A stretch of DNA of 64,000 nt from Vibrio japonicus (GTDB taxonomy: Bacteria; Pseudomonadota; Gammaproteobacteria; Enterobacterales; Vibrionaceae): contig NZ_CP102096.1 of assembly GCF_024582835.1 (NCBI RefSeq), forward strand, positions 868,001-932,000, written 5' to 3'. The position numbers and the translations under genes were made by a program. The notes beneath the pieces were generated by a model that saw nothing but the letters and a program-made list of their open reading frames with translations, made no database searches and was not told the origin of the DNA. Shown here one piece after another: positions 1 to 64,000 of this stretch; position 1 is the stretch's first letter; each line of letters opens with the position of its first letter.

Positions 1-1097
1 ATCGCAACCGTATTGTTTGCTGTACACGTGTTTACCATGGCGACAAGACTAGCGATACCAAGTTCACTTGCACGGCTGTTCGCTTTCGAAGAGTGGCTCG
101 AACCAAACGCTTTGATCGTTTTGCTGATAAAGTTAGTCAAGAAGGCTAAACCACCTTGACGGCGCATCAGTTCACTCAAACCGCCAATCAACATAGACAG
201 TAAGAAGATCTCTTGCATGTTGCCAAAGCCTGCGTAAATGTCTTTCCCCAAATCTGTCAGTGTATAGCTATCAATCGAGGTTAAGCTTACGCTTCCCGCT
301 AGAAAAATTCCTACCGAAAGCACAACAAAGACGTTCAAACCCGAGATAGCTAAAATAAGAATCGTGATATAAGGAAGAACTTTGAGCCATTCTACCGGGC
401 CTGTTTCTGGCACTTGTGTTGCGGAGCTGTTGAATGCGAATAGTACGAGCGCGAAGAAAGCGGCAGGAAGTGCGATACGAACATTTTCGCGGAACTTATC
501 TTTCATTTCACAGCCTTGAGAGCGCGTTGCCGCGATGGTGGTATCGGAGATGATCGAAAGGTTATCACCGAACATAGCGCCGCTTAGCACCACCCCAGCA
601 GTTAGGGGAAGGCTCATGCCGGCTGACTGCGCAATACCCAGTGCCACGGGAGCAACGGCGGCGATAGTGCCCATCGATGTTCCCATTGCTGTCGCAATAA
701 AGGCTGAAATTAGAAAGATACCCGGCAGAATCAGGCTGGTCGGAATCGCTGACAGTCCAAGGTTAACGGTCGCATCCACACCACCAGACGCTTTCGCTAC
801 CGCAGCAAATGCACCTGCAAGCAGGTAAATCATACACATCGCGATGATATCTTGATGTCCAACACCACGCATGAATTGTTCGATTGAACGGTTGAGCGAA
901 TCTTTGCTTAGCAAAATCGCTACGATGATAGCGGGTAGTGCAGCGATAGGCGCTGGCAGCTGATAGAAAGCGAACTCAACACCTTGAAAAGACAGATAAG
1001 TGCCCACGCCAATAAACAGCGAGAGAAAAATCACTAATGGAAGAAGTGCAATTGCAGATGGGCTAGCTGCTTTGGTTGATTCTGGGGAATAGGACAT
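1..1097 (-). CDS. NhaC-family Na+/H+ antiporter (3' end lies outside the window)
   Basis: The gene reads leftwards from an ATG at 1097 and runs off the window edge, so about 365 N-terminal residues are visible and the C-terminus is missing. The product is a polytopic inner-membrane protein with many hydrophobic segments. It carries the GDNLSIISDTTIAAT stretch typical of the NhaC antiporter family, where the Asp/Ser/Thr-rich helix lies in the ion path. The family exchanges external H+ for internal Na+ or, in some members, amino acids or organic acids, so the substrate cannot be fixed from sequence. No partner gene is adjacent. A 99-nt candidate small gene lies upstream on the same strand. Family is confident; substrate is not. 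Confidence 0.85.
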   Translation of the reverse strand, partial: MSYSPESTKAASPSAIALLPLVIFLSLFIGVGTYLSFQGVEFAFYQLPAPIAALPAIIVAILLSKDSLNRSIEQFMRGVGHQDIIAMCMIYLLAGAFAAVAKASGGVDATVNLGLSAIPTSLILPGIFLISAFIATAMGTSMGTIAAVAPVALGIAQSAGMSLPLTAGVVLSGAMFGDNLSIISDTTIAATRSQGCEMKDKFRENVRIALPAAFFALVLFAFNSSATQVPETGPVEWLKVLPYITILILAISGLNVFVVLSVGIFLAGSVSLTSIDSYTLTDLGKDIYAGFGNMQEIFLLSMLIGGLSELMRRQGGLAFLTNFISKTIKAFGSSHSSKANSRASELGIASLVAMVNTCTANNTVA

Positions 1098-1248
1098 TTA
1101 AACGATAAAGTTGACAATAACGGGGGAGAGAAGATTAATGGCACGAAGATGATATGTCAATGTAGACGTCCAAACGTCTGGGTGTTTTTACTGTTGAGTG
1201 CCCGTAGAGTTAAATATGTCTCTCTTTTTGACAGCATCGGTTGTTGAG

Positions 1249-1347
1249 CTAAAAGTAGACAAGCGAGTAATACATAAGCGTGATAGACACAATACAACGG
1301 AACAGTGTTATCGCGTTGGCGAGCCACTGTTGTTTGCCGTCTTTCAT
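1249..1347 (-). CDS. candidate 32-residue small membrane protein
   Basis: A 33-codon frame starts with ATG at 1347 and stops with TAG at 1249. An AGGA ribosome-binding site lies about 8 nt before the ATG. The product starts MKDGKQQWLA and then has a hydrophobic stretch with a central Arg-Cys pair, ending YYSLVYF, which suits a single membrane segment with a short positively charged N-terminus. It lies in the 374-base gap between the antiporter and the DUF2913-like gene, on the antiporter's strand. I do not recognise it. The support is the ribosome-binding site and the membrane-like composition; conservation is untested. Confidence 0.45.
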   Translation of the reverse strand: MKDGKQQWLANAITLFRCIVSITLMYYSLVYF

Positions 1348-1471
1348 CTGTTTTTTCCTATCGAATAGCCAGTCTATCAGCCTATATTCAACCTATCCGA
1401 TGTGTAGTTGCTAGGTTGGTATCACTTTTGCTTAACTTTCGAACTGTACATAAGCAAAGCTTTTCGGTAGC

Positions 1472-2143
1472 ATGACGCTCCCTGACAATCAACGATTGAT
1501 TCAGTCCTCGTCGAGTATTAACGTCCAAGGCACCATGCGCAGTATCCATACCAAGATAAAACCTGAATTTGAACCTTTGCTATCGGATCTAGCGCTTCAT
1601 GCGTTACTGCATCTGCGTACTAACCACAGTGCCCAAATTCTTGGCAGAAAAACTCGTGGCGAAATCAACGATATCCTCTCTGCTTGGCTCAACAAATCTG
1701 CCAACACGAAAAAATATAAGCCGTTTAAGAAGAAAATCCGTTCTTTGGTCAGCCATGCGCGTTCACAGAAACTCGATATGGAAGCCATGCTGGGAAATTT
1801 ACTGACGCCACTACGTGGTGATGAGTTACCGCATTTAGACAGTTTTTTACTGCTTATCAATATGATTGAGAAAGAACTGAATACGACGGTGTTGGTGTCT
1901 AATCCTGAAAAAGTGGATCTTAGCTTCAATCCTAAAGGTTGCCTGCTGTGCGTACTTTCGAATGATTTAAACGCTCATTTTGATAATAGAAATCGCCTAG
2001 TGAGTGACATTTCCATGCTATTTCGTGGGACTCATGGTGAGAAAAGTGCTTTCCTGCGTACCATTTATTCTTCGTCTCTATTTGATCATAAGATGGAATA
2101 TGAAGATGAAGACTTTGTACGTATCTCGTTGAACATCCGATAA
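1472..2143 (+). CDS. DUF2913-like protein
   Basis: The product has 223 residues, with no signal peptide or membrane segment. From about residue 30 it resembles the vibrio DUF2913 family: an N-terminal helix with LALHALLHLR, a basic KKYKPFKKKIRSLVSHAR segment and a leucine-rich middle. The family has no known function to my knowledge and is common in vibrios, often in several copies. An internal ATG at 1535 (MRSIHTKIK) would give a 202-residue protein closer to the usual family size, so the first 21 residues are uncertain. It converges on the chemoreceptor gene and shares a bidirectional terminator with it. Confidence 0.6.
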   Translation: MTLPDNQRLIQSSSSINVQGTMRSIHTKIKPEFEPLLSDLALHALLHLRTNHSAQILGRKTRGEINDILSAWLNKSANTKKYKPFKKKIRSLVSHARSQKLDMEAMLGNLLTPLRGDELPHLDSFLLLINMIEKELNTTVLVSNPEKVDLSFNPKGCLLCVLSNDLNAHFDNRNRLVSDISMLFRGTHGEKSAFLRTIYSSSLFDHKMEYEDEDFVRISLNIR

Positions 2144-2145
2144 AA

Positions 2146-2166
2146 AAGCGGCATCTGATGCCGCTT
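2146..2166 (-). terminator. bidirectional terminator between DUF2913-like gene and chemoreceptor
   Basis: Nine-base-pair perfect stem AAGCGGCAT / ATGCCGCTT with a 3-base loop. On the minus strand the stem is followed directly by a T run, so it best ends the chemoreceptor transcript; the A run before it on the plus strand gives weaker bidirectional function. Confidence 0.75.
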
Positions 2167-2174
2167 GATTACTG

Positions 2175-4172
2175 TTATCTCAGATTGAATTGTTGTAACT
2201 GGGAATTGACTTTCCGAGCTTCTTCTTGATAGTTCGATACAATATTGCTCATATTGCCCGCTGAATCTCCAGTGTTAAGGGCAATTTCTGTCAAGACATC
2301 AACATCTTTATCCACTTCTTCGCTGGCTTTCGACTGCTCGATGGTGGAGTTGGCGATACTGGTAATGTGTTCGTTCACTGTCTCGATCAAAGACTCAAGC
2401 TCTGAAACACTATTATTTACTACCGACACAGACTCAAATGTGGAATCTGTCGCTTCGTGGCTCTTAGACATATTCTGCACAGCAGTTTGAGTGTTTGTCG
2501 TAATATTGTGTAGCAGTTGCGAAATATGCTCAGTAGCTTCTTTACTTCGCTGAGCAAGGTCACGTACTTCAGACGATACGACGGCAAATCCACGTCCATG
2601 TTCGCCTGCACGAGCGGCTTCGATTGCGGCGTTAAGAGCCAATAAATTAGTCTGTTCTGAGATGCCGTTGATCGTATCGACAATCTTACTCACACTCTCT
2701 GCATCTTTTTCTAGTTGATGAATACAATCTTGGGTCTGCTCTATCTGAGTGACGAGTGCGCTCACTAACTCATAAGATGTTTGGCTTTGCTCTTGACACG
2801 AAATAACCTTGTTGGTCATTTGTTCAGTTTCTTCTAATGCACGTTCGGAAGACGACGCGATTTCTAAGCTCGATTGAGAAAGCTCCGTCATCGCAGTCGC
2901 TATGTTACTGCACTTATCTGCGGTTTCTTGGCTGCTTGTTCCGAGTTTATTTGAACTTTGAACCATCTGCTCTAAGCTGCGCGTACTGCTCTCGTTCGTT
3001 CTGGTCACATTTAATAGCAAGTCTTTCAGATTGCCAGTCAAATTATTGATGCTCTTAGACACTTGAGATAATTCGTCTTTGCCATCGACATCAAGCTCTA
3101 TAGCGAGATTTCGATCTCTAGACATATTCGCAAGTTGACGAGTGAGTGTCCCGACGCGTTTTTTTAAACTCTGTACACACATCGCCACAGTGCCCACTAG
3201 GAGAACGGTTATTATTATCGACAATGCTAATAGAACGTTCATTTGGAAGCTTGCACTAGCCGCTACTTGCTCTGTCACAGACAGCATTTCTGTCTTTAGG
3301 TCATTTCGAATGGTATTGATCAGCTTGATTCTATTTGTTGCAGAAGCGAACCATTGAGTCGGTTCAGGCCCTTCGAGTGATGATAGCGTGCTCTTCTGGT
3401 TCAGATACTGCTGCTGAACTTGCTCCACTTCCTTCCAGATAGGCGACATTACAGCTTGGTTAAATTGAGCGGCAAATTCGGAGCGTAAGGATTGCTCTGC
3501 TTGTCTCCGAGCGTATTCGCCACTCGCCAAATAGTTTTCAATGGCAACGTACTGGCCAATATCCGAGCTTTGTCTGGAAAACGCGCCATTAAGTGCACCG
3601 CGCACTTGTCCTGCACGCTCTTTCATTTTCACAATGGCGATAAGCGCTTGGCCTAGATCGGATATATCTTGATTAGCAATATTCGAAGATAATAAAGAGG
3701 CATTATCAATGCTCAGTTGGTTTAAGTTCGAGTAGTAGGCAAAAGGAGAGGTTTTAGGTGAAAGTTGATCAACCTGAACTCGAATATCTCTTAGTGTCGA
3801 TAAGTTTTGGAGCACATCGGTAGACAGCTTATCTGTTAGAGAAGATTGAAGATATGTAGGAGAATAGGCTTGCAGCGCTGAAATATGTGTATCGGTCACT
3901 GCTCTTTGGTCGTTTAATGCTTCTACTTGTTTTGGATCGCCTTGGCTTCCTAGCACACCCGCGGTTAGACCTCGCTCAACGGCTAAGTTGTGTGCAAGGT
4001 TGTCATACAGAAGTACCAACTTAATGATCTCACTGTCGTTATTCGCGACTTCCACAGTGTGTTGATAGTTTTGCACTAATTTGATGGCAGTCAGCAAAGC
4101 TAGAACGATAGGAACTCCAGCCAGTATCATAACCAAACGATGCAGAGAAATATTCCGCAGTAATGTATCCAT
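2175..4172 (-). CDS. methyl-accepting chemotaxis protein with NIT-type sensor domain
   Basis: The product is a 665-residue inner-membrane chemoreceptor. A first membrane helix (about residues 10-32) leads to a periplasmic helical domain with [17 protein letters not shown], typical of the nitrate/nitrite-sensing (NIT) domain. A second membrane helix near residue 320, a HAMP linker and a long coiled-coil signalling domain follow, with the conserved hairpin tip [19 protein letters not shown]. It should signal through CheW/CheA to the flagellar motor. I use the ATG at 4172 rather than the frame's first possible start at 4250: a GGAGGG ribosome-binding site sits just before it and the protein then begins MDTLLRN, right before the first helix. 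The ligand is not established. Confidence 0.9.
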
Positions 4173-4449
4173 GATCCCTCCAGTAAAGCAGCAATAAAAG
4201 CGGTAATCAGTGTAATGTATTCTGCTTTCGTTAAGTAGTACGTAAATCAAACAATCAACATTAATAATTTTATTAATTAATGGTTTGCATCAACAATAGA
4301 CGTACCTAGTGTGGATTGCTCTTGGGTTTTGACGTCATATTTAGAATGTTGTGTCATAAAAAATTCATGGAGTAGATGATTGAGTATTACCTGAAAATTC
4401 ATCATATTGTAATGAGCATGTAACAAATGTTAATAACCAAGGAGGGCGC

Positions 4450-4551
4450 ATGCAGCATCAAGAGATGATTCAGTACTCAAATTTTGGATTGATTAGCCGT
4501 ATTTGTATTTTTTCGTTAGTGGGTATCTTCACAGTCTTTGCCGTGATCTGA
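4450..4551 (+). CDS. candidate 33-residue small membrane protein
   Basis: ATG at 4450 follows a very strong GGAGGG ribosome-binding site at 4441-4446, and the frame ends with TGA at 4549-4551. The product starts MQHQEMIQYSNFGLI and continues with about 18 hydrophobic residues (ICIFSLVGIFTVFAVI), so a single membrane helix with an outside or cytoplasmic polar N-terminus is likely. It stands alone in the 518-base gap between the chemoreceptor and selO, 140 bases before selO. I do not recognise it. The ribosome-binding site is better than that of selO itself. Confidence 0.5.
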   Translation: MQHQEMIQYSNFGLISRICIFSLVGIFTVFAVI

Positions 4552-4690
4552 TTCAGACAAGTGATTTCATCTAAGCCTTAGTAGGTTTGTGGTTACTTAC
4601 TTTTAAGTATGACTTATTAAGGCATAAGTATAGATTTGTTCTCGTTCTGTGTGATACGGTCATCGATAAATCCATGTTAAAAGCTTGTGT

Positions 4691-6163
4691 ATGTCGTTTC
4701 ACTCATCTATTTCCTTGTCCAGTCGGTTTTCCGAACTTCCTCATTCCTTTTTTACTAAGGTGACCCCTCAACCTCTGAACAATACCCGTTGGGTCGCGTG
4801 GAACAATACGTTCGCAGCGCAATTTGGTTTGCCAGAGCAGGCACCGCAAGGGGATCTAAAATTATTTCTTGCGGGAGAAATGATTTCTGATGAGTTTCCT
4901 TCTTTAGCGATGAAATATGCGGGCCATCAGTTTGGGGTCTACAACCCAGAGTTGGGGGATGGTAGAGGTTTGTTATTGGGAGAGCTAGCAAACCATGATG
5001 GCAGATTTTTCGATGTCCATCTGAAGGGGGCTGGTTTAACGCCATACTCTCGAATGGGGGATGGTCGTGCTGTTTTGCGTTCAACGATTCGAGAATACCT
5101 TTGCAGTGAAGCAATGGCTGGACTGGGGATTCCTACGACCAGAGCGCTAGGTATGTTGACCAGTGATACACCTGTATATAGAGAAAAAATGGAGCAGGGC
5201 GCACTACTGATTCGTATGTCAGAAAGCCACATTCGCTTCGGTCACTTTGAACACTTTTTCTATACCAACCAATTAGCTGAATTAAAGCTACTCGCCGATA
5301 AAGTCATCGAGTGGTATTGGCCAGAATGTTTAGAAAGTGATAAGCCTTACGTTGCGATGTTTGAATCGGTTGTCGACAAAACCGCGAACATGATTGCTTA
5401 TTGGCAAGCTTACGGTTTTGCTCATGGGGTAATGAATACCGATAACATGTCGATACTGGGCCAGACATTTGATTATGGGCCGTTTGGATTCCTTGATGAT
5501 TACGAACCTGGCTACATCTGTAATCATTCCGATTATCAGGGGCGATATGCGTTCGATCAGCAGCCAAGGATCGCGCTATGGAATTTGTCAGCGCTTGCAC
5601 ACGCTCTTTCTCCGCTGATAGAAAAGCCTGACTTAGAAGCAGTGTTGGCGAAATTCGAGACGAAATTAGGTGGTTACTTCAGCCAGCTAATGAGAAGTAA
5701 ATTGGGACTGCACTGCAAACTAGAGCAAGATAGCCAACTTTTCCAAGCGATGTTTGAGTTATTGCATCAAAACCGCGTCGATTACACGCGATTTATGCGT
5801 GAACTGTCTAATTTAGATCACCGTGATCCGCAGGTGGTCGTTGATCTGTTTATCGACCGAGATGCTGCCAAAGCGTGGTTAGATCTTTACTTGGCTCGTT
5901 GTGAATGTGAAACAGATGATGATGCGAAGCCAGTGAGTGAGGAAGCAAGGTGTACGTCGATGAGGGCTGTGAACCCTAAGTATATATTGCGTAATTACCT
6001 TGCTCAGTTAGCGATTGAAAAAGCGGAGCAGGGTGATTTTAGTGAAGTAAACGCACTTGCTGAGTTGCTGAAAAAACCTTACGACGAACAACCAGACATG
6101 GAGCACTACGCCAGTCTCCCTCCTGAATGGGGTAAAAAAATGGAGATCAGCTGTTCTTCATAA
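4691..6163 (+). CDS. selO: protein adenylyltransferase SelO (YdiU/UPF0061)
   Basis: The product has 490 residues, close to the 478 of Escherichia coli SelO. SelO is a pseudokinase-fold enzyme that transfers AMP from ATP to Ser, Thr or Tyr of target proteins and has been linked to the response to oxidative stress. Family landmarks seen are [16 protein letters not shown] near residue 78, [31 protein letters not shown] and [11 protein letters not shown]. The C-terminus lacks the selenocysteine of animal homologues, as usual in bacteria; it ends ISCSS. I prefer the ATG at 4691 over a TTG six bases upstream. No clear ribosome-binding site is visible. It is followed by its own terminator. Confidence 0.93.
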
Positions 6164-6181
6164 GCGATATGTTCAGTTTTG

Positions 6182-6215
6182 AAAGGGGCCATTCATAGGA
6201 ATAGGCCCCTTTTTT
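6182..6215 (+). terminator. terminator after selO
   Basis: AAAGGGGCC pairs with GGCCCCTTT across a 13-base loop and is followed by a T run; 19 bases after the selO stop codon. Confidence 0.85.
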
Positions 6216-6424
6216 GTTCCAATCCGTAACCAAGGCCATAACCAGTCACTGTTACCCTCATCTTTGAATGTATTAAATAGGTATAAATTTACACATTCCC
6301 TTACATTTCATGTGTGGGACTCTACCCAAAATTAAGCTGATAAATTTGACATGAAACGACTTGTTTAAAGTGGGATTTATCTAACTCTTTGAAATAAAAT
6401 AACAATCTTACTGTTTTTAAGTTT

Positions 6425-6440
6425 TGGTATTGAAATTGCT
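6425..6440 (+). promoter_or_regulatory. sigma-54 promoter of dctPQM
   Basis: TGG at 6425-6427 and TTGC at 6436-6439 place the invariant GG and GC exactly 10 bases apart, as in the sigma-54 consensus TGGCAC-N5-TTGC. It lies about 58 bases before the dctP ATG. The DctD protein encoded at 16.3-17.7 kb is a sigma-54 activator of C4-dicarboxylate transport, so this is its likely target. Activator sites were not identified with confidence; TGGG and CCCA arms at 6315-6328 are only a weak candidate. Confidence 0.7.
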
Positions 6441-6497
6441 CTTGTATATGCATCAACACCCATTGATGGGGTTGTTCATTTACTATGGAGAACAATA

Positions 6498-7496
6498 ATG
6501 CTAAAGCCTTTAACCCTACTAACTGCTTCTATTCTTGCTGTCACAAGTTTCAATGCTGCCGCGAATTGCGACCCAGGTGAAACTGTCATTAAGTTCAGCC
6601 ACGTCACCAACACAGATAAACACCCGAAAGGGATTGCGGCTTCACTACTAGAGAAACGCGTCAATGAAGAGATGAACGGAAAAGCGTGTATGCAGGTTTT
6701 CCCTAACTCGACACTTTATGATGATGACAAAGTACTGGAAGCAATGCTGAATGGGGATGTGCAATTGGCAGCCCCTTCTCTATCTAAGTTTGAAAAATTC
6801 ACCAAAAAGTTCCGCATTTTTGACCTTCCTTTCCTTTTTGATGATGTAGACGCCGTTGACCGCTTCCAAAGTTCTGAGGCGGGTGAAAAGCTAAAGAACG
6901 CGATGAACCGTCGTGGTATCCGTGGTCTTGAGTTCTGGCACAACGGTATGAAGCAAATCTCTGCGAGCAAACCATTGATCAACCCTGAAGATGCGAAAGG
7001 TCTGAAATTCCGCGTACAAGCATCTGACGTATTGGTCGCTCAGTTTGAGCAACTTGGTGCAAACCCGCAGAAAATGTCGTTTGCTGAGGTGTACGGCGGT
7101 CTACAAACCAAAGTTATCGATGGTCAGGAGAACACTTGGTCAAACATCTACGGTAAAAAGTTCTTCGAAGTTCAGGACGGTATTACTGAAACCAACCACG
7201 GTATTTTGGATTACCTAGTTGTGACTTCGACTAAGTGGTGGGATGGGCTTCCAGCTGATGTTCGCGATCAGTTGGCGACCATTCTGAAAGAAGTGTCTGA
7301 AACTCGTAACGCGGAATCTAACCGTGTCGAGCAACAAAACAAACAATACGTGATCGAAGCGGGCGGTGTGGTTCGTGAGCTAACGCCTGAACAGCGCCAA
7401 GAGTGGGTAACTGCGCTTAAGCCAGTATGGAACAAGTTTGAAAAAGACATTGGTTCTGACTTGATCAATGCGGCGCTAGCAGCAAACCAACAATAA
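6498..7496 (+). CDS. dctP: TRAP transporter solute-binding protein DctP
   Basis: A 332-residue periplasmic binding protein with a clear signal peptide (about residues 1-22, ending FNAAA). It delivers C4-dicarboxylates such as succinate, fumarate and malate to the DctQM membrane complex. The DctP fold is recognisable throughout; the LKFRVQAS segment carries Arg172, the position that binds the substrate carboxylate in the family, and the later MSFAEVYGGLQTKVIDGQEN segment is also typical. It is first in a dctP-dctQ-dctM operon behind a sigma-54 promoter and followed by an intercistronic hairpin. Dicarboxylate specificity is inferred from the linked dctBD genes. Confidence 0.93.
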   Translation: MLKPLTLLTASILAVTSFNAAANCDPGETVIKFSHVTNTDKHPKGIAASLLEKRVNEEMNGKACMQVFPNSTLYDDDKVLEAMLNGDVQLAAPSLSKFEKFTKKFRIFDLPFLFDDVDAVDRFQSSEAGEKLKNAMNRRGIRGLEFWHNGMKQISASKPLINPEDAKGLKFRVQASDVLVAQFEQLGANPQKMSFAEVYGGLQTKVIDGQENTWSNIYGKKFFEVQDGITETNHGILDYLVVTSTKWWDGLPADVRDQLATILKEVSETRNAESNRVEQQNKQYVIEAGGVVRELTPEQRQEWVTALKPVWNKFEKDIGSDLINAALAANQQ

Positions 7497-7504
7497 ACCA
7501 CCAA

Positions 7505-7525
7505 GGCTCCCGTAATTCGGGAGCC
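7505..7525 (+). other. intercistronic hairpin between dctP and dctQ
   Basis: Perfect 8-bp stem GGCTCCCG / CGGGAGCC with a 5-base loop, 8 bases after the dctP stop. There is no T run, so it probably protects the dctP 3' end and keeps the binding protein more abundant than the membrane subunits, as in many binding-protein operons. Confidence 0.6.
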
Positions 7526-7545
7526 AAACTCACCTGATTCGAGCG

Positions 7546-8280
7546 ATGTATCACATGGAACAGTCATTTTTTGCGAAAGTCGGACAGTTTACCGACAAGG
7601 TTGAAGAAACCCTTATCGCTTTCTTCCTAGGTACGATGACGATGCTGACTTTTGTCAATGTCGTTATGCGTTACATATTCAACGACAATATTCTTTGGGC
7701 TCTTGAGCTAACCGTATTCCTCTTTGCTTGGATGGTACTGGTTGGTGCGTCATACGGTGTTAAAAAGCACTTTCATATCGGGGTCGACGTAGTGATCAAT
7801 ATGGCTCCAGAAGGCCTGAGAAAAATCTACGCCCTGATTGCAGTAGCATGTTGTTTGACGTTTTCGATATTACTTCTGATTGGTTCGTGGAATTACTGGT
7901 ACCCGTTTGCAACCGAGCGTGCTTGGTACGAAACCGATGATATTCCAATGCCAGAGATGTTGCAGTTCATGGCTGACTGGCTCAACGAAGGTGAACGTTA
8001 CGAAAAGCTGCCACGCTTTATCCCTTACATGGCACTGCCAATTGGTATGGCGCTGTTAACGTTCCGTTTTGCTCAGATCGCCTATCAGATTTTGACTGGT
8101 AAGCTGGACCGAATGATTTCAGGTCATGAAGCAGAAGAAGAACTTGAAGCATTAAAAGAAGAGCTTAAAGACGCGGGTGAGGCTATGGAGCCTAAGCAAA
8201 GCGCAGATAAGAACCAAGGTGGCGACAAGAACCAAGGCGAGGATCAGAGCCCTGATAACAATAAGAATAAGGAGAGCTAA
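7546..8280 (+). CDS. dctQ: TRAP transporter small membrane subunit DctQ
   Basis: A 244-residue inner-membrane protein with four predicted hydrophobic segments and the family pattern NVVMRYIFNDNILWALELTVFLFAWMV in its first half, here noted by its ends only: NVVMRY near residue 38 and FLFAWMV near 65. DctQ anchors and stabilises DctM in the sodium-driven importer. The last 45 residues are an unusual hydrophilic tail rich in Lys, Asp, Asn and Gln with a short repeat (DKNQGG, DKNQGE), not needed in the family. The start may be the ATG at 7546 or the one at 7555; neither has a strong ribosome-binding site. dctM starts 3 bases after its stop. Confidence 0.9.
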   Translation: MYHMEQSFFAKVGQFTDKVEETLIAFFLGTMTMLTFVNVVMRYIFNDNILWALELTVFLFAWMVLVGASYGVKKHFHIGVDVVINMAPEGLRKIYALIAVACCLTFSILLLIGSWNYWYPFATERAWYETDDIPMPEMLQFMADWLNEGERYEKLPRFIPYMALPIGMALLTFRFAQIAYQILTGKLDRMISGHEAEEELEALKEELKDAGEAMEPKQSADKNQGGDKNQGEDQSPDNNKNKES

Positions 8281-8283
8281 GCC

Positions 8284-9645
8284 ATGGATATTTTATTGTT
8301 ATTCGTGATGGTAATAGGCTTCATGCTCGTGGGCGTGCCGATTGCAGTATCACTCGGTTTATCAAGTATTCTATTTTTGATGTGGCACTCGGACACGTCT
8401 CTCGCGTCAGTTGCACAAACGTTATTTAACGCATTTGAAGGGCACTACACACTTTTGGCGATCCCATTTTTCATTCTTGCCTCTAGCTTTATGTCTACCG
8501 GCGGGGTAGCAAAACGTATTATTCGTTTCGCGATTGCGCTGGTCGGCTGGTTCCGTGGCGGCTTGGCAATGGCATCGGTAGTTGCTTGTATGATGTTCGC
8601 GGCGCTGTCAGGTTCATCGCCTGCAACCGTAGTCGCGATTGGTAGTATCGTTATCGCGGGTATGATTAAAAACGGCTACTCGAAAGACTTTGCGGCAGGG
8701 GTGATTTGTAACGCAGGTACGCTCGGTATTCTTATCCCGCCATCAATCGTAATGGTCGTGTACGCGGCGGCAACCGATGTGTCGGTTGGGCGTATGTTCC
8801 TTGGTGGTGTTATTCCTGGGCTACTGGCTGGTTTAATGCTGATGATCGCTATCTATATTGCAGCGCGCGTGAAGAAGTTACCAAAGCAACCTTTTGTTGG
8901 CTGGGGTGAAACGTTTGCTGCTGCGAAAGATGCGAGCTGGGGTTTACTGTTGGTTGTCATCATTCTGGGTGGTATTTATGGCGGTGTATTCACGCCAACA
9001 GAGGCAGCCGCGGTCGCAGCGGTATACTCGTTTTTGATTGCGAACTTTATCTACAAAGACATGGGGCCATTCGCCGATAAAGAAAACACCAAACCTGCGG
9101 TGGTGAAAATTCTGCAAGCATTCGTTCATAAAGACACCAAGCACACGCTATTTGAGGCGGGTAAGCTGACCATCATGTTGCTGTTCATTATCGCCAACGC
9201 GCTGATCCTAAAGCACGTACTGACGGAAGAACGCATTCCGCAAATGATCACAGAATCGATGCTATCTGCTGGTTTAGGCCCGATCACTTTCTTGATTGTT
9301 GTGAACGTACTGCTGCTGATTGGTGGTCAGTTTATGGAACCATCTGGCCTATTGATTATCGTTGCGCCGCTGGTATTCCCAATCGCGATTGCGTTAGGTA
9401 TCGACCCGATTCACCTTGGCATCATGATGGTGGTGAACATGGAGATAGGGATGATAACTCCACCTGTCGGATTGAACCTGTTTGTGACTGCTGGTGTGGC
9501 GAAGATGTCGATGATGCAGGTCGTGAAAGCGGCACTACCTTGGGTAGCGGTGATGTTCCTCTTCCTTATCATCGTAACCTATGTACCTTGGGTTTCGACT
9601 TGGTTGCCAACCACGCTAATGGGACCAGAGATTATCACTAAATAA
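8284..9645 (+). CDS. dctM: TRAP transporter large membrane subunit DctM
   Basis: A 453-residue polytopic protein that forms the sodium-coupled transport path for C4-dicarboxylates. Many hydrophobic helices, the FAALSGSSPATVVAIGSIV motif near residue 105 and the GGVFTPTEAAAVAA motif near residue 235 are typical of DctM in its two inverted halves; NMEIGMITPPVGLNLF near residue 385 is the matching second-half motif. It is the last gene of the operon and is followed by a hairpin terminator. The slightly long loop around residues 255-290 (KDMGPFADKENTKPAVVK) is charged and cytoplasmic-looking. Confidence 0.94.
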   Translation: MDILLLFVMVIGFMLVGVPIAVSLGLSSILFLMWHSDTSLASVAQTLFNAFEGHYTLLAIPFFILASSFMSTGGVAKRIIRFAIALVGWFRGGLAMASVVACMMFAALSGSSPATVVAIGSIVIAGMIKNGYSKDFAAGVICNAGTLGILIPPSIVMVVYAAATDVSVGRMFLGGVIPGLLAGLMLMIAIYIAARVKKLPKQPFVGWGETFAAAKDASWGLLLVVIILGGIYGGVFTPTEAAAVAAVYSFLIANFIYKDMGPFADKENTKPAVVKILQAFVHKDTKHTLFEAGKLTIMLLFIIANALILKHVLTEERIPQMITESMLSAGLGPITFLIVVNVLLLIGGQFMEPSGLLIIVAPLVFPIAIALGIDPIHLGIMMVVNMEIGMITPPVGLNLFVTAGVAKMSMMQVVKAALPWVAVMFLFLIIVTYVPWVSTWLPTTLMGPEIITK

Positions 9646-9653
9646 AACAACGA

Positions 9654-9677
9654 GAGGAGGCTTAGGCCTCCTCGTTT
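9654..9677. terminator. bidirectional terminator between dctM and the 61-residue gene
   Basis: GAGGAGGC pairs with GCCTCCTC across TTAG, followed by GTTTATT on the plus strand. The loop holds the stop codon of the minus-strand gene, so the last base of that gene sits inside the terminator. Confidence 0.75.
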
Positions 9678-9847
9678 ATTGTTTTCGTTGGCGCATAACG
9701 CGGATCATTACCTCTACGCCTTTCATAAAAACGCCATTTAGTTATTCGATTTGTACGTCTGTCTTTCCCAATGCGTTGTTCCGTTACATAAACACCATTA
9801 ATTAAAATGGTATCGGCGATAGCTGGAATCTTTGTTTTTTCACCCAT
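9662..9847 (-). CDS. small basic hypothetical protein (61 residues)
   Basis: I do not recognise this gene. The product is 61 residues, highly basic, with the patches KDRRTNR and RRRGNDPRY and no membrane segment or signal peptide. I use the ATG at 9847, which has a GGGAGAG ribosome-binding site at suitable distance, rather than the GTG directly before it. It sits alone between the convergent dctM gene and hutD, with its stop codon in the terminator loop. The strong ribosome-binding site and position on its own strand make it likely to be real. A nucleic-acid-binding role is possible from charge alone, and that is speculation. Confidence 0.6.
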   Translation of the reverse strand: MGEKTKIPAIADTILINGVYVTEQRIGKDRRTNRITKWRFYERRRGNDPRYAPTKTINEEA

Positions 9848-9934
9848 CACGCTCTCCCTTTCCCTGTTTTGAGTATGGGTGAGATATGGGAACTTGTAAA
9901 AATTTAACCACTAAGGTCAATACCCGCCAACCGT

Positions 9935-10768
9935 TTAAGCAGCAATAACGACCGGATGCCCCAATTCTGGGTGAGGGATAATGGAGACTTTGTGCTGATA
10001 AACGCGTTCAATAATGTCGCTTTTCAGTGCGTATTTCGGAGGCGCATCGGCCACGATGTTTCCTTTGTTGAGTATCATCAACCGATCGGCATACTGAGCG
10101 GCAAGGTTAAGGTCATGCAGTACGGCCACCACTGTCGCACCTTGTTTCGCAAGCGATTTTGCTAACGCCAACGTACTGTGCTGATGATGCAGATCCAGCG
10201 CTGACGTTGGTTCATCCAACAGCAGTATTTTATTATTACCGCCTTGCTCCAGCTGAGTGAGAACACGAGCAAGGTGAACGCGTTGCTTTTCTCCTCCTGA
10301 TAGCGTCGGGTACGATCGGTCAGCAAGATGGATAACATCTGTTTTCTCCATATTACTCACGACGAGCTGTTCTAGCTGGTGGTTTGGCATGTTCAATCCA
10401 ATGCCACCAAGTGAGACCACTTCTCGGGAGGTAAAGTTAAAAGAGAGACTGCTACTTTGTGGCAAAACGCCAAGGTGTCGAGCTAAATTACCAGACGGCC
10501 AATACGTTTTGTTGCGACCGAACAACATCACATCGCCATGAGAGTGCACTTCGCCTGTGATGGCTTTTAATAAGGTGCTCTTACCTGTGCCATTCGGGCC
10601 GAGCAGGGCAGTAAATTCACCTTTTTTAAGCTCAAAGCTCACATCATCCAGAATGGTACGCTGGCTGAGTTCAACCGATAAATGACGAACGGCGATACTG
10701 GTAGACTGACAGTAATCACAGATCGATGGTTCTGACATGCGCTTAGGTTGAGTAAATAGAGACAGCAT
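9935..10768 (-). CDS. hutD: haemin ABC transporter ATP-binding protein HutD (HmuV family)
   Basis: A 277-residue cytoplasmic ATPase that powers haem import through HutC. Seen are Walker A GPNGTGKST near residue 58, the signature LSGGEKQRVHLARVL, Walker B ILLLDEPTSALD and the switch histidine in VLHDLNLAAQYADR. These match the HmuV/FecE type. The first 25 residues (with CDYC) precede the usual family start, and an internal Met11 is possible. I keep the first ATG because it overlaps the hutC stop by one base and AAGG lies upstream. It is the last gene of the hutBCD operon. Confidence 0.92.
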   Translation of the reverse strand: MLSLFTQPKRMSEPSICDYCQSTSIAVRHLSVELSQRTILDDVSFELKKGEFTALLGPNGTGKSTLLKAITGEVHSHGDVMLFGRNKTYWPSGNLARHLGVLPQSSSLSFNFTSREVVSLGGIGLNMPNHQLEQLVVSNMEKTDVIHLADRSYPTLSGGEKQRVHLARVLTQLEQGGNNKILLLDEPTSALDLHHQHSTLALAKSLAKQGATVVAVLHDLNLAAQYADRLMILNKGNIVADAPPKYALKSDIIERVYQHKVSIIPHPELGHPVVIAA

Positions 10769-11808
10769 TAAATACGACCTTTTTGTTTTATCAGAAGCCA
10801 GACGAAGAAAGGAGCACCAATGAGCGCTGTGACAATACCGACGGGCATATCCAGTGGCGCGACAACCGTTCGTGCCAGCATGTCGGCAAACAGGAGAAGT
10901 AGAGCGCCAAGTAACATAGTGACAGGTAGCAAGGCTTTATAGTTTGGGCCAATGAGCATGCGGCAAACATGAGGAACAATGAGCCCGATAAACCCAATCA
11001 TTCCCGCCAGAGCAACAGTAACGCCAACACCAATGGCAGCAAGAACAATCAAACGTCGTTTCAGCTTTTGAACGTTAATACCTATATGACGCGCTTCGGA
11101 TTCACCAAGTAGCATGGCGTTAATCTTGTCGGCATCACGGTAGTAAAAGATAAATAGGATCAACAAAGTACCAAACGCCAACCACAGCCCTCTGGGGTTC
11201 GCACCTGCTAATGACCCCATTGTCCAAAGAGACAGATCTCGTAAGGCTTGGTCATCCGCAAAGTAGTTCAAAAGCCCTAAAGCAGCCCCTGCTAATGCAG
11301 ATATCGCCACACCAGCAAGCAGCATCATGGTTACCGATGTACCATTGGAACCTGTGCCCAAGCGATAGACGGCAAAGGTAATGAATGCCCCTCCAAAGCA
11401 GGCAAACATAGGGACTGTGCCAAAGAGCAATAGCGTTGGGTAGCTGGCAGCTAATTCACCAAAGAGGACTATTGCGATGGCTGCACCTAACGCTGCCCCT
11501 GATGAAACGCCAATGATACCTGGGTCTGCGAGAGGATTACGAAACAGTCCTTGCATAACGGCGCCGGAAATCGCCAGAATGCCGCCAACTGCGATCGCCA
11601 ATAATGTGCGAGGAAGACGGACTTGTTGGACAATCATTGAGACGTGACCCGGAATATCAACGTTGGAGACGGGAAGCAGTGATTGAATACTGTCAGTGAA
11701 ACTTATGTTCATCGGGCCGACGGTAATAGAAGTGACAGTGGTAAAGTACAAAGCAATACTGGCGATAACGCACAAAGGCTTTACTGAAAGCGGTCTTGAA
11801 ACGGTCAT
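10768..11808 (-). CDS. hutC: haemin ABC transporter permease HutC (FecCD family)
   Basis: A 346-residue inner-membrane permease of the FecCD family, with about nine hydrophobic helices. It carries RLPRTLLAIAVGGILAISG near residue 65, the NPLADPGIIGVSSGAALGAA segment and GMIGFIGLIVPHVCRML near residue 265, the usual FecCD landmarks. It forms the channel for haem delivered by HutB and driven by HutD. It starts 14 bases after the hutB stop and its stop overlaps the hutD start, so the three are one operon controlled from the Fur-like palindrome at 12865-12895. Confidence 0.93.
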   Translation of the reverse strand: MTVSRPLSVKPLCVIASIALYFTTVTSITVGPMNISFTDSIQSLLPVSNVDIPGHVSMIVQQVRLPRTLLAIAVGGILAISGAVMQGLFRNPLADPGIIGVSSGAALGAAIAIVLFGELAASYPTLLLFGTVPMFACFGGAFITFAVYRLGTGSNGTSVTMMLLAGVAISALAGAALGLLNYFADDQALRDLSLWTMGSLAGANPRGLWLAFGTLLILFIFYYRDADKINAMLLGESEARHIGINVQKLKRRLIVLAAIGVGVTVALAGMIGFIGLIVPHVCRMLIGPNYKALLPVTMLLGALLLLFADMLARTVVAPLDMPVGIVTALIGAPFFVWLLIKQKGRI

Positions 11809-11822
11809 TACAACTCCAAGCC

Positions 11823-12677
11823 TTATTGTTCTGCTGCGCTAAAGGTCGTGTATAGGTCATCGGCGAGATCAAGGCTCTCTATGCCCAGCCCACCAACAAT
11901 TGCACTGCCATTGACAGGAATAATACGGTCAGTACCTGCAGCGGGTGTGGCGGCGAGCAGCGGAAACTCATTCAAAATACCTTGTTTGCCGCCGAGCGCA
12001 TTCCAAGCGCGGTGAGTAACCAGTAAGTAGTCAGGCTGCATTTTTACAATCGCTTCTTGGGACACGGGTTTGTAAGAGCTCATTTGCGCTTTTGCTGGGT
12101 TTGTGCCACCTGCAAGGTTGATGATTACGTCGATGGTTGTGTTGTTACCAGCGATGGTCGCGGGGCGTCCTTTGCTCAACATGGCGAATATCACTTTCGG
12201 CGACTGCTCTATTTTTCGCTCTTGCAAAGTCTGTAATTTTGACTGGAGAGAGGCTTTCAGCACCTGCGCCTTTTCTTCCGTGCCCGTGATTTCTGCAATC
12301 ACATCAATACGATTAAACAAGTCCTGTTCACTGTCGCCAGAAGGAACCGTTGTGACTTGAATTCCGCCATTTTTCAGTAGATTTAGAGTGCTTTCGGGCC
12401 CCATTTCATGTGAGCCAATTAAATGGGTCGGTGATAACGCCATTAAGCCTTCAGCTGAGAGTTGTCGATGGTAGCCAACAAGAGGCAACTTGTCGTTATC
12501 GTTAAACTTTTTACTGGTTACGTCGAGCGCGATTAATTGCTCTTGGGCCCCGAGCTCAATGAGTAATTCAGTGATACTAGAGCCTGCACTGATAATTCTA
12601 TTCGAAGTTGGATTTTGTGTGGCCCATACTTGTGATGAGGCAAGGAGTAAGCTGAGGGCGAAGGAGAGCATTTTCAT
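11823..12677 (-). CDS. hutB: periplasmic haemin-binding protein HutB
   Basis: A 284-residue binding protein of the cobalamin/haem (BtuF-like) fold, with a signal peptide ending near residue 19 (SSQVWA). Family landmarks are NRIISAGSSITELLIELGA at the mature N-terminus and VGYHRQLSAEGLMALSPTHLIGS, the usual region of haem contact including Tyr and His. It receives haem in the periplasm from the outer-membrane receptor and passes it to HutC/HutD. Its ATG shares one base with the stop of a 30-codon upstream frame, so it may be translationally coupled. No strong ribosome-binding site lies directly before it, which fits coupling. Confidence 0.93.
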   Translation of the reverse strand: MKMLSFALSLLLASSQVWATQNPTSNRIISAGSSITELLIELGAQEQLIALDVTSKKFNDNDKLPLVGYHRQLSAEGLMALSPTHLIGSHEMGPESTLNLLKNGGIQVTTVPSGDSEQDLFNRIDVIAEITGTEEKAQVLKASLQSKLQTLQERKIEQSPKVIFAMLSKGRPATIAGNNTTIDVIINLAGGTNPAKAQMSSYKPVSQEAIVKMQPDYLLVTHRAWNALGGKQGILNEFPLLAATPAAGTDRIIPVNGSAIVGGLGIESLDLADDLYTTFSAAEQ

Positions 12678-12769
12678 TATTTTAGTTCCATAGCGACATA
12701 AGTGGCTGAGATGTATCCGGTGATTAACGCAATCAGATGACGGTGTCTTATCTTTTTCCGCTTTTGCAT
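12677..12769 (-). CDS. candidate 30-residue small protein coupled to hutB
   Basis: ATG at 12769 follows AGGA about 9 bases upstream. The frame runs 30 codons and its TAA shares its last base with the hutB ATG (TAATG), a classical coupling arrangement. The product starts with a very basic stretch MQKRKKIRHRH and then has a hydrophobic segment (LIALITGYISATYVAM), so a single membrane helix with a cytoplasmic basic N-terminus is likely. It would be the first gene of the Fur-controlled hutBCD transcript. I do not recognise it. Whether it acts as a protein or only as a translational leader is open. Confidence 0.55.
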   Translation of the reverse strand: MQKRKKIRHRHLIALITGYISATYVAMELK

Positions 12770-12864
12770 GGTTTAAGTTCCTAATGTCGCAACGGGTTAT
12801 GTAGATAAGCGAACGATGTCAATGATGTTCCATTTGGGTCACGGTAATGGGATATTATGCACTG

Positions 12865-12895
12865 AATGCAAATGATATCAAATATCATTTGCATT
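12865..12895. promoter_or_regulatory. Fur-box-like palindrome between hutB and hutX
   Basis: Perfect 13-base arms (AATGCAAATGATA and its complement TATCATTTGCATT) around a 5-base spacer. The core ATGATA...TATCAT is like the repeated GATAAT/ATTATC hexamers of Fur operators, and the site lies in the divergent region between hutB (and its small upstream gene) and hutX. It should mediate iron repression of both haem transcripts. The palindrome is seen directly; Fur as the binder is inference from the gene content. Confidence 0.75.
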
Positions 12896-13016
12896 ATTGT
12901 TGTGCGTAAGTATCATTACGGCCAACATATCTAGTGATAAATTTGTTGCTTATGGTGAGCGGTAATTACGGGCGAGTAGGCTCTAGCTATAGCGTAACGA
13001 ATCAATAGGAGAAAAA

Positions 13017-13538
13017 ATGTACACCACTTTTTCCGAAAGTGACGTAAGAGACAAAGTGAGCGCGTCGATGGCGAAAGATCCATCTGTTCCTGTTTCTGAA
13101 ATGTCAAAACAGTTAAACCTGAGCGAAGGCGCCATTACGTTTGCGCTGCCTGATGAGATGGTTACCCGAATCTCGGGAGAGCAAGCGCAAACGGTATTGG
13201 AGCAGTTGCCCGAATGGGGAAATGTGACAACCATCGTTCACTCGTTTGGCTCCATATTCGAAACAAAAGCGCCTTTCCCTAAAGGCAAAGTGGCGCATGG
13301 GTATTACAACCTAATGGGGCGAGAAGGGGAGCTACACGGGCACTTACGATTAGATTTGGTTGCGAACATCGCTTTTGTGAGTAAGCCTTTTAGAGGGATG
13401 GAAAGTCACTACATTGCCTTTTTTACTCAAGCGGGAGAGTGCGTATTTAAGATTTACTTAGGCCGAGATAAGAAACGTCAATTAATTCAAGAGCAAATTT
13501 CCGCTTTTAAAACAATGAAAAAGGAACTTTCAGCATGA
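13017..13538 (+). CDS. hutX: haem utilisation/carrier protein HutX
   Basis: A 173-residue cytoplasmic protein of the HutX/HuvX family. In Vibrio cholerae HutX binds haem and hands it to HutZ. No signal peptide or membrane segment is present. The C-terminal half with GYYNLMGREGELHGHLRLDLV and AFFTQAGECVFKIYLGRD near residue 135 is typical of the family. An AGGAGA ribosome-binding site sits just before the ATG, and its stop overlaps the hutZ start (ATGA). It is the first gene of the plus-strand arm of the haem locus, controlled from the Fur-like palindrome about 120 bases upstream. Confidence 0.9.
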   Translation: MYTTFSESDVRDKVSASMAKDPSVPVSEMSKQLNLSEGAITFALPDEMVTRISGEQAQTVLEQLPEWGNVTTIVHSFGSIFETKAPFPKGKVAHGYYNLMGREGELHGHLRLDLVANIAFVSKPFRGMESHYIAFFTQAGECVFKIYLGRDKKRQLIQEQISAFKTMKKELSA

Positions 13539-14098
13539 GTACAGAAAGTCAGCTAACAAACTCCGAGCAACAAGAAAGACAAGAGATTCGTCGCGAGCGT
13601 TTACAAAATCGTTTAGAGCCGGAAGTTCAAGCATTCCGAGATTCACGTAAGACCCTACAATTGGCAACAATCAGTGAACAAGGCATACCAAACGCGACCT
13701 ACGCCCCATTTGCGTTCGACAGCCATGCTTATTACATATTGGTGAGCGATATCGCAGCGCATGGTCGTAATCTAAAAACCAATCGTAATGTATCGATTTT
13801 GATGATCGAAGACGAAAGTGAATGCAAACAAATTTACGCTCGCAAACGCCTAACTTTTGATACTCGTGCTGAACTTGTCGAAAGGAACACAGACTCATGG
13901 CAACAAGGCGTCAGTGCGTTACACGCTCGCTTTGGTGACATTATCGAGAATTTAAGCCAGTTGGGTGATTTCAACCTATACCGCCTCGTTCCGGATTCTG
14001 GCCGCTACGTAAAAGGTTTTGGCCAAGCGTTTGAAATTTCTGGAAATGACCTATTGGATTTTGTCCACCTTACAGAAGGGCACATCCAACAAAAATAA
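13535..14098 (+). CDS. hutZ: haem-degrading protein HutZ
   Basis: A 187-residue protein of the split-barrel flavin-reductase-like fold used by HutZ, which cleaves haem to release iron. The N-terminal segment RLQNRLEPEVQAFRDSRKTLQLATISEQGIPNATYAPFAF, cited by its ends RLQNRLEPEV and NATYAPFAF, and the later LDFVHLTEGH match the family. In V. cholerae HutZ a histidine near the C-terminus acts in haem binding; the His in VHLTEGHIQQK is its likely counterpart. It starts inside the hutX stop codon (4-base overlap), so the two are coupled. Confidence 0.9.
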   Translation: MSTESQLTNSEQQERQEIRRERLQNRLEPEVQAFRDSRKTLQLATISEQGIPNATYAPFAFDSHAYYILVSDIAAHGRNLKTNRNVSILMIEDESECKQIYARKRLTFDTRAELVERNTDSWQQGVSALHARFGDIIENLSQLGDFNLYRLVPDSGRYVKGFGQAFEISGNDLLDFVHLTEGHIQQK

Positions 14099-14129
14099 GA
14101 GCAAATGTCGAAGTAATACAGCCCCTTTA

Positions 14130-14172
14130 GGTCTCACCAATAAAAACATAACCGAGACCGTTTTGTTTTTGT
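14130..14172 (+). terminator. possible attenuating hairpin between hutZ and the haem receptor
   Basis: GGTCTC at 14130-14135 pairs with GAGACC at 14154-14159 across an 18-base loop, followed by a T-rich run (GTTTTGTTTTTGTT). The loop is long, so this is a weak terminator at best; it could lower receptor transcription relative to hutXZ or allow partly separate control. Confidence 0.35.
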
Positions 14173-14187
14173 TAAACGGAATAAATA

Positions 14188-16272
14188 ATGATAAAGCAAA
14201 CCCAGTTAGCCCTCGTAATTGGCGGGCTTCTCTCTGCGCCAGCTCTCGCAGAAGAAAGTGTTTCATTTGATGAAGTCGTCGTCTCAGCGACACGAACCAA
14301 TAGCCAACTTCAAGATACAGCCGCGTCTGTCACAGTGATTAGTGACGAAAATATTGAACAAGACATGATTACCGGTCTGGACGACCTGTTCAAATACACC
14401 CCCGGCGTAACGGTAGAAACGAATGCCCGTCAAGGTGTACAAAGTATTAATATTCGCGGCATTGAAGGTAACCGAATCAAAGTGTTGGTTGACGGCGTAG
14501 CGCAAGGCAATCAGTTTGATTCCGGTAGCAACTTCGTAAACTCTGCTCGTGTAGAAGTGGACACCGACTTAGTAAAATCGGTAGAAATCGTGAAAGGTGC
14601 AGCGTCTTCATTACACGGTTCAGATGCGATTGGTGGTATCGTCGCATTCGAAACGAAAGACCCGGCTGATTTTTTACGCGGCAGGGAGTTTGGCGGTTAC
14701 GCAAAATTCAATTTCTCTTCTGAAGACGACACGTTTAGCGAATCTATCGCCTTAGCGAATAAATTCGGTGATCTGGAATCGTTAGTCGCTTATACCAGAC
14801 GTGACGGAAAAGAGCTTGAGAACTTTGGTGATCCTCAAAGCATGGATGCGATTGCAAACAACCTACTCGTCAAGTTGCAATATCAGCTCAATGATGCGCA
14901 TCGAATCGAGTTTAACGGCCATTATCTTCATAACAAAGATGAAGGCACTCAAACTTACGATAGGTACATGGATGCGTCTAGTGAAGATACGTCTGAGCAG
15001 TTCCAAGCCGGGATTAAACATATTTGGGAAGGTCGAAGCGCCATTGCAGATTCCATCTCTTGGCAGCTTGATTGGTTAAGCAAAGAAGAGAATGGCATTA
15101 CTCGTAGAGTTGCCACAACGAACTTAAACAATCAGCGTAAAGACTACATCTATAAAGACGAAGGCTACCAATTCGATATCCAGTTCGATAAGTACTTCGC
15201 ATTGGGTAGCACCGAGCACTACATGGTTTATGGTGCGTCTTACCTAGACAAAGACATCAAAAATGTAAACAAAGAGTACAACAGCGTCGGCAGCAATAAA
15301 GAAATCTTTTACATACCTTCTGCAAGCGAGCGCCGTTACGGGCTGTTCTTACAAGATGAGATCACCGTGGGTAACTTCATTGTTACGCCAGGTGTTCGAT
15401 ACGACGCCTTTGAGACCGATCCCGGAGACACGAGTGACAACCCAAGCGGCAATGCGGATAACGAGTACAAAAAATTCTCTGATTCAGCATTCACTGCGCG
15501 TTTAGGCACTATCTATAAACTCAACGAACAACATCGTTTGTTTGCTCAGTTTAGCCAAGGTTTCCGCGCTCCTGATTTTAAAGAGCTGTTCTATTCATAC
15601 GGTAACCCTGTGATGAGTTATTACAGCAAACCAAATGCGGGCCTCAAAGCAGAGGAAAGTAAGTCTTACGAACTTGGTTGGCGACATAACAACGAGATTT
15701 CGAGCAGCGAAGTTGCCTTCTTCTACAGCGATTACACAAACTTTATTGAGCAAACGCAAACGGGTCAGTTCATGAATCCAATGAACCCTGCGATTGTGCA
15801 ATACAACAACATCGCTAAAGCCACGATTAAAGGGGTTGAGTTCTCTAACCAGCTTTCGTGGGATAGCTTTGTACCTGTTCGTGGATTCAGCTCAAGGTTA
15901 GCTGCCGCTTATACGGAAGGTGAAGATGGTAACGATAACCCACTGAACAGTGTGAATCCTTGGAATCTGATGGCGGGCATTAACTACGATTCTGAACATA
16001 ATTGGGGCACGTCGTTTAATCTTAATTATGTTGCTTCTAAGAACCGAAGTGACATCAATGGGGATGACATTTTACCACTGAGCAGTTCGACGGTATTCGA
16101 TGTGACGGCGTACTATCAGCCAATCAAAGATCTTACACTCCGAGCAGGTCTGTTTAACGTGACAGATGAAGAGTACTACAACTGGAATGATGTAAAAGAC
16201 AGAACAGTTGAAGACAAAGATCTCTCTCAAGCGGGTCGTAATTGGGCAATCACTGCCATGTATGAGTTCTAA
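14188..16272 (+). CDS. hutA: TonB-dependent outer-membrane haem/haemoglobin receptor (HutA/HupA type)
   Basis: A 694-residue outer-membrane receptor, close in length to V. cholerae HutA. A signal peptide (about residues 1-21, ending APALA) is followed by the TonB box-like EVVVSAT, the plug domain with LFKYTPGVTVETNARQG and NIRGIEGNRIKVLVDGV, and a 22-strand barrel ending in Phe (AMYEF). The FRAP box is at residues 459-462 (FRAPDFKELF), but the following NPNL box is altered to KPNAGLKAE and no histidine lies between the two, where HemR-type receptors have an essential haem-binding His. It imports haem, with energy from TonB, and hands it to HutB. HutA or HupA cannot be decided from sequence alone. 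Confidence 0.82.
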   Translation: MIKQTQLALVIGGLLSAPALAEESVSFDEVVVSATRTNSQLQDTAASVTVISDENIEQDMITGLDDLFKYTPGVTVETNARQGVQSINIRGIEGNRIKVLVDGVAQGNQFDSGSNFVNSARVEVDTDLVKSVEIVKGAASSLHGSDAIGGIVAFETKDPADFLRGREFGGYAKFNFSSEDDTFSESIALANKFGDLESLVAYTRRDGKELENFGDPQSMDAIANNLLVKLQYQLNDAHRIEFNGHYLHNKDEGTQTYDRYMDASSEDTSEQFQAGIKHIWEGRSAIADSISWQLDWLSKEENGITRRVATTNLNNQRKDYIYKDEGYQFDIQFDKYFALGSTEHYMVYGASYLDKDIKNVNKEYNSVGSNKEIFYIPSASERRYGLFLQDEITVGNFIVTPGVRYDAFETDPGDTSDNPSGNADNEYKKFSDSAFTARLGTIYKLNEQHRLFAQFSQGFRAPDFKELFYSYGNPVMSYYSKPNAGLKAEESKSYELGWRHNNEISSSEVAFFYSDYTNFIEQTQTGQFMNPMNPAIVQYNNIAKATIKGVEFSNQLSWDSFVPVRGFSSRLAAAYTEGEDGNDNPLNSVNPWNLMAGINYDSEHNWGTSFNLNYVASKNRSDINGDDILPLSSSTVFDVTAYYQPIKDLTLRAGLFNVTDEEYYNWNDVKDRTVEDKDLSQAGRNWAITAMYEF

Positions 16273-16281
16273 ACGTTCTTC

Positions 16282-16316
16282 TTTGCTGAGCCATGCCTTT
16301 TAGATGGCTCAGCAAA
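16282..16316. terminator. long inverted repeat between convergent hutA and dctD
   Basis: Perfect 13-bp arms starting TTTGCTGAGCCAT and its complement around a 9-base loop, between two convergent genes. No T run follows on either strand, so termination is likely by position and stem strength rather than by a textbook signal. Confidence 0.6.
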
Positions 16317-16320
16317 TGGA

Positions 16321-17661
16321 TCACTCCGGCTTATAATCGCTCTTATCCAACCCATATTTTTGCATCTTGTCATACAGTGTTTTTCGTGCGACTTGAAGAA
16401 TATCTAAGGCGTCGTTTATTCGGCCATTACTGCTCGAAAGCGCCTGTTCAATGATGGTCTTTTCAAACTCCGCCACCTGCACCGCCAGTGGGGTAGAGAT
16501 TTGAGATGGAGATTCGGGATTTAAGTGTCCGAGGTTACCCAGCAGTACGAATCGTTCTGCGCTGTTTCGTAGCTCACGAACATTACCCGGCCAATCATGA
16601 CTCATTAACGTTTGCAGATCCGCATCGGGCAGCACATTGGCCGCTTTCCCATATCGAGACGCAGCAACCAAAAGAAAGTGGTGGAACAGAGCGGGGATAT
16701 CTTCTTTTCTTTGTCGAAGAGGAGGTAGATCTAATGTGACCACATTCAATCGATAATATAAGTCTTCACGAAACGTCCCTTCCTGCGACGCTTTTTTGAG
16801 ATCAGTCTTCGTTGCCGCGATAACGCGAATATCGACAGGAATCAATGCGTTTGACCCCACACGTTCAATGACACGCTCTTGTAACACTCTGAGTAAGCGG
16901 ATCTGAGCCTGCATAGGCATTGACTCAACTTCGTCTAAAAATAGCGTACCGCCTTGGGCGTGTTCAAATTTGCCTATACGTTTTGCATCTGCACCGGTAA
17001 ACGCGCCTTTTTCGTGGCCATAGAGTTCACTTTCAATCAGATTTTCAGGAACTGCACCACAGTTGATCGCGACGAAGTTTGCGTCTCGGCGTGAGCTTTG
17101 TTCATGAATAGAGCGAGCAAACAGTTCTTTACCGGTCCCTGTTTCTCCAAACAACAAAATGTCAGCATTCGTATCGGCAATGTGTAGGATAGTGTCACGC
17201 AGAGAACCTATCGCTGGGGTGTCACCAATGATACGCGGACCAAGGGTTTGGCTTGCTTTAAGGCTGCGTTTGAGCTCTTGATTTTCCAACGTTAGTTCAC
17301 GTTTTTCAATTCCGCGCTTGGTGGTATCAATTAGCCTGTCGATAGCAAACGGCTTTTCAATAAAGTCATAAGCGCCATTTCTGAGTGCATTGACAGCCAT
17401 GGAAATATCACCGTGGCCGGTAATCAAAATAACAGGTACATCACTGTCTTGGTTGAGCACCGTCGATAACAGGTTTTCGCCAGACAAACCCGGCAAGCAG
17501 ATATCGGTAATAACAACTTTAGGCATGCCTTGTTGCTTTATCGCCAGCATCGCATCTTCTGCGCAGGCAAAAAAACGCGCCGAAATATCTTCAAGCTCAA
17601 AGCTCTGTTCAATCGCTAATCGTATGTCACTTTCATCGTCGATAAAAAATACGTCTTCCAT
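16321..17661 (-). CDS. dctD: C4-dicarboxylate response regulator DctD (sigma-54 activator)
   Basis: A 446-residue NtrC-family regulator. Receiver domain with phospho-acceptor Asp53 ([10 protein letters not shown]), then an AAA+ domain with Walker A GETGTGKE, the sigma-54 contact loop EKGAFTGA, Walker [11 protein letters not shown] and arginine-finger region, then a C-terminal Fis-type helix-turn-helix ([20 protein letters not shown]). I use the ATG at 17661, which overlaps the dctB TGA by one base (TGATG), rather than a TTG one codon earlier. It should bind upstream of the dctP sigma-54 promoter at 6425-6440 and activate it when phosphorylated by DctB. Confidence 0.92.
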
Positions 17662-19505
17662 CAACTGTCCTTAGTTATTGGGTTAGAGAACGTTACCGGA
17701 TTTGGGGGCGTTACATGCTCTTGTGTAGCACAAACTCGAGGTAAGGTGATAGTAAACCTTGCACCACCCAAAGGAGAGTCGCTCACAGTGAGCGTGCCTT
17801 TCATTGTTTCTATGATTTGCTGAGAAATCGACAAGCCAAGCCCAAGTCCGTTTTGCTTAGTGGTAAAAAAGGGCTCGAACAAGTGCTGAGCCTGCGCGGT
17901 GTTAATGCCAGGCCCATTATCATCAATATGGATTTCGATGAACTGGTCTTGCTGATGCGTACTGACCTGAACGGTGCCCTTTTGCTCGTTTTCTACAGCC
18001 TGAGCTGCGTTCGTAATGAGATTAATCAACACTTGCTCAATTTGGATGGCATTGACTTCCACTTGACCCAGAGATTCATCGACATCCGTTATAAACTCGA
18101 CACGATTGGCTTTGAGTTGAGGTGCAACAAGCTCTCTTGCTGATACAATAATAGGCGCGAGATGTAACACTCGAACATCACGACTGTCGGATTTACGAGT
18201 GAATGACTTGAGCTGATTGCTGATCTTTGCCATTCGATCCGTGAGGCTAGATATTCGCGTTAGGTTGTCGTCCACTCGGTCATATTTTTGTTTGTCCAAA
18301 AAGCGTCGGCCATTGTCAGCAAAGCTGCGTATTGCCGCTAAAGGGTTATTCAATTCATGGCTGATGCTGGCGGACATTTGCCCCAAAACAGCCAGTTTGG
18401 CCGCCTGAATCAGTTCATTTTGGGTATGTCTAAGCGCTTGCTCTGTCTTGGTTCGTTCGGATATTTCTGCTTGAAGCTCAGAGGTGCGTTCGAGAACTAA
18501 AAATTCAAGTTTTTGCTTTGATTCAGATTGAAGTTGCTCGAATTGACGCTTTTTCAGTTGTCTTTGATAGTTGAGTTGTAAAGTTAAAAAGGCAATGACA
18601 AACATCAACGTCATCACCATCGCGAAACTGAGTGTGTGCCAGAACAACGTCATTTTTTCTGTCAGTACCCGTATGGTTAAATCGATATTAGGGAACTGAC
18701 GGCTAGAGACGATGTAATCACCTTGAAGCGGGCCTAAATCAGGATTACGCAACACTGTTTGGGGTTCATTGAGCGAGCCAAAAAGCCCCAGTGACAGAAT
18801 GTCGGTATCAAGGTACTGACGACTCGCTTTTATCTCTAACTGCTCTTCAACGCTTAATGGCGTCAGACTTTTAAATAGCCAGCTTGGATTACTCGACATA
18901 AACACAATGTTGTGTTGATCGGTAGCAACAAAGGTATTTTGTTTGCTTTTCCAGTTTCCCTCGATGGCGGTTAAGTCCATTTTCACGACGATGACACCGA
19001 TAATCTCAGCGGCATAAATCACCGGGTACGAATAGTAGTAACCCCGTTGTCCGGATGTCGATCCCAACGCAAAGTACTGGCTCTGTTTTCCTGCAATGGC
19101 GTCGGTAAAGTAGGGACGCCAATCGAAATTGATCCCGACAAAAGAGCGTTCCATATTCCAGTTGCTTGCGGCAATCGTGTTGCCCCGTCTGTCGAGCAGA
19201 TAGGTGTCGGCCGCTTGAATGATATGGTTTACTGTCTCCAAGTAGCGGTTCGTTAGGTCAATTTGAGCGGGATTTGTCGGTTGTTTAAGCGCCGATATTA
19301 GCTCATTGTCTTTGGCCAATAACTGCGGTAAGTGGGCGTATTTGTCTAATTTTGAAGAAATATTGCTCGAGAATCGATCGAGTTGAGCCTGATGTTCATC
19401 CAATAACGACTGACGATGGTAATCCCAGACGGATTGGGAACCGAGCACCAGACACACACAGTAAAATAGGAACAAATACATATTTGCTCTGCGAAATGGT
19501 GACAT
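17661..19505 (-). CDS. dctB: C4-dicarboxylate sensor histidine kinase DctB
   Basis: A 614-residue inner-membrane sensor kinase. A membrane helix near residues 10-25 and another near 285-305 flank a periplasmic double-Cache-like sensor domain with the segment RSFVGINFDWRPYF, typical of DctB and of dicarboxylate binding. A cytoplasmic coiled-coil with LEFLVLERTSELQAEI leads to the H-box with His383 (ISHELNNPLAAIRS), then an ATPase domain with NLITNAAQAVENE, DNGPGI and GLGLGLSISQQI. It phosphorylates DctD, encoded by the next gene with a one-base overlap. The pair is about 8 kb from its presumed target dctPQM, with the haem locus in between. Confidence 0.92.
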   Translation of the reverse strand: MSPFRRANMYLFLFYCVCLVLGSQSVWDYHRQSLLDEHQAQLDRFSSNISSKLDKYAHLPQLLAKDNELISALKQPTNPAQIDLTNRYLETVNHIIQAADTYLLDRRGNTIAASNWNMERSFVGINFDWRPYFTDAIAGKQSQYFALGSTSGQRGYYYSYPVIYAAEIIGVIVVKMDLTAIEGNWKSKQNTFVATDQHNIVFMSSNPSWLFKSLTPLSVEEQLEIKASRQYLDTDILSLGLFGSLNEPQTVLRNPDLGPLQGDYIVSSRQFPNIDLTIRVLTEKMTLFWHTLSFAMVMTLMFVIAFLTLQLNYQRQLKKRQFEQLQSESKQKLEFLVLERTSELQAEISERTKTEQALRHTQNELIQAAKLAVLGQMSASISHELNNPLAAIRSFADNGRRFLDKQKYDRVDDNLTRISSLTDRMAKISNQLKSFTRKSDSRDVRVLHLAPIIVSARELVAPQLKANRVEFITDVDESLGQVEVNAIQIEQVLINLITNAAQAVENEQKGTVQVSTHQQDQFIEIHIDDNGPGINTAQAQHLFEPFFTTKQNGLGLGLSISQQIIETMKGTLTVSDSPLGGARFTITLPRVCATQEHVTPPNPVTFSNPITKDS

Positions 19506-19553
19506 GACTTTCCCTGTTCAAGCACAACAACAGGTCTTTAGAGTAATGTTTTT

Positions 19554-19583
19554 TTGTTACAAGAGTGTTTGGTTCTGTAACAA
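19554..19583. promoter_or_regulatory. inverted repeat upstream of dctB
   Basis: TTGTTAC and GTAACAA arms separated by 16 bases, starting 49 bases before the dctB ATG. The geometry suits a dimeric regulator. No binder can be named. Confidence 0.35.
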
Positions 19584-20006
19584 AAATGAGGATTAAAACC
19601 GGACTTAGATCTAGTTTTATTCTTTAATTTAAAAAAAAATCTAGTTTCTCTTGAAAAAGCCTTTAATGTCCCCATTTCTGAGACTGCTAATGACAATATT
19701 GCTGTTTTTTTTAGCAGTTAAATGAGTTTTTAGGGTAATGCCCTAGGTATTCCTGGGATCGGCTCGACAGCTATCGACTAGCTCGGTAGAATGCTGCGTC
19801 TAAATTTTTATCCTGAGACTAATCGGAGATACCTTTAGCGGACTTAGTTCGAGAAGATATCGCTCATTAGTCCGATAGCTGAATTTGTTCGGTTATCGAT
19901 ACTCGATATACAAAGAGTACTCATAGAGTACAAACAAGGATGGGTCCTTAGTTGATAAGGGCACATACGCTCAGCCAAACTGAGCCAGTTTTGAGGTTAA
20001 AGAATA
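19584..20006 (+). promoter_or_regulatory. long leader region of tig
   Basis: About 420 bases without a plausible gene. It holds several local inverted repeats, among them CCTTA/TAAGG at 19946-19960 and GCTCAG/CTGAGC at 19969-19985, the latter only 21 bases before the tig ATG and just before the ribosome-binding region. Short frames present have poor ribosome-binding sites. The stretch likely contains the tig promoter and a structured 5' untranslated region, and on the other strand the dctB promoter. Confidence 0.4.
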
Positions 20007-21311
20007 ATGCAAGTTACTGTTGAAACTCTAGAGGGCCTAGAGCGCCGTCTTAACATTACTGTTCCAGCTGCAAACATCGAAGACGCTGTAACAGCTGAAC
20101 TACGCAACATCGCTAAAAACCGTCGTTTCGATGGTTTCCGTAAGGGCAAAGTGCCTCTAAAAATGGTTGCGCAGATGTACGGCAAAGCAGTACGTCAAGA
20201 CGTGATGGGTGAAGTAATGCAACGTCACTTCATCGAAGCGATCGTTAAAGAGAAAATCAACCCAGCAGGCGCGCCAACTTTTGCTCCAGTTGAGACAAAA
20301 GAAGGTGAAGACCTAGTTTTCAATGCAACTTTTGAAGTATACCCAGAAGTTGAGCTTAAAGGTCTAGAAAACATCGCTGTTGAAAAACCAACAACAGAAG
20401 TTCAAGATGCAGACGTTGAAGAGATGATCGAAACTCTACGTAAGCAGCAAGCGACTTGGGCTGAAGTTGAAGAAGCAGCTGAAGACGGCAAACGCGTAAA
20501 CATCGACTTCGTTGGTTCAATCGACGGTGAAGAGTTCGAAGGCGGTAAAGCAGAAGGCTTCCCTCTAGAAATGGGCGCTGGTCGCATGATCCCAGGTTTC
20601 GAAGACGGTATCGCAGGTAAAACTGCTGGTATGGAATTCGACATCGACGTGACTTTCCCAGAAGATTACCACGCAGAAAACCTAAAAGGTAAAGCTGCGA
20701 AATTCGCTATCAAAGTGAACAAAGTTGAAGCACGTGAGCTTCCAGAGCTAAACGACGAGTTCGTTGCTAAATTCGGTGTTGCTGAAGGCGGTGTTGACGC
20801 ACTTAAAGCTGAAGTTCGTAAGAACATGGAACGTGAACTTAAGCAAGCAATCAAAAACCGCATCAAAGAGCAAGCTCTTGAAGGTCTGGTTAAAGAGAAC
20901 GACATCGACGTTCCTGCTGCTCTTATCGAACAAGAAATTGGCGCTCTACGTCAGCAAGCGGCTCAGCGCTTTGGTGGCAACCCAGAAGCGGCTGCTCAAC
21001 TTCCACGTGAACTGTTCGAAGAACAAGCTAAGCGTCGCGTAGTTGTTGGCCTTCTACTTGGTGAAGTAATCAAGTCTGAAGAGCTAAAAGCTGATGACGA
21101 GAAAGTGAAAGCTCTAATCGAAGAAATGGCAACAGCATACGAAGATCCAACTGAAGTTATTGCTTACTACGAGCAAAACCCACAGATGATGGATAACATG
21201 CGTAACGTTGCTCTAGAAGAGCAAGCTATCGACGCTATCATTGCTAAAGCTCAGGTTTCTGAAAAAGAAGTTAGCTTCAACGAGCTAATGAACCAGCAAC
21301 CAGCTGCTTAA
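20007..21311 (+). CDS. tig: trigger factor
   Basis: A 434-residue ribosome-associated chaperone with prolyl isomerase activity. The N-terminal ribosome-binding segment has [16 protein letters not shown] near residue 45, where the usual signature is GFRxGKxP. The FKBP-type domain spans about residues 150-245 ([22 protein letters not shown]) and the C-terminal helical chaperone arms follow. It binds nascent chains at the exit tunnel. Codon use is strongly biased to preferred codons, as expected for a highly expressed gene. clpP follows after a strong hairpin. Confidence 0.97.
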
Positions 21312-21363
21312 TCAGCAAGTTCTAGTGTAGAAGGTTGACTTAGCGTTAACTATTCTGCTAACA

Positions 21364-21402
21364 ATGGTCCGTATGATACTCATCATCCGGGCCATTTATT
21401 TT
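21364..21402 (+). terminator. terminator or attenuator between tig and clpP
   Basis: ATGGTCCG pairs with CGGGCCAT (one wobble) and, after one mismatch, ATGAT pairs with ATCAT across a 4-base loop; TTATTTT follows. It should end most tig transcripts before clpP. Confidence 0.7.
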
Positions 21403-21416
21403 AGGGATATAAGAAT

Positions 21417-22043
21417 ATGAGCTACCAAGAAAAAAATGCAATGTCGCCAATCATGAACGCACTTGTACCAATGGTGGTTGAACAAACTTCACGTGGTGAA
21501 CGTTCATACGATATCTACTCGCGACTGCTAAAAGAACGAATCATTTTCTTGACTGGTCAAGTGGAAGACAACATGGCAAACCTAGTGGTTGCCCAGCTAC
21601 TTTTCCTTGAGTCAGAGAACCCAGATAAAGATATTTTTCTATACATCAACTCACCAGGTGGTAGCGTAACAGCAGGTATGTCTATCTACGACACCATGCA
21701 GTTTATCAAGCCTAATGTCAGTACCCTATGTACAGGTCAAGCTTGCTCAATGGGTGCGTTCCTATTGGCTGGTGGTGCTCCGGGCAAACGTTATGTCCTA
21801 CCTAACTCTCGTGTTATGATTCACCAACCACTTGGTGGTTTCCAAGGCCAGGCATCTGATATTCAGATCCATGCGCAAGAGATCCTGTCTATCAAGAACA
21901 AGCTAAATACATTGCTTGCAGAGCATACAGGTCAGCCGATGGAAGTGATTGAGCGAGACACAGATCGCGATAACTTCATGTCTGCAGAGCAAGCGGTTGA
22001 GTACGGTCTGGTTGATGCAGTATTAAGCCATCGCGGCAATTAA
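21417..22043 (+). CDS. clpP: ATP-dependent Clp protease proteolytic subunit
   Basis: A 208-residue serine peptidase that forms a double heptameric barrel and degrades proteins unfolded by ClpX. The catalytic Ser111 lies in [11 protein letters not shown] and His136 in MIHQPLGG, at the same positions as the E. coli precursor; the Asp of the triad lies in [10 protein letters not shown]. The N-terminal residues up to about 14 are probably removed by self-processing. clpX follows after 81 bases. Confidence 0.97.
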
Positions 22044-22124
22044 TTGATAGTAATTGTTTAGCGCATTTAAGCTTAAATTGATATACACTCAATTCATAAA
22101 GAGTAAAGGCTAAGAGGTTAGCGA

Positions 22125-23408
22125 ATGACAGACAAAAGCAAAGAGAGTGGTAGTGGTAAGCTTCTTTACTGCTCTTTCTGCGGTAAAAGCCAGCACGAAG
22201 TTCGCAAGCTAATCGCCGGTCCATCCGTCTATATTTGTGACGAATGTGTCGACTTATGTAACGACATTATTCGTGAAGAAATTAAAGATGTTCTTCCTAA
22301 GAAACAATCTGAAGCGTTACCAACGCCAAAAGAGATTCGTGAGCATCTAGATGACTATGTGATTGGTCAAGATTACGCTAAGAAAGTGCTAGCAGTAGCC
22401 GTTTATAACCACTACAAGCGTTTACGTAATGGAGACACGACAAGCGAAGGTGTTGAACTTGGTAAAAGTAACATCTTGCTAATCGGTCCTACTGGTAGTG
22501 GTAAAACGCTATTAGCTGAAACCCTAGCTCGTCTCCTAGATGTACCTTTCACAATGGCAGATGCGACCACACTAACCGAAGCCGGTTATGTTGGTGAAGA
22601 TGTCGAAAATATCATCCAAAAGCTTCTGCAAAAATGTGACTACGATGTAGCGAAAGCAGAGCGTGGTATTGTGTACATTGATGAGATCGATAAGATTTCA
22701 CGTAAAGCTGAAAACCCTTCAATTACGCGAGACGTATCTGGTGAAGGTGTTCAACAAGCCCTACTAAAACTCATTGAAGGCACAGTCGCTTCTGTTCCAC
22801 CACAAGGCGGACGCAAGCATCCTCAACAAGAGTTTTTACAAGTAGACACATCTAAGATTCTGTTCATTTGTGGTGGTGCATTTGCTGGTTTAGACAAAGT
22901 GATTGATCAGCGTGTTGCAACGGGCACAGGTATTGGTTTTGGTGCAGAAGTCCGCTCTAAAGATGAAAGCAAGACAGTAGGTGAATTATTCACTCAAGTT
23001 GAGCCAGAAGATTTGGTGAAATACGGTCTAATCCCAGAGTTTATTGGTCGTTTACCAGTCACTACCACTCTGACGGAGCTTGATGAAGAAGCGCTTATCC
23101 AAATTTTGTGTGAGCCGAAAAATGCACTTACTAAGCAGTATGCGGCATTGTTTGAGCTAGAAGATGCAGAATTGGAATTCCGTGAAGATGCACTTCGTGC
23201 CATTGCGAAAAAAGCGATGGAACGTAAAACAGGTGCTCGTGGTTTGCGTTCAATTCTTGAAGGTGTCTTACTAGAAACGATGTATGAATTACCTTCAATG
23301 GACAACGTAAGCAAAGTTGTGATTGATGAATCGGTGATTAAAGGTGAATCTGATCCGTTACTGATTTATAGCAACTCTGAAAACCAAGCTGCTGGTGCTG
23401 AGTCTTAA
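22125..23408 (+). CDS. clpX: ATP-dependent Clp protease ATP-binding subunit ClpX
   Basis: A 427-residue AAA+ unfoldase that recognises substrates such as SsrA-tagged proteins and feeds them to ClpP. An N-terminal four-cysteine zinc domain ([11 protein letters not shown] ... CDECVDLC) is followed by Walker A GPTGSGKT near residue 122, the pore loop GYVGEDVE and Walker [11 protein letters not shown]. The IGFGAEV segment near residue 270 is the ClpP-contacting loop, matching the IGF motif. It is in the usual clpP-clpX order and is followed by its own terminator. Confidence 0.97.
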
Positions 23409-23432
23409 TTTGACTCATACAAATTGCTAAAT

Positions 23433-23466
23433 AAAAAAGGAGGTAGTCAAATACCTCCTTTTTTTT
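23433..23466 (+). terminator. terminator after clpX
   Basis: AAAAAAGGAGGTA pairs with TACCTCCTTTTTT across a 6-base loop, running into a T run. Likely bidirectional in form, but only the plus strand has a gene ending here. Confidence 0.9.
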
Positions 23467-23475
23467 ATTCTTTCA

Positions 23476-23502
23476 TTGAATCCAACGAATTAACCCCCAT
23501 AT
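23476..23502 (+). promoter_or_regulatory. heat-shock (sigma-32) promoter of lon
   Basis: TTGAA at 23476-23480 and CCCCATAT at 23495-23502 are 14 bases apart, close to the sigma-32 consensus CTTGAAA-N11-16-CCCCATnT. It lies 34 bases before the lon ATG. The motif is seen; heat-shock control of lon is well known in enterobacteria. Confidence 0.6.
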
Positions 23503-23536
23503 ACTCCTCATAAGACTAAGCGGAAGAGAGAAGAAT

Positions 23537-25888
23537 ATGAACTTGGAACGTTCCGAACGTATCGAGATCCCCGTACTACCTCTGAGAGATGTAGTCGTTT
23601 ACCCGCACATGGTAATTCCTTTGTTTGTTGGTCGTGAAAAGTCGATTGCTTGTTTAGAAGCGGCAATGGATAACAGCAAGCAAGTACTACTAGTTGCCCA
23701 AAAAGAAGCAGAAACTGACGAACCTTCAAAAGATGATCTGTTTGAAGTAGGTACCGTCGCCACAATTTTACAGCTACTTAAGCTTCCTGACGGCACAGTA
23801 AAGGTGTTGGTAGAAGGTCAACAACGCGCTCGAATCCATCAACTTACCGATGATGAGTTTTTTGTTGCTGATGCAGAGTATTTGATAACTGAGCAGCTGG
23901 ATGAGCGTGAAGAAGAAGTAATCGTTCGTAGTGCGATTAACCAGTTTGAAGGCTTCATTAAACTCAACAAAAAGATCCCACCTGAAGTTCTGACTTCTCT
24001 GAATGGTATCGATGAAGCTGCGCGTTTAGCCGATACGATCGCAGCACATATGCCTTTAAAACTGGCAGACAAGCAAACGGTTCTAGAATCTCTGGATGTC
24101 ACTGAACGCCTTGAATTTTTAATGGGGCAGATGGAATCGGAAATCGACTTGCTGCAAGTTGAGAAACGTATCCGCACGCGTGTTAAAAAGCAGATGGAAA
24201 AATCTCAGCGTGAGTATTATCTGAATGAGCAAATGAAAGCGATTCAGAAAGAGCTGGGTGAATCTGAAGATGGTGTCGATGAGTTTGAAACGCTTAAGCA
24301 AAAAATTGTCGATTCTAAGATGCCAAAAGAAGCGCGGGAAAAGACGGAGCAAGAGCTGCAAAAGCTGAAGATGATGTCTCCAATGTCCGCGGAAGCAACC
24401 GTTGTTCGTGGCTACATCGATTGGATGGTTGGTGTACCTTGGAACAAACGTTCTAAAGTGAAGAAAGATCTCGCGAAAGCCGAAGAGATTCTAAACGAAG
24501 ACCACTACGGTCTTGAGCGTGTGAAAGAACGTATTCTTGAGTACTTGGCAGTTCAAAACCGCATTAACAAGCTTAAAGGCCCAATCCTGTGTTTAGTCGG
24601 TCCTCCTGGTGTAGGTAAAACATCATTAGGTCGCTCTATTGCGGCTGCAACAGGTCGTAAATACACACGCATGGCACTGGGTGGCGTACGCGATGAAGCA
24701 GAAATCCGTGGACATCGCCGTACATACATCGGTTCAATGCCAGGTAAACTGATCCAGAAGATGTCTAAAGTAGGCGTGAAAAACCCACTGTTCCTATTGG
24801 ATGAAATTGACAAGATGTCTTCGGATATGCGTGGTGACCCGTCATCAGCGTTACTAGAAGTATTAGACCCAGAGCAAAACAGTTCGTTTAATGACCACTA
24901 CCTAGAAGTGGACTACGACTTATCTGACGTGATGTTTGTTGCGACATCGAACTCAATGAACATTCCGGGACCTCTTTTGGACCGTATGGAAGTGATCCGT
25001 CTTTCGGGTTACACAGAAGACGAGAAGCTGAACATTGCGAAGCGCCACTTGGTTGATAAACAGATCCAGCGTAATGGTCTAAAACCGGGTGAAATCATTA
25101 TTGATGACTCCGCAATCATTGGCATCATTCGTTACTACACACGTGAAGCGGGTGTACGTAATCTAGAGCGTGAGATTTCGAAGATTTGCCGTAAAGCGGT
25201 TAAAAATATTCTTCTGAACAGAAATATTAAAACTGTCAAAGTGACGATGGATAACTTGAAAGAGTTTTTAGGTGTTCAGCGTTATGATTACGGTAAAGCC
25301 GACGAAAGTAACCGTATTGGTCAAGTGACTGGTCTTGCTTGGACTGAAGTAGGCGGTGATTTGCTGACAATTGAAACCCAGTCTATGCCAGGTAAAGGCA
25401 AGTTAACTCAGACAGGTTCTCTGGGCGATGTGATGCAAGAGTCGATTCAAGCCGCGATGACGGTTGTTCGTTCTCGTGCAGAGAAGCTCGGCATTAACTC
25501 TGATTTCTACGAGAAGCGTGATATTCACGTTCACGTACCTGAAGGTGCCACTCCGAAAGATGGCCCAAGTGCGGGTATCGCTATGTGTACAGCACTGGTT
25601 TCTAGCTTGACGGGGAATCCTGTTAAAGCGGAAGTGGCAATGACCGGTGAAATTACTCTACGAGGTGAAGTACTTCCTATTGGTGGTCTAAAAGAGAAGT
25701 TACTTGCTGCGCATCGTGGTGGAATTAAGACGGTATTGATTCCGAAAGATAATGAACGTGACCTGGAAGAGATTCCAGAGAATGTCATTGCTGATCTTAA
25801 TGTTATTCCAGTGCAATGGATTGATGAAGTCCTAAAAGTTGCGCTGGAACAAGATCCTACGGGCGTCGAAATCCCTTCTGTAAAATAG
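23537..25888 (+). CDS. lon: ATP-dependent Lon protease
   Basis: A 783-residue LonA protease, nearly the 784 of E. coli. N-terminal substrate-binding LON domain (about residues 10-205), a coiled middle, an AAA+ domain with Walker [10 protein letters not shown] near residue 357 and Walker [12 protein letters not shown], and a C-terminal serine-lysine peptidase with Ser678 in [10 protein letters not shown] and Lys721 in [10 protein letters not shown]. It degrades misfolded and short-lived regulatory proteins in the cytoplasm. A sigma-32-like promoter precedes it and a terminator follows. Confidence 0.97.
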
Positions 25889-25917
25889 TGATGTGTAGCA
25901 AAAATAAGTAAAAGATT

Positions 25918-25956
25918 ACGCTGATAAGTTCAAAAAGGCTTGTCAGCGTTTTTTTT
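25918..25956 (+). terminator. terminator after lon
   Basis: ACGCTGA at 25918-25924 pairs with TCAGCGT at 25943-25949, followed by eight T residues. The loop is long but contains a further short pairing. Confidence 0.75.
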
Positions 25957-25960
25957 GAAG

Positions 25961-26014
25961 GCTAACGTTAGCGACTATAGCTTCAGCCCTTGTAGTGTAA
26001 GGGATTGTCGCTAA
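25961..26014 (+). other. nested inverted repeats in the hupB leader
   Basis: GCTAACGTTAGC at 25961-25972 is a perfect 12-base palindrome. Overlapping it, TTAGCGAC at 25968-25975 pairs with GTCGCTAA at 26007-26014, and inside that CCCTT at 25987-25991 pairs with AAGGG at 25999-26003. The RNA would fold into a two-step stem ending about 67 bases before the hupB start. Function unknown. Confidence 0.45.
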
Positions 26015-26081
26015 TTTGAAATGAAATGGAACGAAAAGCTACCGTGAATAATTACAACAGGTAGCACAAAGGGGAATCACA

Positions 26082-26354
26082 GTGAATAAAACACAATTAG
26101 TAGAAAAAATCGCAGAAAACGCAGATCTATCTAAAGCATCTGCTGGTCGCGCTCTAGATGCATTTATCGACGCAGTTGGTGATACATTGCAGACTGGTGA
26201 TCAAGTAGCACTAGTCGGTTTTGGTACGTTCAGCGTTCGCACTCGTGCAGCACGTACTGGTCGTAACCCTAAAACTGGTGAAGAGATCCAAATCGCAGAA
26301 GCGAAAGTACCTTCTTTCAAAGCTGGTAAAGCACTAAAAGACGCTTGCAATTAA
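26082..26354 (+). CDS. hupB: DNA-binding protein HU-beta
   Basis: A 90-residue HU-family histone-like protein that bends and compacts DNA as a dimer. It has the usual N-terminal helices and the DNA-binding arm motif [15 protein letters not shown], with the proline in RNPKTG. The start is GTG at 26082 with an AAGGGG ribosome-binding site 8 bases before; starting there gives the canonical [11 protein letters not shown]. Position after lon is conserved in gammaproteobacteria. A terminator follows. Confidence 0.96.
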
Positions 26355-26397
26355 TTAAATTGCTTAATTTAGCGTTTTTAGAGAACCTTTTTAATTT

Positions 26398-26430
26398 ATG
26401 CGCATCATACTGATGCGCATTTCTTTTTCT
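26398..26430 (+). terminator. terminator after hupB
   Basis: ATGCGCATCA pairs with TGATGCGCAT across TAC, followed by TTCTTTTTCT. Confidence 0.85.
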
Positions 26431-26522
26431 GATATTATCGCGCTATTAATTTTTTTTGTAATAAGCATTTTCAGGTCAGTACTTTAAACTGGTTTGGTAT
26501 GTGAGCGGAGAGTAGTTTAAGT

Positions 26523-28382
26523 ATGATGGATCGATTACGCGAAGGCGTTAACAGCATCGCGGTAAAAATTATCCTAGGACTTATCATCCTATCATTTGTA
26601 TTTGCTGGTGTTGGTAGCTACATAGTAGGTGGTACTGGTAACACTGCAGCAAAAGTTGGCAATGTAGAAATTGGCCGTGGTGAGTTTGAGCAAGCGTATC
26701 AAAACGAGCGCAATCGCATGCAAGCACAACTTGGTGATTATTTCTCAAATCTATTAGCAGATCCTAACTACGTAGAAACGTTCCGTAAGTCTGTACTGGA
26801 TCGCATGGTTAATGACGTATTGCTTGAGCAACACGCGGAGTCTTTGGGCTTGCGTGTAAGTGATGCTCAAGTCCGTACCATGATTCTAGAAATGCCTCAG
26901 TTCAATGTTGATGGTAAGTTTAATCAAGATATTTACCAAACAGCGTTACGCCGTGCTGGCTATACACCAGAAAGCTTTGCAGAGTACCTACGTCGTGATC
27001 TCGTTCGTAACCAACTTCTAACTGCAATTCAAGCAAGTGATTTCTCACTACCAGGGGAAGTTGAGTCTCAGTCGAAACTTTTAACTCAAACTCGTGATAT
27101 CAAAACAGTAGTACTTCCTTTGACTGAGTTTGCTGCGAAAGCTGAGCTGTCTGAAGATGACATTGCGGCGTTCTACAAAGAACATTCGGAACGTTACACT
27201 CGCCAAGAGCAAGTCAAAGTGGCGTATATCGAGCTTTCCGCTCAGAAACTGAAACAAGCAATCAATATTTCAGATGAGCAAGCACAGCAATACTACAACG
27301 AGCACTTAGACAAGTATTCATCAGAAGAGCAACGTAGTGTTAGTCATATCCTTGTTGAAGGCGATGACGAAGCAAAAGCGCAAGCAATTCTTGACGAGCT
27401 TAATTCAGGTGCTGATTTTATTGCCCTAGCTGAAGAGAAATCAGACGACTTTGGTAGCGCATCAGAAGGCGGTTCTTTAGGTTGGATCGAGCGCGATGTT
27501 ATGGATCCTGCTTTTGAAGAAGCAGCATTTGCATTGCAAAACGTTGGTGACGTAACAGGTTTGGTTAAGTCAGATTTCGGTTACCACATCATTAAACTTG
27601 ATGACCTAAAAGCCCCTGTTGTTAAACCTTACGATGAAATAGCAGCGTCAATTAAGTCAGAGCTTCAAGACCAGCAAGGTGTGGATCAGTTTTATGAACT
27701 GCAAACCGAGCTAGAAAAAGTGGCATTTGAATACCCTGACTCGCTTGAGGATGCGGCAAAGGCAATTAATGCAGAAATCCAAACTACGGACTTTATTTCT
27801 CAAACAGATGCACCAGAACTTCTAAAGTCTCCAGCGGTAATTCAAGCTATTCTTAGCCCTGAAGTGAAAGAAGATGGTTTGAACTCGGAAGTCCTTGAAG
27901 TGGCTCCAGAGCACGTGATTGTTGTTCGAGTTGAAGATAGCCGCAATGAAACTCTATTGCCTTTAGACGAAGTACGCTCTCAAGTGACAGCAGCGTTGGC
28001 AAAAGTGAAGGCTGAGCAGACCGCAATGGAACTTGCTACTCAAGTTATCTCTGAACTTGAGCAAGGTAAGCGAGAAGTGCTTGAAGAAAATGAACTTGCA
28101 TTCGGTGAAACAGAAACTATTGATCGCAGTTCAAGCTTAGCTGATACCGTTTTCTCTATGCCTAAACCGGAATCCGGAAAAGCGACTTACGCGCAAGCAA
28201 CAGAACTGAATGGTGACGTTGTGATTGTTGAGCTAAGCAATGTGAGTGAGAAAGTTGACCCTCAATTCAGTGCTCAAATTGGTAACCAACTGGTACAAAT
28301 GAATACCCAGCAAGAACTATCGGGTTTAATTAGTATTCTTCGTAAAACCATAGACATCGAATACTACATTGTGAGCCAGTAA
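26523..28382 (+). CDS. ppiD: periplasmic folding chaperone PpiD
   Basis: A 619-residue inner-membrane-anchored protein of the SurA/PpiD type that helps newly exported proteins at the Sec translocon. One membrane helix lies at about residues 14-36 and the rest is periplasmic. A single parvulin domain at about residues 265-360 (SVSHILVEGDD ... FGYHIIKLDD) is flanked by helical chaperone regions. In E. coli PpiD the parvulin domain is inactive as an isomerase. The ATG at 26523 is followed by a second ATG, giving an MMDRLREG start. Terminator follows. Confidence 0.95.
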   Translation: MMDRLREGVNSIAVKIILGLIILSFVFAGVGSYIVGGTGNTAAKVGNVEIGRGEFEQAYQNERNRMQAQLGDYFSNLLADPNYVETFRKSVLDRMVNDVLLEQHAESLGLRVSDAQVRTMILEMPQFNVDGKFNQDIYQTALRRAGYTPESFAEYLRRDLVRNQLLTAIQASDFSLPGEVESQSKLLTQTRDIKTVVLPLTEFAAKAELSEDDIAAFYKEHSERYTRQEQVKVAYIELSAQKLKQAINISDEQAQQYYNEHLDKYSSEEQRSVSHILVEGDDEAKAQAILDELNSGADFIALAEEKSDDFGSASEGGSLGWIERDVMDPAFEEAAFALQNVGDVTGLVKSDFGYHIIKLDDLKAPVVKPYDEIAASIKSELQDQQGVDQFYELQTELEKVAFEYPDSLEDAAKAINAEIQTTDFISQTDAPELLKSPAVIQAILSPEVKEDGLNSEVLEVAPEHVIVVRVEDSRNETLLPLDEVRSQVTAALAKVKAEQTAMELATQVISELEQGKREVLEENELAFGETETIDRSSSLADTVFSMPKPESGKATYAQATELNGDVVIVELSNVSEKVDPQFSAQIGNQLVQMNTQQELSGLISILRKTIDIEYYIVSQ

Positions 28383-28431
28383 TGTTGCGAACCAGTAAGT
28401 ATCAAAAATGTAACTGATATATCACTAATTA

Positions 28432-28456
28432 CGGGCTGCATCTGCAGCCCGTTTTG
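28432..28456 (+). terminator. terminator after ppiD
   Basis: CGGGCTGCA pairs with TGCAGCCCG around TC, followed by TTTT. Confidence 0.85.
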
Positions 28457-28532
28457 CTTTCTTCCTAACAATGTTCCCACTATCAGATAGTTCTGTAATC
28501 TATGAGTACGTATATTGACCTTAAGGGAATGA

Positions 28533-28829
<297 letters not shown>

Positions 28830-28837
28830 ATGTATTA

Positions 28838-28864
28838 AAAAGGGCGCTTAGCGCTCTTTTTTAT
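28838..28864 (+). terminator. terminator after the comEA-like gene
   Basis: AGGGCGC pairs with GCGCTCT (one G-T pair) around TTA, followed by TTTTT. Confidence 0.85.
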
Positions 28865-28968
28865 ATTCGCAACCAATCCTTCCTAGCACCCGCGCTCGAT
28901 AACCTCTATAATTTCTCGCCGAATAAGACCAGCACTTTTGCTGAGCAGTAACTAAGGTGGAGTTAAAC

Positions 28969-29649
28969 ATGTCCTCTCATACACCGGTCGTGACCGTGGA
29001 TGGACCAAGTGGTGCGGGTAAAGGCACTCTTTGCATGCTTCTTTCAAAGAAGCTTGGTTTTCACTTACTAGATTCGGGTGCTATTTATCGCGTATTGGCA
29101 TTGGCAGCGATTCATCATGGTGTGGATCTAGAATCCGAAGATGCGCTTGTTCTGCTAGCGACTCATTTAGATGTCCAGTTTGTCGCTGAAGGCGATCTAG
29201 TCAAAGTGATTCTCGAAGGTGAAGATGTGTCTCGTGAATTGCGAAAAGAAGAGACGGGTATGGCAGCGTCAAAAGTTGCAGCTCTTCCTCGAGTTCGTGA
29301 AGCTCTGCTTCGTCGCCAACGTGCATTTGCAGAAGGTGTTGGACTAGTCGCAGATGGCCGTGATATGGGCACGGTTGTATTTCCTCAGGCTGAAGCTAAA
29401 ATTTTCTTAGATGCTAGCGCGGAAGAGCGCGCGCATCGTCGCCTTAAACAGTTGCAAGGCAAAGGCTTAGATGGTAAATTTGACGACCTTTTAAGCGAGA
29501 TCCAAGAGCGTGACGACCGAGATCGTAACCGCCCAGTAGCGCCATTGCGCCCTGCTGAGGATGCGCTATTGCTAGATTCTACCACCATGAGTATCGACGA
29601 AGTGGTAGAAAAAGCACTACAATATATTGAATCGAAGCTAGCAGTTTAG
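28969..29649 (+). CDS. cmk: cytidylate kinase
   Basis: A 226-residue cytoplasmic kinase that phosphorylates CMP and dCMP with ATP. P-loop [10 protein letters not shown] near residue 14, the CMP-binding segment [10 protein letters not shown] and the [13 protein letters not shown] motif near residue 128 are present. I use the ATG at 28969, which follows AAGGTGGAG at proper spacing and gives [15 protein letters not shown]; an in-frame GTG at 28957 lies within that ribosome-binding region and is unlikely. rpsA follows after about 100 bases, the conserved order. Confidence 0.96.
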
Positions 29650-29752
29650 ACTGCTAGGTAAGAGCGTTGGTCGCAAGGATGATGACTGGCGAATTTAATA
29701 ACCCCATGCGGTAGGATACCCGTGGACGTTTAATTTATTGAAGATCAAATAA

Positions 29753-31423
29753 ATGACTGAATCTTTTGCTCAACTCTTTGAAGAGTTTCTAAACGAAACT
29801 GAATTCCAACAAGGTACTATTGTTAAAGGTACTGTAGTAGCTATCGAGAACGGTTTCGTTCTTGTTGACGCTGGCCTTAAGTCAGAGTCTTCTATTCCTG
29901 CTGAACAGTTCAAGAACGCTGCTGGTGAACTTGAAGTTGAAGTTGGTTCTGAAGTAGACGTAGCTCTAGACGCTGTTGAAGACGGTTTCGGTGAAACTCA
30001 ACTTTCTCGTGAGAAAGCTAAGCGTCACGAAGCTTGGATCGTTCTTGAGAAAGCTTACGAAGAAGCTGAAACTGTTGTTGGTATCATCAACGGTAAAGTT
30101 AAAGGCGGTTTCACTGTTGAACTAAACGGTATCCGTGCTTTCCTTCCAGGCTCTCTAGTAGACGTACGTCCTATCCGTGACACTGCTCACCTAGAAAACA
30201 AAGAGCTAGAGTTCAAAGTTATCAAACTTGACCAGAAGCGTAACAACGTAGTTGTTTCTCGTCGTGCAGTTATCGAATCTGAAAACAGCGTTGAGCGTGA
30301 TGAGCTTCTAGAAACTCTACAAGAAGGCGCAGAAGTTAAAGGTATCGTTAAGAACCTAACTGACTACGGTGCATTCGTAGATCTAGGCGGCGTTGACGGC
30401 CTTCTACACATCACTGACATGGCTTGGAAGCGCGTTAAGCACCCTTCTGAGATCGTTAACGTTGGTGACGAGATCCAAGTTAAAGTTCTTAAGTTCGACC
30501 GTGATCGTACTCGCGTATCACTAGGTCTTAAGCAGCTAGGCGAAGATCCATGGGTAGCAATCGCTAAGCGTTACCCAGAAGGTCACAAACTATCTGGTCG
30601 TGTTACTAACCTAACTGACTACGGCTGTTTCGTTGAAATCGAAGAAGGCGTTGAAGGTCTAGTACACGTTTCTGAAATGGATTGGACTAACAAGAACATC
30701 CACCCATCTAAAGTTGTTAATGTTGGCGACGAAGTTGAGGTTATGGTTCTTGAAATCGACGAAGAACGTCGTCGTATCTCTCTAGGTCTGAAACAGTGTA
30801 AAGCTAACCCATGGCAATCTTTCGCTGAAGCGCAAGCTAAAGGCGACAAAGTTACTGGTAAGATCAAGTCAATCACTGACTTTGGTATCTTCATCGGTCT
30901 AGAAGGCGGTATCGACGGTCTTGTTCACCTATCTGACATCTCTTGGAACGTTCCAGGTGAAGAAGCAGTACGTGAATACAAGAAAGGCGACGAAATCTCT
31001 GCAGTAGTTCTTGCAGTAGATGCAGAGCGTGAGCGTATCTCTCTAGGCGTTAAGCAAATGGAAAACGACCCATTCAATGCTTACGTTGCAGATAACAAGA
31101 AAGGTACTCTAGTTAACGGTACTGTTACTGCAGTAGACGCTAAAGGCGCAACTGTAGAACTTGAAGAAGGCGTAGAAGGTTACATCCGCGCTTCTGAAGT
31201 TGCTCGCGACCGCGTAGAAGATGCTTCTCTAATCCTAAGCGTTGGCGATAGCGTTGAAGCGAAGTTCACTGGTGTAGACCGTAAGAACCGCGTAATCAAC
31301 CTATCTATCAAAGCTAAAGATGAAGCTGAAGAGCAAGAAGCAATGGCTTCACTGAACAAAGCAGATGATGCTTCATTCGGTAACGCAATGGCTGACGCTT
31401 TCAAAGCAGCTAAAGGCGAATAA
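29753..31423 (+). CDS. rpsA: 30S ribosomal protein S1
   Basis: A 556-residue ribosomal protein of six S1 (OB-fold) repeats, nearly the 557 of E. coli. The repeats recur about every 85-90 residues and are most alike in the segments [38 protein letters not shown] and [19 protein letters not shown]. It draws mRNA to the 30S subunit. Codon use is strongly biased. S1 represses its own translation in E. coli through the leader; the 100-base leader here is AU-rich with no classical ribosome-binding site, which agrees. A terminator and a repeat element follow. Confidence 0.98.
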
Positions 31424-31440
31424 TTTACTCGCTTTTAAGA

Positions 31441-31466
31441 AAAAGGAGCCGTATGGCTCCTTTTTT
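31441..31466 (+). terminator. terminator after rpsA
   Basis: GGAGCC at 31445-31450 pairs with GGCTCC at 31455-31460 around GTAT, with flanking A and T runs that extend the stem. Confidence 0.9.
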
Positions 31467-31486
31467 ATATTTAGTCCTGTGTGAGT

Positions 31487-31597
31487 AGTAATACCAATCG
31501 GTGCAAATCATTTTACTGAATTTTGTTTTTAGCCTAGGCAAGTTGTTCAATTATTGACTAAAATTGAAGGCAAGTGTTTGTTGGAATTGGTATTACT
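31487..31597. repeat. MITE-like repeat with perfect 12-bp terminal inverted repeats
   Basis: The 111-bp element begins AGTAATACCAAT (31487-31498) and ends with the exact complement ATTGGTATTACT (31586-31597). Inside, TTCAATT and AATTGAA form a further stem. It fills the gap between the rpsA terminator and ihfB. I recall similar intergenic elements with TAATACCAAT ends from vibrio genomes, but only this copy was noticed in the window. It carries no gene; it may be a non-autonomous transposable element. Confidence 0.6.
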
Positions 31598-31635
31598 TAC
31601 TATAATAAGTGATAAATTACTCTATGAGGGAAACT

Positions 31636-31917
31636 ATGACTAAGTCTGAGCTAATCGAGAGACTCTGTGCTGAGCAGACCCATCTTTCAGCGAAAGAGAT
31701 TGAAGATGCTGTAAAAGATATTTTAGAGCACATGGCTTCAACATTAGAAAGTGGAGACAGAATTGAGATTCGTGGATTTGGCAGTTTCTCTCTTCACTAC
31801 CGTGAGCCTCGTGTTGGGCGTAACCCAAAAACTGGTGATAAAGTTGAACTTGAGGGTAAGTATGTACCTCACTTTAAGCCAGGTAAAGAGTTGCGTGAAC
31901 GAGTTAATATCGGATAG
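31636..31917 (+). CDS. ihfB: integration host factor subunit beta
   Basis: A 93-residue HU-fold subunit that with IhfA bends DNA sharply at specific sites. DNA-binding arm [16 protein letters not shown] with the intercalating proline, and a [10 protein letters not shown] start as in other IhfB proteins. I use the ATG at 31636, 5 bases after GAGGGAAA, instead of an upstream in-frame start at 31609 inside the AT-rich leader next to the repeat element. IHF often helps sigma-54 activators, which may matter for the dctP promoter. A terminator follows. Confidence 0.96.
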
Positions 31918-31940
31918 ATATTAAAATTGCAGACAAAATA

Positions 31941-31970
31941 GCGGCATAGGGCAATCATGCCGCTTTTTTA
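31941..31970 (+). terminator. terminator after ihfB
   Basis: GCGGCAT pairs with ATGCCGC around a 9-base loop and is followed by six or more T. Confidence 0.9.
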
Positions 31971-32056
31971 TTGCCTGAATTTCAGAGATAAGCATGGTTT
32001 GTTCAGTGGTTTTACTGCATAATCGTAACAGCAAAATTACGCTTAGGTGATGGAAC

Positions 32057-32335
32057 ATGAAAATTATAAAAATCGTAGTTGTATTAGCTCTATTTTTGAT
32101 TGCTCTCGCGTTAGGTTCACAAAATCAGGATGTTGTGAATTTTAACTATTTGATTGCCCAGGGTGAATTCCACCTTTCAACGCTATTAGGCAGCGTTTTT
32201 GTTGTCGGGTTTGTGTTGGCTTGGATTGTTTTTGGCAGTATGCATTTCAAATCGCAAATTCAAGTTCGTAAACTCAAGAGACAGTTAAAGAAACTCACAC
32301 CAGAATCCAATGAGTCTGAGCAATCTAAAGCTTAA
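32057..32335 (+). CDS. lapA: lipopolysaccharide assembly protein LapA (YciS)
   Basis: A 92-residue inner-membrane protein with two hydrophobic segments (about residues 5-21 and 43-65) and a basic cytoplasmic tail (QIQVRKLKRQLKKL), the LapA/DUF1049 layout. It works with LapB in controlling lipopolysaccharide synthesis by guiding turnover of LpxC. It begins 139 bases after ihfB, past a terminator, and lapB starts 29 bases downstream, so lapA and lapB form an operon. Confidence 0.92.
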   Translation: MKIIKIVVVLALFLIALALGSQNQDVVNFNYLIAQGEFHLSTLLGSVFVVGFVLAWIVFGSMHFKSQIQVRKLKRQLKKLTPESNESEQSKA

Positions 32336-32364
32336 GCGGTAGTGATAGGCAGGCTTTCCACTAG

Positions 32365-33534
32365 ATGTTAGAAATACTCTTCTTGTTATTACCAATTGCA
32401 GCAGCATATGGTTGGTATATGGGTAATCGAAGTGCCCAGCAAGACAAGCAGAACCAATCCAATCAGATATCCCGTCAATACGTGACGGGCCTTAACTTGC
32501 TTTTGTCAGATCAGTCTGACAAAGCGGTTGATCATTTTATCGAACTTCTTCAGGTTGATCATGAAACAATCGATACGCACCTTGCGTTGGGTAATTTGTT
32601 TCGATCTCGAGGGGAAGTTGACCGCGCTATCCGTATTCACCAGAACCTAATCTCTCGCTCTGGCCTTACAATCGAGCAGAAAAATATCGCTCTTCAGCAG
32701 CTAGCGAAAGATTATATGGCATCTGGATTTCTCGACCGAGCGGAAAAAATATTTGAGCAACTTGTTGAAGAGCCTGACCATAAAGAAGCTGCTCTAGGGC
32801 AATTAGTTGCTATATATCAACAAACTCGCGAATGGACGAAGGCGATTCACTATGCCTCGCTCCTTGTAAAGCTTGGCCGTAAAAAAATGAAGAGCGATAT
32901 TGCTCATTTTTGGTGTGAGCTCGCGATGCACGAGAAAGCAGAAGGCAATGACGCAAAAGCGTTGCAGAATTTTAAAAAAGCACTTTCGGAAGACCCTAAA
33001 TGTGTCCGTGCAAGTATGGCTTTGGGACGCGCTTTTTTAGAGTGTGAAGATTATCCAAATGCGATTAAGTATATGGAAATGGTGTTGGAACAAGATGCCG
33101 ATTTCGTTAGCGAAATATTGCCAACCTTGGCGGACAGCTACCATAATTTGGGGCAGGAAGACGAACTCCTAGATTTTTTGCGTCAATGCATTGTGAGCAA
33201 AGCCGGTGCATCTGCTGAGCTAATGCTTGCTCAACTGGTAGCGCAACATGAAGGTACCGGTGCGGCTCAAGAATTGTTAACTCGTCAGCTAGTTAAAAAT
33301 CCTACGATGCGTGGTTTTTATCGTCTGATGGATTACCACTTAGCGGAAGCAGAAGAGGGGCGTGCCAAAGCAAGTCTTGATACTCTGCAGAAATTAGTTG
33401 GCGAGCAGTTAAAAGTTAAGCCTCACTATCGATGTCGAAAGTGTGGTTTTTCAACCCATTCACTTTATTGGCACTGCCCTTCATGTAAAGGGTGGGGGAC
33501 GATTAAGCCTATTCGAGGGCTTGATGGTGAATAA
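32365..33534 (+). CDS. lapB: lipopolysaccharide assembly protein LapB (YciM)
   Basis: A 389-residue protein: one N-terminal membrane helix (about residues 2-18), a series of tetratricopeptide repeats facing the cytoplasm (about 35-330), and a C-terminal rubredoxin-like zinc site with CRKC and CPSC pairs (residues about 353-375, YRCRKCGFSTHSLYWHCPSC). LapB acts as the adaptor through which FtsH degrades LpxC, so it balances lipopolysaccharide and phospholipid synthesis. Length matches E. coli LapB (389). Terminator follows. Confidence 0.95.
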   Translation: MLEILFLLLPIAAAYGWYMGNRSAQQDKQNQSNQISRQYVTGLNLLLSDQSDKAVDHFIELLQVDHETIDTHLALGNLFRSRGEVDRAIRIHQNLISRSGLTIEQKNIALQQLAKDYMASGFLDRAEKIFEQLVEEPDHKEAALGQLVAIYQQTREWTKAIHYASLLVKLGRKKMKSDIAHFWCELAMHEKAEGNDAKALQNFKKALSEDPKCVRASMALGRAFLECEDYPNAIKYMEMVLEQDADFVSEILPTLADSYHNLGQEDELLDFLRQCIVSKAGASAELMLAQLVAQHEGTGAAQELLTRQLVKNPTMRGFYRLMDYHLAEAEEGRAKASLDTLQKLVGEQLKVKPHYRCRKCGFSTHSLYWHCPSCKGWGTIKPIRGLDGE

Positions 33535-33565
33535 AGATCAGGATCGGATGATCCATTTATAAAAT

Positions 33566-33592
33566 AGCAGCGGTGATCCCGCTGCTTTTTTT
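33566..33592 (+). terminator. terminator after lapB
   Basis: AGCAGCGG pairs with CCGCTGCT around TGATC, followed by six or more T. Confidence 0.9.
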
Positions 33593-33622
33593 AGGCACGT
33601 TACATGTAAGTTAGGAGATGAG

Positions 33623-34333
33623 ATGAACGACCAAAAAGTTATAGTGGCACTAGATTATGACAATCAAAAAGACGCACTTTCTTTTGTCGATAGAATCGAC
33701 CCAAATTCTTGCCGCCTGAAAGTAGGCAAAGAGATGTTTACTTTGTTTGGTCCAGATTTCGTTAAAGAGTTACACAAGCGAGACTTCTCCGTATTTCTAG
33801 ACTTAAAGTTCCACGACATTCCTAATACTTGTTCAAAAGCGGTGCGCGCTGCTGCAGAGCTCGGTGTATGGATGGTGAATGTGCACGCAAGTGGTGGCGA
33901 ACGCATGATGGCAGCATCTCGTGAGATTCTAGAGCCATACGGCAAGGATCGCCCTCTGCTCATTGGTGTGACTGTTCTGACTAGTATGGAACAGAGTGAC
34001 TTAGCTGGTATTGGATTGGATATTGCTCCCCAGGAACAGGTAATTAGATTGGCTACTTTAACCAAAAATTCAGGTCTTGATGGCGTGGTTTGCTCGGCTC
34101 AGGAAGCGACGATGCTAAAAAGTAAGTTGGGGCAGGAGTTTAAGTTGGTGACACCAGGGATTCGTCCTGTTGGTGCGACTCTTGGCGACCAAAAGCGTGT
34201 GATGACTCCGGTCGAAGCAGTAAAATCTGGATCAGATTATCTTGTTATCGGTCGTCCAATTACTCAAGCTGCAAATCCTGCTGACGTACTCGCTGGAATC
34301 AATAACGATTTGAAACACTTTATTAAGAACTAA
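33623..34333 (+). CDS. pyrF: orotidine 5'-phosphate decarboxylase
   Basis: A 236-residue TIM-barrel enzyme that makes UMP from OMP, the last step of de novo pyrimidine synthesis. The catalytic [15 protein letters not shown] segment near residue 60 holds the Asp-Lys-His-Asp charge network. A second lobe has [15 protein letters not shown] and the phosphate-binding [12 protein letters not shown]. An AGGAGATGAG ribosome-binding site precedes the ATG. It follows lapB in the conserved order; the next plus-strand gene, a peptide permease, begins a different-looking block. Confidence 0.96.
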
Positions 34334-34344
34334 TACTTCTAAAG

Positions 34345-34394
34345 GAACACACCTGAGCAATCGGAAAAACGATATACATCGTTCGGGTGTGTTC
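34345..34394. terminator. long hairpin after pyrF, shared with the small minus-strand frame
   Basis: GAACACACC at 34345-34353 pairs with GGTGTGTTC at 34386-34394, and inside it ACGAT and ATCGT form a second stem. AT-rich sequence follows on the plus strand. It could end pyrF and also the minus-strand frame at 34401-34505, which stops just beside it. Confidence 0.6.
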
Positions 34395-34400
34395 AATTAT

Positions 34401-34505
34401 TTATAAATACTCTCTACTCCATATACTCATATCTTGTTTATCTATCATTTTCCACGATAGCGTACCAATTGTTCTGAAAAGATAACTATTCTTAATTCTA
34501 ATCAT
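34401..34505 (-). CDS. candidate 34-residue small protein
   Basis: ATG at 34505 follows AAAGGAG at 9-base spacing, an excellent ribosome-binding site in an otherwise AT-rich gap of 388 bases. The frame stops with TAA at 34401, right before the shared hairpin terminator. The product starts MIRIKNSYLFRTIG, is basic, contains three tryptophan or tyrosine-rich spots (LSWK, SIWSREYL), and has no clear membrane helix. I do not recognise it. The rest of the 34334-34721 gap shows only AT-rich sequence and no strong frame on the plus strand. Confidence 0.45.
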   Translation of the reverse strand: MIRIKNSYLFRTIGTLSWKMIDKQDMSIWSREYL

Positions 34506-34742
34506 TGTTTTCGACTCCTTTAACAGACTTATATGTATTTAACATTTAGCTAACCTGTTAAAAGTATGAAGTACGTCGATAAAAAATGGGTTGTAAGCTA
34601 ATAATAATTCTATAACTCAAGCTTATGATTTAAGGTTTCCGTCACTTTGATTCTAAAAAGATCATATATTAGAACGGTTTAAAGTTTGCTCAGTTACAGG
34701 ATGTAACTAAGCTTATAGTAATTGGTATGGAGTATTTTCCAA

Positions 34743-35765
34743 TTGTTAGCATATATCTTACGGCGTCTTTTATTAGTAATACCCACATTTCTCGGTATTA
34801 CCATTCTCATTTTTGCTATTACTCGATTTGTTCCTGGTGGTCCTGTAGAGCGGATGCTCGCTAGCATGCACTCTGTCTCGGAAAGTGCATCGATGAACGT
34901 CGCTGGAAGCAGTTCAGCTTTATCTGAAGACCAAATAGCAGAATTAAACGCATTTTATGGGTTAGATAAGCCAGTATTGGAGGCCTACTTCGAGTGGTTG
35001 TCTAAAATCCTTGTGCTCGATTTTGGTGAATCTACTCGATATTACGAACCCGTAAGCGACATGATTGCTGAACGACTGCCTGTTTCGCTGTTTTATGGCG
35101 GGATGACGTTCTTTATCAGTTACTTTATTTCTATTCCCCTTGGGTATTACAAAGCGATCAAGCATGGCTCTGTATTTGATTCGTCTTCATCGATACTCAT
35201 TTTTGTCGGGTATGCATTGCCAGGCTATGTAGTAGGTGTCTTTTTAATCACAGTCTTCGCGTATAACCTTGATTGGTTTCCTATGGGTGGCTTTGTCAGT
35301 GATGACTTTGACGACTATGAAACGTTCTTTGAGCAATTCAAGAATATCATGTGGCACGCGATTCTTCCTTTAATCTGTTACTTGATTGGCGACTTTGCCA
35401 CGCTAACAATGACGATGAAGAATAATTTGATGGAAAACATTTCCGCAGATTACATCAGAACGGCAATTGCAAAGGGCTTACCTTTTAACACGGCGGTAAG
35501 AAAACATGCTCTACAAAACAGTTTGATTCCAATCGCGAGCCATTTTGGTAACTCATTGCTCTTTTTCATGACAGGTTCATTCCTTATCGAAGTTATTTTT
35601 AATATCGATGGAATCGGTTTATTGGGATACGAATCCATTATGGAAAGAGACTACCCAGTAGTGATGGGCATCGTCGCAATAAATGCGGTAATGCTAATGA
35701 TCGGTAATATCTTATCGGATCTTTGTGTTGCGTTGGCAGATCCAAGAGTGAGGTTCGGTTCATGA
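34743..35765 (+). CDS. peptide ABC transporter permease (YejB/OppB-like)
   Basis: About 340 residues, an inner-membrane permease of the DppB/OppB family with six helices. The start AYILRRLLLVIPTFLGITI and the early FVPGGPVERML are close to E. coli YejB. The large loop at residues about 35-90 and the EAA-type loop with ADYIRTAIAKGLPFNTAVRKHALQNSLIP, cited by ADYIRTAIAKGL and KHALQNSLIP, contact the ATPases. No ATG is in frame at the start. I take the TTG at 34743, which follows GGAG; a TTG at 34722 would add seven residues. Its stop overlaps the next permease start (ATGA). First of a five-gene importer cluster. Confidence 0.87.
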   Translation: MLAYILRRLLLVIPTFLGITILIFAITRFVPGGPVERMLASMHSVSESASMNVAGSSSALSEDQIAELNAFYGLDKPVLEAYFEWLSKILVLDFGESTRYYEPVSDMIAERLPVSLFYGGMTFFISYFISIPLGYYKAIKHGSVFDSSSSILIFVGYALPGYVVGVFLITVFAYNLDWFPMGGFVSDDFDDYETFFEQFKNIMWHAILPLICYLIGDFATLTMTMKNNLMENISADYIRTAIAKGLPFNTAVRKHALQNSLIPIASHFGNSLLFFMTGSFLIEVIFNIDGIGLLGYESIMERDYPVVMGIVAINAVMLMIGNILSDLCVALADPRVRFGS

Positions 35766-36808
35766 TTATACAATTGACTCCTTTAACTCAGAAAAAGATT
35801 AAACATTTCAAAGAGATTAAACGTGGGTACTGGTCTCTACTGATTTTATCAACGTTATTGGTGTTATCTCTGTTTGCTGAACTATTGGTGAACAGCAAGG
35901 CGTTGGTTGTTAAGTACAACGGCGAGTTGAGTTTTCCGGTATTTAGTGATGTTCGAACGGGCGATGAATTTGGCCTTAGTTATTCAAGCGAGGTGGATTA
36001 CCGAGCGCTTAAAAAGCAGTTTGAAGAAGATGGTGGCGATAATTTCGTATTGATGCCTTTGGTACCATGGAATCCATACGAGCAAGATTTCAGTGGCGAT
36101 TACCCTCCGTTGCCGCCAAGCATAGAGAGTCAGCATTATTTAGGTACAGATGTTATTGGTAGAGATATCTTAGCGCGCCTTGTTTATGGCTTTCGTATCG
36201 CAATGGGCTTTGCGCTGTTAACAATGGCTATCTCATACGCAATTGGGACGGTGGTTGGATGCTCAATGGGCTTTTTCGGTGGGCGGTTTGATCTTTTTGT
36301 TCAGAGGTTTATTGAAGTTTGGTCAATGGTTCCATTCCTGTATGTGATTATGATTCTAGTTTCAATTACACAGCCGACGTTTACTCTGTTCGTTGCCATT
36401 AACGTCCTCTTTGGATGGATGGGAATGACGTGGTACATGAGGACGATGACCTACAAAGAATCAGCACGCGAATACGTTATGGCAGCAAGAGCTTTAGGTG
36501 CTTCCACACTTAGAATTTTGCTAAAGCATATTCTCCCGAATACGATGGTTATGATTGTTACTCTCGCGCCGTTTACCATTGCTGCAAATATAACGGCACT
36601 AACCGCGCTAGACTATTTAGGATTGGGATTAATGCCACCGACTCCAAGTTGGGGCGAGCTATTGCAGCAGGGTAAATCAAACTTGGACGCGCCTTGGATT
36701 GTGACGTCTGTTGTAACCTCTATTGTCGCTGTACTAGTGATGGTGACTTTTATTGGCGAAGCTATCCGCGCCGCATTTGACCCGAAAAAATTTACACGAT
36801 ACGTGTAG
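35762..36808 (+). CDS. peptide ABC transporter permease (YejE/OppC-like)
   Basis: A 348-residue inner-membrane permease of the DppC/OppC family. One N-terminal helix, a long periplasmic region (about residues 45-135) as in YejE, then five helices with the EAA loop YVMAARALGASTLRILLKHILPN, cited by YVMAARALGAS and LLKHILPN. The segment HYLGTDVIGRDILARLVYG is the family hallmark. I use the ATG at 35762 overlapping the previous stop by 4 bases (ATGA), not an upstream frame extension into the preceding gene. It pairs with the preceding permease to form the membrane channel. Confidence 0.9.
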   Translation: MIIQLTPLTQKKIKHFKEIKRGYWSLLILSTLLVLSLFAELLVNSKALVVKYNGELSFPVFSDVRTGDEFGLSYSSEVDYRALKKQFEEDGGDNFVLMPLVPWNPYEQDFSGDYPPLPPSIESQHYLGTDVIGRDILARLVYGFRIAMGFALLTMAISYAIGTVVGCSMGFFGGRFDLFVQRFIEVWSMVPFLYVIMILVSITQPTFTLFVAINVLFGWMGMTWYMRTMTYKESAREYVMAARALGASTLRILLKHILPNTMVMIVTLAPFTIAANITALTALDYLGLGLMPPTPSWGELLQQGKSNLDAPWIVTSVVTSIVAVLVMVTFIGEAIRAAFDPKKFTRYV

Positions 36809-36833
36809 CTCAGAATAAGACAGGGAATTCATT

Positions 36834-38663
36834 ATGAAGAAATTATTAGTTGCTTCGATTTTATCAGCACTGGGAACGGGCGCTTATGCGGCGAGTCTTC
36901 CTCAAGACCTTAACTGGAAAACCAACTGGGACGAACCTTTATTCGCGTCTTCTGAAGCAAAACGTGGTGGTACTTACCGAACACATATTTTAAGTTTTCC
37001 ACAAACATTGAGAAGCGTTGGACCTGATTCTAACTCTGGCCTGAGAGCCTATTTTTTAGACGATGTACCCAAGCTCGTCGAAAAACACCCTGATACGTTG
37101 GAGTGGATACCTTCAATCGCGAACGAATGGGCTTTTGGTGATGATAACAAGACGATCTATTTTAAGCTTAACCCTGAAGCGAAATGGTCAGATGGTAAGC
37201 CAGTAACGGCTGACGATTTTGTGTTTATGCTTAAGTTCTATCGTTCAAAAGATATTATTGCGCCTTGGTACAACGAGTATTACACCAATGTTATCGCTGA
37301 TGTTCAAAAAGTCGACGCGCATACTATTGCGGTGGTCAGCGGAATAGAGAAAAACCAGGAAGATCTACTTTATACATTAGGTAGCTTAGTTCCTCGCCCT
37401 GCGCACTTTTATGCGAATCCATCTAAGGATGAAAATGGTGATGGTATTGATGATAACTTCGTTCGTAAATTTAACTTCAAAGGCGAGCCGACCACGTCAG
37501 CTTACTATTTGGGTGATGTGAAAAAAGGTAAGCAAATTACCTTCGAACACGTTGGCAATGATTGGTGGGGTTACAGTAACCGTTATTATCAGAATCGTTA
37601 TAACGTAGATAAAATTCGCATTAAGGTTATTCGAGACAACGATATTGCAATGAAGCACTTCGAAAAAGGTTCGTTGGATGCTTTCAGTTTGTTGTTACCT
37701 TCCCTGTGGCATGAGAAAACGCATTCGGAGCCATATAAAAAAGGGTATATCAATAAATTCTGGGGCTATAACCAAATGCCACAAGGTGCTGGCGGTCTCT
37801 GGATGAATACAGCACAACCTTTATTGGGAGATATAGAGCTGCGCAAAGGGATCATGTTGGCTACGGATTACGATGGCATGATCGAGAACATCACACGTGG
37901 GGATTACACGCGTAAGCCACATGCGATGGGATTCGGTCACGGAAACTATGATCTTCCGAACCCAACGCCGCCAAAATTTGATCCAGAAAAAGCAGCGGAA
38001 CACTTTGCTAAAGCGGGATTCGATCAAATTGGGCCTGACGGTATACGCATGAATGCCAAAGGTGAGCGATTAAGTTTTGGCATCACTTACGGTGTAAATG
38101 CTTGGACACCTCGTATCGCATTTCTAAAAGAACAAGCGAAATTAGCAGGGTTGGAATTTACGCTAAATCTTGTAGATGGTTCAGCAGCATTTAAATATAC
38201 ACTAGAAAAGAAACATGAACTCGCATTTCTAAATATGGGGACAAGTGATGTTCCAGCATATTGGGAATACTTCCATAGTTTCAATGCGAATAAACCTCAG
38301 ACTAACAACCATACGAATTTCAGTTCGCCGCTTTTGGATAAATTGATTGAGCAATACAAAGCAGAGTTTGATCTCGCGAAGAAGCAGGAACTGTCTCACA
38401 AGATTCAGGAAGAGATCACAGCAGCTAATGTGATTGTACCTGGCTATATGGTGCCTTATGCACGAGAAGCACACTGGCGTTGGATGAAGTTCCCAGAGAA
38501 AGCAATGACCAAGCGTACATACAACATGTTCTCTATTGATCGAACTTTCGGCTTACATACTTTCTGGATCGATAAAGATATTGAGAAAGAAACTAAGAAA
38601 GCGATGAAGCAGGATAAAACATTCCCAGAAGTTACGATCGTGGATGAGCGTTATAAGCTATAG
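36834..38663 (+). CDS. peptide ABC transporter substrate-binding protein (family 5, YejA-like)
   Basis: A 609-residue periplasmic binding protein of solute-binding family 5, with signal peptide residues 1-19 (ending GAYA). It has the family pattern EWAFGDDNKTIYFKLNPEAKWSDGKPVTADDFVF, cited by KWSDGKPVTADDFVF near residue 120. Length and overall pattern are nearer to YejA (about 600 residues) than to OppA (about 540). YejA-type proteins bind peptides, including microcin C and antimicrobial peptides. The segment DENGDGIDDNF near residue 200 looks like a calcium-binding EF-hand-type loop, unusual in this family and fitting a marine setting. It lies third in the cluster, after the permeases, unlike yejABEF. 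Confidence 0.88.
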   Translation: MKKLLVASILSALGTGAYAASLPQDLNWKTNWDEPLFASSEAKRGGTYRTHILSFPQTLRSVGPDSNSGLRAYFLDDVPKLVEKHPDTLEWIPSIANEWAFGDDNKTIYFKLNPEAKWSDGKPVTADDFVFMLKFYRSKDIIAPWYNEYYTNVIADVQKVDAHTIAVVSGIEKNQEDLLYTLGSLVPRPAHFYANPSKDENGDGIDDNFVRKFNFKGEPTTSAYYLGDVKKGKQITFEHVGNDWWGYSNRYYQNRYNVDKIRIKVIRDNDIAMKHFEKGSLDAFSLLLPSLWHEKTHSEPYKKGYINKFWGYNQMPQGAGGLWMNTAQPLLGDIELRKGIMLATDYDGMIENITRGDYTRKPHAMGFGHGNYDLPNPTPPKFDPEKAAEHFAKAGFDQIGPDGIRMNAKGERLSFGITYGVNAWTPRIAFLKEQAKLAGLEFTLNLVDGSAAFKYTLEKKHELAFLNMGTSDVPAYWEYFHSFNANKPQTNNHTNFSSPLLDKLIEQYKAEFDLAKKQELSHKIQEEITAANVIVPGYMVPYAREAHWRWMKFPEKAMTKRTYNMFSIDRTFGLHTFWIDKDIEKETKKAMKQDKTFPEVTIVDERYKL

Positions 38664-38681
38664 CTTGTGAGGATCAGGAAG

Positions 38682-39542
38682 ATGAGCAGTGAAGTAGTAC
38701 TAAGTGTTAAAAACTTGGAAACTGAATTCTTAACGGATAATGGGCCAGTAAAAGTTCTTCATGGCGTGAGTTTCGATGTAAAGAAAGGTCGCACGTTGGG
38801 CTTAGTTGGCGAATCTGGTTGTGGTAAGAGTGTCACCTCGATGTCCATTATGGGGTTGTTGCCCAAGCCTTATGGCAACATTGTTGGCGGTGAAATCTTA
38901 TACCGAGGCAAAGATTTGGTTTCTATGCCTTCCGAAGAGATGTATGCCATGCGTGGTGATCGCATTTCTATCATCTTCCAGGATCCTATGACAGCTTTGA
39001 ACCCAGTGCATACGGTCGGCAAGCAGCTTATGGAAGTATTAGAGTTGCACCGTCCAGAATTGGCGAAAGCTGAGCAACGACATTATGCCCTGCAGATGTT
39101 GGAGAAAGTCAGAATTCCTATGCCGGAAAAGCGCATTGATGAGTATCCACATAATCTGTCCGGTGGAATGCGACAGCGTGTCATGATCGCTATGGCTTTA
39201 GCATGTAAGCCCGATATTCTAATCTGTGACGAGCCTACTACAGCACTGGATGTAACTGTACAAGCCTCTATCTTGGAGCTCATGCGTGAGTTACAGGAAG
39301 AGACTGGAATGGCCATGATTTTTATCACTCATGATCTAGGGGTTGTAGCGGAAATTTGTGATGACGTCGCCGTAATGTACGCAGGGAAAATCGTTGAAAA
39401 AGCGGATGTATTTGAGCTATTCGATAACCCACAACACCCATACACCAAAAGGTTAATGGGGCTTATGCCAAGTTTAGATCATGAACCAAAACAAATGATT
39501 GATATTCAACCTATCGATCCAAGTATGTTCCAGGATAACTAA
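38682..39542 (+). CDS. peptide ABC transporter ATP-binding protein (OppD-like)
   Basis: A 286-residue ATPase. Walker A GESGCGKSV near residue 40, signature LSGGMRQRVMIAMAL, Walker B ILICDEPTTALDV and switch histidine in FITHDLGVVAE. The C-terminal PYTKRLMGLMPSL is typical of the oligopeptide/dipeptide subfamily, though the usual four-cysteine iron-sulphur motif of some OppD and DppD proteins is absent. I use the ATG at 38682, preceded by AGGAAG; a GTG at 38667 lies in the ribosome-binding region. It pairs with the next ATPase, where E. coli YejF is a single fused protein. Confidence 0.92.
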   Translation: MSSEVVLSVKNLETEFLTDNGPVKVLHGVSFDVKKGRTLGLVGESGCGKSVTSMSIMGLLPKPYGNIVGGEILYRGKDLVSMPSEEMYAMRGDRISIIFQDPMTALNPVHTVGKQLMEVLELHRPELAKAEQRHYALQMLEKVRIPMPEKRIDEYPHNLSGGMRQRVMIAMALACKPDILICDEPTTALDVTVQASILELMRELQEETGMAMIFITHDLGVVAEICDDVAVMYAGKIVEKADVFELFDNPQHPYTKRLMGLMPSLDHEPKQMIDIQPIDPSMFQDN

Positions 39543-39551
39543 GGGAAAGCC

Positions 39552-40358
39552 ATGCAAGAAGTATTAAGAATTGAAGGCTTAAAGCAGCACTTTGTCTCCG
39601 GGAAAAAGCTGTTTTCTAAAGGTTATACGGTCAAAGCTGTTGATGGTGTTTCCTTTTCGTTAGAGCAGGGTAAAACATTAGGTTTGGTGGGCGAGTCTGG
39701 GTGTGGAAAAAGCACTTTGGGGAGAACGATCCTCAAGTTGTTCGAACCAACAGAAGGAAGCATTTACTTCGAAGGAAAAGATATTACGAGGCTATCCCCT
39801 AAGGAAATGCGTCCTCTGCGTAAAGACATGCAAATCGTATTTCAGGACCCAATGGAATCTCTTAATCAACGACATACGATAGGTATGATCTTAGAAGAAC
39901 CTTATATTATCCATAAAATGGGAACGGATAAGGAACGAAAACAGTGGGTTCTGGAATTATTGGATAAAGTCGGTTTACCTCGTGAAGCGATTAACCGCTA
40001 TCCGCATGAATTTTCTGGTGGGCAAAGACAGCGTATTGGTATCGCTCGTGCCATAGCACTAAAACCAAAGTTATTAATTTGTGATGAGTCAGTATCGGCA
40101 CTTGATGTTTCAGTACAAGCTCAGATTATAAATTTGTTACTTGCGCTGCAAAAAGACATGAATCTTGCAATTATATTTATCTCGCATGACTTGTCAGTGG
40201 TAAAACAAGTTTCTGATGATGTAGCTGTTATGTATTTTGGCAAGGTGGTCGAATATGGCCCAGCACTAGAAGTTTATAATTCACCAGAAAATGAATATAC
40301 AAAAAAACTATTATCAGCAATACCTATAACACACCCTAGTCAGCGAAAACGCGCCTAG
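39552..40358 (+). CDS. peptide ABC transporter ATP-binding protein (OppF-like)
   Basis: A 268-residue ATPase forming the second nucleotide-binding subunit of the importer. Walker A GESGCGKST near residue 50, signature FSGGQRQRIGIARAIAL, Walker B LLICDESVSALDVSVQAQ and switch histidine FISHDLSVVKQ. The Walker B runs DES, where DEP is the most common form; this is within normal variation. It begins 9 bases after the preceding gene. Sequence after its stop becomes AT-rich and holds two hairpins before the next gene. Confidence 0.92.
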   Translation: MQEVLRIEGLKQHFVSGKKLFSKGYTVKAVDGVSFSLEQGKTLGLVGESGCGKSTLGRTILKLFEPTEGSIYFEGKDITRLSPKEMRPLRKDMQIVFQDPMESLNQRHTIGMILEEPYIIHKMGTDKERKQWVLELLDKVGLPREAINRYPHEFSGGQRQRIGIARAIALKPKLLICDESVSALDVSVQAQIINLLLALQKDMNLAIIFISHDLSVVKQVSDDVAVMYFGKVVEYGPALEVYNSPENEYTKKLLSAIPITHPSQRKRA

Positions 40359-40406
40359 GAATAAAAATAATAAATCAAAATTAATTTTTTCGCTTGTTAA
40401 CTTTTT

Positions 40407-40435
40407 ATCAGAAATAAGGGGGGCTTATTTCTGAT
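40407..40435 (+). other. perfect 12-bp hairpin with a five-G loop
   Basis: ATCAGAAATAAG and its exact complement CTTATTTCTGAT flank GGGGG. No T run follows, so it is not a classical terminator. It lies 49 bases after the last ABC gene and may separate importer mRNA from that of the barrel and protease, or act in mRNA stability. Confidence 0.55.
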
Positions 40436-40474
40436 GGTTGTTATTTGCACAAATAAAAATCAAGGCAAATAGCA

Positions 40475-40508
40475 CATGAAACACTCTTATTGAGTTCAAT
40501 ATTTCATG
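40475..40508 (+). other. second hairpin just before the barrel gene
   Basis: CATGAAA at 40475-40481 pairs with TTTCATG at 40502-40508, and inside CTC pairs with GAG. It ends 14 bases before the barrel ATG, so it overlaps the region of its ribosome-binding site (GGAAG). Confidence 0.4.
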
Positions 40509-40522
40509 GAAGTTAATAATCT

Positions 40523-41350
40523 ATGCAAAACACAACAAAGTGGAAAGAGAGTATCATTGCATTCTCTCTCCTATCCATATTTAGTTCGTCGGCTTTATCT
40601 GATGATAATAAGCCCGATGAGCAACAAATAAAGTCTAGCTTTGGCGGTAATGTCTCAGTTGCTTACGATACCAATATTTATCACAAGGACGATCACCGTT
40701 CTGTACGTAATATTTCTTGGAATGGTTCACTGCATTACTCATTTGCCTCTAATTACCGCGCTTACCTAAGTAGCGGTGGTTATAGGGCGCTTGAGGATAA
40801 AACAGGAGACTATTTTACGGATAGTGTGATTGGTATTAGTCGTTCAAACCTCTTTGAATTTGGTGATACGGCAACAGTTGGGATAAATGGCCAGTTTACT
40901 ATTCCTACGTCTGAAACATCACGTAAAGATGAACTTATTACAGCCTTTCGAGTTGCTGTGCCTTTAAGTTTTCAGATTTCTGATGCCAACATTTCAGTTT
41001 CACCTCGGTTAAGGAAGAATTTCCATAAGTACCAAACCGCAGGCGGAAAATCATTAACTGAATGGGTTTATTCATTATCTACTTCCGCTAGCTATTCATT
41101 CCAGGATCTTACTGTTGGGATTTCTGCCCTTGCCGGAAACTCAATCAGTTATCAAGGTACGCGCCGTAACAGTATCACCTATGGTGGCTCTGTCTTTGGT
41201 TCATACCAGCTCACAGATGCATTTAGTTTTAGTCTTTCAGCCTCGACCTCTGGTTTCTATTTAGATGCGGAGAAAGGGACTCTTGGCGATATCGACATTT
41301 TTGATGCAGATCGCGCGTCTTATGAAGCGCGTATTAGTTACTCCTTTTAG
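40523..41350 (+). CDS. orphan outer-membrane beta-barrel protein
   Basis: I do not recognise a named family. The product has 275 residues with a signal peptide (about residues 1-26, ending SSSALS). After an acidic stretch DDNKPDEQQIK, the mature part is a run of amphipathic strands with alternating hydrophobic and polar residues and aromatic ends, ending EARISYSF. The terminal Phe is the standard signal for Bam-mediated insertion. About 10 to 12 strands are likely. It starts 164 bases after the importer genes and ends 29 bases before the lipoprotein protease gene, so it is probably cotranscribed with the latter. A pore or display partner is possible; this is inference. Confidence 0.75.
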   Translation: MQNTTKWKESIIAFSLLSIFSSSALSDDNKPDEQQIKSSFGGNVSVAYDTNIYHKDDHRSVRNISWNGSLHYSFASNYRAYLSSGGYRALEDKTGDYFTDSVIGISRSNLFEFGDTATVGINGQFTIPTSETSRKDELITAFRVAVPLSFQISDANISVSPRLRKNFHKYQTAGGKSLTEWVYSLSTSASYSFQDLTVGISALAGNSISYQGTRRNSITYGGSVFGSYQLTDAFSFSLSASTSGFYLDAEKGTLGDIDIFDADRASYEARISYSF

Positions 41351-41379
41351 GGAAATAAAAATAATATTAAGGACATGAC

Positions 41380-44300
41380 ATGAAGTTTAAAAAAATAGGA
41401 CTAGCTTCAGCGATTGCCGCTGTATTAGCTGGTTGTGGAGCTGATGACCAGCCCTACGAATACGTAGAAAGAGACATAAAAGAAGTTAAAGTAAATGACC
41501 TTCGACTCGATGGTCGTTGGTTTTATGCGCCGACTACAGGGGCTGCACCTAGGTTTGCAGTCACGCAGTTTCCATTTCTGCAAGGCATGGCTCGATATGT
41601 CGAACTTTGTTTTTCTGACGAAGGTTTAGAGGTTCGTGGCTATGATCGTAATAACCCGGAAGCGCGTTTACCAAAAGATGCGAATGGTTTCTGTCTACCT
41701 GAAGGTACAGACACTGCAAGCGATCAATATCTGGGTGGTGAAGATACCGTTAACTTCCCACATGTAATGACGATTGCTGGTTCATACGATAAATATCAAT
41801 GTCGTGAAGACAGCTATGGTGATTGTACAAACGTTGAAGAAACAGATTCTAACCCTAATTTGTCGACGGGCGCTTTTCGCAACAATACCCACTTTACTCC
41901 TGACCCAGCCTCGACAAAGGTTACAGAACTTAACTTAGACGAGCTTTATGGCACTAAAGAAGGTCTAAGCGCGCAAGGCGATCCAGAGGTGATTTCTTGG
42001 GAATTTGATCCTAAGAGCGGTGTTTTAAACTTTGAACTAGAGCAAACCTTCTCAATAGATGTAGAGCAACTATCTTCTTACATTGATTGGTCTGCAATGG
42101 AAGAAGAGCTTGCCAACGGCTCTTTCAAAGCGCGTTTTTACTACTCATTAATCCATGAAGACCATTTGGCTTCTAAGGATTATCAACCAATCGTGTATCC
42201 GAACGCTGATGACACTTCATTCGGCTTCTTCACGACGACAACGTTGAAGTTAAATCCAACGACGAACAAGTATGAAGATATCACTTATCTTAACCGTTTT
42301 AACCCAGAGTTAGGCGCGATTGAGTATTACTTGACTGATAACTTCTTTGAGCCAAAAAACAAGATGTATTTAGACAGTACGATAGAAACTGTCAATAAAA
42401 TGAACGAAGCCTTGAGTGTTATTGGTGTTAAAACAAGTAAGCCACCAATCCAAATCGTCAATAAAACACAAGGGTTAGGTATCCATGCGGGTGATTTACG
42501 CTACAACGTGATTAACTTAGTGGATGAGCCTTTAGATAACGGTCTACTTGGTTATGGTCCGCTCATCGCCGATCCACGTACTGGCGAAATTATTAAAGCG
42601 CACGTAAACCAATATTCTGGCGTAGCGCGTACAGGTGCCCAACTATACTGGAATAACCTTGCTAGGTTCTATAATCGCCAGCAGTTGAGCAATGTAGAGT
42701 ACTTCAAGCCGCCAACGGAAAATGCGTCTACAGATGGTGCAGTTCAATCGGCTACACCAGCAGTAGCAAAAGCGATGCAGTCTCAAGTTGTTAGAAACAT
42801 CACTGCAAAGCAAGTAGCAGATGCTGACCCATATTCATCTCAGTCCGCGCATTACTTAGAAGAGCCAGAGTCTGTTGGATATACAAAGCCAATTCGTCAC
42901 AAGGATCTGATCACTATTACTGATGAATCTAGCCTTGAAGACGTCGTAAAAGCAGATATGCAGCGCCTTCAGATGTGGAGTGAGAATACTGTATTCCCTC
43001 AAGAGGCGATGTGGATTTCAGCGACTCAGAAATCGATGATTGAAGCACTAGACTTAGAATCAGGCGACTTCTTCAAGAATGTCTATGATGATCAGGGTGT
43101 TGTCATTGGTCGTGAGCTGAAACGATGGAAGGAGCTTGGGATTGATGAGCGAAGAATCGCAGCTGACGCCCTAACCATTACGACCTACGCAAATACATTA
43201 GTTCATGAGTTGGGCCACAATGTAGGATTGCGCCACAACTTCAAAGGTTCGAATGACTCAAAGAACTTTTATAGTGCAGATCAAGCTGAGAAACTCGGTC
43301 TAAAGAGCATTCCTGCCTACAGCTCTACGATGGATTACGCTCCAAGCATGCTTGATGAAACGCCTACTTGGGGGCTATATGATCTGGAAGCATTTAAGTT
43401 TGCTTATGGTCGTGAGCTAGATGTATATGGCGATATACCCGTACAGCAAGTGCCTAAGCCAGTAGAAGTGACTGCTGTTACAGAAACTGCTTTGCCAACG
43501 GATCGTGAACCAACGGCTGAAGAACAAGCTCAATACGATTTGTGGTTGGAGTATAAGCAGTACCAAGAAGATTTAGAGCAGTACAACGCTTGGGTTAACT
43601 ACACTCAAACCGCAATTTATAGAGCGACTGGGCCGACAAGTTTGCTTGATTGTAAGGCGATTGGGGTCGTGGCAGACGGCTCTGAGCAAAAATTTAAGTA
43701 CACTTGTTCTCTCGACAAAATCGATAAAATTGCTTTGATTGATGAAGTAGGCTTACGTACAGACGTTGAGAAGTTGTTTAACAAACAGCTAAGAAGTAGT
43801 GCTCGCGTTGTATCAGTGCTGCAAGACTCTAGCCAGTTGTCTGAGTATAAGTATTTGTCACAACTGAATAAAGTGATCCCACTTAACTCCGTTTCAAGTT
43901 TAGAGCAATTGCAGGAAGTATTTAACTCGGTACAGGACACCAAAGAGATAGTGCGTCACGGCGTGATCAATTATGTCGAAGGTGAGTTTGATCTAAAACG
44001 AGAGTCCTTTTCTTTCTGTACAGATGGGAATGTTTCTTTAAATAGTGACTGTAACCGTTTTGATGAAGGTACTAACCTAGCTGAAATTGTTAGCTACAAG
44101 TGGCAGAGCTACTTAGACAACTATGCAAATGCTAACACCGGGGAGCTGAGCCGAGATGGTTTGACCACTTCGAATTACCTAGGTTACCTACTGCGCCGCC
44201 TGAGAAGCATGAACGAAGTAAGGGAAGTTATAGAGGACTCTGAACGTTTAGACGATCTATATACAACACTCGGTTATGCTCGTACTACAGATAGACCACT

Positions 44301-45849
44301 AGACTTCTTTAGTTACATGGTTGAGTCTGACTGTAGTACAACGCAAGAAAACTCTCTTTGGTTCTGTGATACCGGCAATGCGTCTAAGAAAGCTTCAGGT
44401 TACTTTTTGAGCATTCTTCGCACACCAGAGCACCAATGTGTTGTGGAAACTCGATCAACAGCAGATAGCTCTGTGGTATTAGATACCAAGGTCATTTCAC
44501 TAGGTGAATTTATTTCTACCACTGCTCGACATGATCTGAGTACGAGTTATGACATCGCTAATGCTTCTTGTTTTGATAAAGAAATTCAGCAATCGATTCG
44601 TCAAGACTTCGATGGTTCTCGATCTACTCAAATATCGGCAGCCGTTGCTGAGACGCGTAATGGCCGCTTCTTAAATTCAGTAGCGAGTTTTGACCCGTCG
44701 AACAACTATTCCAACTCAGTATCAGCGTTGGGTATTTGGCCTGACAAAATTTTAGCTTCATATCTATTGGCGAGACGTTATTCACTTCGTTATACGGATG
44801 AAGTTAGCCATGCAGCTCTTATGGATTGGCCAGGGGTTAAAAAAGAGTTTGATAGTATCATCGAACACCTAGTTGCGGGAGCCCCACTTGCGACGCCTGT
44901 AGAGCTGATAGATGAGAATGGCAATCTTGTATCGTCATCTGTACCTGTAAACCTTCATTTAACGAGTAAACTTGAGTCTCTACCACCAATGCCATGTAGT
45001 GTGTACGAATTCTTACAAGTTCCGTGTAATGGTCGAGGTGATATTCCATCGATGATTTTAGGTATGGCAACTAAGTACATTTATTCTGCAGACCATGATG
45101 TTCGTTCACGTTCTGTGGCACAACTGGACAGTTGGGTGAAAGAGCGAGAAAACTACTATTTGCCAGATGGCAGTGTTTCATTTGTGTTAGATAACTCAAA
45201 ATATGCTGCAACTGAGGCAAATACATTGGCTTGGAAATATGCACAAAAGTTAAATGCTGTAGAGCCTTCAGAACTGATTAAGAAATTACGAGCTCAGTCT
45301 AGGGATGATCTGCAAGAAGTAGTGGATACGTGGGCTTCGATTCCGAGTTCGAACTGGTCTTACTATTACAAGGCAGTTGTAAATCTAAACAATACAAGCA
45401 TGGTGGAGAATTTGGCAGAGCACGTGATTGCCAATGTTGCTCAGGTTAAAGGCTGGGGATACGACTCACTCAGTGACGATGTGATCAACTATATTCTTAA
45501 CCAAGCCCTAAATGCAGAAGTTGCGGCAGGGCGCATAACAATGGATCAAGGCAGTGTAACTCACGTAGAAAGTGGAAAAATTTACCCTGTTAACGATGTG
45601 ATTAACGCAATTGTTGGCCTCGAATACGCTGCATATAGCAAAGAAGGAGAGGTAGAACTGGTTATTGAAACGGCTAAGAAGGTGAACGACGCGCTCGCTA
45701 CTGCGACACCTGAAATGGCAGAAATTTGGCAGTTACCTGTTCCGACAATACAAGCATACTTAAACGGCGATTATCGTAGTCTTGATGAAGAGTTCTATAA
45801 AACTCAAGAAATTCTCAAACGATTACCGGTAGGAGTAGAGGCCTTCTAA
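41380..45849 (+). CDS. giant lipoprotein with metzincin zinc-protease signature (1489 residues)
   Basis: The lipobox LAGC (Cys19, followed by Gly) predicts a lipoprotein with no inner-membrane retention signal, hence outer membrane. The zinc motif HELGHNVGLRH at residues 609-619 fits HExxHxxGxxH, and STMDYAP with Met651 fits the metzincin Met-turn 42 residues later. That pattern resembles the DUF4953/DUF5117 family of large zinc metalloproteases. After it, GLYDLEAFKFAYG is also typical. A charged Pro/Glu-rich insertion (about residues 690-745) and several cysteines (for instance in the 160s, 880s and 980s) occur; they may form disulphides. The roughly 750-residue C-terminal half is unassigned. 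Family assignment is from motif memory only; substrate is unknown. Confidence 0.75.
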   Translation: MKFKKIGLASAIAAVLAGCGADDQPYEYVERDIKEVKVNDLRLDGRWFYAPTTGAAPRFAVTQFPFLQGMARYVELCFSDEGLEVRGYDRNNPEARLPKDANGFCLPEGTDTASDQYLGGEDTVNFPHVMTIAGSYDKYQCREDSYGDCTNVEETDSNPNLSTGAFRNNTHFTPDPASTKVTELNLDELYGTKEGLSAQGDPEVISWEFDPKSGVLNFELEQTFSIDVEQLSSYIDWSAMEEELANGSFKARFYYSLIHEDHLASKDYQPIVYPNADDTSFGFFTTTTLKLNPTTNKYEDITYLNRFNPELGAIEYYLTDNFFEPKNKMYLDSTIETVNKMNEALSVIGVKTSKPPIQIVNKTQGLGIHAGDLRYNVINLVDEPLDNGLLGYGPLIADPRTGEIIKAHVNQYSGVARTGAQLYWNNLARFYNRQQLSNVEYFKPPTENASTDGAVQSATPAVAKAMQSQVVRNITAKQVADADPYSSQSAHYLEEPESVGYTKPIRHKDLITITDESSLEDVVKADMQRLQMWSENTVFPQEAMWISATQKSMIEALDLESGDFFKNVYDDQGVVIGRELKRWKELGIDERRIAADALTITTYANTLVHELGHNVGLRHNFKGSNDSKNFYSADQAEKLGLKSIPAYSSTMDYAPSMLDETPTWGLYDLEAFKFAYGRELDVYGDIPVQQVPKPVEVTAVTETALPTDREPTAEEQAQYDLWLEYKQYQEDLEQYNAWVNYTQTAIYRATGPTSLLDCKAIGVVADGSEQKFKYTCSLDKIDKIALIDEVGLRTDVEKLFNKQLRSSARVVSVLQDSSQLSEYKYLSQLNKVIPLNSVSSLEQLQEVFNSVQDTKEIVRHGVINYVEGEFDLKRESFSFCTDGNVSLNSDCNRFDEGTNLAEIVSYKWQSYLDNYANANTGELSRDGLTTSNYLGYLLRRLRSMNEVREVIEDSERLDDLYTTLGYARTTDRPLDFFSYMVESDCSTTQENSLWFCDTGNASKKASGYFLSILRTPEHQCVVETRSTADSSVVLDTKVISLGEFISTTARHDLSTSYDIANASCFDKEIQQSIRQDFDGSRSTQISAAVAETRNGRFLNSVASFDPSNNYSNSVSALGIWPDKILASYLLARRYSLRYTDEVSHAALMDWPGVKKEFDSIIEHLVAGAPLATPVELIDENGNLVSSSVPVNLHLTSKLESLPPMPCSVYEFLQVPCNGRGDIPSMILGMATKYIYSADHDVRSRSVAQLDSWVKERENYYLPDGSVSFVLDNSKYAATEANTLAWKYAQKLNAVEPSELIKKLRAQSRDDLQEVVDTWASIPSSNWSYYYKAVVNLNNTSMVENLAEHVIANVAQVKGWGYDSLSDDVINYILNQALNAEVAAGRITMDQGSVTHVESGKIYPVNDVINAIVGLEYAAYSKEGEVELVIETAKKVNDALATATPEMAEIWQLPVPTIQAYLNGDYRSLDEEFYKTQEILKRLPVGVEAF

Positions 45850-45872
45850 GAAATTTAAGGTTGATTAAAACT

Positions 45873-45907
45873 AAAACGCATCAACAGTTTGTTGATGCGT
45901 TTTTTTT
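45873..45907. terminator. bidirectional terminator between the protease and miaE
   Basis: AACGCATCAAC pairs with GTTGATGCGTT around AGTTT and is followed by seven T on the plus strand; an A run lies before it, so the minus strand also has a T run. Confidence 0.9.
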
Positions 45908-45933
45908 AGCTTTGCTTGTCAGAGATTAGTTCG

Positions 45934-46704
45934 CTAAGAAGGGACACCACTATGAAACTTAAAGTCGTCATCGGGCGATGAAATCAACTCGGCTTCTAAT
46001 TTTCCAAAGTGATTGATTCGGTCAGAGATATCTTTACCCGCAATCTCTTCTGCCAAGCTAAGGTAATCTTGATAGTGACGCGCTTCAGAGCGAAGTAGTG
46101 ACACATAAAATTTTGCAATGTCTTCATCCATATGGGGAGCGAGCTTAGCAAAACGTTCACACGAGCGAGCTTCGATGTATGCACCAATGATCAACTTGTC
46201 GATTAACGTTTGTGGTTCATGGGTGGCCATGTCAGACAATAATCCCTTAGCATAGCGACTCGCTTGCACTGGCTCATAAGCGATTCCACGGCTGTCCATG
46301 ATCTCAAGAACCTGATAAAAATGGTGCAGCTCTTCTTTAATCAACAATACCATTTTATCAATCAAATCTTGGCTATAGGGTGAATTAGACTTCGCCATGA
46401 TCGCTTTTGAAATATTGCTTTTACCTTTGAGCGTTTCTAAGTTACCCGTTTTACGGTAGGCAAAATCTTCATAGGGTTTGAACCAGTCAAGCAGGTTGTG
46501 AGCACTACTTTTATCAACCGCGTACTTACGAATCAGGTACATTGCCGATTGACCCGCCTTTAACTCACATAGCAAATGATCGATGAGAACAGTTTTAAGA
46601 TTTTCTGGCTTTTTGGCTTCATCAACCCAGGTGTCTGGTGTTGGGCATTGCAGGAAGGCGTTGATGGGTTCCAACAGTGAATCGTAGGTTTTTAGGTCAA
46701 TCAT
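45934..46704 (-). CDS. miaE: tRNA 2-methylthio-N6-isopentenyladenosine hydroxylase MiaE
   Basis: A 256-residue diiron enzyme that hydroxylates the isopentenyl group of ms2i6A at position 37 of tRNAs reading UNN codons. Two ExxH motifs typical of the ferritin-like iron site appear: EELHHFYQ near residue 125 and SEARHYQDY near residue 210, with EARSCERF between. There is no signal peptide. It starts after a strong terminator shared with the preceding minus-strand gene, so it has its own promoter. MiaE occurs in Salmonella and many marine gammaproteobacteria but not in E. coli. Confidence 0.92.
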   Translation of the reverse strand: MIDLKTYDSLLEPINAFLQCPTPDTWVDEAKKPENLKTVLIDHLLCELKAGQSAMYLIRKYAVDKSSAHNLLDWFKPYEDFAYRKTGNLETLKGKSNISKAIMAKSNSPYSQDLIDKMVLLIKEELHHFYQVLEIMDSRGIAYEPVQASRYAKGLLSDMATHEPQTLIDKLIIGAYIEARSCERFAKLAPHMDEDIAKFYVSLLRSEARHYQDYLSLAEEIAGKDISDRINHFGKLEAELISSPDDDFKFHSGVPS

Positions 46705-46724
46705 TGTGTCACTTTACAAATAGA

Positions 46725-46746
46725 AAAGGTCGCAAAAGCGACCTTT
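46725..46746 (-). terminator. terminator between the 254-residue gene and miaE
   Basis: AAAGGTCGC pairs with GCGACCTTT around a 4-base loop. On the minus strand it is followed by TTCTATTT. Confidence 0.7.
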
Positions 46747-46769
46747 GACATTAAATTGTTGAGATTATA

Positions 46770-47534
46770 TTACCATTTTTTCTTTTCACCAAAGATAACG
46801 TCCATATCGTCGCGACGCTCTTTCTGAGTGATTTGGTGCAACTCTTCCGCATTCCTATTCTGACGTTTTTGTTCGAGTTCATCATACATAGTCTGCAGCT
46901 TTTCCCGAGCTTGGTTTGAGTAATTGTCACTTTTCGTGCTGAGGGCATCAATCCCTTTCTTCAGTAACTGAATCGCAGTACCTGGTTGGCCTCGTACAAT
47001 GGCATCATTAGCACGTTTAATCACATTTTCGATGTTGATACGAATTTGGATAGTTTCCAAACGTGCATTTTCAGTGACATAAGCCTGTGTTTCAAAACGG
47101 CCTTTATTGTGTTCACTTCGAATTGTATCACGCAGTCTTTTCACTAGCTTAAGCATCACGATTGCTTGTTTGTCGCTACTTGGCACTTTAAACGCTGCAT
47201 TTTCGTTACCGTTATACGCTTCTTCGAGTTGCGAAATTTGTTGCTTAACGTTGTCGATGCGTTGAGCTAAATGCTTGTTTTTCGGATCCAAGTCGAGCAT
47301 GTTTTGGAGCGCATCAAGGATACGTGTGTTCAAACATACCAATAAATCTTTACTATAAGGCAGGTGGTGAGCATGGCCGATGAGTTCCTCCGTTGCATCA
47401 ATGATTTGAATGTAACGTGAAGATTCCTGCTTTTTTGCCGCTTCTACTTTGACTTTATATTGCAGCATAACGTTATAGCCAAGAACCAAGACCAGCAAGA
47501 TGGCAACTAAAGCTATGATAAGACCAATATTCAT
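46770..47534 (-). CDS. membrane-anchored coiled-coil hypothetical protein
   Basis: A 254-residue protein with one N-terminal membrane helix (about residues 3-22, GLIIALVAILLVLVLGY) and a helical, charged cytoplasmic part rich in Lys, Glu and Gln with coiled-coil character. It ends VIFGEKKKW. I recall similar vibrio proteins annotated as hypothetical or loosely as DNA repair ATPase; no nucleotide-binding motif is visible here, so I do not support that name. It lies in front of miaE but is separated by a terminator. Confidence 0.75.
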   Translation of the reverse strand: MNIGLIIALVAILLVLVLGYNVMLQYKVKVEAAKKQESSRYIQIIDATEELIGHAHHLPYSKDLLVCLNTRILDALQNMLDLDPKNKHLAQRIDNVKQQISQLEEAYNGNENAAFKVPSSDKQAIVMLKLVKRLRDTIRSEHNKGRFETQAYVTENARLETIQIRINIENVIKRANDAIVRGQPGTAIQLLKKGIDALSTKSDNYSNQAREKLQTMYDELEQKRQNRNAEELHQITQKERRDDMDVIFGEKKKW

Positions 47535-48808
<1,274 letters not shown>

Positions 48809-48862
48809 ACCCTATTCATTGCTGTCACTTCCCTCTAAAATACGCCCGCACTAGGGGGAAGC

Positions 48863-50056
48863 ATGCAACAGCGATTTAAAACACTCGATACACTTCTACA
48901 GTCTCATCAAGCACTTTGGCGCTTTGAGCCATTTTTTCAAAGCCTCAATGCTCAGCTTCCGTGGGCAGAGCAACACCCAGAGCTTTGTGAATGGTTGAAT
49001 TCTTTGACCCCTGAGCAGATTGAATTCTATAAAGCTGACACATTTACGCTGGTGGATAAGGTGTCTCGATATCTTCCGGATATTCAATCTCTTCCCTCAT
49101 TGACGACTCTTGAGCGTACGCCGTTATCGGGTATTGAACTGGAACGCGGGATTGATGCCGGTATTCCTGGGCGAAAACTGACGCAAATTGTCTCGATGGG
49201 AGAGGCGGCATTGGCTCATCATAAGGGAGTCGAGTGGTTGGAGTGGTGTGCAGGGAAAGGCTTTTTGGGGCGAATCTTGGCGAGTCAAAGTCAGCAAAAA
49301 GTGACGAGCTTTGAGTATCAACCGTCGCTATGTGAGTCAGGGCAAGCTGACGCCAATAGGCAAGGGTTGCCAATGATGTTTGTAGAAGGAGATGCTCTCG
49401 TAGACGAAGCGGAAAGGGTGTTCAATTCTCGACAACATGCGGTTGCACTCCATGCCTGTGGTGATCTGCATGTTTCTTTGATCAAAAAAGGGGTAAAGCA
49501 CAAGCTTCCCGCAATGACCATTTCACCTTGTTGCTACCATTTAACTCAGTCGCAGAACTATGAAGCCCTCTCTCTATTGGGGAAGGCATCCACTCTTGCG
49601 TTGACTAAATCGGAACTCAGGATTCCCCTGCAAGAAACGGTGACAGGTGGTGAGCGTGTCAAAAGGCACCGCTTTGAAGAGATGAGTTTTCGCCTTGGGC
49701 TTGATTTGCTGCTGCGTGAAGAATGCGGTTTTGAACATTATGAACCCGTACCTAGCATTAAAAAATCAATGCTATCTGAAGGCTTTAACGCTTTTTGCCG
49801 ATGGGCTGAAGAGCAAAAACAGTTGACGTTGCCTGACGTTGATTTTAACCATTATCTTGCTTTGGGAGAAAAGCGCTACTGGCATATGGAGCGTATGAGC
49901 CTGGTACAGCAAGTATTTAGACGAGGTCTAGAGTTTTGGTTGGTTTTGGATAAAGCGATGTACCTTGAACAAGAGGGCTATAAAGTGAGCATAGAAGAGT
50001 TTTGTGCTAAATCCATAACGCCGCGTAACATATTGATCCAGGCTATGAAACTTTAG
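48863..50056 (+). CDS. SAM-dependent methyltransferase (Methyltransf_32-like)
   Basis: A 397-residue cytoplasmic protein with a class I methyltransferase core in the middle: motif I EWLEWCAGKGFLGRILA near residue 125, VALHACGDLHVSLI near 195 and SPCCYHL near 220. The layout fits the Methyltransf_32 family (PF13679), related to GSTCD and TRMT-like proteins, whose substrates are mostly unknown. The paired Cys in SPCCYH is typical. A GGGGGAAG ribosome-binding site precedes the ATG. It starts 54 bases after cysB and may share its transcript. Family is likely; target is unknown. Confidence 0.8.
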   Translation: MQQRFKTLDTLLQSHQALWRFEPFFQSLNAQLPWAEQHPELCEWLNSLTPEQIEFYKADTFTLVDKVSRYLPDIQSLPSLTTLERTPLSGIELERGIDAGIPGRKLTQIVSMGEAALAHHKGVEWLEWCAGKGFLGRILASQSQQKVTSFEYQPSLCESGQADANRQGLPMMFVEGDALVDEAERVFNSRQHAVALHACGDLHVSLIKKGVKHKLPAMTISPCCYHLTQSQNYEALSLLGKASTLALTKSELRIPLQETVTGGERVKRHRFEEMSFRLGLDLLLREECGFEHYEPVPSIKKSMLSEGFNAFCRWAEEQKQLTLPDVDFNHYLALGEKRYWHMERMSLVQQVFRRGLEFWLVLDKAMYLEQEGYKVSIEEFCAKSITPRNILIQAMKL

Positions 50057-50138
50057 AAAATCGCAATCCGGCTTAATGTTTAAATCTTGTTAAATCCTGC
50101 TTCCCTTTCTGGCGACTTATTGGTAATAATGATTGTTA

Positions 50139-50155
50139 TGCACACTAGATGTGCA
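50139..50155. promoter_or_regulatory. 17-bp palindrome upstream of the TrpX-like operon
   Basis: TGCACA and TGTGCA flank CTAGA, 72 bases before the first gene of the ABC importer. It lies among AT-rich sequence with promoter-like TAATAATGATTG and suits a dimeric repressor or activator. No binder can be named. Confidence 0.45.
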
Positions 50156-50226
50156 CATTTAATAATAATCTCATAAATAATTTCGCACACGACATCACAA
50201 CATATTGCTGAATTCAAGGAGCTAAG

Positions 50227-51192
50227 ATGAAAGCAGGAAAAGTTATTGCGACCGCAGTGTTAGCAGGGGCTGCGCTTCTCTCTTCAACAAGCATTATGGC
50301 GAAAACCGCCAAAGTAGCCGTTTCTCAGATTGTTGAACACCCAGCGTTAGACGCGACGCGTCAAGGTCTTATCGACGGCCTGAAAGCCAGAGGATATGAG
50401 CAAGGGAAAAACCTCGATTTTGACTACAAAACCGCGCAGGGTAACCCAGCGATTGCCGTTCAGATCGCACGCCAGTATGTAGGTGAACAACCAGATGTAT
50501 TGGTTGGTATCGCAACGCCAACAGCACAAGCTTTGGTGTCAGCAACACGCTCAATTCCGGTCGTTTTTACTGCGGTTACTGATCCAGTAGGCGCGAAACT
50601 GGTTAAGCAACTCGAGCAGCCTGGTCAGAATGTGACAGGTCTTTCTGATCTTTCTCCGGTAAGCCAGCACGTTGATCTAATTAAAGAAATTATCCCAAAC
50701 GTTAAAGCAATTGGTGTCGTCTTCAACCCAGGTGAAGCGAATGCAGTTGCGCTCATTGATTTACTTAAAGAGAGTGCAAAAGCTAAAGGGATCGAAATTG
50801 TTGAGGCAACCGCGCTAAAAAGTGCAGATGTTCAATCAGCAACTCAGGCAATCGCAGAAAAGTCTGATGTGATTTATGCGCCAACTGATAACACTGTTGC
50901 TAGTGCGATCGAAGGTATGATCGTTGCGGCAAATCAAGCAAAAACGCCTGTAATGGCTGGTGCTACTTCGTATGTTGAAAAAGGTGCGATTGCAGGTCTA
51001 GGGTTTGACTACTACCAAGTTGGCGTTCAAACCGCAGACTACGTAGCAGCGATTCTTGAAGGCAGTGAGCCAGGAAAACTGGATGTTAAAGTTGCCAAAG
51101 GCTCCGATCTTGTTGTCAACAAAGCTGCGGCTGAAAAGCTTGGTATCACCATTCCAGATTCTGTACTTGCTCGCGCAACCAGCGTGAAGTAA
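50227..51192 (+). CDS. ABC transporter substrate-binding protein (TrpX-like, PF04392)
   Basis: A 321-residue periplasmic binding protein of the ABC_sub_bind family. Signal peptide about residues 1-25, ending SIMA. Landmarks are QIVEHPALDATRQGLIDGL near the mature start, DVLVGIATPTAQAL, VFTAVTDPVGAKLV and GDTSYVEKG-like AGATSYVEKGAIAG. The family is used in Gram-positive TrpXYZ tryptophan importers and in others of unknown substrate, so the ligand (an aromatic amino acid or another small amino-containing compound) is not settled. Strong AAGGAG ribosome-binding site. Permease and ATPase genes follow. Confidence 0.87.
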   Translation: MKAGKVIATAVLAGAALLSSTSIMAKTAKVAVSQIVEHPALDATRQGLIDGLKARGYEQGKNLDFDYKTAQGNPAIAVQIARQYVGEQPDVLVGIATPTAQALVSATRSIPVVFTAVTDPVGAKLVKQLEQPGQNVTGLSDLSPVSQHVDLIKEIIPNVKAIGVVFNPGEANAVALIDLLKESAKAKGIEIVEATALKSADVQSATQAIAEKSDVIYAPTDNTVASAIEGMIVAANQAKTPVMAGATSYVEKGAIAGLGFDYYQVGVQTADYVAAILEGSEPGKLDVKVAKGSDLVVNKAAAEKLGITIPDSVLARATSVK

Positions 51193-51202
51193 CGCCTCTG
51201 AC

Positions 51203-51229
51203 AAGGAGGACACAGGCCGTGTTCTCCTT
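51203..51229 (+). other. intercistronic hairpin between binding protein and permease
   Basis: AAGGAGGACAC pairs with GTGTTCTCCTT (11 pairs, one wobble) around AGGCC, followed by TCTTTAGTCTTT. It may be a partial terminator keeping the binding protein more abundant. Confidence 0.55.
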
Positions 51230-51260
51230 TCTTTAGTCTTTAGCAGAAAAGGGAGTTTGT

Positions 51261-52205
51261 ATGTCTGCTTTTGCATTTTTTGGGGCACTGGAGATTGGGT
51301 TGTTATATGGCTTAGTCGCTCTGGGTGTCTACCTTACGTTTCGTGTTCTCGACTTTCCTGACTTAAGTGTTGATGGCAGTTTCCCAATGGGTGCTGCGGT
51401 TGCCGCGACGGCCATTGTTGCAGGGATTAACCCTTGGGTGGCTACAGGAATGGCGATTATTGCAGGCGCAATGACAGGTTGGGTCACCGCATTTTTAGCC
51501 GTTCGCTGCGGCATCCTTCACTTGTTAGCGTCGATCTTAACCATGATCGCGGCCTTCTCAATCAATATCCGTATTATGGGACGACCAAATGTCGCTTTGT
51601 TGGGTGAAGAAACAATCTTAACGCCATTTGAAACCATCGGTGATCCAATGCTAATGCGACCGCTTGTGGTTGGTGTCTTGGTTCTTATTTCCGCATGGTT
51701 TGTCGTTCGTTTACTCAACAGTGATTTTGGCTTGGGTCTACGAGCAACGGGTGTCAACGCACGTATGGTCAAAGCGCAAGGTGCAAGCACCGCGTTTTAC
51801 ACTTACTTCGGTTTGGCGCTGTCTAATGGCTTTGTGGGTTTTGCTGGTGCGTTGTTTGCTCAGACAAACAGTTTTGCGGATGTCACATCGGGTGTCGGCA
51901 CAATTGTTGTGGGTTTAGCCGCAGTGATTTTGGGACAAACGTTGATTCCGGGCAGAAAAATCTGGGTTGCGGTGATCGCGGTTGTGCTTGGTTCCGTGCT
52001 TTACCGACTTGCAGTGGCATTTGCGCTTAGCTCCGGCATGTTTGGTTTACAAGCCTCTGACTTAAACCTAGTGACAGCGGTATTAGTTGCGATTGCGCTG
52101 ATTGCACCGAAATTAAAAGGGAACTGGAAAGCAAAAAAGGCTAATGCGCCTGCAAAGGGACAGCAGGCGGTAGACGGAAGTAAGAACTCAGGAGATGTTG
52201 CATGA
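51261..52205 (+). CDS. ABC transporter permease (TrpY-like, branched-chain type)
   Basis: A 314-residue inner-membrane permease of the BPD_transp_2 type, with about eight hydrophobic helices. Landmarks are TFRVLDFPDLSVDGSFPMGAAV near residue 28 and GLGLRATGVNARMVKAQGAS near residue 155. It forms the channel for the substrate brought by the protein encoded upstream. Its stop overlaps the ATPase start (ATGA). The hydrophilic C-terminal tail, rich in Lys and Ala and about 25 residues long, is unremarkable. Confidence 0.88.
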   Translation: MSAFAFFGALEIGLLYGLVALGVYLTFRVLDFPDLSVDGSFPMGAAVAATAIVAGINPWVATGMAIIAGAMTGWVTAFLAVRCGILHLLASILTMIAAFSINIRIMGRPNVALLGEETILTPFETIGDPMLMRPLVVGVLVLISAWFVVRLLNSDFGLGLRATGVNARMVKAQGASTAFYTYFGLALSNGFVGFAGALFAQTNSFADVTSGVGTIVVGLAAVILGQTLIPGRKIWVAVIAVVLGSVLYRLAVAFALSSGMFGLQASDLNLVTAVLVAIALIAPKLKGNWKAKKANAPAKGQQAVDGSKNSGDVA

Positions 52206-52996
52206 TTCGGCTGGAAAATATTCAAGTTACCTTTAATCCGGGCACTATTCTTGAGAACAAAGCACTTAGAGGCGTTTCCCTTGAAGTGCCAGAGCATCAA
52301 TTTTTAACCGTTATCGGTTCCAACGGCGCGGGTAAATCAACCTTGCTGGGGGCGGTAACAGGTGAAACCCCTATGGTCGGTGGGAAAGTCATCATTGATG
52401 AGCAAGATGTGACACGGCAGAGTGTCGATCAGCGAGCTAAGCAGTGTGCACGCGTCTTCCAAGATCCGTTAGCGGGTACTTGTGGCGAGCTGACGATTGA
52501 AGAGAATATGGCACTGGCTTATATGCGTGGCAAAAAGCGCGGCTGGAACTTATCGCTATCGTCTAAGCGGAGAAAGTTGTTCCAAGAGCGAATAAGCATT
52601 CTTGGACTAGGACTCGAAGACAGACTCGGCGATAGTATTGGCTTGCTATCTGGTGGGCAGAGACAAGCAGTAAGTCTAGTAATGGCGACATTGTCTGATA
52701 GTAAATTATTGCTACTAGATGAGCACACCGCTGCTCTTGATCCTAGAATGGCCGCGTTCATCATCGATTTGACCAAAAAGATTGTGCAAGAGTTTAACCT
52801 GACTGTGATGATGGTGACTCACTCAATGAAAGATGCGCTTGCTTGCGGGGATCGAACAGTGATGCTCCACCAGGGAGAAATTGTCCTGGATGTAGCCGGT
52901 GATCAGAGAGCCAATATGCAAGTCGCTGACTTGTTAGAAATGTTCTCTAAAGTCAGAGGTGAAGAATTGGCCGATGATAGCTTGCTTCTAAACTAA
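52202..52996 (+). CDS. ABC transporter ATP-binding protein (TrpZ-like)
   Basis: A 264-residue ATPase completing the importer. Walker A GSNGAGKST near residue 40, signature LSGGQRQAVSLVMATL, Walker B LLLLDEHTAALD and switch histidine MVTHSMKDAL. Note the DEH after the Walker B glutamate, where DEP is usual; this form is common in the TrpZ-type family. It overlaps the permease gene by 4 bases and is followed by a bidirectional terminator. Confidence 0.9.
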   Translation: MIRLENIQVTFNPGTILENKALRGVSLEVPEHQFLTVIGSNGAGKSTLLGAVTGETPMVGGKVIIDEQDVTRQSVDQRAKQCARVFQDPLAGTCGELTIEENMALAYMRGKKRGWNLSLSSKRRKLFQERISILGLGLEDRLGDSIGLLSGGQRQAVSLVMATLSDSKLLLLDEHTAALDPRMAAFIIDLTKKIVQEFNLTVMMVTHSMKDALACGDRTVMLHQGEIVLDVAGDQRANMQVADLLEMFSKVRGEELADDSLLLN

Positions 52997-53022
52997 CGAG
53001 TTCCGGCTTTATTAAAAACAGC

Positions 53023-53057
53023 AAGCCCATCATGTTGGATAATGATGGGCTTTTTTT
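53023..53057. terminator. terminator between the ABC ATPase and dusC
   Basis: AAGCCCATCAT pairs with ATGATGGGCTT around an 8-base loop, followed by seven T on the plus strand. Between convergent genes, so it may serve both. Confidence 0.9.
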
Positions 53058-53085
53058 ATTGAACGATTCAGCGCTTAGGCAATCT

Positions 53086-54039
53086 CTACGCTGCCGCCAG
53101 TTGTCTTTGATATTCCGTAATATGCTCAACAATGGGCTCAGCTTTGTTGAATGTACGTATCTCACGAAATAGAGATGCCGCTTCCGGGTACTCTTGGCGC
53201 AGGTATGAAAACCACTGTTTAACGCGGTTTGGATAGTAAAGACCTTTGTCGCCCTTCATTTCGTATTGAGAGTAAACCAGTAGCAACTTAACAACTTCCG
53301 ACCATGGCATTGCAGTGTGATTGTGTTTAACGACATTGCCTAAGTTAGGGACGTTAAATGCGCCACGGCACACCATTAGTGAATCAACACCCGTTGTTTC
53401 AATACAAGCTTGGCCATCTTCGTAATTCCAAATCTCGCCATTAGCAATCAAAGGGATAGAGAAACGCTGGCGAATCTGACCAATATAATCCCACTTAATT
53501 TCACTCGCTTTATAGCCGCCAGTTTTGGTTCGTGCGTGAACAGTGAGTTCATTGGCCTTCGCTTGTTGAACCGCATCCACGATTTCAAAACAATCTTCTG
53601 GGTTATCCCAGCCAAGTCGGATTTTCGCGGTCACAGGAATATGGCTAGGAACAGCATCTCGACAGGCTTTAACAACACGATGTATTAGCTCCGGGTGTTG
53701 GAGAAGTGCCGCACCGCCTTTGCTCTTGTTAACCAGTTTTGCCGGACATCCAAAGTTCAGATCAATGCCTTTCGCGCCGAGCTCGGCGGCTTTAATCGCA
53801 TTTTCAGCCATCCAGTGTGGGTCTTGCCCCAACAGCTGAATATGGACAGGAACACCAGACTTGGTTTTTGAACCTTGAAGTAGTTCTGGGCAAAGACGGT
53901 GAAAAACGTGATCGGGGAGAAGCTGATCGACTACACGAACAAATTCCGTGACACACAAGTCATAGTCATTGATATCGGTTAGGATCTCACGCATCAAATG
54001 GTCTAATACGCCCTCCATTGGGCCAAGAACTACTCGCAT
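53086..54039 (-). CDS. dusC: tRNA-dihydrouridine(16) synthase DusC
   Basis: A 317-residue FMN-dependent reductase that makes dihydrouridine at position 16 in tRNA. The [20 protein letters not shown] start matches the DusC subgroup. Catalytic Cys lies in [21 protein letters not shown] near residue 98, and the flavin and tRNA contacts occur in KIRLGWD, TVHARTK and IANGEIW. The ATG at 54039 sits immediately after a hairpin and T run, and the only candidate ribosome-binding sequence (AAGG) lies in the hairpin's 3' arm. It is a single gene, convergent with the ABC operon. Confidence 0.93.
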
Positions 54040-54046
54040 ATAAAAA

Positions 54047-54068
54047 ACGCCTTCATTTAGGGAGGCGT
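54047..54068 (-). promoter_or_regulatory. terminator-like hairpin directly before the dusC start codon
   Basis: On the minus strand ACGCCT pairs with AGGCGT across a 10-base loop and is followed by TTTTTT and then AT-ATG, the dusC start. This is the shape of an intrinsic terminator but lies in the dusC leader, and its 3' arm contains the likely ribosome-binding sequence. Confidence 0.55.
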
Positions 54069-54215
54069 GATTTTAGTGTGAACGAACGGAAAAGTCACTT
54101 CGATAAGAAAACGAGCGTGAATCTTTTCGTTAATAACACATTAAGTCCATAAGTGACCCGCAGCCTGACATAGGGTTATAATGGTTCGTTAATCTTGAAT
54201 CACTAGAAGTAAATA

Positions 54216-54830
54216 ATGAAGTATCAACTACTGACACTGCCTGAGTCATACTGTGAAGAGTCGCCATATTTTGTGGAGGGCTTAACACTAGCAGCGAACA
54301 TGACGACTAAACCACTTGCCCCTGAAAGCTGGTTGGCAACTGTATTTGCTGAACATACTAATGAAGTAAGGAAGCCAGTCGAAGAGCACATCACGCATCA
54401 GTATCAAATGCTAAAGCGTAACGAATACTCTCTTATTGATCTTCTGGAACCGCAAAACAAATTCGAACAACTCGCGGATGTTGCTGAAGGGTTTATGACG
54501 CTATGGCCGACAATAGAAGAGCAATGGCATGATGTTCAAATCGGTGATGGCACGTTGCGAATGATGCAGGCAATGCTCACCTCGTTTATGCTTGCGATTG
54601 ATGAAGAAGAGACGCAAGCACAGATGAGAGCATCTGGGATTGAGACGCCTCCAGCATTGTCAGATTTTATTGACCAGCTTGATCTTATGATCACAGAGGT
54701 CGCGCAAGCTGCGGATGAAGCGTTAAGTGGCGCAAAATCGCAAAGTGTGAATCCGTTTAAAGGTATTGGCCGAAACGATGAATGCCCATGTGGTAGTGGT
54801 AAAAAATTCAAGCAGTGTTGTGGAAAATAG
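54216..54830 (+). CDS. YecA/UPF0149-like protein with C-terminal SEC-C motif
   Basis: A 204-residue cytoplasmic protein with an N-terminal helical UPF0149-type domain and a C-terminal zinc-binding SEC-C motif, CPCGSGKKFKQCCGK (residues about 190-204). The motif is the same as that at the SecA C-terminus, where it contacts SecB and ribosomes; E. coli YecA also binds ribosomes. The gene stands before lolA with 82 bases between. Role in protein export or translation is inference from the motif. Confidence 0.8.
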   Translation: MKYQLLTLPESYCEESPYFVEGLTLAANMTTKPLAPESWLATVFAEHTNEVRKPVEEHITHQYQMLKRNEYSLIDLLEPQNKFEQLADVAEGFMTLWPTIEEQWHDVQIGDGTLRMMQAMLTSFMLAIDEEETQAQMRASGIETPPALSDFIDQLDLMITEVAQAADEALSGAKSQSVNPFKGIGRNDECPCGSGKKFKQCCGK

Positions 54831-54912
54831 AACAAAGTTAACTTTATTCGGTCAAACTTATTCATAATAGAAGCTATAAACGCCTTACCTGCGTCTAAAA
54901 AGGATATCAAGA

Positions 54913-55509
54913 ATGAAAAAACTAGCCGCGTTGCTACTGATGAGTTGTTCCGTTATGGCCGCTCCAAAAGATGAACTGAACCAGCGTTTACAACAGACCG
55001 AAGGTTTTAGTGCGGACTTTACTCAACAAGTAACCAGTCCTGATGGCGACGTTGTGATGGAAGGAGAGGGGGAAGTTGAAATCTCTCGCCCAAGCCTGTT
55101 CCGTTGGACAACGACAACACCTGATGAAAACATCCTTGTGTCTGATGGCAAAACACTGTGGTACTACAGCCCGTTCATTGAGCAGGTGAGTATCTATTGG
55201 CAAGAGCAAGCGACGGAACAGACACCGTTTATTCTGCTGACACGTAACCGAAAGAGTGACTGGGACAACTACAGAGTTTCTCAGAAGGGTGACGTTTTTA
55301 CTCTGATACCGACCGCGGTAGATTCAAATCAAGGAACATTTGAGTTAGAAATCGACAAAAAAGGGGCAGTAAAAGGGTTTAGTGTTATCGAACAAGACGG
55401 TCAAAATAGCACGTTTACGTTCAATAACATCAACCTGAGCAAGCCGAAAGCAGATCGTTTTACCTTTGCTATTCCTAAAGGTGTAGAGGTAGACGACCAA
55501 AGGAATTAA
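54913..55509 (+). CDS. lolA: outer-membrane lipoprotein carrier protein LolA
   Basis: A 198-residue periplasmic chaperone that takes lipoproteins from LolCDE and hands them to LolB. Signal peptide residues 1-16 (ending SVMA), then the LolA fold with [13 protein letters not shown] near residue 34, [15 protein letters not shown] and [16 protein letters not shown], the usual lipid-cavity strands. It has an AAAAAGGATATC upstream ribosome-binding region. rarA follows 2 bases after the stop. Confidence 0.94.
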
Positions 55510-55511
55510 TA

Positions 55512-56858
55512 GTGAGTAATTACTCGTTAGATTTTTCAGGGGACGAAGATTTTCGTCCCCTTGCTGCAAAAATGCGTCCGCAAAACTTGGAACAGTACAT
55601 TGGGCAGCAACATATTCTTGGTCCTGGTAAGCCATTAAGAAGAGCGCTAGAGGCGGGCCACATCCACTCTATGATTCTATGGGGACCACCTGGAACCGGT
55701 AAAACGACGCTCGCGGAAGTGGCTGCCAATTACGCGAATGCGGAAGTAGAACGCGTATCTGCGGTGACCTCCGGTGTGAAAGAGATTCGTGCGGCGATTG
55801 AGAAAGCGCGCGAAAACAAAATGGCAGGCCGACGTACCATCTTGTTTGTGGATGAGGTGCACCGATTTAACAAATCTCAGCAGGACGCATTTTTACCTCA
55901 CATAGAAGATGGAACGGTGACCTTTATCGGGGCTACCACTGAAAACCCCTCGTTCGAGCTGAATAACGCACTCTTATCTCGTGCGCGAGTCTACAAGCTG
56001 ACGTCTCTCGCTACGCAAGATATCAGACAAGCACTCGAACAAGCGATTGCTGACCCTGAAAGAGGCTTGGGTAAGGTAACAGCAAATTTTGTCGACAACG
56101 TGTTAGACAGGCTTTCAGAGTTGGTCAATGGCGATGCGCGAATGTCACTCAACTACCTTGAGTTGCTGTACGATATGGCGCAAGAAAACGAGCAGGGTGA
56201 AAAGCACATTACGCTTCAACTTCTCGCTGAAGTCGCGGGTGAAAAAGTCTCTCGTTTCGACAATAAAGGGGATATTTGGTACGACTTAATCTCTGCAGTC
56301 CATAAGTCGATTCGAGGTTCGAACCCAGACGCCGCATTATACTGGGCTGCGCGTATGATAACAGCAGGCTGTGACCCACTGTATATTGCGCGTCGTTTAT
56401 TGGCGATTGCTTCTGAAGATGTAGGTAACGCTGACCCACGTGCAATGCAAGTGGCTTTATCCGCTTGGGATTGTTTTACCCGCGTTGGCCCAGCAGAAGG
56501 GGAGCGCGCCATAGCTCAAGCGATCGTGTATTTGGCGTGTGCGCCCAAAAGTAACGCAGTGTATACGGCTTGGAAGCAAGCATTAAGCGATGCTCATAAT
56601 CAGCCAGAGTATGAAGTACCGCCGCATTTGCGAAACGCGCCAACGAGTTTAATGAAAGATTTAGGCTATGGCGCAGAGTATCGATATGCCCATGATGAGC
56701 CCGGAGCATACGCTGCGGGTGAAAGGTATCTCCCTCCAGAAATGAGCAATACGCGCTACTATTATCCGACTAATCGTGGCTTAGAAACAAAAATTGGCGA
56801 AAAGTTAGATTACTTGGCTAGTTTGGATGCAAAAAGCCCACAAAAGCGCTATGAATAA
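55512..56858 (+). CDS. rarA: replication-associated recombination protein RarA (MgsA)
   Basis: A 448-residue AAA+ clamp-loader-like ATPase that acts at stalled replication forks. Walker [10 protein letters not shown] near residue 58, Walker [11 protein letters not shown], sensor 1 [12 protein letters not shown] and the C-terminal tetramerisation region are present. Start is GTG at 55512; no ATG lies nearby in frame and the sequence then gives [23 protein letters not shown], as expected for the family start. It follows lolA by 2 bases and is cotranscribed; serS is next. Confidence 0.95.
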
Positions 56859-56911
56859 AGGCCTTTTTTGGATACATTTATTTGGTAAATTTTTTAAGCG
56901 TGTGAGCATGA

Positions 56912-58261
<1,350 letters not shown>

Positions 58262-58281
58262 TCGAAAGATTAATTCACAAG

Positions 58282-58309
58282 AAAGGCGACTCAGTTGAGT
58301 CGCCTTTTT
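58282..58309 (+). terminator. terminator after serS
   Basis: AAAGGCGACTCA pairs with TGAGTCGCCTTT, followed by further T. The G-T at the centre is too short for a loop, so the innermost pairs will open. Confidence 0.9.
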
Positions 58310-58337
58310 CTTTTAAGCTCATAGGGTAGGAATGAGC

Positions 58338-59354
58338 TTAGATACTCATTTCGCCACGTAGGACTTGCTGCATTTTAACTTTGACTTGCTCGTAGCTTAA
58401 GCCCTGACTCAGCAAGTAGTGCAACTTAGCCAGTGCCGCTTCTGGGGTCATGTCGTAGCCGCTGATAACGCCTGCTTCCGCCAAAGCACAACCTGTCGCA
58501 TAGCCACCCATGTTCACTTTGCCTGCTAGACACTGCGTTAGGTTTACAACAATCACGCCACGCTCTGAAGCATCTTTTAGGTGCGCCAACAGTTCTGGGT
58601 TTTGTGGGGCATTACCCACGCCGAAAGTGAGAAGAATCATCGCATTGACCGGTTGAAGCAATGTATTACGGATTACTTCATGAGAAATTCCCGGGTACAT
58701 GGTGATAACACCAATTGGCTGAGGTGTGATGTCATGGACTTTAAACTCGCCTTCTGGTTTTTCATCTACACGCACATCACTACTGAGCTGGATATTAATA
58801 CCTGCTTCTAGTAACGGAGGAAGGTTAGGCGAAGTGAATGCATTAAAGCCGTCTGCATGGGATTTAGTACTGCGGTTACCGCGCATCAGCTTATTATTGA
58901 AGAACAAGGTGACTTCATTGATAGGGTAGTTTGCCGCAATGTGCAGAGCATTCAACAAGTTAGCCTGACCGTCAGAGCGAAGTTCAGCCAGCGGAATCTG
59001 CGAGCCGGTAACGATGACGGGTTTGCCTAGATTTTCAAGCATGAACGACAAAGCAGAGGCAGTGTATGCCATGGTGTCAGTCCCGTGAAGGATAACAAAA
59101 CCATCATAGTTGTCGTAGTTATCACGAATGTCGTCCGCGATTTGTTGCCAGTCTTTAGGCGACATATCTGATGAATCGATCAGCGGAGCGTATTCATGGA
59201 TGGTGAACTCAGGCATTTCCGGACGATGGAATTCTGGCATGCTCGCCAGTTGTTTTTCCATGAAGCCTGCGACGGGAACATAGCCATGATCGTTCGACTT
59301 CTGCATACCAATGGTGCCGCCAGTGTAAGCGATATAAATGTGTTTTCTTGCCAT
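58338..59354 (-). CDS. ansA: type I L-asparaginase AnsA
   Basis: A 338-residue cytoplasmic asparaginase that makes aspartate and ammonia. N-terminal MARKHIYIAYTGGTIGM carries the nucleophilic Thr; the second catalytic motif FVILHGTDTMAYTASALSF holds Thr, Asp and further along Lys. No signal peptide, which fits type I rather than type II. I use the ATG at 59354, matching the E. coli start; the frame extends upstream to 59429 but that part contains the sppA terminator. Ribosome-binding site is weak. Confidence 0.93.
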   Translation of the reverse strand: MARKHIYIAYTGGTIGMQKSNDHGYVPVAGFMEKQLASMPEFHRPEMPEFTIHEYAPLIDSSDMSPKDWQQIADDIRDNYDNYDGFVILHGTDTMAYTASALSFMLENLGKPVIVTGSQIPLAELRSDGQANLLNALHIAANYPINEVTLFFNNKLMRGNRSTKSHADGFNAFTSPNLPPLLEAGINIQLSSDVRVDEKPEGEFKVHDITPQPIGVITMYPGISHEVIRNTLLQPVNAMILLTFGVGNAPQNPELLAHLKDASERGVIVVNLTQCLAGKVNMGGYATGCALAEAGVISGYDMTPEAALAKLHYLLSQGLSYEQVKVKMQQVLRGEMSI

Positions 59355-59415
59355 TGCTTGGAAACCAATCATTGTAGGGGGAACAGGATGGAAGATTATA
59401 TAACAATCCTTGCTA

Positions 59416-59448
59416 ATAAAAAGGGGCATCCCACACTGGAACGCCCCT
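59416..59448 (-). terminator. terminator after sppA
   Basis: On the minus strand AGGGGC pairs with GCCCCT, extended by TTCCA/TGGGA with wobble, followed by TTTTTATT. It separates sppA from ansA. Confidence 0.75.
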
Positions 59449-59511
59449 AATTACACGGTGACTAGAGTAAAGCTCTATTCACTCGTTTGCGGTGTAATAT
59501 GACTTACTCGC

Positions 59512-61362
59512 TTACTCAACCAGACAATTTAAACAGAACGCATATTGCCCCTTTGGATCATTGAAGCTTTGTAGAAGGTCAGCATCGGCGCTGATCTTGT
59601 TTACAATCGGCTGCATTGATGGAGGCAGCATTGCTGTAACATCGATATTCAGCGACACTTTCACTTGATTCATTAGCTCATAGATAAACTGTTGCGCTGG
59701 GGAAAGCGGCTCTTCCACCCAGTGAATATTGTAGTTTTTCAAATTCGCTAACTCTGCTGCTATTTTCACCGCGTCATCAAAATCACCAATGGTGTCTACA
59801 AGGCCATGTTCCATTGCATCTTGACCTGTCCACACACGTCCCTGAGCAACTTTGTCCAACTGCTCAACCGGAATGTCACGGTTTGTACTGACTAGGTTTG
59901 TAAAGCGTTTATAGCCATGCTCGATACCAAGCTGGAATGCTTCAGAAGCGCCTTCAGTAAGACCAGTGGTTAAACCAACACCAGAGAATGGGGAGGTGCC
60001 GACACCATCGGTGTAAACCCCCAGCTTGTTTAATCCTTTCTCGAAAGTAGTAATAACACTAAAGATACCAATCGATCCCGTTAGCGTTGTTGGCTGAGCA
60101 ATAATGCGATCTGCACTCATCGAAATCCAATAACCACCAGACGCTGCCAAGCTAGACATGGAAGCAACCACTGGCTTACCTGCTGCTTTTAGGGCTTCAA
60201 TCTCATTGCGGATAACTTCTGAAGCAAAGGCGCTGCCTCCTGGGCTATCGACACGTAAAACAACCGCTTTCACTTTGTTGTCGTTACGAGCTTGACGCAG
60301 CAAAGCCGCCACTGTGTCGCCACCCACTGTACCGCGTGGGTGAGAACCATCCATAATAGCGCCACTTGCGACAACAACGCCCACGTCGTCAGCCGCGTAA
60401 TCAAAGCTAGGGGCCATGGTGTGTTGATAGCTGTAGTAGTCAATGTGGTTATAGCTGTCATCACCGTTACTGCCGAATATTTCTGTTAGCTCAGCTCTGA
60501 CTTGCTGGCGTGTAGCCAAGCTGTCGACAAGTCCAATGTTCTTGGAAAGAGCAGCCAAATCGCCATTATTTTTCTTCAGCAGTTCTAGGAACTCATCCAT
60601 ATCTGGCGTCAGTGAATCAGGCTTAATTTGGCGATTGGAAGCGATATCATCAACGTATGCCCCCCAAAGCTGGCCTAACCAACGAGATGCCGACTCTTTC
60701 GCTTCACTCGACATATCATCTCGAATAAACGGTTCGATGGCTGATTTGTAGGTGCCTACTCTGAATACATGCGTATTAACGTTGAGCTTTTCTAGGAACG
60801 TTTTGTAATAAAGTGAGTACGCGCTGTAGCCTTTTAGCATCACCGCACCATCAGGCGCTAGGTAGACTTTGTCTGCGTAGCTTGCAAGGTAGTACTGGCT
60901 TTGGTTGTAAAAATCACCAGCGGCATAAATCGGTTTACCAGAGGTTTTGAATTCATTCAATGCCTTGGCGATATAGCGCAGTTTGGTTAGGTTGGTTTCA
61001 GGCAAGTCGTTCAAAGCCAAAACCAAGCCAGTGATTTTATCGTCATCTTTTGCGTAACGAATGGTATCAACCACATCGAACAAGACGTTTTCTCTTGGAA
61101 GATCTTTCCCTAAAAGTGAGCCAGTAAAAGAATCCATAGGATTGACATATCTTGGCTGCTCTACCAGTGGACCAGATAAGTTAAGAATAAGTGCGGATGC
61201 TTTCTCTACTTTGGGAGCTGTGGGTTCTGCATGGAAGTAGATAAAATAAATAACCGCAATACTTACCAGAAAAAGAAGGTTTGCTAGGGCAAGTCGAGTA
61301 AAGGTGATCAGTTTCCAGATCCCTTTAAAGAACATCCCTATAAACTTGAATATTGTTTTCAT
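59512..61362 (-). CDS. sppA: signal peptide peptidase SppA (protease IV)
   Basis: A 616-residue inner-membrane peptidase, close to the 618 of E. coli, that degrades cleaved signal peptides. One N-terminal membrane helix (about residues 23-43), then two tandem SppA/S49 domains. The catalytic Lys is in RVGTYKSAIEPF near residue 205 and the Ser in SSLAASGGYWIS near residue 410, in the two different domains as usual. Upstream the gap to fadH holds both promoters. Confidence 0.95.
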   Translation of the reverse strand: MKTIFKFIGMFFKGIWKLITFTRLALANLLFLVSIAVIYFIYFHAEPTAPKVEKASALILNLSGPLVEQPRYVNPMDSFTGSLLGKDLPRENVLFDVVDTIRYAKDDDKITGLVLALNDLPETNLTKLRYIAKALNEFKTSGKPIYAAGDFYNQSQYYLASYADKVYLAPDGAVMLKGYSAYSLYYKTFLEKLNVNTHVFRVGTYKSAIEPFIRDDMSSEAKESASRWLGQLWGAYVDDIASNRQIKPDSLTPDMDEFLELLKKNNGDLAALSKNIGLVDSLATRQQVRAELTEIFGSNGDDSYNHIDYYSYQHTMAPSFDYAADDVGVVVASGAIMDGSHPRGTVGGDTVAALLRQARNDNKVKAVVLRVDSPGGSAFASEVIRNEIEALKAAGKPVVASMSSLAASGGYWISMSADRIIAQPTTLTGSIGIFSVITTFEKGLNKLGVYTDGVGTSPFSGVGLTTGLTEGASEAFQLGIEHGYKRFTNLVSTNRDIPVEQLDKVAQGRVWTGQDAMEHGLVDTIGDFDDAVKIAAELANLKNYNIHWVEEPLSPAQQFIYELMNQVKVSLNIDVTAMLPPSMQPIVNKISADADLLQSFNDPKGQYAFCLNCLVE

Positions 61363-61539
61363 TTAATCTCCGCTGCGCTGATGGCAGTTTAAGGCTTAGC
61401 CGTTGTAAGACCTTATAAATTCAGAAAAGTTACATTACTTACATCCTACTTAAACAAGTATAAGCGCACAACTGGAAGATTGATCGGTGTTACAGAAATG
61501 TAAACGCTTGTTTGATTTTTTTTACAAACGCTTTTATCG

Positions 61540-61550
61540 TGGTCAGACCA
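61540..61550 (+). promoter_or_regulatory. FadR operator at fadH
   Basis: TGGTCAGACCA is a perfect match to the FadR core TGGTCnGACCA. It lies 9 bases before the first possible fadH start and near the probable transcription start, so FadR would repress fadH until long-chain acyl-CoA releases it. Confidence 0.75.
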
Positions 61551-61553
61551 TAA

Positions 61554-63581
<2,028 letters not shown>

Positions 63582-63594
63582 TTTCAGCTTAGGA

Positions 63595-63621
63595 AAAGAC
63601 CTCCATTTCGGAGGTCTTTTT
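63595..63621 (+). terminator. terminator after fadH
   Basis: AAAGACCTCC pairs with GGAGGTCTTT around ATTTC, followed by TT. The preceding A run suits bidirectional use, and the convergent purU gene ends 48 bases on. Confidence 0.85.
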
Positions 63622-63668
63622 GTATGGGTTTCTTATGTCCGAGCAGGGCAGCTCAACTCACTTCATAA

Positions 63669-64000
63669 CTACAAGATCACGGTTTTATTGCCATAAACAA
63701 AAACATGATCGTTGAGCACTTTATTCAACGCTTTACTCAGCACATTTTTCTCGACATCTCGGCCTGCTTGCGCCATATCTTGTGCGTTGAAAGAGTGGTC
63801 GACAGGGATAACGTCTTGTTTGATGATCGGTCCTTCGTCGAGATCATTGGTAACAAAGTGCGCGGTTGCGCCAATGATTTTAACACCGCGCTCATAGGCT
63901 TGCTGATAGGGCTTTGCGCCAATGAATGCAGGTAAAAAGCTGTGGTGGATATTAATGATTTTGTGGTGATACTTTTCTACGAATGACGGTGTTAATACAC
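63669..64000 (-). CDS. purU: formyltetrahydrofolate deformylase PurU (5' part outside the window)
   Basis: The last 110 residues of a minus-strand gene are visible, ending with TAG at 63669. They match the PurU C-terminus: the HHSFLPAFIGAKPYQQAYERG segment with the catalytic-site His, the GATAHFVTNDLDEGPIIKQ signature with the active-site Asp, and the ending VFVYGNKTVIL. PurU hydrolyses 10-formyltetrahydrofolate to formate and tetrahydrofolate, supplying formate for PurT and balancing one-carbon pools. The N-terminal ACT domain and start lie beyond the edge. Confidence 0.92.
   Translation of the reverse strand, partial: VLTPSFVEKYHHKIINIHHSFLPAFIGAKPYQQAYERGVKIIGATAHFVTNDLDEGPIIKQDVIPVDHSFNAQDMAQAGRDVEKNVLSKALNKVLNDHVFVYGNKTVIL

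What the first reader, a model, noticed from the sequence alone, without database searches (positions are those of the whole stretch)
34743..45849. Peptide importer, orphan barrel and giant lipoprotein protease in one block
Seen: five genes for a YejABEF/Opp-like ABC peptide importer, then a 275-residue beta-barrel and a 1489-residue lipoprotein with zinc-protease motifs, all on one strand between the conserved pyrF and miaE. Known: YejABEF imports peptides such as microcin C; DUF4953/DUF5117-like proteases are large and poorly studied. Inference: an outer-membrane protein-scavenging system in which the protease makes peptides, the barrel is a pore or display partner, and the ABC system imports them. 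An alternative is handling of a specific peptide such as an antimicrobial or signal. The importer gene order (B, E, A, then two separate ATPases) also differs from yejABEF.
Basis: partly seen in the sequence, partly recalled or inferred. Interest (0 to 1): 0.72.

Follow-up and report, generated by a model that had tools for sequence, protein, structure and literature searches.

The report
Lipoprotein protease, barrel and peptide importer
A marine bacterium carries, side by side, genes for a peptide importer, an outer-membrane barrel and a very large lipid-anchored protease; relatives mostly keep barrel and protease together, Vibrio-type bacteria often keep an importer with them, and close relatives have swapped the body of the protease while leaving the genes around it in place.

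Summary
In detail: seven same-strand genes (34743-45849) between pyrF and miaE encode two permeases, a binding protein, two separate ATPases, a predicted 12-stranded barrel and a 1489-residue lipoprotein metzincin. The one-system reading is partly right. The core is barrel plus protease, found also in Aliivibrio, Aeromonas, Ferrimonas, Shewanella, Motilimonas and Bdellovibrionota, mostly with no importer seen nearby. In 24 genomes (Vibrio, Motilimonas, one other family) a peptide importer lies within 11 kb at 26 of 35 protease loci, in five arrangements. So the importer looks like a lineage-specific partner.

Unexpected: the protease body is exchanged in place. Between two close relatives the nine neighbouring genes compared, barrel included, are 92-99% identical and the protease signal region is identical, yet the protease is 34% identical (AU p 3e-70). 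The barrel does not follow the protease.

Best explanation: the barrel holds or exports a surface protease by its conserved N-terminal tether; the protease digests outside protein, and in Vibrio the neighbouring ABC transporter imports the peptides. Shown: genes, linkage, exchange. Predicted: fold. Inferred: surface location, barrel role, substrate. The literature searches listed (titles and abstract starts) showed no paper on this pair.

The parts
34743..35765 (+). Permease 1 (YejB/OppB-like); TTG start, upstream TTG 34722 also open
   Evidence: ORF; BPD_transp_1 E 2.3e-31; best NF011712 (YejB) 262.9 bits, cut-off 445
35723..36808 (+). Permease 2 (YejE/OppC-like); the real start is probably the ATG at 35762, overlapping the stop of permease 1 (inference)
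   Evidence: ORF; BPD_transp_1 E 1.8e-29; NF011596 290.6 bits, cut-off 439
36834..38663 (+). Periplasmic solute-binding protein, 609 aa, family 5; distant to YejA
   Evidence: SBP_bac_5 E 2.1e-51; phmmer to YejA 8fsr E 6.5e-12, best 4ony E 5.7e-22
38667..39542 (+). ABC ATPase 1 (OppD-like)
39552..40358 (+). ABC ATPase 2 (OppF/DppF-like)
40405..40437 (+). Intercistronic hairpin, 14 pairs; the tail TTGTTATTTG is a poor run of T. Strong stems also fold in the same gap of the other ten pyrF-site loci folded
40523..41350 (+). Outer-membrane beta-barrel (predicted), 275 aa, signal peptide, 12 predicted strands, C-terminal Phe
   Evidence: (pLDDT 87.2, pTM 0.76)
41380..45849 (+). Giant lipoprotein metzincin, 1489 aa; Cys19 lipobox, HELGHNVGLRHNF 609-621, SSTMDY 648-653
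   Evidence: family 41; model of a relative 114
41434..41475 (+). N-terminal tether CGADDQPYEYVERD behind the lipid-bearing Cys; its start is kept where the rest of the protease is exchanged; its first six codons, as a degenerate pattern, match once in this genome
45873..45903 (.). Terminator-like hairpin on both strands between protease and miaE

Best explanation
The block is a modular protein-scavenging system. Its core is a two-gene unit: a 12-stranded outer-membrane barrel and a giant lipoprotein metzincin. The barrel most likely carries or anchors the lipoprotein at the outer face of the cell, recognising the conserved tether behind the lipid-bearing cysteine rather than the protease body, so protease bodies can be exchanged behind the same signal peptide and barrel. 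The protease cuts outside proteins into peptides. In Vibrio and Motilimonas a dedicated ABC importer has been recruited beside the unit to take the peptides from the periplasm into the cell. Shown here: gene content, conserved pairing, importer linkage in several arrangements, metzincin motif, in-place exchange of the protease body. Predicted: 12-stranded barrel. Inferred: surface location, barrel-tether contact, protein substrate, peptide cargo.
For: Pairing: at 35 protease loci (24 of 148 genomes) the barrel gene is directly upstream at 29, directly downstream at 1, elsewhere in the cluster at 3, not found at 2. In the named-genome scan 26 of 29 loci have it within 150 nt and 27 in the locus; the 2 misses start within 177 nt of a contig end. 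In a third set 15 of 17 have it within 150 nt, both misses at contig ends. The three sets share some loci. Importer: 26 of 35 loci, all permeases within 10.8 kb (one of the 26, G050, from coordinates), against about 5% expected from 265 family-5 matches in the 24 genomes; five arrangements. A different importer (L135) and an OppA-like protein (L169) beside the pair. Exchange: L100 and L102 have nine neighbours at 92-99% (barrel 94%, miaE 98%), signal region 100%, protease 34%; DNA identity falls at about codon 27 and returns after the stop; the L102 protease is nearest to Motilimonas, 47%; the clade L098+L100+L102 is rejected for the protease, p-AU 2.9e-70, and found for barrel and flanks. Tether Tyr invariant in 26 of 26. 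Conserved barrel positions lie mostly in the predicted extracellular half (close set p 2.8e-5).
Against: No experiment shows surface location, proteolysis or peptide uptake. Outside Vibrio and Motilimonas the pair mostly has no importer in the stretch seen, and 9 of 35 first-set loci have none. At the pyrF site importer and barrel are 135-215 nt apart with hairpins, so one transcript is not shown; in the five arrangement-(b) loci the gap is 34-55 nt. The extracellular-conservation signal is weak in the wider barrel set (p 0.087). Barrel fold matches are generic (TM about 0.4-0.56). Two proteases (L138, L140) have no barrel found, so a barrel may not always be needed. Distant family members lack the tether Tyr. 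In L100 against L102 the DNA also diverges beyond miaE, so the protease is not the only difference in the neighbourhood. The linkage tests ignore shared ancestry.
Confidence: 0.5

Rival explanations
1. The barrel is a peptide channel, not a display partner: the protease makes peptides and the barrel lets them diffuse through the outer membrane to the importer.
For: The same importer clade, where it stands without the protease, lies divergent from a TonB-dependent receptor, DUF3450 and MotA/ExbB genes at 8 of 21 fetched stand-alone loci (clusters; Pfam on one example of each), so it is elsewhere beside an outer-membrane uptake device. Foldseek's best matches include the polypeptide transporter FapF and the channel NanC.
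Against: The barrel goes with the protease, not with the importer, in the lineages outside Vibrio and Motilimonas. Twelve-stranded barrels are common and TM is about 0.5. No pore was measured.
Confidence: 0.25
2. Antimicrobial-peptide handling: the surface protease cuts defence peptides and the importer removes them from the periplasm.
For: YejABEF and Sap transporters are linked to antimicrobial peptides (PMC9629497 and PMC3207918, abstract starts in search listings; PMC10924461 abstract). Protease exchange would fit an arms race.
Against: I noticed nothing specific to peptide defence in the neighbourhoods, but did not search for it with the defence library. The pair also occurs in uncultured Bdellovibrionota with no importer seen. 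About 1500 residues is large for a peptide-cutting enzyme (inference).
Confidence: 0.12
3. The importer carries one special peptide or conjugate (signal, metallophore, muropeptide) and its place beside the pair is regulatory convenience.
For: Related transporters do this: YejBEF-YepA imports muropeptides (PMC9790009 passages); MbnE is among the sequence matches of the binding protein. Lone copies of the binding protein stand behind pyrF in five genomes.
Against: Repeated linkage with the protease in five arrangements.
Confidence: 0.1
4. Mere neighbours: importer and pair are unrelated and stayed together by descent.
For: Eleven of the linked loci read lie at the same pyrF site, so they are not independent.
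Against: Five arrangements at several sites; V. penaeicida (L158) has the pair behind an importer at what looks, by the first residues of the flanking proteins, like the site where five other loci have the importer alone (L112-L115, L150).
Confidence: 0.06

Closest known systems
YejABEF / Opp peptide ABC importers
   Same: Same parts: two BPD_transp_1 permeases, family-5 binding protein, OppD/OppF-like ATPases
   Different: Order B, E, A, two separate ATPases; far below the curated Yej cut-offs. A real YejB-YejE-YejF set (615, 545 and 840 bits against 445, 439 and 834) lies directly upstream of the homologous block in L101, with the same layout in L099, L103, L104, so the two are distinct and coexist
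PF16313 Met-zincin (DUF4953) and PF10462 Peptidase_M66 (a relative is annotated 'M66 family metalloprotease')
   Same: Zinc motif and neighbouring residues
   Different: Matches cover only about 50-90 of 316 (DUF4953) or 39 of 306 (M66) profile positions; the rest has no convincing Pfam or solved-structure match
FapF amyloid-secretion barrel, NanC channel
   Same: Barrel fold, among the best Foldseek matches; their 12 strands are recalled
   Different: About 8-14% identity, TM about 0.4-0.6; the N-terminal coiled coil of FapF (recalled) is not in the model
SLAM surface-lipoprotein modulators (recalled)
   Same: A barrel working with a surface lipoprotein is the arrangement I propose
   Different: No PF04575 (recalled accession) match in 34 barrels at E<=0.1
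TonB3 system of Vibrio
   Same: Neighbour of the same importer clade at 8 of 21 fetched stand-alone loci
   Different: TonB-dependent receptor instead of barrel and protease

Membership tests
YejABEF importer | Permeases above the curated NCBIfam cut-off for YejB/YejE | tested here: not met
   262.9 of 445 and 290.6 of 439 bits; positive example L101 above all three Yej cut-offs
YejABEF importer | Gene order A-B-E-F with one fused ATPase (order recalled) | tested here: not met
   B, E, A, then two ATPases
YejABEF importer | Microcin C or peptide uptake | not testable with these tools
   needs experiment
Family-5 (peptide-type) ABC importer | SBP_bac_5, two BPD_transp_1, two ABC_tran over Pfam cut-offs | tested here: met
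PF16313 Met-zincin (DUF4953) | Score over the Pfam cut-off | tested here: inconclusive
   window 23.0 of 24.2; relative L155 38.5; 27 of 27 members match at E<=0.1
PF16313 Met-zincin (DUF4953) | Most of the 316-position domain aligned | tested here: not met
   profile 16-64 (window), 17-103 (L155)
Metzincin peptidases | HExxHxxGxxH zinc motif and Met-turn | tested here: met
   invariant H609 E610 H613 H619 M651 in 26 of 26; motif in 34 of 34, 30 of 30 and 17 of 17 (sets overlap)
Peptidase M66 | Full M66 domain | tested here: inconclusive
   21.6 of 20.6 bits, only 39 residues around the zinc motif
SLAM | PF04575 barrel with TPR domain (recalled) | tested here: not met
   not among the 8 families matched by any of 34 barrels at E<=0.1
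FapF | 12-stranded polypeptide-transporting barrel (recalled) | tested here: inconclusive
   12 strands, Foldseek E 1.7e-5 but TM 0.46; transport untested
Outer-membrane lipoprotein | Lipobox and no Asp at +2 (rule recalled) | tested here: met
   LAGC-G
Surface-exposed lipoprotein | Outer-face location | not testable with these tools
   needs experiment

The most novel reading that the evidence does not exclude
The barrel-lipoprotein pair is an unrecognised surface-display device: a small 12-stranded barrel that exports or holds a conserved lipoprotein tether and so can present interchangeable giant protease bodies, which bacteria swap in place like cartridges; in Vibrio it is wired to a peptide importer whose clade otherwise serves the TonB3 receptor system.
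Probability: 0.3. Interest if true: 0.78.

Novelty: new variant of a known kind. Interest (0 to 1): 0.6.

Why it matters
If right, it names a conserved outer-membrane partner for a family of giant, little-studied proteases found from Vibrio to Bdellovibrionota, and offers a testable route by which these bacteria put large lipoproteins on their surface. In-place exchange of the protease body behind a fixed signal peptide and barrel would be a clear case of cartridge-like change of a predicted surface enzyme. The link of the same importer clade to TonB3-like genes gives a concrete guess (peptides) for a transport system whose role is unsettled: TtpB3 and TtpD3 were not active in iron transport and the cited expression was in serum only (PMC6957404 passages), while another paper credits the three TonB systems together with siderophore and haem transport, and reports TonB3 as unchanged in serum and unresponsive to iron (PMC4260858 passages).

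Tried and rejected
One operon for all seven genes: not shown; the gap at the pyrF site carries hairpins with a poor T-run, so neither a clear terminator nor a clear single transcript. The promoter scan found fewer sites than shuffles (15 against a mean of 28.1) and was not used.

The idea that barrel and protease body co-evolve as a matched pair was tested and rejected at this site: window and L095 share a protease clade that flanks (p 1.4e-4 without the binding protein, 4.5e-5 with it) and barrel (p 0.008) reject, and the barrel clade L093+L094+L095 is rejected by the protease (p 8e-5). The binding protein of the window is itself nearer to L091/L092 (77%) than to the rest.

Transfer by composition: G+C of the exchanged protease is not unusual. 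Plasmids: two records match, a 1.72 Mb replicon and a 68 kb linear record. Rfam (gathering threshold) and tRNA scans of the window found nothing. Foldseek of the protease model gave no match at E<=0.001; the first four (E 0.05 to 0.12) are metzincins (fold class recalled). The viral search of the barrel gave generic barrels. One search was a badly chosen alignment and is not used; one search read one locus only and was replaced. The class-level sample at E<=1e-60 found only the window's own genome (1 of 369).

Literature: DUF4953/DUF5117/DUF5118 no paper; met-zincin 3 papers, M66 family with Vibrio and metalloprotease 1, none on this pair by title and abstract start; further searches. The library holds open-licence papers only. 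Papers seen: PMC6957404, PMC9790009 and PMC4260858 as passages, PMC10924461 as abstract and outline; all others as search listings only.
Full report
What is there. The window lies on a 2.78 Mb contig of a 4.24 Mb genome in three contigs. The genus is Vibrio: G033, listed as the same genus, has the contig length and protease of V. sinaloensis L151. The five importer genes match peptide-type ABC importers by Pfam; the permeases resemble YejB and YejE but stay well below the curated cut-offs. The binding protein matches family-5 structures, among them YejA and MbnE, at modest E-values. The next gene has no Pfam or NCBIfam match. The last encodes a 1489-residue lipoprotein with a metzincin zinc motif; no solved structure matches by sequence with one protein, and a family profile finds only weak hits to the zinc motif of metalloproteinases, best E 0.045.

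Is the linkage real? I searched 148 related genomes with the protease, barrel and binding protein. Twenty-four genomes have a strong protease (best E 1.4e-48 or better), at 35 loci; ten genomes with only weak matches (E 9e-6 to 9e-4) were dropped. I fetched 34 of these loci, window included; the 35th (G050, position 269491) is counted from coordinates. The barrel is directly upstream at 29, directly downstream at 1 (L135), elsewhere in the cluster at 3 (L136, L137, L139) and not found at 2 (L138, L140). A peptide importer is near at 26 of 35, the window type at 25 and another type at L135; in the fetched loci its permeases lie at most 10.8 kb away. The nine without are L106, L107, L109, L134, L138, L140, L141, L142 and L143; the stretches read there reach 3.8 to 11.4 kb on each side, and for the window type the genome-wide binding-protein places show none near. 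The 24 genomes hold 265 SBP_bac_5 matches, so about 5% of positions would lie within 12 kb by chance; this ignores ancestry. L135 has a full set: family-5 binding protein, two permeases and a fused ATPase whose best match, YejF, is below its cut-off.

Arrangements. (a) Importer, barrel, protease at the pyrF site (eleven loci read; miaE follows in most, not in L092 and L105). (b) Importer, barrel, protease, response regulator, histidine kinase (L096, L099, L101, L103, L104; Pfam for L101); in all but L096 a Yej-type set lies directly upstream, and in L101 its three proteins pass the YejB, YejE and YejF cut-offs. (c) Barrel, protease, importer (L108, L110, with an HTH gene, Pfam for L110; L174). 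(d) Barrel, importer, protease (L136, L137, L139; L179). (e) Importer and pair on opposite strands, facing each other (L131, L132, L133). V. penaeicida (L158) has the pair behind an importer at what looks like the site where L112 to L115 and L150 have the importer alone (judged by the first residues of the flanking proteins).

Beyond Vibrio. Twenty-nine of the 80 loci have a protease profile score of at least 400 bits; 27 have the barrel, 26 within 150 nt; the two misses begin within 177 nt of a contig end. Six have the importer: five Vibrio loci (L152 and L174 are one genome) and Motilimonas cestriensis. No full importer appears within the up to 10 kb read on each side in V. tapetis, Aliivibrio, Aeromonas australiensis, Ferrimonas kyonanensis, the Shewanella loci, Paraferrimonas and the Bdellovibrio-type records; an uncultured Aeromonadaceae (L169) has an OppA-like family-5 binding protein directly behind the pair, below the OppA cut-off. 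A sample of 394 genomes of the order gave 20 with the protease at E<=1e-60; 15 loci fetched from it and two plasmid-record loci show the barrel at 15 of 17, both misses at contig ends, and the importer at 3, all Vibrio. A class-wide sample gave 1 of 369, the window itself.

The protease body is exchanged. At the pyrF site, L100 and L102 come from close relatives: the gene before pyrF, pyrF, five importer genes, barrel and miaE are 92-99% identical, the first 26 residues of the protease 100%, the protease as a whole 34%. DNA identity is mostly 81-100% (lowest 77%) up to about codon 27, falls to about 50%, and rises to 75-96% behind the stop through miaE; beyond miaE it falls again, so the tract is not the only difference. 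The L102 body is nearest to Motilimonas (47%). A tree with L098, L100 and L102 together is rejected for the protease (p-AU 2.9e-70), while barrel and flanks put them together. The window's own body groups with L095; flanks and barrel reject that grouping. These groups were named after seeing the identity table, so the p-values are descriptive; the effect sizes are large. The kept start includes the tether CGADDQ-x-Y. Its Tyr is invariant in 26 of 26 aligned proteases and present at that place in 43 of 79 distinct tethers of a set that reaches far relatives. The tether pattern matches once in this genome.

Structure. The barrel model (34 sequences) has 12 strands, mean pLDDT 87.2, pTM 0.76. Foldseek's matches at E<=0.001 (49) are mostly FapF, NanC, OmpG and porin-type barrels at TM 0.36 to 0.56 by query length, so fold alone does not name a function. 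Taking short turns as periplasmic, conservation is higher in the extracellular half in the close set (0.573 against 0.505, p 2.8e-5) and weakly so in the wide set (0.406 against 0.368, p 0.087); no control barrel was run. I read this as a hint of a binding site on the outer face. The protease of the relative L155 (Vibrio tapetis, 1200 residues, 27 sequences) gives pLDDT 71.7, pTM 0.74: a strand-rich N-terminal part, the zinc-motif region and a largely helical C-terminal part; no solved structure matches at E<=0.001. The window's own protease, over the length limit, was not modelled.

How it most likely works. The lipoprotein is sorted to the outer membrane. The barrel recognises the tether and places the protease on, or holds it at, the cell surface. 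The protease digests outside protein. In Vibrio and Motilimonas the neighbouring importer carries peptides from the periplasm to the cytoplasm. How peptides cross the outer membrane is open: the barrel itself, general porins, or a TonB receptor. The modular picture is helped by the stand-alone importer copies: at 8 of 21 fetched, the importer is divergent from a TonB-dependent receptor, DUF3450 and MotA/ExbB genes, with the TonB gene itself in the stretch at 4 of the 8. This matches the described tonB3 operon, which has a receptor gene at its start (PMC6957404, passages).

What I cannot say. No call shows surface location, activity, cargo or co-transcription. The linkage statistics ignore ancestry.

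Verdict. Real, conserved, and better described as a barrel-protease core with a recruited importer than as one seven-gene system. The pairing and the exchange of the protease body are the parts I did not find in print, in the searches listed.

Noticed in passing
L111, L119, L120, L122, L124, L144, L146, L148: A stand-alone copy of the window-type importer lies divergent from a TonB receptor, DUF3450 and MotA/ExbB genes like the Vibrio TonB3 operon: 8 of 21 fetched stand-alone importer loci. Suggests peptides as TonB3 cargo.
   Followed up: partly
L121, L123, L125, L145, L147: Only the binding-protein gene stands behind pyrF, without permeases, ATPases, barrel or protease beside it.
   Followed up: partly
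window 40405-40437 and the same gap in L091-L095, L097, L098, L100, L102, L105: Intercistronic hairpins whose stem sequence differs between species while stems still fold; no covariation test was made; function unknown.
   Followed up: partly
window 36834-38663: The binding protein is nearer to L091/L092 (77%) while permeases and ATPases are mostly nearer to L093-L095, so this gene too may have been exchanged.
   Followed up: partly
L169:10894-12540: An Aeromonadaceae MAG has an OppA-like family-5 binding protein directly behind the barrel-protease pair.
   Followed up: partly
L231:11104-11972 and L258:4695-5582: The barrel frame is split in two (V. parahaemolyticus record NZ_CP141289.1, and G703), either broken genes or sequencing errors.
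   Followed up: no
L179:9962-18706: Three protease-family frames in a row behind the importer in Vibrio sp. UCD-FRSSP16_30.
   Followed up: no
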